A stretch of DNA of 21,408 bases from a virus: positions 1 to 21,408 of the IMG/VR virus record IMGVR_UViG_3300025671_000644; one strand, 5' to 3'. How positions within the stretch are numbered: the stretch's first letter is position 1; the number at the start of each line of letters is the position of its first letter. Made by a program: the position numbers and the translations under genes. Of the stretch, positions 1-21,408 are shown one piece after another. The notes beneath the pieces are model-generated. The model saw only the letters and a program-made list of their open reading frames with translations. It made no database searches and was not told the origin of the DNA.

Positions 1-211
1 ACTCGTCAACTATGCGCCTGACTTGAGTGATGCGTGAGATATTGGCCACATTGAACACCAAGCGCCCTGCCTCGCTTTCAAATTCTGTGAGTAGGGGAAT
101 GATGAGCGAATAAACGCGCGCCTGAGCTGCTGCGGCCTTGCGCCTCAGTAGGTCTTGCATACGAGCCGCAAAACTGCGCCTCTCGCGTCCATATTCGCTC
201 CTACTCTTCAT
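1..211 (-). CDS. Unknown protein, 5' part only (likely head-region gene)
   Basis: The gene starts at the ATG at 211-209 and runs off the left edge, so only about 70 residues are visible. The start shares an ATGA overlap with the stop of the Cys-rich gene upstream, which is good support for translation. The visible part begins MKSRSEYGRERRSFAARMQD and is rich in Arg and Ala. It looks helical, with no Cys, no signal peptide and no membrane segment. Its place after TerS, TerL and portal suggests a structural or head-assembly protein, but that rests on gene order only. I recognise no family. Confidence 0.7.
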   Translation of the reverse strand, partial: MKSRSEYGRERRSFAARMQDLLRRKAAAAQARVYSLIIPLLTEFESEAGRLVFNVANISRITQVRRIVDE

Positions 212-423
212 CTACCCTCCGGCTTTAGGATGTAATCACAATGAAAGCCCTTCGCCGTACTGCTCGTGTTCGGTGTGTCCATCAAGTTCCAAATTTGAAA
301 TGGTGGCTCATCAAAGTATTCTTCCATCTCTCCGCGCGGCTTAAGGAATCTCCAGCAATGCAGTTTATAAGGACATTCGCGACCGTCGCATACTTTTATA
401 TCATGATGCTTTTCTTCTTTCAT
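208..423 (-). CDS. Small Cys-rich phage protein
   Basis: This 71-residue protein has four cysteines: C12, C17 and C23 in the N-terminal CDGRECPYKLHCWRF segment, and C62 in a C-terminal FHCDYIL segment. The layout (CxxxxCPxxxxCxR, then a late Cys before an aromatic) resembles small phage proteins I have seen in Bacteroidota phage operons; they may bind zinc or another metal. That family link is from memory and the function is unknown. The start overlaps the amidase stop as ATGA, and its own stop overlaps the next start the same way. It is therefore translationally coupled on both sides, which makes it a real gene despite its size. Confidence 0.72.
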   Translation of the reverse strand: MKEEKHHDIKVCDGRECPYKLHCWRFLKPRGEMEEYFDEPPFQIWNLMDTPNTSSTAKGFHCDYILKPEGR

Positions 424-1004
424 TTAATCTTCTTTTCAATTTCGCGGATGGCTTCATAGTGCGCTTTGGCAACTTCCATTCTAAATTCGTCGGTCATCAT
501 CATCTCGAAATCCGCACCATTGAAGAAGCCGTTCTCGGTTAAGACGGCAGGACAGTTTGCGTTGCGCAGCACATAAATCCAACGCCCATCCTTGACACCT
601 CGATTGCGGAGCTTTGTGCGTCTGACTAGGTGCTTCTGAAATATCTCGGCAATCTCTTCGCCTTTTTCATTTGCAAAGGTCTCGACTCCGGTGAACTGGT
701 CATTGAACTGATTGCCCGGCCCTGCATTGCCGTGGATGCTGACAAATATCACATTGTCAAGCACATCGGTCAGGCCTTTGGTGTAGCCAGCTCTGAATTG
801 AACATCATCGGCATGATTCCGCGGCTGTGTAATGGTGACCGAATGGCGGATGCTGTGCGCTGTGAGTAGTTCAGACAATCGGCCTGCTACCTCTTGATTG
901 AACTCGTATTCAAGCAGTTGGCGGCCATCTTCGGTGATTGGTGAGCGCTTGCCGTGCGTCATTTCACCGTGACCTGGGTCTATTATGTAGTGGAATCTGC
1001 TCAT
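420..1004 (-). CDS. N-acetylmuramoyl-L-alanine amidase (Amidase_3 family)
   Basis: This is a zinc amidase that cuts the bond between N-acetylmuramic acid and the peptide stem of peptidoglycan, a probable endolysin. From the chosen start it has 194 residues. Visible motifs are DPGHG (zinc ligand H12), the acidic ligand in LEYEFN (about E34), SIHGN (H91), and TENGFF with catalytic E157, in the family order. There is no signal peptide, so it would need a holin or another route to the wall. The open frame extends up to 1133, but that extension lies over the preceding small gene and reads as low-complexity Arg/Leu. The ATG at 1004-1002 lies one base after that gene's stop and sits just before the first conserved strand, so I use it. 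Confidence 0.93.
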   Translation of the reverse strand: MSRFHYIIDPGHGEMTHGKRSPITEDGRQLLEYEFNQEVAGRLSELLTAHSIRHSVTITQPRNHADDVQFRAGYTKGLTDVLDNVIFVSIHGNAGPGNQFNDQFTGVETFANEKGEEIAEIFQKHLVRRTKLRNRGVKDGRWIYVLRNANCPAVLTENGFFNGADFEMMMTDEFRMEVAKAHYEAIREIEKKIK

Positions 1005-1005
1005 T

Positions 1006-1182
1006 TTAAAACGGGAATCTGTCAACAAGTATCTGCTTGATCGCCTGAGTGAGATCATTGCCGCTTTCATCAAACGCCTCCTCAATACCGTAGCGCTCGC
1101 AATCTTCAATAATTTCCAGAAGAGTTTCTGCATTTTTCGTCACTCTGTTTTGGTTTTCGTCAATATAGGTGTAGGTGTACAT
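1006..1182 (-). CDS. Small acidic hypothetical protein
   Basis: This is a 58-residue protein of unknown function, beginning MYTYTYIDENQNRVT and ending with an acidic helical half. A TTG start at 1191 would add three residues, but the ATG at 1182-1180 lies one base after the portal stop. The amidase start in turn lies one base after this gene's stop. The identical one-base spacing on both sides argues for an operon gene with the ATG start. No Cys, membrane segment or known motif is seen. The position between portal and amidase does not fix a role. Confidence 0.7.
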   Translation of the reverse strand: MYTYTYIDENQNRVTKNAETLLEIIEDCERYGIEEAFDESGNDLTQAIKQILVDRFPF

Positions 1183-1183
1183 T

Positions 1184-3043
1184 CTATTCAATTATTTCGT
1201 CATCAAGTCCCTCCTCTTGTGGTATCGCGTTCAGCTCCGCCATGGCTCCGGCCAAGTTATTCATGTACCGAACCTCGCGAGCTTTAGCCTCGGCTTTATC
1301 AAGTACGATTTGCTTTTGCACAGCGTAAGGGAAGAGATAAAAGTCTGGGCTCTCGGCCTCAATCTCCGTGAAGATTTGCTCAAATCCCTCGTAAAGCACC
1401 TTGTCAGGGTCATCATCCGCCCTGCTTGAAAGGATGATGGCAATCTCTTCGACTGACTTGCCTCTAAACGGAATGAACTTGCGCTTGGCAGATATCCTTC
1501 TCATCATCTCAGGCGTGTTGGCATATTGCTTTTCAAGTATGCGTCGCTCAATCTCGTCTTGAACCTCAAAAGAAGCGCCCGAGTCTTTTGCTGCTTGAAG
1601 CATCACAAGGAGGTCATTGATTGTCTCAAACTTGAAGTCATATGGAAACTTGTGGTCAACTGTCAGACCTTCACGCACTTCAAGGTACTCAGCAATGTGG
1701 CGAATGCCGGCTCGGTAAAGCTCTGAGACTTTGTGCGCAAATGGTGTGAGCTTGTCGTAGACCTTTTCCCATTCAATCATGACCTCGGTGGCTGTCCGCG
1801 CTCCAGCTGATGGGGCTGTGAATACTTCAGTCCCAAATACCGCGAGGCTGATGCGCTTGAGCAGAATCTCCAACTGCTCAGCCTGCCACTTGGGGAGCCA
1901 TTCGGGAAGTTCGACGTAGTGCGCGACATCTTCAAGCGGTATCCATTCGTCTTTTGATGCTGGCCACTTGACCAAGATGACATCCTGCGTAGTCTTATGA
2001 ATCTCGACCCCTGTGCCTTTGCAGCTCGGGCAAGGCTGACCGGCAATGTAGCCAGATTGACAATGACCGTACTCGTTTTCAAAGTCGCAAGGTGGCGCGT
2101 ACTGAATCTTTTGAAGGAATGTGTGCAAGGCCTTTGTCAGGTCGAACTCAGACTTGAGGTTGATGAGGTCATGGAAGACCTCGTGCGCTGGCTCAAGTGG
2201 GGAAGTGTAGATGGCTGGGTTTTCTTGGCTGAAGTAAGCACCGACCGGATGGACTGGTATCTCGGTGGTGCCGGGATTGTACACCGTTTGGAGGTAGTAT
2301 TTCTTTTCGTTCGAGAACTTTGAATCCACAACCATCCACTCCTGACCGGGTTGAAGTTCGATGCCGGCCATGCTGCTCATCTCTTTGAGTTCGATTGTGA
2401 AGCCTGCTGCGTACAAATAGAAATCTTCTCTTTCAATATGTTCAAGCTCTTCGCCCTCATAGCCCTCGATTCTTGCCACATCGTGCCGGTTCATGCGAAC
2501 CACTATCCATTGCAGATTCCCATCCTCGAAGTGGTGATTCAGCGTCTGCTCAGACAACACCATTACCGGATAGGTCTTCGTGCTGACTATCTCGCCTTGT
2601 GGGCCGCGCTCATCCTTGCGCTCGAAAAGAATGAAGCTGTTGGGATCCATGAACGTGAGGCTCATCAGAGTCGCGAACAGATAATCTTCGAGCGACTGAC
2701 CAGCGTGGAAATTCATCTCTTGCGCTTGAATCAGCTCAAGAGACTGCTCGTTGTCGTGCTTAACGGTCTTTTTTCGGTTGTCTGAGCGACGAACCCGACC
2801 GAAGAAATTCATGATTTGTTGGGAGGCATACTTGGTCATCGTGCGAGTCAGATGCACGCGTTGCGCCTTTTGCTCGTCGGTCTCGCGCATCTTGTAGTGA
2901 GTGATGAGTTCCTCCTGCTCCTTGCCTGAGACCAGCTTGTAGAGGAACTCAGACAGCTCAACTGTGTCGTTGTAGTGCGGATGGCGTAGGTCAAACTTGA
3001 CCGTGTCTTGAAGCGCCTGTATGCCTTGTTCGATTGTCACCAT
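1184..3043 (-). CDS. Phage portal protein
   Basis: The portal forms the ring at one capsid vertex through which DNA is packaged and ejected, and it docks the terminase. The call rests on the position directly after TerL, the 619-residue length, and the portal-like text: a long N-terminal helical part, the middle DLTKALHTFLQK stem-like segment, and the SLAVFGTEVFTAPSAGARTA region followed by long helices. Residues 319-341 hold four cysteines (C319, C328, C338, C341) in a CxxxxxxxxC...CPSCKGTG layout like a DnaJ-type zinc knuckle. I recall such knuckles in portals of some Bacteroidota phages, but they are not in classical portals. The start is the ATG at 3043, 31 bases after the TerL stop. Confidence 0.82.
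   Translation of the reverse strand: MVTIEQGIQALQDTVKFDLRHPHYNDTVELSEFLYKLVSGKEQEELITHYKMRETDEQKAQRVHLTRTMTKYASQQIMNFFGRVRRSDNRKKTVKHDNEQSLELIQAQEMNFHAGQSLEDYLFATLMSLTFMDPNSFILFERKDERGPQGEIVSTKTYPVMVLSEQTLNHHFEDGNLQWIVVRMNRHDVARIEGYEGEELEHIEREDFYLYAAGFTIELKEMSSMAGIELQPGQEWMVVDSKFSNEKKYYLQTVYNPGTTEIPVHPVGAYFSQENPAIYTSPLEPAHEVFHDLINLKSEFDLTKALHTFLQKIQYAPPCDFENEYGHCQSGYIAGQPCPSCKGTGVEIHKTTQDVILVKWPASKDEWIPLEDVAHYVELPEWLPKWQAEQLEILLKRISLAVFGTEVFTAPSAGARTATEVMIEWEKVYDKLTPFAHKVSELYRAGIRHIAEYLEVREGLTVDHKFPYDFKFETINDLLVMLQAAKDSGASFEVQDEIERRILEKQYANTPEMMRRISAKRKFIPFRGKSVEEIAIILSSRADDDPDKVLYEGFEQIFTEIEAESPDFYLFPYAVQKQIVLDKAEAKAREVRYMNNLAGAMAELNAIPQEEGLDDEIIE
2021..2089 (-). other. Zinc-knuckle-like insert in the portal
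   Basis: This stretch encodes the four-cysteine segment of the portal (C319 to C341), ending CPSCKGTG. The CxxCxGxG half matches the repeat of DnaJ zinc fingers. Metal binding is inferred from the cysteine spacing alone. Confidence 0.6.
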
Positions 3044-3060
3044 TATGGCTGTAATTTATA

Positions 3061-3091
3061 CAAAATTAGGGTATTTATATCATTTGTGCGA
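3061..3091 (-). promoter_or_regulatory. Weak candidate promoter for the portal operon
   Basis: On the minus strand TAATTTTG (3068-3061) matches TAnnTTTG. Exactly 20 bases upstream is TCG instead of TTG. It sits across the end of terL and the 31-base gap before portal. Just beside it is TAGGGTA, a half-site of the palindrome seen at 19089 and 20573. With one mismatch in the upstream box this is only suggestive. Confidence 0.25.
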
Positions 3092-4601
3092 TACTTCGCG
3101 GCTTAAATGATTGATTTATAGCGCCGACCAAGCAATCGACCTGGTCGTCATGCGCCCCATTTGGGAACACCGTACACTCAGAAATGAATCCATCAACCCA
3201 ACCACCAGACTCGGGCAACAGAACGCGGCCAGCCTCGATGATGGCGCTGACTGCGTTTACTCGCGTAATCTTGGAATCCTTCGGTGGCTTGTCTGCAATC
3301 ACGTTGAGGCCTGTTTCTTTTTTCAATGTTTGGATGACAGACAGCCCTGAGGCTTTTGGCTCGATGACTATCCGCGAGCGAGTCGTGTATCCGTTCTCGT
3401 TTGCGAACGAAATAATATAGGGTATAAGTTCCGGAAATTCTTTTCTGACAGCAGAGCATCGCAAGATGTAGAGCTTTTGCTGATGCATGGTGTAGGCGAT
3501 GATAGCAGTCGGGTCATTGTTTTGCTTTTCGGTGTATGCGGTATCGAGGTAGAAGTTCACGACAGGATTGGGAGGCAGTTGCTCGGGATGATATCGAGCG
3601 AACCAGTCCTTTTTGATGAGGCCGCCTTCCTCGGGGGCTGGCCGCTGTTGGTAAAGTGATGCCCAGACGCGCGAACCGACTGAGGCTTTGATTGCATTTA
3701 GTTTGTCAACCGGGTACTTGAAAGGCCAAAGCGCCTCACCAACTTGGCGAGGATCGTCAGCGTTGTCATCGTTTTCCTTGATGGCTGGAAATGTGACTAT
3801 CTCCCATCGGTCAGCCTCGGGGCTTTGCTCTTGGAGTTTCAGCAATCGGCCAGCAAGGTCATCCTCATTCCATCTCGTAAGTGTGATGAGAATGGAGCCA
3901 TCCTTCTCAAGTCGCGTGTAAAAGGTTGACGTGTACCACTCCCAATGTTTGGAGCGAATGGTCGGGCTGTTAGCCTCCTCTGCATTCTTTACCGGGTCAT
4001 CAATGATGGCGAAGTCTGCGCCCTTACCTGTGATTGGGCCACCGACGCCAGCGCTGACATAGTAACCTTTTCGGCCTACAATCTCAAAGATTGTCGAGTT
4101 CCTCAAGTAAGTTTGGGTCGTAACCACATTCTTTGAGTTAATTTGCGCCTCGGGATAAATGTCGCGGTAATCATCAGAGTCGACTATTCGCTGAACGTCT
4201 CGGTTCATGGAGCTAGCAAGGTCTGCGGAATATGAGCAGGCAATCACTCGTGCGTCTGGGTTTTGACCGAAAAGGTATGCAGGAAGATGTCGGCTGACTA
4301 ACTGAGACTTACCATGGCGCGGAGGCATGAACACCATCAGCCTCTTTATTTCTTTCCGCGCGAAGGCTTCCAGCTTGTCAATGAGTAGTTGATTGTGCCA
4401 GGAGAACTGATATTCCGGCATAGTTGACTCAACGAACCACTTGAGAGACCTACGCGCAAGTTCAATCTGTATTTGCCTTTCTGAGTAGTCCGTATAACTG
4501 CTCAAGCTCTTTTGTACTGAGTTTCGAGTAGTCGGTTTTACTTTGGCCGCTGAGCGGCTTGCCTTCCGCCCCCGTGAGCTCTTGGCGTTCGATGTAGCCA
4601 C
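3075..4601 (-). CDS. terL: Terminase large subunit (packaging ATPase and nuclease)
   Basis: This is the motor that translocates DNA into the prohead and the nuclease that cuts it. Residues counted from the ATG at 4601: Walker A in MPPRHGKSQ (about 92-100), Walker B FAIIDDP (197-203), and a coupling segment ILITLTRWNEDDLAGR (237 on). The RNase-H-like nuclease has acidic residues at D353 (FYLDTAY), E414 (IVIEPK) and D485/D486 (HDDQVD). The start is uncertain. The ATG at 4601 overlaps terS by 140 bases and gives a Ser/Arg/Lys-rich leader that looks like an out-of-frame reading of terS. A TTG at 4505-4503 keeps the conserved ERQIQIELARRSLKWF helix, while the ATG at 4421 would cut it. I favour a start near 4505; the function is not in doubt. 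Confidence 0.95.
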   Translation of the reverse strand: MATSNAKSSRGRKASRSAAKVKPTTRNSVQKSLSSYTDYSERQIQIELARRSLKWFVESTMPEYQFSWHNQLLIDKLEAFARKEIKRLMVFMPPRHGKSQLVSRHLPAYLFGQNPDARVIACSYSADLASSMNRDVQRIVDSDDYRDIYPEAQINSKNVVTTQTYLRNSTIFEIVGRKGYYVSAGVGGPITGKGADFAIIDDPVKNAEEANSPTIRSKHWEWYTSTFYTRLEKDGSILITLTRWNEDDLAGRLLKLQEQSPEADRWEIVTFPAIKENDDNADDPRQVGEALWPFKYPVDKLNAIKASVGSRVWASLYQQRPAPEEGGLIKKDWFARYHPEQLPPNPVVNFYLDTAYTEKQNNDPTAIIAYTMHQQKLYILRCSAVRKEFPELIPYIISFANENGYTTRSRIVIEPKASGLSVIQTLKKETGLNVIADKPPKDSKITRVNAVSAIIEAGRVLLPESGGWVDGFISECTVFPNGAHDDQVDCLVGAINQSFKPRSIAQMI

Positions 4602-4872
4602 GTTTTTTGCCTTTTGTCTTTAAGAAGAAAATTGTGGCGGTGGTGTTGCCTTCTTTTATCTGCCTGTGTAGTGCTGACTCTGCGAAGTCAAGTGTGAGGT
4701 TTTCTAAATCGTTAACAGATACCGCATAGTTTGGATCCTCATTCATCCATCTGTAATGAGCTGAGCGAGGAATGCCGCAAGCCTTGCACGCAGTAGTGAC
4801 CACGCCAAGGCTTTTCTCAAGGGCCTCAATCATCAGCTTTTTTTGCTGTACGGTTCTGTTTTGCTCGCTCAT
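4462..4872 (-). CDS. terS: Terminase small subunit
   Basis: This is the DNA-recognition subunit of the packaging complex and works with TerL, encoded directly downstream. It has 136 residues. The N-terminal 50 residues form a helix-turn-helix (LEKSLGVVTTACKACGIPRS followed by HYRWMNEDP) typical of terminase small subunits. A helical oligomerisation region (LENLTLDFAESALHRQI) follows, then FFLKTKGKKRGY, also typical of the family, and a C-terminal helix that would contact TerL. The start ATG overlaps the stop of the 54-residue gene upstream as ATGA. The 3' end overlaps the 5' end of terL by about 44 to 140 bases depending on the terL start. Confidence 0.9.
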   Translation of the reverse strand: MSEQNRTVQQKKLMIEALEKSLGVVTTACKACGIPRSAHYRWMNEDPNYAVSVNDLENLTLDFAESALHRQIKEGNTTATIFFLKTKGKKRGYIERQELTGAEGKPLSGQSKTDYSKLSTKELEQLYGLLRKANTD

Positions 4873-5033
4873 CGTCTTGTCCTTGTCCTTCGATTAGTTT
4901 TCTCAGCCTGGGCATAGCACACAGCCGCCCTTTGCGATGTGTTCGGGAACTCCGCAATCACTTTGTCATCGCTCATGCAGCGAGCTACAAACTCCTTCTT
5001 TGATTCGGTTGGTCGCTTTGTTGGTAGTGGCAT
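4869..5033 (-). CDS. 54-residue CMSD...AVC motif protein upstream of terS
   Basis: This short gene begins MPLPTKRPTESKKEFVARCM and continues SDDKVIAEFPNTSQRAAVCY before a basic tail. The pattern ESKxxFxxRCMSDxxVxxEFPxxxQRxAVC is one I recognise from phage genomes, where it occurs alone or at the front of head-maturation proteins; the recollection is from memory and no biochemical role is known to me. Its stop overlaps the terS start as ATGA and its ATG lies five bases after the sliding-clamp stop, so it sits properly in the operon. The two cysteines (C19, C39) are conserved in the motif and may bind a metal or pair. A link to packaging or head assembly is inferred from position. Confidence 0.8.
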   Translation of the reverse strand: MPLPTKRPTESKKEFVARCMSDDKVIAEFPNTSQRAAVCYAQAEKTNRRTRTRR

Positions 5034-5038
5034 GGCTG

Positions 5039-6154
5039 TCAGTTTAGTACTACTGGCATAATCAACACGAAATCTTGGCTGTCGGTTTCATGCTTGATAA
5101 TAGCCGCCTTGTTTGGGTCTGTCATAAGTAGTGTGATTGTCTCGGTTGCGTATGAATCAACTGCCGCCATCAGCATCTTCACGTTGAATCCGATGTTCAT
5201 CGCTGTCGGGAAGTTTTCTGAATGGACTTCAAAGGTCTCATATCCTTCGCTGTTCATGTCCAGGTCTTGCGCTCCTATTGTGATGCGGTTGGTTCCATCT
5301 ACTTTGTCAAGTGTCAGTTTGATTTGATTGGTCTGAGTGTTGGTGAAGTTAGAAATTCGCCTCAGGGCTCCGCTGAATCGCTCCCGGTCTATTTCGACAA
5401 TGCAAGTATGATTGGTTGGTACTACTTGTTTGTAGTTCGGGAAGATGGCATCTATTAGCTGGAGGTAGATGTATGTCGTGCCGTCTTCGATTTTCATAAA
5501 GTTCTCGTAAAATGACAGCTTTACATCTATTGCTTCGATGATTGAGGCTGCTGCATTTACTTCCTTCGCAGGTACCACTACACGCAACTCATCAGATACC
5601 TCGACATCATTAAAAGTCGTAGAGCTCAGCATGTGGGCATCTGTTGCTACGATTCTGATGGCTTTGTTCTCTGTCTCGAACAGTAGTCCTGTCATCGATG
5701 GCCTGAGTTCATCTTTCGAGACGGCAATGATGGTGCGCGCAATGTTGTCTTTTAGCTCAGAAGTATCCGCTTTGAACATCGTTGAGAACTTGCCCAATTT
5801 GACTGTGTCAGGATATTGGCCAGTTGGTTCGGTGGCTAACTTGTAGACGCCTTGGGCTGATTTGACCGTGATGTCTGTCTCTGATAGGTGCAACTCAAGC
5901 GGTTGGTTTGGGAGGCTCTTGATTGTCTCAAGGAAGGTTTTAGATGGCACAAGGCAACTGAATGAATCTTTGAAGTCGCAATCCACTTGGCTCATGATTG
6001 TCATCTTGAGATTGGAGCCTGTTACCTGGAGGGTGTCGTGCCTAAAGTCAAGATAAAAGTTCGACAGAGTCGGATGAATAGGGTTTGGCTGAATGGCCTT
6101 GGCGCATTTGGTGAGCGCCTTGAGTAGGTTTGTTTTTGTGATTGTGGCTTTCAT
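5039..6154 (-). CDS. dnaN: DNA polymerase III sliding clamp (beta subunit)
   Basis: The beta clamp is a ring that tethers polymerase and other enzymes to DNA. At 371 residues it has the usual length for a full three-domain bacterial clamp. Recognisable stretches are RPSMTGLLFE and IVATDAHMLS (end of domain 2, first strand), FPNYKQVVP in the domain 2-3 region, and the C-terminal FVLIMPVVLN, which matches the MPxxL end that lines the ligand-binding groove. A phage copy could recruit host Pol III or phage enzymes with clamp motifs; the methyltransferase fusion at 14379 ends in such a motif. It lies between ssb and the packaging genes. No clamp loader or polymerase gene is seen here. Confidence 0.93.
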   Translation of the reverse strand: MKATITKTNLLKALTKCAKAIQPNPIHPTLSNFYLDFRHDTLQVTGSNLKMTIMSQVDCDFKDSFSCLVPSKTFLETIKSLPNQPLELHLSETDITVKSAQGVYKLATEPTGQYPDTVKLGKFSTMFKADTSELKDNIARTIIAVSKDELRPSMTGLLFETENKAIRIVATDAHMLSSTTFNDVEVSDELRVVVPAKEVNAAASIIEAIDVKLSFYENFMKIEDGTTYIYLQLIDAIFPNYKQVVPTNHTCIVEIDRERFSGALRRISNFTNTQTNQIKLTLDKVDGTNRITIGAQDLDMNSEGYETFEVHSENFPTAMNIGFNVKMLMAAVDSYATETITLLMTDPNKAAIIKHETDSQDFVLIMPVVLN

Positions 6155-6173
6155 GTTTTTTTAATTTATAGTT

Positions 6174-6563
6174 TTAGAATGGCATATCTGAACCATCATC
6201 ATCCCCAGCCGGAAGCGCGGCCGGCTCTTGCGCAGTATGTCCCTCTCCGCTGACCTTGAGCGCTCGGATTTGGGAAGCAATTATCTCAGTCCGGTATTTC
6301 TTGACTCCTTCCACCTCATAAGAATCGTAGTGAATCTTTCCAGTCACCCACACGAGGTCTCCCGTGTTGAGCTTCTCGCACCGCTGGGCATTGTAGCCCC
6401 ATGCCTTGACATTGTGCCACTCGGTCTGTTCTTGCCATTCTCCTGACTTGTCTTTGTAGCTTTCAGAAGTGGCAAGACTGAAGGTTGCAAGTGTGTAGTT
6501 CTCGCCTGTCTTGATTTCGGGCTCTTTGCCGAGGCGGCCGATTAGTTGTGCTTGGTTGATCAT
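6174..6563 (-). CDS. ssb: Single-stranded DNA-binding protein
   Basis: This binds and protects single-stranded DNA in replication and recombination. It has 129 residues. The OB fold spans about residues 1-105, with the family signatures NQAQLIGRLGKEPE, LATFSLATSE, EWHNVKAWG and GDLVWVTGKI. A short linker follows, then the acidic tip DDDGSDMPF, which recruits partner proteins in bacterial SSBs. The gene lies 19 bases upstream of the clamp and 18 bases downstream of the dUTPase, in one operon. RecT and YqaJ exonuclease elsewhere in the window are expected partners. Confidence 0.96.
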   Translation of the reverse strand: MINQAQLIGRLGKEPEIKTGENYTLATFSLATSESYKDKSGEWQEQTEWHNVKAWGYNAQRCEKLNTGDLVWVTGKIHYDSYEVEGVKKYRTEIIASQIRALKVSGEGHTAQEPAALPAGDDDGSDMPF

Positions 6564-6581
6564 GGTTGTTGGATTTAATGA

Positions 6582-7034
6582 TTAGGAATCAAGGAAAGGG
6601 TCTTCGATATCGATTGGCTCATTTGTGGAGCCATAGCCACCATCTCCGCGGTTAGTCTCTGCAAGCTCTTCAACTTCTGCAAATTGAACGTCCAAAGTTT
6701 TGAGGAAGAGAATCTGAGCGCATCGGTCACCAATCTCATATCTTTTCGCATCAGTATTAAAAGTGCTGTCGTATTTGGCCAGTATCTCGCCTGTATAGCC
6801 CGGGTCAATCACTCCGACACAGTTGGCCATTCGGTGAATTGTGTTTGTTATGGATGAACGCGGAAAGACGAGGCCGACATGGCCGTTGGGTACCTCAATG
6901 TGAACACCTGTACCGATGACCATCATACCCTCTTGGTATTCTATCCAATGGGCATAAAGGTCAAACGCTGCATCTGTGTTGTGGGCCTTGCGCGGCATCT
7001 GAGCGCCTCTTTTTAGCTTTATGTTTACGAACAT
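6582..7034 (-). CDS. dut: dUTP diphosphatase (trimeric dUTPase)
   Basis: This hydrolyses dUTP to dUMP and pyrophosphate, keeping uracil out of phage DNA and supplying dTMP precursor. It has 150 residues with all five motifs in order: AAFDLYA (22-28), PRSSI (58-62), NCVGVIDPGYTGEI with catalytic D77 (71-84), GDRCAQILF (102-110) and RGDGGYGSTN (129-138). The last motif is the mobile C-terminal arm, which places this in the homotrimeric class; a 12-residue acidic tail follows it. It is the first gene after the intrinsic terminator at 7053-7079. I see no TAnnTTTG promoter in the gap, so it probably depends on read-through. Confidence 0.96.
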   Translation of the reverse strand: MFVNIKLKRGAQMPRKAHNTDAAFDLYAHWIEYQEGMMVIGTGVHIEVPNGHVGLVFPRSSITNTIHRMANCVGVIDPGYTGEILAKYDSTFNTDAKRYEIGDRCAQILFLKTLDVQFAEVEELAETNRGDGGYGSTNEPIDIEDPFLDS

Positions 7035-7052
7035 GGCTGATGGTTTAGATGT

Positions 7053-7079
7053 AAAAAGTGGGGGCTCTCAATAGCCCCC
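7053..7079 (-). terminator. Intrinsic terminator ending the HNH-helicase cassette
   Basis: The arms GGGGGCT (7060-7066) and AGCCCCC (7073-7079) pair perfectly over 7 bp with a 6-base loop. On the minus strand the stem is followed by AC and five T (7057-7053). On the plus strand there is no T run, so it acts leftward. It lies after the small membrane-protein gene and before dut. Confidence 0.8.
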
Positions 7080-7134
7080 TCCAGATTCTCATTCAAACAC
7101 AAAAACATGAAAAAAAATTAAGAAAAAATGAAAG

Positions 7135-7338
7135 CTATCTTCGTGGCTTGATGACGCCAAGGTCTTCGAGCCGATTAAGGAACTCAATGATGATTGCAAG
7201 GAAGTAAAGCAGATTGCCAAGCACTCGCCAGATATTGAACCCTCGCTTCTCCCGAGGCACTCCCGGCTTGGGAGGTACTCGGAAGTCATCGAGGATTTGA
7301 GCGAGCTCTGGTGTGGTTTTATTGTTCAGATTTGCCAT
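7135..7338 (-). CDS. Small single-helix membrane protein
   Basis: This is a 67-residue protein of unknown function. The N-terminal half is polar (MANLNNKTTPELAQILDDF) followed by a Pro-rich turn (RVPPKPGVPREKRG). Residues of about 45-58 (VLGNLLYFLAIIIEFL) form one clear membrane segment, and the end is basic (KPRR). The open frame reaches back to 7422, but the ATG at 7338-7336 gives a 20-base overlap with the gene upstream instead of about 100 bases, so I use it. It is the last gene before the terminator at 7053-7079. The single helix would fit a small holin, a membrane anchor or a toxin-like effector; nothing here decides between them. Confidence 0.65.
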   Translation of the reverse strand: MANLNNKTTPELAQILDDFRVPPKPGVPREKRGFNIWRVLGNLLYFLAIIIEFLNRLEDLGVIKPRR

Positions 7339-7672
7339 TGCGGATAATTTGGTCAATTTCTGAGGCCGCTCGGTAGCATTCAGCCTCAATGAAGTAGTTG
7401 TAGATGATTGTTTTCTGCTCAATATCGTAAAGCTCGAACATCTTGACCAGCTCAGGCTTCGATTCGAAGCAGTTGATAAATGGGGCTTGCATCAGTATCT
7501 CGATGGTAGTGTATTCTTTTATTTGTTCAATTTCTCGCTGATCGGCCTCCTCAATCTCTTGCATCTTGTCTTGATGCTCGAAGATAACTACCAGCTGCGA
7601 GTTGGTGATGTTCTCGTATTTTTCAAATAGTACACTTCCGTCTGCATTCCGCTGAACTATGGAGTAAGTCAT
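7319..7672 (-). CDS. Hypothetical protein, 117 residues
   Basis: I recognise no family. The protein starts MTYSIVQRNADGSVLFEKYE and is mostly charged and helical (long Glu/Gln/Ile stretch at about 38-62, then PELVKMFELYDIEQKTIIYN). It has two cysteines, no signal peptide and no membrane segment. A TTG at 7687 would add five residues, but the ATG at 7672-7670 is preferred. It lies 30 bases after the 206-residue gene and overlaps the membrane-protein gene by 20 bases, so all four genes from 10293 to 7135 look like one transcript. Confidence 0.65.
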   Translation of the reverse strand: MTYSIVQRNADGSVLFEKYENITNSQLVVIFEHQDKMQEIEEADQREIEQIKEYTTIEILMQAPFINCFESKPELVKMFELYDIEQKTIIYNYFIEAECYRAASEIDQIIRNGKSEQ

Positions 7673-7702
7673 GGGGTTTTGTCCCAAGATACGGTTTTCG
7701 AA

Positions 7703-8323
7703 TCACAATTCACAAAGTAGCATTCGCACCTCTTGGAGCTCATCCTTTGTCAGAGCCGCCCTAAGTTTCTCGACAATCTTTATTGGGTTGCGCTGCATCT
7801 GAATGTATTCCTTTCGTATCCCAGCCTTGATACTTGCCTGGTGCGCTGACAATTCACCTGAGAGTACTTTCTGAGCCATCTCAGGGTTATCGCGTTTGAG
7901 GCGAGCGATTATGTAGTTTTGTCCTGAAGTGCTGTATTTCATCACCTGAGCATTAAACCTGTTAATAACAGGTTTTTCAGGCCTTCCTTGTGGCCCTAAA
8001 TCCCCAGCAAGTTCACTTCTTACTTCCTCCTTAATCCTATCCGGCACATAGTCAGCCCATTTGCGCAGATCCTCGCGCGTGCATTGGAGGCCGTGTGGAA
8101 TATGTGCCGCAAGAAAGTCATCAAGGGTTTCATGTCTCACTTCCTCACCTGTGTGCGGAATAATGAAATGCTTGTACTTGATTGTGCCATCCGGGTACTT
8201 TTCAAAAAGCATGTTTATCAAGTCAGGTACTACTGATGTGTTGCTTTTGTGTTCGCTGATTGACCTGGCAAGTGTCGGTATCATTTGGCCGACAAGTTTA
8301 GGTGTACTTATTTTGTTTTCCAT
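7703..8323 (-). CDS. Conserved phage-type protein with a C-terminal ARLKRDxPE...AGIRK motif
   Basis: This is a 206-residue protein. The C-terminal third holds YIIARLKRDNPEMAQKVLSG followed by ELSAHQASIKAGIRKEY. I recall this pattern (ARLxRDxPxxxxxVxxGExSxxxAxxxAGI) from phage, cyanobacterial and Bacteroidota proteins; it looks like a helix-turn-helix, so DNA binding is plausible. The N-terminal two thirds are unrecognised. The ATG overlaps the stop of the HNH-helicase by one base inside TAATG, so the two are translationally coupled and probably work together. The function is unknown. Confidence 0.72.
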   Translation of the reverse strand: MENKISTPKLVGQMIPTLARSISEHKSNTSVVPDLINMLFEKYPDGTIKYKHFIIPHTGEEVRHETLDDFLAAHIPHGLQCTREDLRKWADYVPDRIKEEVRSELAGDLGPQGRPEKPVINRFNAQVMKYSTSGQNYIIARLKRDNPEMAQKVLSGELSAHQASIKAGIRKEYIQMQRNPIKIVEKLRAALTKDELQEVRMLLCEL

Positions 8324-10293
8324 TACTTAAGTGTTTTTACAAATGCTTCTAAATTATTTTCATTTCTGATGTCAATAGACAATTCATTCAAATACGAATC
8401 CACTTCTTTCAGTGTTTCGATGTCATTGTCGTGCTTTTGGCCAATTGGCCCGAATTTGAAATTGACGTGGCGGCCAACTTTTTCCCATACTTGTACATGG
8501 TCGAAATACCCTTTATTCAGGATGTAACCAGCTATTTTGTTTTTCTTTTTTGAAATTCCATCATAAAACGATTTCATTATAGCCGCCGGGTCATCGCAGA
8601 ATGAATCTGTCAAATTTGTTACTTTATCCGGAACTTGAAATTTCTCCATAAAGGCCTGAATCATTCTCACCTTATCGTCAGGAGGGAGTATTGTACTGGT
8701 TGATGCAAGCATACTCTCAACAATATCTATCGCTTGCTGAGAATGTTGTATGCCATCAGATATGTGAGTTATCTTGTCAAGATCTTCAACAGTCAAATCA
8801 ATATCAATTCCATTTCTTTCTCTTGTATCGCCATCAAGATCAAGGTCTGAATATTCAATTGACTTTTCAATTTCCTGTCGTATATCTGCAATCTTTATTT
8901 CCTCCAGTACTTGCTCGGAATGTCGCTTTAGTTCTGGATGCTCCAAGATGTAGGCATAGCTGTAATTGACACATTTGGTACTCTGACTCCTCCTGTATTC
9001 ATCCTGAGTTACGCGAATTGTTCGGCCAACAATGGACTGCATGAAATAGAGATAGGTCTTATAAATGGACAGATAAACCCCAACGCGCAAGCGCGGAATG
9101 TCGACGCCTTCAGAAATCATGTTAACCGCGATAATACACTCATCCTCTGAATCCTTAAATCTCTGTATTTCTTTTGAGCTTGCTTGGTCTTCAGATGTCA
9201 CAACAGTTGATTGGATGTTGAAGGTCGGAGACTCCAGCCATCTTTGCAATGCGTATGCTGTATTTTTATCTGGAGCAAAAAGAATCATTCCAGCATTTGG
9301 CATGTCGGCATTTCTGATTTCTTGAAGCTTTGAATATGCGTGATCAATCACATCAGCAAGGTCAATGCTTTTCTCACTTACAAGCGCCCTGTATGCTAAA
9401 TTTAGTTGATTCTCTTTTTCGATTTCAGACAAAAGGCCATTGTAAGGATACTTGCCTTTCATGTCAATCTTAGGATCATAAAAGCTAAATTGAATCTTGC
9501 GACTGTTGCCATCATTAATTGAATCAGCATAACTGTACCCGTAATCAATTTTATATCCGTTAGGCACAAGCTCAAGAAATGGAATCCTCATATTGTCCTC
9601 GCGCCAAAATGTTCCGGATAGACTTATCACTCTTTCAGCATTTGAAAAAGCAAGTTGCGCGTAAGTTCCCCAGGCGCTGTGTCCGGATTCGCTCAGATGG
9701 TGTATCTCGTCAAAGACAACTGCAACATTATGTTTTTTGCAGAACTTGTTTATCTCTTTTGCGGTCGATTCATTGAGGCCTGCGTATGTCATCACAGCAC
9801 CGTCAAACATTTTTTTCTTGATTTTTCTATCGCTCGAATAATCCAACTGAATTGGAATTCCAAAGTAGGCAAGGAAATCCTCGCGCCATTCTGGTTTCTT
9901 GTTTTCTTGTGGGCTGATGACAAAGAAGAAATCAATTTTTTTAACTTCCAAAAGATAATCAATAATAAATGCAGCAGTCTTTGATTTTCCCGCCCCAGGT
10001 ACTGCGCCTATTGAATAGACTTTCTTATCTCGAGTTATGTAGTCAAGATAACAATTTCGTTGCCAAACTCGAGGCTCAAACGTCTTCCTTTTTACTTTCA
10101 TGGTATTGGATTTTGAAAGATTACACGACGGACAAAGTGCCTGACCATTTGCCAGATGAGTTTCTCCGCCTTTTGAAAATGGAATAATGTGATCAGCGTG
10201 CCAGTTTTCGGGCAGGGGTTTACCGCAGGATTGGCATCTTCCTTCTGATGTGTTGTACAGCGATTTTCGCTGGGCTCCTGAGAATGCTCTCAT
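8323..10293 (-). CDS. HNH nuclease fused to an SF2 DNA helicase
   Basis: This is a 656-residue fusion. Residues 18-62 are an HNH domain with a zinc site: C20 and C23, the core H32-A-D34-H35, N49, and C54 and C57, so the catalytic and structural residues appear intact. A superfamily 2 helicase follows: Walker A GAVPGAGKSKT (96-106), DEIHH box (195-199), SGT motif III (226-228), and motifs V/VI in NMISEGVDIP and QSIVGRTIRV (to 428). The last 200 residues are helical, acidic in part, and unrecognised. It could be a structure-specific nuclease-helicase for phage DNA processing or a defence-type protein. The gene is more AT-rich than the clamp and terminase genes, hinting at separate origin, and it heads a four-gene unit with its own promoter and terminator. 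Confidence 0.9.
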   Translation of the reverse strand: MRAFSGAQRKSLYNTSEGRCQSCGKPLPENWHADHIIPFSKGGETHLANGQALCPSCNLSKSNTMKVKRKTFEPRVWQRNCYLDYITRDKKVYSIGAVPGAGKSKTAAFIIDYLLEVKKIDFFFVISPQENKKPEWREDFLAYFGIPIQLDYSSDRKIKKKMFDGAVMTYAGLNESTAKEINKFCKKHNVAVVFDEIHHLSESGHSAWGTYAQLAFSNAERVISLSGTFWREDNMRIPFLELVPNGYKIDYGYSYADSINDGNSRKIQFSFYDPKIDMKGKYPYNGLLSEIEKENQLNLAYRALVSEKSIDLADVIDHAYSKLQEIRNADMPNAGMILFAPDKNTAYALQRWLESPTFNIQSTVVTSEDQASSKEIQRFKDSEDECIIAVNMISEGVDIPRLRVGVYLSIYKTYLYFMQSIVGRTIRVTQDEYRRSQSTKCVNYSYAYILEHPELKRHSEQVLEEIKIADIRQEIEKSIEYSDLDLDGDTRERNGIDIDLTVEDLDKITHISDGIQHSQQAIDIVESMLASTSTILPPDDKVRMIQAFMEKFQVPDKVTNLTDSFCDDPAAIMKSFYDGISKKKNKIAGYILNKGYFDHVQVWEKVGRHVNFKFGPIGQKHDNDIETLKEVDSYLNELSIDIRNENNLEAFVKTLK

Positions 10294-10315
10294 ATTTTGA
10301 GGGTTTGGTTAGCCT

Positions 10316-10346
10316 CAAAGGTATGTACAACTTTTTGTATTTGCAA
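10316..10346 (-). promoter_or_regulatory. Promoter of the HNH-helicase cassette
   Basis: On the minus strand TACCTTTG (10323-10316) matches the Bacteroidota -7 box TAnnTTTG. TTG (10346-10344, within ATTTG) lies exactly 20 bases upstream. The -7 box ends 22 bases before the helicase ATG. The region is intergenic and AT-rich. A 12-base match to the initiator iterons lies in the spacer. Confidence 0.72.
10325..10336 (+). promoter_or_regulatory. Iteron-like 12-mer inside the cassette promoter
   Basis: GTACAACTTTTT here is identical to 13482-13493 inside the initiator gene and close to the four GTACRACTTT copies at 13574-13641. It lies between the -33 and -7 boxes, where a bound protein would block RNA polymerase. 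Control by the initiator is an inference. Confidence 0.4.
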
Positions 10347-10383
10347 ATTTCACAACAAAAAATAATTTGTACTAATTTATCAC

Positions 10384-10415
10384 TTTACTACTTTACCAAG
10401 TGGTAAATTGGTAAA
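10384..10415. promoter_or_regulatory. TTTACCA half-site cluster with a perfect palindrome
   Basis: TTTACCAAGTGGTAAA (10392-10407) is a 7+7 inverted repeat around AG. It is flanked by TTTACTA (10384-10390) and a further TGGTAAA (10409-10415), giving four half-sites in 32 bases. It lies upstream of the HNH-helicase promoter and could be an operator; no protein is assigned. Confidence 0.45.
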
Positions 10416-10435
10416 CGTGACCACGTGCCTACGTG
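10415..10435. repeat. Three ACGTG repeats with 8-base period
   Basis: ACGTG occurs at 10415-10419, 10423-10427 and 10431-10435, separated by ACC and CCT, ending right at the stop codon of the RuvC-like gene. It overlaps the half-site cluster by one base. The purpose is unknown. Confidence 0.4.
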
Positions 10436-10924
10436 CTAAATTAAAGGCCCACTCATTCCGTGCCTTTTCTTCGCGATTAACGCGAGCTTGAAGGCATCCC
10501 TCTCGTCTTGGTTACTCGTCTTCTTTGTAGCTACATATCCGGCTTGATCCATCACTCCTCGGTATTCCTCATGAGTCCACTTTTGCCCCTTGTCCTTAGG
10601 GCTTATCTCATACACATCCTGGAAGAACTGCCTCGTTAAGTCAACCGTGCATTGACTGATGGCTTGATTCATGCCGACATTCCGCCCCTTCTTAGCTACG
10701 ACTGCAGGAGGGCCTGACATATCGAAGCTTGTATTTTGAAGCGCTGAGTTCTCGATGCAGAACACCACATCTGAAAAGAGGCCCTCCATGCTTGATTGCA
10801 TCAGCCATTTTGCGAAGTCGAGGAAGCCGGACTTCATAGTCTCGTATCTGACGAGGTTCTTTTTGATGATGCAGATGGTAAATCCGTTTTTACGATACGC
10901 TGGGTCTATGCCGATGTAGGTCAT
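10436..10924 (-). CDS. RuvC-like Holliday junction resolvase
   Basis: This is an RNase-H-fold nuclease expected to cut branched DNA made during replication and recombination, clearing it for packaging. From the ATG at 10924 it has 162 residues. The four acidic positions fit the RuvC pattern: D7 in YIGIDPAYRKNGF, E58 in VVFCIENS, and D140 and D143 in NQDERDAFKLAL. A TTG seven codons upstream would lie in the previous gene, whereas the ATG shares an ATGA overlap with the newly noted 48-residue gene, so I use the ATG. It is the last gene of the replication operon before the intergenic repeats at 10384-10435. Confidence 0.85.
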   Translation of the reverse strand: MTYIGIDPAYRKNGFTICIIKKNLVRYETMKSGFLDFAKWLMQSSMEGLFSDVVFCIENSALQNTSFDMSGPPAVVAKKGRNVGMNQAISQCTVDLTRQFFQDVYEISPKDKGQKWTHEEYRGVMDQAGYVATKKTSNQDERDAFKLALIAKKRHGMSGPLI

Positions 10925-11067
10925 GTTTGCCTTTTTATTTCCCAAAGATAAACTTGAACAGTCACAAACGGCAACTCAAGACAAACGTAAGCGCGCCTCG
11001 GTATGACTGCAATCCCCCATGAAACCCCGAGGATTATTTGATTCTGATAGTATGCTTCAATCTTCAT
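10921..11067 (-). CDS. 48-residue phage protein
   Basis: This small gene reads MKIEAYYQNQIILGVSWGIA and ends LPFVTVQVYLWEIKRQT. Both ends are ATGA overlaps: its ATG (11067-11065) with the stop of the 105-residue gene, and its stop (10923-10921) with the start of the RuvC-like gene. That double coupling is strong evidence it is translated. The layout (short amphipathic strand, then a hydrophobic strand ending in a VxLWEI-like motif) resembles small conserved phage proteins I have seen, of unknown function. It has no Cys pair and no true membrane helix. Confidence 0.78.
   Translation of the reverse strand: MKIEAYYQNQIILGVSWGIAVIPRRAYVCLELPFVTVQVYLWEIKRQT
10982..11012 (-). promoter_or_regulatory. 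Candidate internal promoter before the RuvC-like gene
   Basis: TACGTTTG (10989-10982) with TTG (11012-11010) exactly 20 bases upstream fits the promoter form seen elsewhere in the window, but it lies inside the 48-residue gene. A second -7 match, TATCTTTG (10950-10943), follows with a TTG 21 bases upstream. Either could drive the RuvC-like gene separately, or be chance. Confidence 0.3.
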
Positions 11068-11381
11068 ATCCCCAAACTTCTACATCCAATCACCCAGTTC
11101 CCCTCCCTCACCTTCTCGGCTGGATAATACAAATCACTCCTCCCCTTTGCCGCCTCATACACCATCTTGCTCACCACGTACACACAATTCCGCCCAGCAT
11201 CTGGCAGCCCCTTAATCTTCCCAAACCGCGCCCGACTGACCGGAATGGCTCCCAGGTGGTCGACCTGTTCAGTTATCTTCGTGACTCTCGCCACTTCGCC
11301 CGATGGTTCAAGGTGCATGATGACTTTTTTGTTTTTATTGAGGATGATGACTGGATGAGGGGTCAGGTTGATTATCTTCAT
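11064..11381 (-). CDS. Conserved phage/bacterial protein (NLTPHPV family)
   Basis: This 105-residue protein starts MKIINLTPHPVIIL and ends with VIGCRSLGI. That frame (N-terminal NLTPHxV, PSGxVARV, IPVxRxxFGxIxGLP, YVVSxMV, C-terminal VIGCRSL) is a pattern I know from many phage and bacterial genomes with no assigned function. It is soluble and probably beta-rich. It overlaps the genes on both sides by ATGA and belongs to the operon that runs from the initiator to the resolvase, so a role in replication or host takeover is possible but not shown. Confidence 0.82.
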   Translation of the reverse strand: MKIINLTPHPVIILNKNKKVIMHLEPSGEVARVTKITEQVDHLGAIPVSRARFGKIKGLPDAGRNCVYVVSKMVYEAAKGRSDLYYPAEKVREGNWVIGCRSLGI

Positions 11382-11500
11382 TTGCGCCCCATGTCAAGTC
11401 TCAAATCAAATACCTTCTGCAAATTCCAGACCTCCGTGTTTTTCTCGGCCATTTGTCGGAACTTCTTTCGTTGGGCTTCCTTCCACTCAGAAAGGGACAT
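11378..11500 (-). CDS. 40-residue charged protein
   Basis: This is a short basic helical protein, MSLSEWKEAQRKKFRQMAEK followed by NTEVWNLQKVFDLRLDMGRK. The frame is open back to 11563, but the ATG at 11500-11498 gives only a 14-base overlap with dnaB. Its stop overlaps the next start as ATGA. No family is recognised. The overlaps on both sides support a real gene; function unknown. Confidence 0.62.
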   Translation of the reverse strand: MSLSEWKEAQRKKFRQMAEKNTEVWNLQKVFDLRLDMGRK

Positions 11501-12821
11501 TATCGGTGTCGGTGTATGGGGTTGTAATTTCTGGGGGATAGTTCGCGTCTTTTTCTGCTTCATAAATAAATGAAAAGTTTGGATGTTTCATAAGTTCCAG
11601 CTGACCAGTTTCTCCGTGCCTATTTTTCTCGAAGATTAAATGTACAACATCTTCGGTGGAATTTCCATCATCATCAGTTTCAATGTTGTAGTATTCTGGA
11701 CGATGGATGAAAATGACTGAATCGGCATCCTGCTCGAGCGATCCCGAATCGCGAAGGTTATGAAGTGAAGGCGGCCTGCCCTTTGAGCCTGTGACAGATT
11801 CCCGATTAAGCTGAGACAAACACAAGATACAAGCATCAAGGCGGTCTTTTGCAGCAGACTCCTTTAGCCTCCGACTCATGTACCCAATCTCACCATTTCG
11901 ATTATTCTGATACCCCTCTTTACTCATCAACTGCATGTAGTCGATTATGAATAGCTCAATCCCAAACGATTCTTTCATGCTATACATCAAATCGAGAATC
12001 ACCTCAAAGTTACCTGGTGGGTTTTCGAGATACAAGGGCAAGTCCCCAATTTCCTCCGCCGCCTTGTAAACCTTTCGGAATTGGTCATCGGTTAAGTTCC
12101 CACGACTAATATCCGAATAAGAGATTCCAGTTGCAGCTGCAAAAAGTTTCTTTTCGATTTGGCTGGGTGACATTTCGAGGGTAATGATACCAACCTTACC
12201 GCCAGCTTTCGCGGTATTGTAGGCAAGACACAAGGCCATGGTAGTCTTACCCATCGCAGGACGCCCAGCCAAATAAATGAGGTCTGAGGGCTGCCATCCA
12301 GCAAGTCGGTCATCAATCGTTGTGTAGCCGCTGCTTGGCCCTAACAGTTTGAACTTACTACTCATTGCCCTTTCAATTTCTTGAATTGTTTCAATTGCAT
12401 AATAGCTCCTCTTATCCTCAGCACTAGCGTTTGCAATTAGATTCTCATATTCTGAAGTGATTTGCGCCATCACTTCCCCGTGCTTGGCTCCCTTGGATAG
12501 GTTCATGGTGTTGGCAGTCAAGATTCCAACCAGACCCTTTCGTATATTTTCCGTATAGAAATTCTGAATGACCTCCTCACTTGATTGCCGAAGGTCAGGG
12601 GCAACTGTGATGTAGTCGTATAGTTGATTAGGCTGAAGTCCTGCATTTTGCGCAATGTAGTTGACATCTATGGCTTGGAACTTGTCAAGGCACTCCCATA
12701 TCGAATCGGCCAGTGTCTTGTTTGACGCGCCAAACATCTCAGGAGAGAGCTGACTTGTGACATTGCGCAGATTGACCTTACCCTTGAGAATCGTTCCGAG
12801 AACTATTGCTTCTGTGTCCAT
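11487..12821 (-). CDS. dnaB: Replicative DNA helicase, DnaB family
   Basis: This is the hexameric 5'-3' helicase that unwinds DNA at the phage fork. It has 444 residues. The N-terminal helical domain covers about 1-100. The RecA-like motor carries Walker A GRPAMGKTT (186-194), Walker B LFIIDYMQLM (290-299), SQLNR (336-340), LRDSGSLEQDAD (356-367) and KNRHGETG (399-406). The C-terminal end is TDTDNVPF, resembling the acidic tip of SSB proteins. It overlaps the 102-residue gene by 19 bases, and that gene lies between it and the initiator, where phages often keep a loader. A TAnnTTTG promoter match lies inside it. Confidence 0.96.
   Translation of the reverse strand: MDTEAIVLGTILKGKVNLRNVTSQLSPEMFGASNKTLADSIWECLDKFQAIDVNYIAQNAGLQPNQLYDYITVAPDLRQSSEEVIQNFYTENIRKGLVGILTANTMNLSKGAKHGEVMAQITSEYENLIANASAEDKRSYYAIETIQEIERAMSSKFKLLGPSSGYTTIDDRLAGWQPSDLIYLAGRPAMGKTTMALCLAYNTAKAGGKVGIITLEMSPSQIEKKLFAAATGISYSDISRGNLTDDQFRKVYKAAEEIGDLPLYLENPPGNFEVILDLMYSMKESFGIELFIIDYMQLMSKEGYQNNRNGEIGYMSRRLKESAAKDRLDACILCLSQLNRESVTGSKGRPPSLHNLRDSGSLEQDADSVIFIHRPEYYNIETDDDGNSTEDVVHLIFEKNRHGETGQLELMKHPNFSFIYEAEKDANYPPEITTPYTDTDNVPF
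12005..12035 (-). promoter_or_regulatory. Candidate promoter inside dnaB
   Basis: TAACTTTG (12012-12005) with TTG (12035-12033) exactly 20 bases upstream. It is within coding sequence and could be chance; if real it would transcribe the 3' part of the operon down to the RuvC-like gene. Confidence 0.22.
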
Positions 12822-13111
12822 GCGTCTCGGTGTTTGATAAAGTAATCATTGCAAAGCTCACTCAGTCCAGCCTGTGAAACCACGCGCACCAACATCTTCA
12901 TCATCGGATCACCAAGCACCTGCTTTGTGTCTCCTTTATATTTCTCGAATAAGCGCCCCATCTGCTCATCCGCGGTCTGGTGAATGATAGCAAGGTCTTT
13001 CTCCCTCTCTCTTCTATTCGCCTCTTCAATAATCATCTTCGCCATCTCTTGATTCCCATCCCTGACCAATTGCCGGCTTGTCTCGATTGCTTTTTCCATT
13101 TCTGAATTCAT
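12803..13111 (-). CDS. Hypothetical protein between initiator and DnaB
   Basis: This is a 102-residue, highly charged, helical protein (MNSEMEKAIETSRQLVRDGN at the start, REREKDLAIIHQTADEQMGR in the middle). It has one cysteine, no ATP-binding motif and no membrane segment. The start overlaps the initiator stop as ATGA and the 3' end overlaps dnaB by 19 bases. In several phages the gene between initiator and helicase encodes a helicase loader or adaptor, so that role is possible here. It lacks the AAA+ motifs of DnaC-type loaders, so it would have to be another type. The assignment is from position only. Confidence 0.72.
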   Translation of the reverse strand: MNSEMEKAIETSRQLVRDGNQEMAKMIIEEANRREREKDLAIIHQTADEQMGRLFEKYKGDTKQVLGDPMMKMLVRVVSQAGLSELCNDYFIKHRDAWTQKQ

Positions 13112-13992
13112 GGCTTTAGTTTTTTGCCGATCTCGGCCAGTTTATTAAATTCGTTGACATCACCCGGAACCACTCCCGAACTCGTAGCCGACCTCATCGA
13201 TGGGTCATCTTGCTTGAGTGGTTGGAGACTTGCTAAGATAGCAGATTTGATTTCTGAAGTTGTACGCCCTGAGGAAAGATGTTCAACGGTTTCTCGTAAG
13301 GGCTTCCATGCTCCGTAGTCAATCGAGGCATTGCGGCCAACGTATTCATTGAAATAATCCACCACCTCGCGGATCTGGGAATCGAAGCGTTCAGCCCCCA
13401 TGTCGTGCAGTCGAGATGAGAGTCTATCATTTTTCAAAAATTCAATCCCCCTTTTCTTTATTTCTTCTTCTTTATATTTATGTACAACTTTTTCGGGGGT
13501 ATCGTACGAAAAAGTGTCCGAAAGTCCGTATGGTGGACTATTCTTAAGTGATTGATTTTCATTTGACTTAGGTGTACGACTTTGCGTACTGTTTTGAGTA
13601 CGACTTTTTGCGGTTGAGCGTACAACTTTTGTACGACTTTTATCCTCCAAATTATTATAAGTGTCGTAGTTGCAAATAGTTACAAGCGTTATGTTCGTAC
13701 AAATTTCTGTCTTTATCATGCCCTCTTTTTGAAGCCTTTTCATGAAGTACTGGACTTTTGAGATTGTCCAATATTCATCTTTTGGCCCATTAAAACCTCG
13801 AACCAGATATCTGATTGGAGCAGCTAATTGTCCACGTTTTACGAATATTCCGCGGCCGCTGATGGTCAGCCATTGGTCCTTCCATTCAGCTTCAAGGATC
13901 ATCCATATCCATGCGTGAAACCATTCCTTTTTATCTCTGAATATCCAGCTATCTCGAATCTTTCGGTGAAGCTTTATGTATCCTTCATTCAT
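13108..13992 (-). CDS. Phage replication initiator (winged-helix replisome organiser)
   Basis: This is a 294-residue protein that probably binds the phage origin and recruits DnaB. Residues 1-110 look like the winged-helix domain of phage replication proteins (MNEGYIKLHRKIRDSWIF..., then KVQYFMKRLQKEGMI as recognition-type helix and a beta wing). Residues 115-175 are a Ser/Arg/Thr-rich linker with repeated KSRT and SRTQ. Residues 180-260 are helical with VVDYFNEYVGR and YGAWKPLRE. The ATG at 13992 is chosen because the open frame upstream (to a TTG at 14058) runs through an intrinsic terminator. Iteron-like repeats lie in the linker-coding part. Family assignment rests on domain look and gene order; helicase loading is inferred. 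Confidence 0.82.
   Translation of the reverse strand: MNEGYIKLHRKIRDSWIFRDKKEWFHAWIWMILEAEWKDQWLTISGRGIFVKRGQLAAPIRYLVRGFNGPKDEYWTISKVQYFMKRLQKEGMIKTEICTNITLVTICNYDTYNNLEDKSRTKVVRSTAKSRTQNSTQSRTPKSNENQSLKNSPPYGLSDTFSYDTPEKVVHKYKEEEIKKRGIEFLKNDRLSSRLHDMGAERFDSQIREVVDYFNEYVGRNASIDYGAWKPLRETVEHLSSGRTTSEIKSAILASLQPLKQDDPSMRSATSSGVVPGDVNEFNKLAEIGKKLKP
13487..13515. repeat. 9-bp inverted repeat next to the outlying iteron
   Basis: ACTTTTTCG (13487-13495) and CGAAAAAGT (13507-13515) pair perfectly around 11 bases that include the palindrome CGTACG in part. It overlaps the iteron copy at 13482 and lies beside the AT-rich tract. Confidence 0.4.
13574..13641 (+). repeat. Iteron-like GTACRACTTT repeat array
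   Basis: The copies are GTACGACTTT (13574), GTACGACTTTTT (13598), GTACAACTTTT (13620) and GTACGACTTTT (13631). On the coding strand the copies at 13574, 13598 and 13631 read as [KQ]SRT, while the copy at 13620 and the outlier at 13482 read as KVV in another frame. The DNA sequence, not the peptide, is therefore what is repeated. Confidence 0.65.
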
Positions 13993-14012
13993 TGTTTTTG
14001 ATTTACGGACAT

Positions 14013-14056
14013 AAAAAAAGCCAGCGAGCAGGACGGGACATCTGGAGCTCGCTGGC
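14013..14056 (-). terminator. Intrinsic terminator in the initiator leader
   Basis: GCCAGCGAGC (14020-14029) and GCTCGCTGGC (14047-14056) form a perfect 10-bp stem, 8 of 10 pairs G/C, with a 17-base loop. On the minus strand it is followed directly by seven T (14019-14013). It lies 20 bases before the initiator ATG and after the promoter at 14120-14150, so it would stop transcripts before the replication genes unless overridden. Confidence 0.85.
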
Positions 14057-14107
14057 AATGATTATGAGAAAAACCTTACTTGTCTTTGCTTGTAGGATGT
14101 CCCGTCC
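14031..14107 (-). promoter_or_regulatory. Attenuator-like leader with a 12-bp antiterminator option
   Basis: The terminator loop carries GGACGGGACATC (plus strand 14031-14042). Its perfect reverse complement GATGTCCCGTCC is at 14096-14107, upstream in the transcript. In RNA order this is segment a, stem strand b, a', b'. Only one base separates a' from b', too few to span a 12-bp helix, so the a:a' helix and the terminator stem should exclude each other. That is the layout of a terminator/antiterminator switch. The control signal is unknown. Confidence 0.6.
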
Positions 14108-14109
14108 AT
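14062..14109 (-). CDS. Putative 15-codon leader peptide
   Basis: An ATG at 14109-14107 opens MDGTSYKQRQVRFFS and stops with TAA at 14064-14062, five bases before the terminator stem. The start codon abuts and overlaps the 5' antiterminator segment (14107-14096), so a ribosome starting here would cover it and favour the terminator. Translation is not shown; a 15-codon ORF can occur by chance. Confidence 0.35.
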   Translation of the reverse strand: MDGTSYKQRQVRFFS

Positions 14110-14119
14110 GAAGCTTAGG

Positions 14120-14150
14120 CAAAGATAAGCGTATTAAATCAATTCTACAA
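14120..14150 (-). promoter_or_regulatory. Promoter of the replication operon
   Basis: TATCTTTG (14127-14120) matches TAnnTTTG and TTG (14150-14148) lies exactly 20 bases upstream, just after the 70-residue gene. A start about 5 to 8 bases downstream would give a leader of about 120 bases holding the leader ORF and the terminator before the initiator ATG. Confidence 0.7.
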
Positions 14151-14154
14151 GTGA

Positions 14155-14367
14155 CTACACAATACCCATCTTCGCCTCAAGCAGTTTCATGTGTGTCTCA
14201 ATCCTTGCCTTTTGGTCTTTATTGCGTGCGGACTTCTTCATCCGGTAGAACAGTTGCAACATCTTAGCCGGAGGCATCATCTCCCATCCGTACCAAGTGC
14301 GCCCGTCTTTTCCTATTCTTTTGCTTGTGTAGCAATTGATTTTGGTGTGGAATGTGTCTTGTGACAT
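14155..14367 (-). CDS. Hypothetical protein, 70 residues
   Basis: This is a basic protein of unknown family. It begins MSQDTFHTKINCYTSKRIGK, has a WYGWEMMPP turn in the middle and a Lys/Arg-rich helical C-terminal half (LFYRMKKSARNKDQKARIE). There is no membrane segment and no metal-site pattern; one cysteine. It lies 11 bases downstream of the methyltransferase fusion and 5 bases upstream of the -33 box of the replication promoter, so it closes the recombination-side operon. The start is an ATG with an A/T-rich lead. Confidence 0.68.
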   Translation of the reverse strand: MSQDTFHTKINCYTSKRIGKDGRTWYGWEMMPPAKMLQLFYRMKKSARNKDQKARIETHMKLLEAKMGIV

Positions 14368-14378
14368 AGTTGTTAAAT

Positions 14379-16553
14379 TTAGAAAAGTTTAGTTTGTAAT
14401 TCTGATTCAATAGCGAACTTGTGATTCTTCACATTAAGATTAAAGTAGCTTTCCTTCAACTCAATACTGATTGACTTTCTATTCATCTTAAGTGCCTGAT
14501 ATCCTTCTGAACCAATACCACCAAAAGGACTGAATACTGTTTCACCCTCATTGCTATACAAGTGTATTATCCTTTCGATAGTATCAAGTTGAAGAGGGCA
14601 AATGTGCTTTTCATCATTATTATCCTTTGCAGACCTGTATTGCAAAGTTCTGCTATAATTTACGTCCATCCAGACTGGACTTGCGTAATGCTGCCAAACA
14701 TCAACTGGCAAATAGTCTGGCTTAGATGGATCTGTATCCTGATGAGTAATTGGTACTTTATTTTCACCCTCATTCCTAAAGAAAAGTACATAATCCGGAA
14801 TGCCAACACATGACATTGATGAATCCTTCTTAATGGTCTTGTGTAAAAGCCCTAATGATTTGGTTCTTTGCATCTGAGTTACTGGATTCTTCCAAATTGT
14901 AACTCTTGAATGGTAAATAAAGCCCTCGACTGAGAACATATTCTGGATAATTCCAGAGAAGTCTCTTAGCCCAATAACTCCATCCAAGCTTTTACGCAAA
15001 GGCAAATCCATGCAATGAACTGCGCATATTCTTCCAGGCTTCAGTATTCTTTTTAATTGCGGAATTAAGTATGAGAAATGAGTCTTAAACATCTCATAAT
15101 TTGAGACATTACCCATATCTTTTGGATTGTCAGAATACACATACAGCTCTGCAAATGGAGGGCTGAACACAATCAAATCGACTGAATTATCCTCAATCTC
15201 AGCTGACCTTTCTACACAATCCCCATTCATCAATAAATACTTATCTGACTTCACAGTATCAGATTCAATCTTCGCCTTAAACTTATCAAGAGAAGTGTAG
15301 TCTGCCTGAGATGAATACTTACTCATTTCTTCAATCATTTCTTTGTGATTTTTTTGTTTTTGTAAAATTGATTGCCTTACATTTTTTTGGCTCTCTGGAA
15401 TCATTATATGTACATTTACATTCTCTGATTGGCCAAATCTGTATGAGCGCCTTACGGCTTGATAAAACTGCTCAAACTTAAAGTCATAGGAGCAAAATAC
15501 CATGTTGTGACAATTTTGGAAATTCATTCCAAAGCTGGCAATACTTGTCTTTGTGATTAAAACCTTAAATTCTCCTTTGGCAAATCCATTCAATTTATCC
15601 GCCTTAAATTCTGGAGTGTCGCTACCTTTTACGTTAACTGAATCATTTATCTTTTTTGCAAGAAGTTCCGATTCAGTATTTCTTAGTGTCCATATGATCC
15701 ACTGTTTATCTGAAGAATTTACAAGGTTGGCAGTTCTTTCCACTCTTTCATTCATAGACCTATTTAGGTCTTTATGTAGATCAGTAGCAGATACGGCAAC
15801 ATCAGCAAATAAGGAGCCGGTATTATTTTGGACTGGAATAATATGTTCAATGTAGTTTATTTTAGGTAAATCATAACCACATTGAGATTCATCAATTCTT
15901 TTTGGATTATCAAGTGACATAGAAAATGTGCAAATGTATTTCCAGAAGTCATCCTTTGCATGTTTCCTAAGCCTCCATTTCTGTGTCTCACCACCATCAT
16001 GAACAAAGAACATCGCAAGCATTTCAGCGTATGTCATTGTTCCCAAAAACTCACTATGCTGGCCAAGTTCCATGTGGTCATTTGGCGATGGTGTTGCGGT
16101 ACATGCAAGCTTATATTTGTAGTTCCTAAATGAATCTATAATAAGAGATGCCATTTTGCCATTACCCTTCAATATACTTGATTCATCTAATACAACTCCT
16201 TTATATTGTGTTAAGTCGCAATTCTTTAATTGGTCGAAATTCACAACATCAATATTTGACAAATCAACACCAAACTTATTAGCCTCTGATTTAGTCTGCT
16301 GCACAACTGACAAAGGTGCCAATATTAAAACCTTCGATTGAGTATGTCTTGAAACATGATATGCCCATTCAAGCTGCATGAAAGTCTTTCCAAGTCCGCA
16401 ATCCATGAAAAGAGCAAATCTACCTTTCTTAAGCGCTATTTTTACAGCATACTTTTGCCAATCAAATAAATTGTCATTCAATTCATTTACCTCAAATCCA
16501 GTATCTATCTGAATCCTTTTCTTAGAATTTATAAATTGATTATAATCTTTCAT
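14379..16553 (-). CDS. SF2 (SNF2-like) helicase fused to a DNA methyltransferase
   Basis: From the ATG at 16553 this has 724 residues. The N-terminal half is a superfamily 2 motor: CGLGKT (52-57), LDESS (122-126), TATPSPND (152-159), and motif VI QAVRRSYRFGQ (365-375). The C-terminal part is an N6-adenine/N4-cytosine methyltransferase with motif IV FSPPF (463-467) before motif I SPFGGIGSEG (675-684), an order typical of the beta class. It probably modifies phage DNA; no partner endonuclease is visible here. The protein ends QTKLF, which fits the Qxx[LIM]F sliding-clamp motif. The frame is open to 16679, but that part overlaps the exonuclease gene. The gene is clearly AT-rich (15361-15420 has 17 G/C of 60, against 30 of 60 at 16741-16800 in the exonuclease), suggesting later acquisition. 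Confidence 0.92.
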   Translation of the reverse strand: MKDYNQFINSKKRIQIDTGFEVNELNDNLFDWQKYAVKIALKKGRFALFMDCGLGKTFMQLEWAYHVSRHTQSKVLILAPLSVVQQTKSEANKFGVDLSNIDVVNFDQLKNCDLTQYKGVVLDESSILKGNGKMASLIIDSFRNYKYKLACTATPSPNDHMELGQHSEFLGTMTYAEMLAMFFVHDGGETQKWRLRKHAKDDFWKYICTFSMSLDNPKRIDESQCGYDLPKINYIEHIIPVQNNTGSLFADVAVSATDLHKDLNRSMNERVERTANLVNSSDKQWIIWTLRNTESELLAKKINDSVNVKGSDTPEFKADKLNGFAKGEFKVLITKTSIASFGMNFQNCHNMVFCSYDFKFEQFYQAVRRSYRFGQSENVNVHIMIPESQKNVRQSILQKQKNHKEMIEEMSKYSSQADYTSLDKFKAKIESDTVKSDKYLLMNGDCVERSAEIEDNSVDLIVFSPPFAELYVYSDNPKDMGNVSNYEMFKTHFSYLIPQLKRILKPGRICAVHCMDLPLRKSLDGVIGLRDFSGIIQNMFSVEGFIYHSRVTIWKNPVTQMQRTKSLGLLHKTIKKDSSMSCVGIPDYVLFFRNEGENKVPITHQDTDPSKPDYLPVDVWQHYASPVWMDVNYSRTLQYRSAKDNNDEKHICPLQLDTIERIIHLYSNEGETVFSPFGGIGSEGYQALKMNRKSISIELKESYFNLNVKNHKFAIESELQTKLF

Positions 16554-16558
16554 AGTCT

Positions 16559-17473
16559 TTACTTTATGAGGAACCGACGTGAGCCAGCAACCTCGGTGAG
16601 ATAATCGTTGTATAAATCTTGATTCTCGGTCTTGAATCGCTTCGCGTCGAACTTCTGCGAAGCTCTTGCAGCCTTCCAAGTAATTACAGGCTTCCCATCA
16701 TACAAGACCGCCTCACAGTCGCGCATGGTCATCTGAATCTGCGCCTTGAGTTCTTCCTTGCGAGATTTGAGGGCCTTTTCTTCGGCGGCAATATCTTGAA
16801 GCTCTTCGACCACGTCCATCACCTCCTGAGTTGCCAGCATTGATTTACCATCTTTGTGAGTCGGATGTTTTGAAAGCACATCGGCCACATTAACCAAAGG
16901 CGGCTCCTGGTCGGTAAGTACATGATTCAGCCAGAAGTTGTCAGCCTGTTCAGCCATGTACAAGAAATATTCCTCATTGAAGTCAATCTCAAGGTAACCA
17001 AAAAAGACACCTCTGGTTAACCAAGCCACCGCGCCCTTTTTGACTCCACAGATCCCCAACTGCCATTGAAGCTGAGAGAACCAGGTCAGCGGCAACTCAT
17101 CCGGGTCAACTTCCATCTGGGTACTCTTGCATTCAAGAATCCGACGCTCTCCATCGACCAAGTAAAAGCGGTCGGGACTCGCGGAGTAATAGTGCTTCTC
17201 AGAGTGGAACTGCACAGACATCTCATCGCTGCCCGGCTCGATTGGCCAGCCTGTTTCCTCTTCGAACATTTGGGCAATGATTGGCTCAAGAAGATGCCCA
17301 GCTCGCGTAAACTCGTTACCCTCGAAGGGTTCGGTGCGGCCTGTCTTAAGTAGCCACAAGTCTCGGGGAGTCTGATACTTGTTAAGTCCGAGAATCGTGC
17401 TGATCTCGGATGACCCAATGGAGCCCTTCCGGGCTTCCATGTGTTGGTCAATAGTTTCGAATGTTTGTTTCAT
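16559..17473 (-). CDS. YqaJ/lambda-type exonuclease (viral recombinase)
   Basis: This nuclease chews one strand from double-stranded ends to expose 3' single strands for the annealase. It has 304 residues. The nuclease core is in the N-terminal 200: IGSSE (19-23), LEP with E63, SPDRF with D101, LECKS with E114 and K116, and the QLQWQL helix with Q134 and Q138. The C-terminal 100 residues hold a coiled-coil-like Glu/Lys stretch (AAEEKALKSRKEELKAQIQ). RecT lies two genes upstream, the standard exonuclease-annealase pair. The next gene, the helicase-methyltransferase, starts five bases downstream. Confidence 0.93.
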   Translation of the reverse strand: MKQTFETIDQHMEARKGSIGSSEISTILGLNKYQTPRDLWLLKTGRTEPFEGNEFTRAGHLLEPIIAQMFEEETGWPIEPGSDEMSVQFHSEKHYYSASPDRFYLVDGERRILECKSTQMEVDPDELPLTWFSQLQWQLGICGVKKGAVAWLTRGVFFGYLEIDFNEEYFLYMAEQADNFWLNHVLTDQEPPLVNVADVLSKHPTHKDGKSMLATQEVMDVVEELQDIAAEEKALKSRKEELKAQIQMTMRDCEAVLYDGKPVITWKAARASQKFDAKRFKTENQDLYNDYLTEVAGSRRFLIK

Positions 17474-17491
17474 GATTTTTAGATTTAATGG

Positions 17492-17689
17492 TTACAGAAG
17501 TGTTGTCCATCCTGCGCTCAAGCGAGTCATTTCAATGACCTTCTTTAGCTCTATGTTATCCTTTAGCGGATGATTAAATTGGATGTACGCGAAATCATCG
17601 TCAAGTATATCAAGAATTATGGCATGAACCCAGCCAGCATTGCGTAAGTAAAAACTTACTGCCTGTCCTTCGTAAAAGCGCCCAATCAT
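17492..17689 (-). CDS. Hypothetical protein between RecT and exonuclease
   Basis: This 65-residue protein begins MIGRFYEGQAVSFYLRNAGW and has alternating hydrophobic strands (HAIILDIL, FAYIQF), which suggests a small SH3-like beta barrel. I recognise no family. Its ATG overlaps the RecT stop as ATGA and it ends 18 bases before the exonuclease ATG, so it is co-translated with RecT. A helper role in recombination is a guess from position. Confidence 0.7.
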   Translation of the reverse strand: MIGRFYEGQAVSFYLRNAGWVHAIILDILDDDFAYIQFNHPLKDNIELKKVIEMTRLSAGWTTLL

Positions 17690-18543
17690 TGTTGATCATT
17701 TGAGAAGAGCTCACCTGTCTCCTCGTCAACTTCCTCAGTCACAACCTCCACGTCAACATCGTCAGCCTCTGGGTAGATTCCATCTGCATCCAAGTTGCCT
17801 GTCTGGTCATTGCTGAAGTTGTCGGGCTGAATGATACCATCGTCTGAGACAAATGCGCTCTGCATTTCCTCGCTGAGGGGCATGTACTTACTGAGTTGCT
17901 TTATTGCCTTCGCGCAGGCCATCGCCTCATAGTCTGTGGCCCATGCCCCGGATGGCTTGGATTTCTGAAAGGCGTTGCGAAGGCGGAGGCGTTCGACCTC
18001 TTCGCGGCTAAGAACCACAAAGTTGAATCCCCCATCTTTGTAGTGGGCTACTGCGTAAACTCCGGTAAGCTCGCCCCGATCGGTTGGAGCTGGTTTGTGT
18101 GTGAGCTTGGGCTCAAGGCCGAGCTCGTAGTCGAACTCATCGTTAGCATACACGCCGTACGCATACAGCGTTTTAATCTGACCAGACCGACGGGCAAGGT
18201 CTATGTATCCCTTGTAGCCGATTTGGAACTGAACTGACTTGCCGTATGGTACGAAGTACACCTGACCGAGGCTGTCCGATGGCTTGAAGCCAAGGATTGA
18301 GGCCTGCATGACTGCACCGATGAGACTGGCGGCTGAACACTCCGCGACTTTCGGATTCTTCACGATGACCTGGGTAGCCATCTGAATCATGCGATCAGCG
18401 CTCAGGTGCTTCGGTAGGGCTTGAGCAATCTGAGGCTTGAGGCTTTCGAGAACCGACTGTACATCGGTCTGCTTGAGACCGGCCAACGTCCCCTTTTTTG
18501 TGGCCTTCGCCAGCGCTTGGCTGGCCTTTTGCTTTGCATCCAT
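17686..18543 (-). CDS. recT: RecT-family single-strand annealing protein
   Basis: This protein binds single-stranded DNA and anneals complementary strands; it is the partner of the YqaJ exonuclease. It has 285 residues. Family stretches include ASLIGAVMQASILGFKPSDS, LGQVYFVPYG, QIGYKGYIDLARRSGQIKT, and the ATDYEAMACAKAIKQLSKYMPLS region near residues 205-230. The last 60 residues are strongly acidic (EADDVDVEVVTEEVDEETGE), a disordered tail common in RecT proteins. The start is the ATG at 18543, 13 bases after the stop of the 87-residue gene. Confidence 0.95.
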   Translation of the reverse strand: MDAKQKASQALAKATKKGTLAGLKQTDVQSVLESLKPQIAQALPKHLSADRMIQMATQVIVKNPKVAECSAASLIGAVMQASILGFKPSDSLGQVYFVPYGKSVQFQIGYKGYIDLARRSGQIKTLYAYGVYANDEFDYELGLEPKLTHKPAPTDRGELTGVYAVAHYKDGGFNFVVLSREEVERLRLRNAFQKSKPSGAWATDYEAMACAKAIKQLSKYMPLSEEMQSAFVSDDGIIQPDNFSNDQTGNLDADGIYPEADDVDVEVVTEEVDEETGELFSNDQQ

Positions 18544-18556
18544 GGTTTAAGAATTT

Positions 18557-18820
18557 TTAATGTGTAAGTAAATCGTGATAAGTTTCTCCAAGTTCGCTCA
18601 ATGTGTGGTAAGTCTTTGGATCTCCCCACTCATTAAAGATGGCTGTCCCGTCGTTTAAGAAACCGATATGTTCAAAGAACACTTTTGGTTCGGCTTTTTC
18701 GTTGATTCGTTCGGCAACTTCAAAAGGCCGCAGATATTCGTGATCAACTATTACTCCGCTGCGGTAGTAGTCGATCACGAAAAAGTTTTTAGTAGTTCGC
18801 GTTTTCTTTTCAATACTCAT
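18557..18820 (-). CDS. Hypothetical protein, 87 residues
   Basis: No family is recognised. It begins MSIEKKTRTTKNFFVIDYYR, with an aromatic-rich beta-like first half and EWGDPKTYHTLSELGETYHD near the end. No cysteine and no membrane segment are present. It overlaps the regulator gene upstream by 11 bases and precedes recT by 13 bases, so all three probably share the promoter at 19032-19062. Confidence 0.68.
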   Translation of the reverse strand: MSIEKKTRTTKNFFVIDYYRSGVIVDHEYLRPFEVAERINEKAEPKVFFEHIGFLNDGTAIFNEWGDPKTYHTLSELGETYHDLLTH

Positions 18821-19004
18821 GGTTTTTAATTTTAGAGGCTTCGATGCCTCGGATTACAAGATAGCGGATGTGCTCACTCAGCGTATAACTATCCGCTTTA
18901 GACTTAATTTGAAGCTCGCGGAATCGCCTGTCCGCATCTTGCTCCAAGATTCTTTTAAGGGTAGGTGATACCCTCAAACAAATCATTTCTTTCTTATCCC
19001 TCAT
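18810..19004 (-). CDS. Small ribbon-helix-helix-like regulator
   Basis: From the ATG at 19004 it has 64 residues. It reads MRDKKEMICLRVSPTLKRIL, a first strand and helix, then TLSEHIRYLVIRGIEASK, a second helix, which together resemble the CopG/MetJ-type DNA-binding fold with an inserted basic stretch. The frame is open to 19055, but that part lies in the promoter. It is the first leftward gene from the divergent promoter region and would be in place to bind the 16-base palindrome at 19089-19104 and control itself and the rightward genes. The fold is judged by eye, and binding is an inference. Confidence 0.68.
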   Translation of the reverse strand: MRDKKEMICLRVSPTLKRILEQDADRRFRELQIKSKADSYTLSEHIRYLVIRGIEASKIKNHEY

Positions 19005-19031
19005 TGAAATTAGTTTGGTTAAGTAATGGCT

Positions 19032-19062
19032 CAAAGGTAAAACAAAGTAATACAAACCACAA
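19032..19062 (-). promoter_or_regulatory. Leftward divergent promoter
   Basis: TACCTTTG (19039-19032) with TTG (19062-19060) exactly 20 bases upstream, on the minus strand. It would drive the regulator, the 87-residue gene, recT and on. The upstream TTG is 26 bases from the palindrome at 19089. Confidence 0.75.
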
Positions 19063-19088
19063 GAAAAAAGTGATAACCGTGCAAAAAA

Positions 19089-19104
19089 TACCCTAAATAG
19101 GGTA
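19089..19104. promoter_or_regulatory. Central palindromic operator between divergent promoters
   Basis: TACCCTAAATAGGGTA is a perfect 7+7 inverted repeat around AA. Exactly 26 bases separate each edge from the -33 TTG of the promoter on that side, so the site is symmetric for both. A related copy stands at 20573-20588. A position about 70 bases before each start is more usual for an activator than for a simple blocking repressor. Confidence 0.68.
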
Positions 19105-19130
19105 ATTTCTCAATTTTTTTACAAAAACAC

Positions 19131-19161
19131 TTGCATGGTGTTTTACTTTGTATTACATTTG
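19131..19161 (+). promoter_or_regulatory. Rightward divergent promoter
   Basis: TTG (19131-19133), 20 bases, TACATTTG (19154-19161). The acidic-protein ATG follows 21 bases later. The region from the palindrome to the -7 box aligns with the copy at 20573-20645 with no length change. Confidence 0.78.
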
Positions 19162-19182
19162 TAAGACAGAAACAAAGAAGTC

Positions 19183-19851
19183 ATGGAAGTTACAAGCGAA
19201 ATTTACAAGGTGGAAGTAGGGCATGAAATCCTCGTGTTCGATGACCGTAGGGTTGTTGAAGAGTTGTATGAAGGCGAAAGCCGTGAAGATGCTCAGATAA
19301 CTTTTGATTCTTTCAACCCCGAAGATTACGGGGTTGAGGGGATTAATATAAAGATTGTTTGGAGGCGCGATGTTTATACAGTCAGCCCCAATCTGCAAGA
19401 AGGAGATTTAATCGAAGACTTTTTGTTGGATTTTCCAGTAGATGATTGCTGGTCAGATTCTGAATTTTACACCATCGTAGGCGATGAGCCTGAGATGGTG
19501 ACAGAGGAGAAAGAGTTTGGCGTTTATTACGCCAACATAAAAAGTGATGAGCTTCTCGAAAAAGTGAGCGCTCATTTTGACGTTCGGAAGTATAGGATCT
19601 TGAACGCAAACGGCCGCAAGATTCAACTCCGTATTGCGGATCATAGCGAGAATGCATCGAACATCGAAAAGTTTGAAGTTGAGGCTGACTACTACCTTAG
19701 CGTAGTAATTGCTGACGCGGATCAAATTACTGGGTCAAAAAAAGAATGGTTCGAGCTTGACCGGCCGGCCAACTCTGATCAGATATACTTTACCTCAGAG
19801 AATTCTGAGGAGGAGATAATCAAAGAAATTAATTCACTAATAAATCTTTAA
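19183..19851 (+). CDS. Acidic hypothetical protein
   Basis: This is a 222-residue protein of unknown family. By count it has 53 Asp/Glu against 21 Lys/Arg, a net charge near -32. It has no signal peptide and no membrane segment, and one cysteine. Strongly acidic early phage proteins are sometimes DNA mimics that block host DNA-binding enzymes, but the pattern here is spread out and mixed with beta-like stretches, so that is only a possibility. It begins MEVTSEIYKVEVGHEILVFD. It is the first rightward gene from the divergent promoters and ends three bases before the glucosaminidase ATG, so the two are co-transcribed. Confidence 0.78.
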   Translation: MEVTSEIYKVEVGHEILVFDDRRVVEELYEGESREDAQITFDSFNPEDYGVEGINIKIVWRRDVYTVSPNLQEGDLIEDFLLDFPVDDCWSDSEFYTIVGDEPEMVTEEKEFGVYYANIKSDELLEKVSAHFDVRKYRILNANGRKIQLRIADHSENASNIEKFEVEADYYLSVVIADADQITGSKKEWFELDRPANSDQIYFTSENSEEEIIKEINSLINL

Positions 19852-19854
19852 CTT

Positions 19855-20511
19855 ATGATTTCTAAAGCAATAAATTTGATTCTGGCAATTTGCGCCCTCG
19901 GCATTGTGGCGCGATTTGTAACGGCTCAACCGGGGTCATACATTGAGCAAGTTGTGGTCACCGACACCGTTTACCAATTCGACACCCTTTGGCTACATAC
20001 GGAGCCTTCTGAGCGCACCAATCCCCCTCACCCGACCGAAATACCTTCTATGGAGGACGAGGCCGTTAAAAACTATCTTAGGAGGTTTACGCGCCTTGCA
20101 CTTGACGAGGCAGAAGCTTACGGCATTCTTCCATCCATCAAACTCGGGCAAGCCATCCTTGAGTCCGGTGCCGGATCCTCGCGATTGGCGCAGGAAGGAA
20201 AGAACCACTTCGGTTTGAAACACCGGAGCTGGGATGGTGACATGGCCGGAGAAATCAAAGGTATCATCTATGCAAGTGACGATTGCCCTGACCGATGCGC
20301 CTTTACGAGCTTCAAGACAGACTGGGCCGGATGGCGCGCCCATAGCCTCGTTCTAAGCGCAGATAGATATAAATCTGTCCGAGAGGCAGACAATTACACA
20401 AAAGCCGCTCAGGCGCTTTCTCAAGCAGGATACGCAGGTGATCCCCACTATTGGAGAAAGTTGGTTCGCGTCATTGAGAAATACAAGCTATTCGTACTTG
20501 ACCCAAGATAA
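19855..20511 (+). CDS. Exported glucosaminidase-domain lysozyme (GH73/FlgJ-like)
   Basis: This enzyme cleaves the glycan strands of peptidoglycan between N-acetylglucosamine and its neighbour. It has 218 residues. The N-terminus MISKAINLILAICALGIVAR followed by FVTAQ looks like a signal peptide or signal anchor, so it should reach the periplasm without a holin. The catalytic domain covers about 70-213: LPSIKLGQAILESGAGSSRL with likely catalytic E103, the family stretch GKNHFGLKHR, CAFTSFKTDW, and YAGDP (193-197). Two cysteines (C144, C148) could form a disulfide. It is read rightward, apart from the amidase at 420-1004, and shares its promoter with the acidic protein. Confidence 0.9.
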   Translation: MISKAINLILAICALGIVARFVTAQPGSYIEQVVVTDTVYQFDTLWLHTEPSERTNPPHPTEIPSMEDEAVKNYLRRFTRLALDEAEAYGILPSIKLGQAILESGAGSSRLAQEGKNHFGLKHRSWDGDMAGEIKGIIYASDDCPDRCAFTSFKTDWAGWRAHSLVLSADRYKSVREADNYTKAAQALSQAGYAGDPHYWRKLVRVIEKYKLFVLDPR

Positions 20512-20540
20512 TTCTCGTTGTGATTTAGTTGAATGAATCG

Positions 20541-20571
20541 GCTCCGACCCTGACCAGGTCGGGGCTTTTTT
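20541..20571 (+). terminator. Intrinsic terminator after the glucosaminidase gene
   Basis: GCTCCGACC (20541-20549) pairs with GGTCGGGGC (20557-20565), 9 bp with one U-G pair and a 7-base loop, followed by six T (20566-20571). It ends two bases before the palindrome at 20573. Confidence 0.85.
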
Positions 20572-20572
20572 C

Positions 20573-20588
20573 TACCCCAAAAAGGGTA
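20573..20588. promoter_or_regulatory. Second copy of the palindromic operator
   Basis: TACCCCAAAAAGGGTA keeps the TACCC and GGGTA arms of the site at 19089-19104 and the same 16-base length; the inner bases differ. It lies exactly 26 bases before the next -33 TTG, the same spacing as at the divergent promoters. Confidence 0.6.
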
Positions 20589-20614
20589 ATTTTCAAAAAT
20601 AATTCACAAAAAAC

Positions 20615-20645
20615 TTGCGTATTGTTATACAGCGTATTACATTTG
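20615..20645 (+). promoter_or_regulatory. Promoter of the small acidic gene
   Basis: TTG (20615-20617), 20 bases, TACATTTG (20638-20645). The ATG follows 47 bases later. The -7 box and the preceding GTAT are identical to those of the promoter at 19131-19161. Confidence 0.78.
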
Positions 20646-20692
20646 TACTATCACAACGGCAATAACGCCACAACACCTAAATCATTCAAGCC

Positions 20693-20932
20693 ATGAACGC
20701 AGAAAAATTAGCAGGAAAGTTAAAGCAGACAGTTTTTGATTTTTTCGTTATCCGTTCACTCGTAGCATCGTGTGAAAAATACAATTACGGTTGCGCCTAT
20801 TTTACAGAAGACGAAGATGAAGCTAATGAGGTTTTTGAATATCTCGATTCAGAAAAAGACGCAACTGAGAGTTATGAAATTTGGTACAAAGTAGGTGATC
20901 AGATTTGGTCTTATAGCGAGCGTATAATTTAA
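20693..20932 (+). CDS. Small acidic hypothetical protein
   Basis: This is a 79-residue protein of unknown family, MNAEKLAGKLKQTVFDFFVI at the start and then an acidic stretch (FTEDEDEANEVFEYLDSEKDAT) and an aromatic end (YEIWYKVGDQIWSYSERII). It has two cysteines and no signal peptide. It has its own promoter, its own terminator and the upstream palindrome, so it is a single-gene unit under the same control as the acidic protein and glucosaminidase. That neat packaging is the main support for it being real. Confidence 0.75.
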   Translation: MNAEKLAGKLKQTVFDFFVIRSLVASCEKYNYGCAYFTEDEDEANEVFEYLDSEKDATESYEIWYKVGDQIWSYSERII

Positions 20933-20956
20933 GCAAGCACCCCAATCTTCTCTCAG

Positions 20957-20985
20957 AGCCTCGGCCCATCAGCCGGGGCTTTTTT
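20957..20985 (+). terminator. Intrinsic terminator after the small acidic gene
   Basis: AGCCTCGGC (20957-20965) pairs with GCCGGGGCT (20972-20980), 9 bp with one U-G pair and a 6-base loop, followed by five more T (20981-20985). It overlaps by two bases the stop codon of the converging minus-strand gene, whose own end shows no T run in its direction. Confidence 0.85.
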
Positions 20986-21408
20986 ATTGAGCCCTAATCA
21001 CCTCAAACGTCACATCGTCCCGAGTGGAAAAGTAAAACCTCAACCAATACCCTCCGAGTGGCTTTGGCGGAGCTCCGCGCTCAACGTGCCAGCCTACGCC
21101 GTCAAGGTATTCCTCTTTGTAGGTTGGCAACTGAACGTGATGCTGGGTTGACAGATACGGAGTGTTGACCTTATTGATTCGCTCCTGCACAGTCTCCAAG
21201 TTCCATGCCTCGTGGATGTGGCCTGTGACGATGATGTTAGCGTCTGGGAGATAGACAGCCCTTCGGTTTGTTTGGATGACACCCTTTGTGACTGGCCCTC
21301 CGCCTCCACTTCCGTGATGGTAGAAGAGTCGAAACTTGCGAACTCTCCCCTCATTCGAATGAAAGCGAAATACAATCCATCCCGAGTAGGCCCCAAGCTG
21401 CACATCAC
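20984..21408 (-). CDS. Metallophosphoesterase (calcineurin-like), 3' part
   Basis: Only the C-terminal 141 residues or so are inside the window; the frame is open through the right edge, so the first metal-binding motifs (DxH, GDxxD, GNH) are not visible. The visible part has FYHHGSGGGGPVTKG, fitting the His motif of the family, and NIIVTGHIHEAW with the GHxH motif that ends the metal site. The C-terminal third (RGAPPKPLGGYWLRFYF) looks like those of phage phosphoesterases, judged from memory. The substrate is unknown; phage members can act on nucleic acid ends or nucleotides. It is read leftward and converges with the plus-strand cluster. Confidence 0.78.
   Translation of the reverse strand, partial: DVQLGAYSGWIVFRFHSNEGRVRKFRLFYHHGSGGGGPVTKGVIQTNRRAVYLPDANIIVTGHIHEAWNLETVQERINKVNTPYLSTQHHVQLPTYKEEYLDGVGWHVERGAPPKPLGGYWLRFYFSTRDDVTFEVIRAQ

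What the first reader, a model, noticed from the sequence alone, without database searches (positions are those of the whole stretch)
13441..13641. Lambda-like replication origin hidden inside the initiator gene
Seen: GTACRACTTT at 13574, 13598, 13620, 13631 and a distant copy at 13482, with steps near one or two helical turns (a degenerate copy at 13586 fills one gap). The copies at 13574, 13598 and 13631 are read as [KQ]SRT, while those at 13620 and 13482 are read as KVV in a different frame. A repeat that keeps its DNA sequence across two codon frames cannot be explained by a repeated peptide. An AT-rich, strand-biased tract (13441-13480, 10 G/C of 40) follows on the 3' side. Known: lambda gene O holds four iterons followed by an AT-rich unwinding tract. 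Inferred: this is the phage origin and the encoded winged-helix protein binds it.
Basis: partly seen in the sequence, partly recalled or inferred. Interest (0 to 1): 0.85.

Follow-up and report, generated by a model that had tools for sequence, protein, structure and literature searches.

The report
Phage replication origin inside initiator gene
This phage appears to start copying its DNA at a cluster of short repeats hidden inside the gene for its own starter protein, and related phages swap the protein's DNA-reading half together with its repeats as one cassette; the principle is known from phage lambda and staphylococcal plasmids, but here it turns out to be a regular rule across a large phage protein family.

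Summary
Five exact AAAGTYGTAC copies (coding strand; GTACRACTTT on +) lie in the linker part of the initiator gene, in two codon frames; synonymous recoding gives 0.12 on average, never five in 10,000. The decisive evidence is natural mosaics. Contig L009 shares the window's DNA upstream and downstream (89-93%), but gene nt 42-513 (winged-helix domain plus linker) is replaced: the GTAC repeats are gone and a different array (ACGACCA, several frames) is there. L069 has the L009-type DNA-binding half and the same ACGACCA array, but another C-terminus, small ORF and DnaB. At the junction all three share a 22-nt AT-rich patch. So repeats travel with the DNA-binding domain. Of 133 non-redundant family members, 110 carry 11-bp-spaced in-gene repeats (22.5 expected; control regions 2/82, 4/133, 2/117). 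Best explanation: the phage origin; the encoded winged helix binds the iterons, the adjacent AT tract opens, and the phage DnaB is loaded. 'Lambda-like' is right as a working principle, not as membership: 11/12-bp steps instead of lambda's 18-mers, and no Phage_rep_O domain. RepA_N plasmids are as close an analogue. Binding and origin activity remain untested.

The parts
13108..13992 (-). Initiator gene (294 aa): winged-helix domain, disordered linker, helical C-terminal part
   Evidence: ORF; phrog_2514 E 3e-26; AlphaFold2 model
13651..13992 (-). Codons of the winged-helix DNA-binding domain (aa 1-114)
   Evidence: model, pLDDT mostly 89-96 over aa 11-110; helices 22-34, 60-67, 77-89, wing strands 93-98 and 101-106
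13697..13706 (-). Outlying iteron (1 mismatch) in the wing-tip codons, 66 nt upstream of the array
13631..13640 (-). Iteron AAAGTCGTAC
13620..13629 (-). Iteron AAAGTTGTAC (other codon frame)
13598..13607 (-). Iteron AAAGTCGTAC
13586..13595 (-). Degenerate iteron AAAACAGTAC (3 mismatches), fills a gap in the array
13574..13583 (-). Iteron AAAGTCGTAC
13482..13491 (-). Distant iteron AAAGTTGTAC beside the AT tract (other codon frame)
13441..13480 (-). AT-rich, purine-rich tract on the coding strand: likely unwinding element
   Evidence: 75% A+T; 22 nt at 13458-13479 identical in window, L009 and L069
13480..13951 (-). Specificity cassette (gene nt 42-513) replaced as a unit in L009
   Evidence: blastn breakpoints, 30-nt identity map
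13111..13470 (-). C-terminal part, shared with L009, replaced in L069 together with DnaB
12803..13111 (-). 102-aa ORF of unknown function, travels with the C-terminal part and DnaB
   Evidence: no family match
11487..12821 (-). Phage DnaB-type replicative helicase
   Evidence: PF03796 E 1e-63; phrog_19

Best explanation
The segment from about 13441 to 13706 is the phage's replication origin, embedded in the initiator gene. The initiator's N-terminal winged-helix domain (aa 1-114) binds direct iterons (core about GTYGTAC) spaced 11 or 22-24 bp, so that protomers sit on one face of the DNA. The nucleoprotein array strains the neighbouring AT-rich tract, which opens. The C-terminal domain then brings in the phage DnaB, encoded two genes downstream, perhaps with the 102-aa protein. 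Because the linker is disordered and tolerant, its codons can also carry the sites. Binding domain and sites lie in one stretch of about 470 bp and recombine as one specificity cassette. Shown: repeats beyond coding chance, their inheritance with the DNA-binding domain, family-wide 11-bp phasing. Inferred: binding, melting, helicase loading.
For: Repeats exceed a protein-preserving null in window, L009 and L069, each 0 of 10,000, and use several frames. L009: binding domain and repeats replaced together, flanks kept. L069: same binding domain and repeats as L009, different C-terminus and DnaB. In the survey, binding domains at least 90% identical always share the iteron, those 30-60% identical in 8-20% of pairs; several pairs share binding domain and iteron but not C-terminus. 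110 of 133 family genes have exact 7-mers at lag 11 in nt 240-570 (22.5 expected; 2/82, 4/133, 2/117 in control regions). A+T excess right after the array beyond codon expectation. DnaB gene two ORFs downstream. Confident winged-helix model. Experimental precedents: lambda/Stx O (PMC7466680), SPP1 gp38/oriL (PMC6316719), 80alpha ORF20 (PMC5499656), pSK41 Rep (PMC5703833).
Against: No binding or replication data. Only one independent swap of the binding domain against a constant C-terminus. GC skew shows no clear turn in this fragment. 23 of 133 family genes lack a clear array. A+T excess after the array is partly due to the encoded amino acids.
Confidence: 0.92

Rival explanations
1. The repeats are operators by which the initiator represses its own transcription or translation, with no role as an origin.
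For: Binding by the encoded protein would give the same co-inheritance with the DNA-binding domain; the array lies within the operon.
Against: Sites lie 350-510 nt inside the gene, not at a promoter (promoter-like sites found in 12700-14500: none); an AT-rich tract follows; helicase gene downstream; related systems with this layout are origins (PMC7466680, PMC5703833, PMC5499656).
Confidence: 0.05
2. The repeats reflect a repeated peptide or low-complexity linker coding, not DNA-level selection.
For: The linker is polar and repetitive in composition; three copies are read as [KQ]SRT.
Against: Protein-preserving nulls fail; 11-bp steps are not multiples of 3; 92 of 110 arrays use all three frames and strand orientation is 659 to 17.
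Confidence: 0.01
3. The repeats are a recombination hotspot that promotes exchange of replication modules and have no role in initiation.
For: The junction beside them is a recombination boundary in this phage group.
Against: The repeats differ between the exchanging phages, while the shared patch at the junction is the AT tract; repeat sequence follows the initiator's own binding domain.
Confidence: 0.02

Closest known systems
Phage lambda ori in gene O (and Stx-phage O, PMC7466680)
   Same: Iterons in the middle of the initiator gene, at about the same place (lambda nt 349-433, window 353-511), AT-rich tract on the 3' side, helicase step downstream. O-like PHROG profiles match both proteins (phrog_345: lambda 5e-17, window 6e-7).
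   Different: Lambda: four 18-bp units 20-24 bp apart, Phage_rep_O domain, P loader and host DnaB. Window: short units at 11/12-bp steps, no Phage_rep_O match, own DnaB.
RepA_N plasmid initiators (pSK41 Rep; natural hybrid pPR9, PMC5703833)
   Same: Winged-helix N-terminus, origin in the central linker codons, C-terminal helical domain; pPR9 replaced about 500 bp (N-terminal domain plus origin) while the C-terminal domain stayed, as in L009.
   Different: Plasmid, host helicase; the Rep boxes differ; no sequence match found here; only a moderate structural match (4pql/4pt7 Z 8.7/8.5, rmsd 6.3-6.8, close to unrelated winged helices).
SPP1 gp38/oriL and 80alpha ORF20 (PMC6316719, PMC5499656)
   Same: Direct repeats within the initiator gene (SPP1); 80alpha mutant not complemented in trans, origin annotated at gene nt 236-461.
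   Different: 80alpha gp20 belongs best to phrog_428, not phrog_2514, and shows no 11-bp array in my test.
DnaD-like initiators of isolate phages (PVL, StB27, Sulfitobacter pCB2047-A, Klebsiella ST101)
   Same: Same N-terminal domain family and in-gene 11-bp arrays.
   Different: Own iteron sequences and unrelated C-termini; annotated as loaders or hypothetical proteins, without an annotated origin in the stretches viewed.

Membership tests
Lambda O (Phage_rep_O) origin | iterons inside the initiator gene | tested here: met
Lambda O (Phage_rep_O) origin | AT-rich tract on the 3' side of the iterons | tested here: met
Lambda O (Phage_rep_O) origin | 18-bp iterons 20-24 bp apart | tested here: not met
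   about 10-bp units at 11, 22, 24 bp
Lambda O (Phage_rep_O) origin | Phage_rep_O (PF04492) N-terminal domain | tested here: not met
   no Pfam match for the window protein; lambda O matches at 6e-36
Lambda O (Phage_rep_O) origin | initiator binds the iterons and unwinds the AT tract | not testable with these tools
   needs footprint and unwinding assays
phrog_2514 DnaD-like initiators with in-gene 11-bp arrays | N-terminal winged-helix domain of the family | tested here: met
   E 3e-26, all 49 aligned members match
phrog_2514 DnaD-like initiators with in-gene 11-bp arrays | 11/12-bp stepped repeats in linker codons, outlying copy in wing codons | tested here: met
   window steps 11, 22, 24, outlier 66 nt upstream
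RepA_N plasmid initiators | RepA_N domain | tested here: inconclusive
   no Pfam match; structural match moderate and not above other winged helices
RepA_N plasmid initiators | origin in the linker codons; N-terminal domain plus origin exchanged as a unit | tested here: met
   layout compared with PMC5703833; origin activity itself not tested

The most novel reading that the evidence does not exclude
The survey shows an origin grammar common to a large, widespread phage initiator family: 11/12-bp-stepped iterons in the linker codons plus an outlying site in the wing-tip codons, most often exactly 66 bp (six turns) upstream. The iteron sequence changes in concert at these fixed places as the DNA-binding domain diverges. 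The tip of the DNA-reading wing would then be encoded by a copy of the very site the protein reads, tying protein specificity and site together in one stretch of DNA.
Probability: 0.4. Interest if true: 0.7.

Novelty: new member of a known kind. Interest (0 to 1): 0.52.

Why it matters
Origins of most uncultured phages are unknown. The rule found here (look for 11-bp-stepped repeats around nt 330-430 of DnaD-like initiator genes) points to a candidate origin in 110 of 133 surveyed genes and pairs each DNA-binding domain with its likely target. That makes recognition rules and replication compatibility between phages directly testable, and shows a natural specificity cassette of about 470 bp.

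Tried and rejected
GC skew for an origin turn: no clear signal in this fragment. Rfam: no hits. Mutual information between protein columns and iteron columns: the top pairs are trivial because the iteron itself encodes those residues (wing tip, linker start); leaving these out, recognition-helix positions remain on top, but only modestly. Foldseek alone gave no E below 0.001. Contigs L246-L249 carry two adjacent ACGACCAG copies but without a related DNA-binding domain beside them. A chimeric assembly as the source of L009 is unlikely: its flanks differ from the window by 7-11% on both sides, both crossovers lie within 480 nt at domain borders, and L069 independently holds the same cassette. 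A search with the C-terminal half found no further mosaics. Isolate phages hold no close DNA relative. The SPP1 record was not found under the accession tried.

Full report
Observation. On the coding (minus) strand they read AAAGTYGTAC inside a 294-aa ORF (13992 to 13111). Three are read as [KQ]SRT and two as KVV. Resampling synonymous codons with the phage's own usage gives 0.116 copies on average and at most two, against five observed (0 of 10,000). The copy at 13586 is weak. The AT-rich tract 13441-13480 is 75% A+T, matched or exceeded by 2.9% of 40-mers of the record.

The protein. It matches phrog_2514 'DnaD-like helicase loader' (E 3e-26, N-terminal half) and, weakly, O-like initiators (phrog_345, E 6e-7); Pfam has no model for it. 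An AlphaFold2 model built on 49 family members gives a confident winged helix (aa 10-110), a disordered linker (about aa 120-175) and a helical C-terminal part. The array lies in the linker codons; the outlying copy lies in the codons of the wing tip. A structural second look puts two initiator structures, 4pql and 4pt7, first (Z 8.7 and 8.5, rmsd 6.3 and 6.8), followed closely by many winged-helix proteins, so the fold class is supported but no closer kinship. Downstream follow a 102-aa ORF and a DnaB helicase.

Natural mosaics. L008 differs from the window gene at 19 bases, none between nt 220 and 566, and keeps all copies. L009 is a distinct phage: 89% identical upstream and 93% downstream, but without a blastn match between gene nt 42 and 513 (30-nt map). 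That stretch is the DNA-binding domain plus linker. L009 has none of the window's repeats; it has ACGACCA seven times in the gene, in all three frames, in part 12 and 22 bp apart, with an outlier in the wing codons at nt 289. L069 has the L009-type domain (88%) and the same ACGACCA array, but a different C-terminus, small ORF and DnaB. Inside the gene, the window and L069 share at DNA level only the first 41 nt and a 22-nt AT-rich patch at the junction; in the viral contig collection this patch occurs only in these phages. So there are two exchange units: binding domain with iterons, and C-terminal domain with helicase. The AT tract lies between them.

Family survey. I collected 160 loci with the N-terminal alignment; with the named phages this gave 133 non-redundant genes. 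Exact 7-mer repeats at lag 11 within gene nt 240-570 occur in 110 of 133 genes, against 22.5 after codon permutation; the same test gives 2/82 in the C-terminal part, 4/133 in the first 240 nt and 2/117 downstream of the gene. The lag spectrum peaks at 11 (1050 against 46 +/- 12), 22 and 12. An 11-bp step cannot come from a peptide repeat; 92 of 110 arrays use all three frames, and orientation is nearly always that of the gene (659 to 17). In 82 of 132 genes another copy lies at nt 225-300 (22-32 genes after permutation), most often exactly 66 nt upstream of the array (35 genes against 2-5); 75 of 82 gaps leave a remainder of 0-2 on division by 11. Shared descent of the two places may contribute to this regularity. 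A+T rises just after the array beyond codon expectation (+0.15 against +0.09).

Repeats follow the binding domain. Pairs with at least 90% identical binding domains always share the iteron; pairs at 30-60% do so in 8-20% of cases. Several pairs with similar binding domains but unlike C-termini share it; the only pairs with unlike binding domains and alike C-termini (window group against L009) do not. Iteron similarity correlates with binding-domain similarity (Mantel r 0.35, 0 of 2000 permutations); per residue the strongest is a position at the start of the recognition helix, which corresponds to I77 of the window and E77 of L009 (alignment). This last point is suggestive only.

Mechanism. 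Shown: repeats kept at DNA level, inherited with the binding domain, helically phased, next to an AT-rich tract and a helicase module. Inferred: the winged helix binds the repeats, the AT tract opens, the C-terminal part loads DnaB.

Known context. In lambda the origin lies in the middle of gene O (PMC7466680). In SPP1 gp38 binds direct repeats within gene 38 (PMC6316719). In 80alpha the ORF20 mutant could not be complemented in trans, pointing to an embedded origin (PMC5499656), and the record annotates one at gene nt 236-461. In plasmid pSK41 the origin lies centrally in rep, and pPR9 has replaced about 500 bp (N-terminal domain plus origin) while keeping the C-terminal domain (PMC5703833). 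The window case is therefore a new member of a known kind. I found no description of the family-wide 11-bp pattern or of the wing-codon site in the held library, but the main review (Weigel and Seitz 2006) is not held, so I do not claim novelty for it.

Noticed in passing
14010-14107 (minus strand, leader of the initiator gene): A GC-rich hairpin (CCAGCGAGC/GCTCGCTGG) followed by seven T, terminator-like, just before the initiator; its loop holds GATGTCCCGTCC, which is the perfect complement of GGACGGGACATC farther upstream (I4 and I9), so an alternative pairing (attenuator-like switch) is possible. Nearly identical in L069, different in L009.
   Followed up: partly
14379-16679 (minus strand): A fusion of a helicase (ResIII/Helicase_C) and an N6/N4 DNA methyltransferase in one ORF; absent in L069, where the flanking genes are adjacent.
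   Followed up: partly
8323-10293 (minus strand): An HNH endonuclease fused to a superfamily-2 helicase.
   Followed up: no
5039-6154 (minus strand): The phage encodes its own DNA polymerase III beta clamp, besides DnaB, RecT and a YqaJ-type exonuclease.
   Followed up: no
13487-13515: Perfect 9-nt inverted repeat ACTTTTTCG/CGAAAAAGT, 11 nt apart, overlapping the distant iteron beside the AT tract (I18); might extrude or mark the border of the unwinding element.
   Followed up: no
L009 and L069, gene nt 289: The alternative cassette carries its own iteron copy in the wing-tip codons, 77 nt (7 x 11) upstream of its array.
   Followed up: yes

Follow-up and report, generated by a model that had tools for sequence, protein, structure and literature searches.

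The window analysed here is a 21,408-nucleotide stretch of viral DNA (IMG/VR record IMGVR_UViG_3300025671_000644), denoted W where it is compared with its relatives. Its minus strand carries a replication operon in which the gene for a DnaD-like helicase loader is followed by that for a 102-aa protein, which gave no match, and by the gene for a DnaB-like replicative helicase (Table 1). On the same strand, upstream of the operon leader, lie genes for recT, a recE-type exonuclease, a helicase-methyltransferase fusion and a 70-aa protein. Large fusion proteins are encoded at 14379-16553 (helicase and N6/N4 DNA methyltransferase) and at 8323-10293 (HNH nuclease and type III-like helicase), and two cell-wall enzymes, an Amidase_3 protein and a glucosaminidase, occur in this one phage (420-1133 and 19855-20511). 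No sign of lysogeny, such as a repressor or an integrase, was identified within the 21,408-base window.

The operon leader begins with a promoter of the Bacteroidota type. The -7 box consensus of flavobacteria is TAnnTTTG, placed at -12 to -5 (PMC9723704). The window's TATCTTTG fits this box and was found in all copies of the element described below, with TTG 20 nt upstream in the copies that precede loader genes and an unclear upstream element in L011. The promoter type points to the Bacteroidota, and the virus probably infects a member of this phylum. Because the TAnnTTTG box lies at -12 to -5, transcription is predicted to start at the A of AGCTT. In every loader-gene copy this motif starts precisely at the predicted +1, with variable positions from -4 to -1. 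The predicted leader RNA has the 5' end AGCUUCAUGGACGGG and a 3' end near 14013, and is about 100 bases long.

Two segments of this RNA, A near its 5' end and A' in the loop of an intrinsic terminator, are perfect 12-base complements of each other. A single base (14030) separates A' from the 3' arm of the terminator stem, and 20 bases separate the T-run from the loader ATG at 13992. An earlier note on this DNA had described the promoter, the 12-base match, a terminator with a 10-bp stem and seven T, the one-base gap between loop segment and 3' arm, and the 20 bases to the initiator ATG; each of these is where that note had placed it, and the whole does precede a replication operon, as the note had said, with the promoter followed by the loader, the 102-aa protein and DnaB.

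Table 1. Features of the replication-operon leader and the genes behind it (window coordinates).
Feature	Position	Strand	Remarks
Promoter, Bacteroidota type	14120..14150	-	TTG 14150-14148, 20 nt, TATCTTTG 14127-14120
Predicted transcription start (+1)	14115	-	RNA 5' end AGCUUC; from the -12 to -5 placement of the box
15-codon leader ORF	14062..14109	-	not conserved; probably not functional
Segment A, GGACGGGACATC, upstream arm	14096..14107	-	perfect 12-base complement of A'; covaries with A'
GCAAAGACAAG	14079..14089	-	near-complement of the -7 box region CTTATCTTTGC (14129-14119)
Conserved linker, GGTTTTTCTCATA	14063..14075	-	identical in W, L003, L004 and L008
Terminator stem 5' arm, GCCAGCGAGC	14047..14056	-	covaries
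Terminator loop	14030..14046	-	contains A'
Loop spacer, TCCA	14043..14046	-	TCC at loop start in 4/4 versions
Segment A', GATGTCCCGTCC, within terminator loop	14031..14042	-	perfect 12-base complement of A; covaries
Terminator stem 3' arm, GCTCGCTGGC	14020..14029	-	covaries
T-run of intrinsic terminator, 7 T	14013..14019	-	T5-T7 in all versions
DnaD-like helicase loader, 294 aa	13108..13992	-	phrog_2514, E 2.8e-26; first gene past terminator
DnaB-like replicative helicase	11487..12821	-	PF03796, E 1.3e-63; same operon as loader

Searches of viral contigs with exact patterns and with protein relatives gave the element before the loader gene in four relatives of the window (L002, L003, L004/L007 and L008), and a scan for terminators with a loop complementary to the RNA upstream gave a further copy in the same phage group (L011), some 900 bases past dnaB and ahead of a ParB-like/DUF4326 gene. 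Apart from these copies, the searches of viral contigs found none. Three candidates (L183-L185) proved to be chance pattern matches. The genome contigs searched contained no copy, the phage and plasmid records searched gave nothing relevant, and a broader pattern run against viral contigs returned, among the matches listed, no such loop pairing outside the known copies. Five Bacteroidota phage genomes lacked the layout as well: the best loop matches at their 158 terminator-like hairpins were 8-9 bases long, none with the linker motif.

The copies, all from one small phage group, fall into four arm versions. Three of these precede the loader gene and one precedes the ParB-like gene; at both of these operon positions the element stands between a promoter and a gene. 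Arm A reads GGACGGGACATC in W, L002 and L008, AAGGACCGCACAT in L003, GAGTAGACG in L004 and GTCTGACAAAC in L011, and each version has the perfect complement in its own terminator loop. Around the arms, the letters kept across versions are TATCTTTG, the linker GGTTTTTC(T/CA)CATA, the TCC that starts the loop and the T-run; the linker has one change in L002 and reads GGTTTTTCCACATA in L011. The promoter letters are identical in W, L002, L003, L004 and L008, and TATCTTTG recurs in the unrelated context of L011. All four versions have an intrinsic terminator, with stems of 8-11 bp followed by T5-T7.

Leaders and neighbouring genes occur in varied combinations. L002 differs from the window at 5 positions in 5.7 kb, one in the conserved linker (14067) and one at which the uppermost pair of the terminator stem is lost (14047); the other three cluster in dnaB, and assembly error is possible. 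L008 has the leader of W with a loader only 35% identical, and lacks (L008:2977-4110) the helicase-methyltransferase fusion that the window has between the recE-type and 70-aa genes. L003 has the loader and dnaB of W, but a different leader and a different upstream gene: between its 70-aa gene and the leader promoter lies a 227-aa gene without a Pfam match (L003:2155-2838) that is absent in the window, and the junction before the promoter resembles an insertion point. In L011, the protein encoded behind the leader (L011:2875-3903) combines a ParB-like N-terminal part, recognised by similarity to annotated phage proteins, with a C-terminal DUF4326 domain. The 5' part of this leader, ATGTCTGACA (L011:2768-2780), repeats the first ten bases of the following gene (2875-2885), so that the terminator loop could also pair with the start codon region of that gene. 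No such repeat was seen in the loader-gene copies.

Covariation was scored on an alignment of the four versions trimmed to the nine A:A' pairs and eight stem pairs common to all. All 17 pairs are standard in all four versions, in part by construction because pairs were chosen as present in every version; in 16 of the 17, both partners have changed, and no pair is broken. The covariation score is 1.30, compared with 0.40 in shuffles (0 of 500 reach 1.30) and at most 0.21 for slid partners. This support comes from four versions, because the element is known from one small phage group. Compensatory changes in both helices among relatives, a check that the earlier note had proposed, are thus strongly in evidence.

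Chance was assessed by holding the terminator loop fixed and shuffling the upstream RNA 20,000 times per version. Shuffled W RNA gave a match of at least 12 bases once, and matches as long as those observed arose 0, 4 and 4 times per 20,000 shuffles in the other three versions. The 1.68 Mb of fetched sequence, from which duplicates were not removed, contained 1,198 terminator-like hairpins, and loop matches of 11-13 bases occurred only in this element. The A/A' match is not due to chance. Because the relatives keep it with quite different letters, it reflects a real RNA structure, and covariation and the shuffle test together show that both helices, A:A' and the terminator stem, are real and under selection for pairing.

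Other pairings in the leader did not stand out in this way. The GCAAAGACAAG/CTTATCTTTGC pairing was equalled in strength by 90 of 2000 shuffles for W, 10 of 2000 for L008, 155 of 2000 for L003 and 28 of 2000 for L004, and is absent in L011 (718 of 2000 shuffles as strong). Support for it is thus modest in the loader-gene copies; this putative extra hairpin would form only in transcripts entering from the upstream genes. A small 5' hairpin between the first RNA bases and bases just past A was no better than in shuffles.

The earlier note had concluded from the one-base gap that the two helices should exclude each other. In most attenuators, the competing pairing overlaps an arm of the terminator stem. 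In this element A' lies within the loop and overlaps no stem arm in any version, so helix exclusion is not built in; mutual exclusion of A:A' and the terminator stem may nonetheless occur. Step-wise folding without pseudoknots gave A:A' a probability near 1 once A' was out in all four versions; A:A' forms before the 3' arm of the stem emerges, after which the balance shifts. In pseudoknot-free folding of the finished RNA, A:A' prevails in W (0.94), but L003 (0.94), L004 (0.99) and L011 (0.97) favour the terminator. With opposite winners in different versions, the two states are close competitors, and a finely balanced competition between them is plausible from these models. The helices may also coexist: all versions place A' next to the 3' arm and a spacer of 3-7 nt on its other side, the arrangement of an H-type pseudoknot, in which a loop helix can stack on the stem. 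By rough A-form geometry, an estimate made with our own parameters and not a model, crossing the deep groove takes 16 Å for 9 bp and 29 Å for 12 bp, and most of A:A' and the stem may fit together as a pseudoknot.

From the sequence comparisons we propose, at about an even chance, that the element is a cis-acting transcription attenuator in the phage replication-operon leader, with early A:A' pairing working against the terminator. The structure of the leader RNA probably decides whether the replication genes are read. Transcription from the promoter just upstream would yield an RNA of about 100 bases. Segment A would emerge at the outset, A' would follow after some 55 further bases, and the terminator's 3' arm would come at the end. 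Capture of the emerging A' by A would delay or strain closing of the terminator stem, and more polymerases would read into the helicase-loader and dnaB genes; with A held by something else, the terminator would close and the short RNA would be the sole product. We infer that A:A' pairing changes read-through, in the antitermination direction, and that access to A is controlled by a factor, which might be a protein, another RNA or the speed of transcription or translation. No sensor domain or leader peptide is conserved across the versions of the element. The term riboswitch, used in the earlier note, finds no backing in the sense of a ligand-binding aptamer, of which there is no sign and no Rfam match.

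In the earlier note the controlling agent was a ribosome on the 15-codon ORF, which is indeed present at the upstream segment; in W, L002, L008, L004 and L011 the first base of A falls within its ATG, a placement that would suit such control. The ORF does not persist as the helices do. L003 has AAG in place of ATG with both helices intact, the L004 frame continues through the terminator to the start codon of the loader, and the L011 frame ends after 8 codons. The resulting ORFs of 15, 38 and 8 codons encode unrelated peptides and share no stop position relative to the terminator, and no conserved translatable ORF with control codons was found. Because the ORF is not conserved while the helices are, a ribosome on it is ruled out as the common mechanism, and we regard ribosome-controlled attenuation as very unlikely. 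More improbable yet is a DNA inversion switch, in which A and A' would be the inverted repeats of a recombinase and flipping of the 53-bp core would pull the two stem arms apart and so abolish the terminator. The repeats are perfect over 9-13 bp, and the 5' arm lies within the flippable segment and the 3' arm outside it; yet every copy found has the same orientation, near relatives share no repeat core whereas a recombinase needs a constant site, and the covarying second helix, the promoter placement and the T-run would be left unexplained. The short RNA might instead be the product itself, a stable pseudoknotted small phage RNA with a job of its own, with the terminator merely forming its 3' end and the downstream genes read by a fixed leak or from elsewhere. 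The H-type arrangement in all versions fits this reading, as do groove distances that the spacer could bridge with slight fraying of the longest helices. Against it, the geometry is a rough estimate, and a position directly before the start codon at two genes better suits gene control; we consider it unlikely.

Somewhat unlikely, in our estimate, is recognition in trans, in which the exposed A' (or A) of the short terminated RNA would pair with a nascent leader of the same type and cause later transcripts to terminate, giving replication feedback or superinfection immunity with A and A' as lock and key. Cognate A:A' duplexes are predicted at -13 to -23 kcal/mol and non-cognate ones at -3 to -8, with one at -12.8, and P4 CI RNA is described as working by such premature termination ahead of replication genes (PMC4825925). 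In addition, W and L003 differ at 35 of 103 leader sites, an overestimate because the stem is shifted slightly in this ungapped comparison, versus 19 of 885 in the loader gene and 3 of 1335 in dnaB. Because the leader diverges far more than the neighbouring genes, recognition between RNA copies is conceivable, and selection for leader diversity, as a self-recognition device would predict, is possible. On the other hand, these phages combine leaders and flanking genes in mosaic fashion, so import of a diverged leader block suffices for the contrast without selection for diversity. Because A and A' share one RNA, pairing within the molecule should beat pairing between molecules, and the window's lack of any identified repressor, integrase or other lysogeny sign also weighs against this reading. 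The further idea that hypervariable A/A' letters let each phage type recognise its own transcripts and shut off the replication genes of its own kind we judge to be quite unlikely.

Rfam, with its known riboswitch families, gave no match at gathering cut-offs in the whole window; the best weak matches scored 16-20 bits against cut-offs of 43-70, and a known riboswitch or sRNA family was ruled out by this lack of a match. Several described systems share parts of the layout. The CI RNA/leader immunity of satellite phage P4 (seqA, seqC) is summarised as likewise involving an untranslated leader before replication genes, premature termination, complementary leader segments and a short RNA product (PMC4825925). 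It differs in that the antisense RNA of P4 is processed from the leader, whereas the present element pairs with the loop of its own strong intrinsic terminator; we found no sequence relation between the two. Antisense attenuators of the pT181 type also use loop pairing to decide between termination and read-through into replication genes, with specificity in exchangeable pairing letters (PMC3753616), but their antisense RNA comes from the opposite strand, while both partners here lie in one RNA. The leader of IsrK in prophage Gifsy-1 yields a short terminated RNA and a read-through mRNA as well; its short RNA frees translation of the long RNA, and pairing of a loop with a 5' segment is not described in the portion of the source at hand (PMC4825925). 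Classical trp/his leader-peptide attenuators have a promoter, a short ORF (as in W), competing hairpins and a terminator before the operon. Unlike them, the element has no conserved ORF or control codons, and its competing pairing uses the terminator loop instead of the 5' arm. A limited literature search found no terminator whose loop pairs with the 5' part of the same RNA through exchangeable letters. Leader attenuation as such is a known kind of control.

Very little regulation is known in this phage group, to which the element adds a covarying leader that Rfam lacks. If A:A' pairing controls read-through, attenuation in these phages would work through the loop of the terminator instead of a stem arm. 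Should one RNA molecule act on another, the element would be the phage equivalent of the RNA control known from P4 and plasmids. A lock-and-key role, if true, could provide copy control or superinfection immunity, and cross-talk between operons of the phage group would be prevented by giving each its own key.

Follow-up and report, generated by a model that had tools for sequence, protein, structure and literature searches.

Divergent promoters, palindromes and a third promoter unit

The window, which is the whole 21,408-nt stretch of viral DNA analysed here, contains two divergent units on either side of a palindrome (palindrome A), and a third unit with a second palindrome (palindrome B) further to the right (Table 1). 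The leftward operon encodes a 64-aa ribbon-helix-helix (RHH)-like protein, an 87-aa protein and RecT, while the rightward unit comprises the genes for a 222-aa protein and a glucosaminidase. Both divergent promoters are of the Bacteroidota type (TTG-N20-TACMTTTG), and the phage host probably belongs to the Bacteroidota. The housekeeping consensus of these bacteria has TTTG near -33 and TAnnTTTG at -7 (PMC7366714, PMC9723704), and starts were predicted on the basis that the -7 box spans -12 to -5 (PMC9723704). The third promoter, absent from an earlier sequence-only reading of the same DNA, leaves 47 nt between its TACATTTG box and the start codon (ATG) of a gene for a 79-aa protein. All three promoters have a TAnnTTTG box at -7, a TTG around -33 and a spacer of about 20 nt, which are the boxes and usual spacing of Bacteroidota sigma-ABfr promoters (PMC7366714, PMC9723704), but the phage promoters add two fixed elements, an upstream palindrome and a tandem repeat inside the spacer.

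Table 1. Features of the three promoter units and the gene cassette, in window coordinates.
Feature	Position	Strand	Remark
64-aa RHH-like protein	18810-19004	-	Candidate repressor of the tandem-repeat operators (layout and low-confidence model)
Leftward promoter, TTG-N20-TACCTTTG	19032-19062	-	RHH-87aa-RecT operon; predicted start near 19027
Tandem repeat GTATTAC-TTT-GTTTTAC, leftward promoter	19037-19053	-	Overlaps -7 box; candidate RHH operator
Palindrome A, TACCCTAAATAGGGTA	19089-19104		Predicted dimeric-regulator site
Rightward promoter, TTG-N20-TACATTTG	19131-19161	+	222-aa protein and glucosaminidase genes; predicted start near 19166
Tandem repeat GTTTTAC-TTT-GTATTAC, rightward promoter	19140-19156	+	Overlaps -7 box; candidate RHH operator
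222-aa protein	19183-19851	+	First gene of rightward unit
Cassette (palindrome B, promoter, 79-aa protein gene, own terminator)	20572-20985	+	Absent as a unit in L163
Palindrome B, TACCCCAAAAAGGGTA	20573-20588		26 nt upstream of third TTG; identical in L154
Third promoter, TTG-N20-TACATTTG	20615-20645	+	Ahead of 79-aa protein gene; predicted start near 20650
Tandem repeat GTTATAC-AGC-GTATTAC, third promoter	20624-20640	+	
79-aa protein	20693-20932	+	Cassette cargo

Palindrome A has the arms TACCCTA and TAGGGTA around a central AA. Exactly 26 nt separate it both from the TTG of the leftward promoter (19062-19060, minus strand) and from that of the rightward promoter (19131-19133, plus strand), confirming the geometry described in the sequence-only reading. 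The same reading had placed the site about 70 bases from each start, and a real, conserved, promoter-linked element was found there, centred at about -69.5 relative to either predicted start. Taken by itself the palindrome carries only modest weight: among dinucleotide-shuffled versions of the intergenic region, 11% contained a 7+7 palindrome, and 0.9% one with three G/C in each arm. Only 9 of 26 positions agree between the left and right linkers, and a recent inverted duplication therefore does not account for the two being equally long.

At palindrome B (TACCC-N6-GGGTA) the distance to its own TTG is also 26 nt, the value in all three module promoters of the window. The linker of B and the right linker of A are alike at 15 of 26 positions, and the equal spacing of these two may therefore be inherited. 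Two other likely promoters, on the minus strand at 14150 and 10346, contain neither the palindrome nor the tandem repeat. No diverging promoter was found at palindrome B, where the unit at 20573-20645 has a single promoter, and in the related phage L163 the two spacings differ (25 and 26 nt), indicating that left-right symmetry is not required. The recurring feature is the palindrome-to-TTG distance, and the significance that the sequence-only reading had attached to the exact symmetry as such was not borne out.

Conservation in related phages and the 79-aa gene cassette

Two independent intergenic comparisons were available, L163 for palindrome A and L154 for palindrome B; further relatives were sought through RecT, and the two contigs obtained stop short of the intergenic region. 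L163 encodes a 222-aa protein homologue with 77% identity at the protein level. The 68 nt between the divergent TTGs are 94% identical between the window and L163 (three substitutions and one indel), in contrast to 62% (186/301) at the four-fold sites of five neighbouring genes (Fisher p = 2e-8), and it is this whole 68-nt core that is conserved, not the palindrome by itself. Among A, B, L163 and L154 the palindromes vary in the centre but not in the arms; that of L163 has one changed centre base (TACCCTAATTAGGGTA). Comparison of the spacing in relatives, as proposed in the sequence-only reading, gave a divided answer: the palindrome is kept, at 25 nt on the left and 26 nt on the right in L163 and at 26 nt in L154, but strict equality fails by one base. 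The spacing is thus held tightly, not absolutely.

Module B of L154 (73 nt) is 97% identical to that of the window, with both changes at the junction of the repeat units. A scan of viral sequences showed that true modules are confined to the group of the window (L005, L143/L163 and L154), and the remaining matches look like chance. These comparisons show that a conserved promoter module is present in three copies in the window.

The third copy lies in a cassette flanked by CGGGGCTTTTTT repeats at 20560-20571 and 20974-20985, an arrangement also found in L154, while L163 has one CGGGGCTTTTTT copy and no insert at this locus. The cassette has its own promoter and terminator, and relatives either have all of it or lack it entirely. 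Its clean absence from L163, together with the 97% identity of module B in L154, indicates that it is moron-like and that the palindrome was carried along with it. Phage morons are likewise extra genes with their own promoter and terminator, cleanly absent in a relative, but here the cassette promoter bears the control module of the phage itself. A search in annotated phages gave no match to the 79-aa protein, and a search of genomes for the 222-aa protein gave none either.

L154 and L162 form one 26.2-kb contig, which has the endolysin and cassette region in common with the window. Its terminase (phrog_6681 in L154, phrog_38 in the window), portal and head families are unlike those of the window, indicating that these phages are mosaic.

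Tandem repeats inside the promoters

Inspection of the spacers revealed a tandem repeat, GT[AT][AT]TAC-N3-GT[AT][AT]TAC, in all three promoters, which had escaped the sequence-only reading. The repeat always starts 9 nt from the first base of TTG, and its second unit extends into the -7 box. The 21.4 kb contain exactly three such repeats, one in each module promoter, and none appeared in 200 shuffles. Each unit approximates two-fold symmetry (GTA-T-TAC), and the 10-bp period places both units on the same face of the helix.

The RHH repressors MetJ, Arc, CopG and Omega act on tandem sites, and units 10 bp apart on one helix face are what side-by-side RHH dimers would be expected to use. The window resembles these systems in having a small RHH-like protein and short, helically phased tandem sites that overlap the promoter of its own gene; the differences are that the period here is 10 bp, that the 64-aa protein matches no RHH profile and that the repeat is a candidate operator only. 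The 64-aa protein resembles RHH proteins in its sequence pattern. Its structural model contains helices at residues 14-35 and 42-62 and an unpaired N-terminus (pLDDT 67.5). Pfam, NCBIfam and PDB gave no match, Foldseek gave no useful match to the model and nothing was found in the annotated phages searched; in the absence of a match to a curated RHH profile or structure, the protein is termed RHH-like only. Apl of phage 186, which acts between pR and pL, likewise has direct repeats one helical turn apart at divergent phage promoters, but it belongs to a different protein family, and the repeats of the window lie inside the promoters (PMC7498355).

In two unrelated phages, L023 and L051, two to three 10-bp GTWTTAC units were found upstream of operons with small RHH-like proteins, the one in L023 matching Pfam RHH_9 with an E value of 9e-4, which falls short of the Pfam cut-off. 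However, a recognised RHH gene is missing beside the repeat in most phages that have triple GTWTTAC repeats, and the link between repeat and RHH-like gene in other phages is suggestive only. Tandem GTWTTAC with a 10-bp period was also seen in L057, L227, L242, L243 and others, so that with L023 and L051 several phage kinds are represented; some of them have a small RHH-like gene alongside, and this type of operator is possibly widespread.

Candidate regulators of the two sites

The palindrome and the tandem repeat are probably two separate control sites and candidate targets of two different proteins. The likeliest division of labour, to which we assign a probability of roughly 55%, is that a putative activator uses the palindrome and the RHH-like protein the tandem repeats. 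The module would read, in order, TACCC-N6-GGGTA, 26 nt, the -33 TTG, 6 nt, and GTWWTAC-N3-GTWTTAC running into the -7 box. A dimeric, probably activating regulator would bind the palindrome at about -69.5, a usual position for activators touching RNA polymerase from upstream, and would contact the polymerase from there; owing to its two-fold symmetry, one site can serve both divergent promoters. RHH dimers lying side by side on the tandem repeats would cover the spacer and the -7 box, repressing all three units, including the operon of the RHH-like protein itself. The palindrome lies at a fixed distance upstream of the -33 element (26 nt in the three promoters of the window, 25 nt in one relative), as in class I activation by CRP at -61.5 in E. 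coli, where a palindromic site also lies at a fixed distance upstream of -35, but the phage site is at about -69.5 and its activation is putative (PMC6301791).

The regulator of the palindrome could be encoded by the phage outside the fragment or by a narrow group of hosts. The proteins scanned in the window, which is an incomplete fragment, included no clear HTH regulator. In a sample of 198 genomes from the phylum of G004, the exact palindrome TACCCTANNTAGGGTA was found in none of the 197 other genomes, which makes a phylum-wide host regulator unlikely; a narrow host regulator is possible. A scan of genomes with the module gave 58 matches, mainly in Bacteroidota and mainly intergenic, with spacings spread over 23-29 nt and no peak at 26, arguing against a general 26-nt rule. 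In nine loci (L173, L181, L183, L185, L193, L207, L211, L215 and L218) TACCC-N6-GGGTA lies 23-25 nt upstream of Bacteroidota promoters. Their palindromes are mostly TACCCT-N4-AGGGTA, and several precede TonB-receptor-like genes in Cytophagales-type genomes; this set is perhaps a separate host regulon.

Other roles for the palindrome were considered. It is unlikely, though it deserves attention, that it is the operator of a CI/XRE-type repressor, silencing by looping, cooperative binding or blocking of the upstream polymerase contact. Such a repressor stays in play because in L018, an unrelated phage, the identical 16-mer separates a gene for an XRE-like protein, which it directly precedes, from a divergently oriented gene; in L172, TACCCCATACGGGGTA-26-TTG-N20-TACCTTTG was found upstream of a gene with an XRE-like look. 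However, both matches may be coincidence, no CI/XRE-type gene was found in the window, and -69.5 is an unusual site for simple repression.

The sequence-only reading had named the RHH-like protein as the obvious candidate for binding the palindrome and controlling both divergent promoters from there, and the RHH gene does adjoin the palindrome, both being conserved together in L163. RHH repressors, however, as a rule bind over the promoter and not as far upstream as -70, and a tandem repeat typical of RHH binding is present in exactly the same three promoters, making this assignment less likely; we regard it as improbable, and the tandem repeat, judged from its sequence, as the better candidate operator.

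The chances are also poor that no protein binds the palindrome, which would then be inherited sequence of duplicated promoters, any activity coming from an A/T-rich upstream element. The A/T-rich linkers, the partial likeness between the right linker of A and that of B and the frequency of 7+7 palindromes in shuffles are consistent with this, but the left and right linkers differ and yet are equal in length, and the arms stay fixed in all four palindromes despite the varying centre. A weak transcription terminator or insulator is very improbable: a promoter scan marked palindrome A as terminator-like on the minus strand, where its hairpin has -10.3 kcal/mol (z -2.8), but the palindrome is upstream of both divergent starts and so is covered by neither transcript, and for palindrome B, preceded by a strong terminator (-17.3 kcal/mol), folding was on a par with shuffled sequence (z -0.1).

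An SOS/LexA box was rejected, as the palindrome matches neither of the motifs reported for Bacteroidetes LexA, GGA-N5-TCC and CTAA-N5-TTAG (PMC8565304). Since the palindrome is found again beside a lone promoter, an origin of replication is disfavoured.

Under the favoured division of labour, the third module copy would move with its small cargo gene and bring that gene under the same control. It is a tentative idea, and rather doubtful at present, that the two-layer module of fixed-distance activator site and RHH spacer operator has been copied onto cargo cassettes so that gained genes join the phage programme, and, equally tentatively, the genes of such cassettes would thereby not be independently expressed morons. 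Little is known of gene control in Bacteroidota phages, and the proposal, if right, would describe a two-site control module with exact geometry and a mobile gene cassette bearing the control module of its own phage. The wider interest is moderate, as divergent phage promoters with both activator and repressor sites are well known.

Elsewhere in the window, the protein encoded at 14379-16679 combines a SNF2-type helicase with N6/N4 DNA methylase domains (phrog_16, PF01555).
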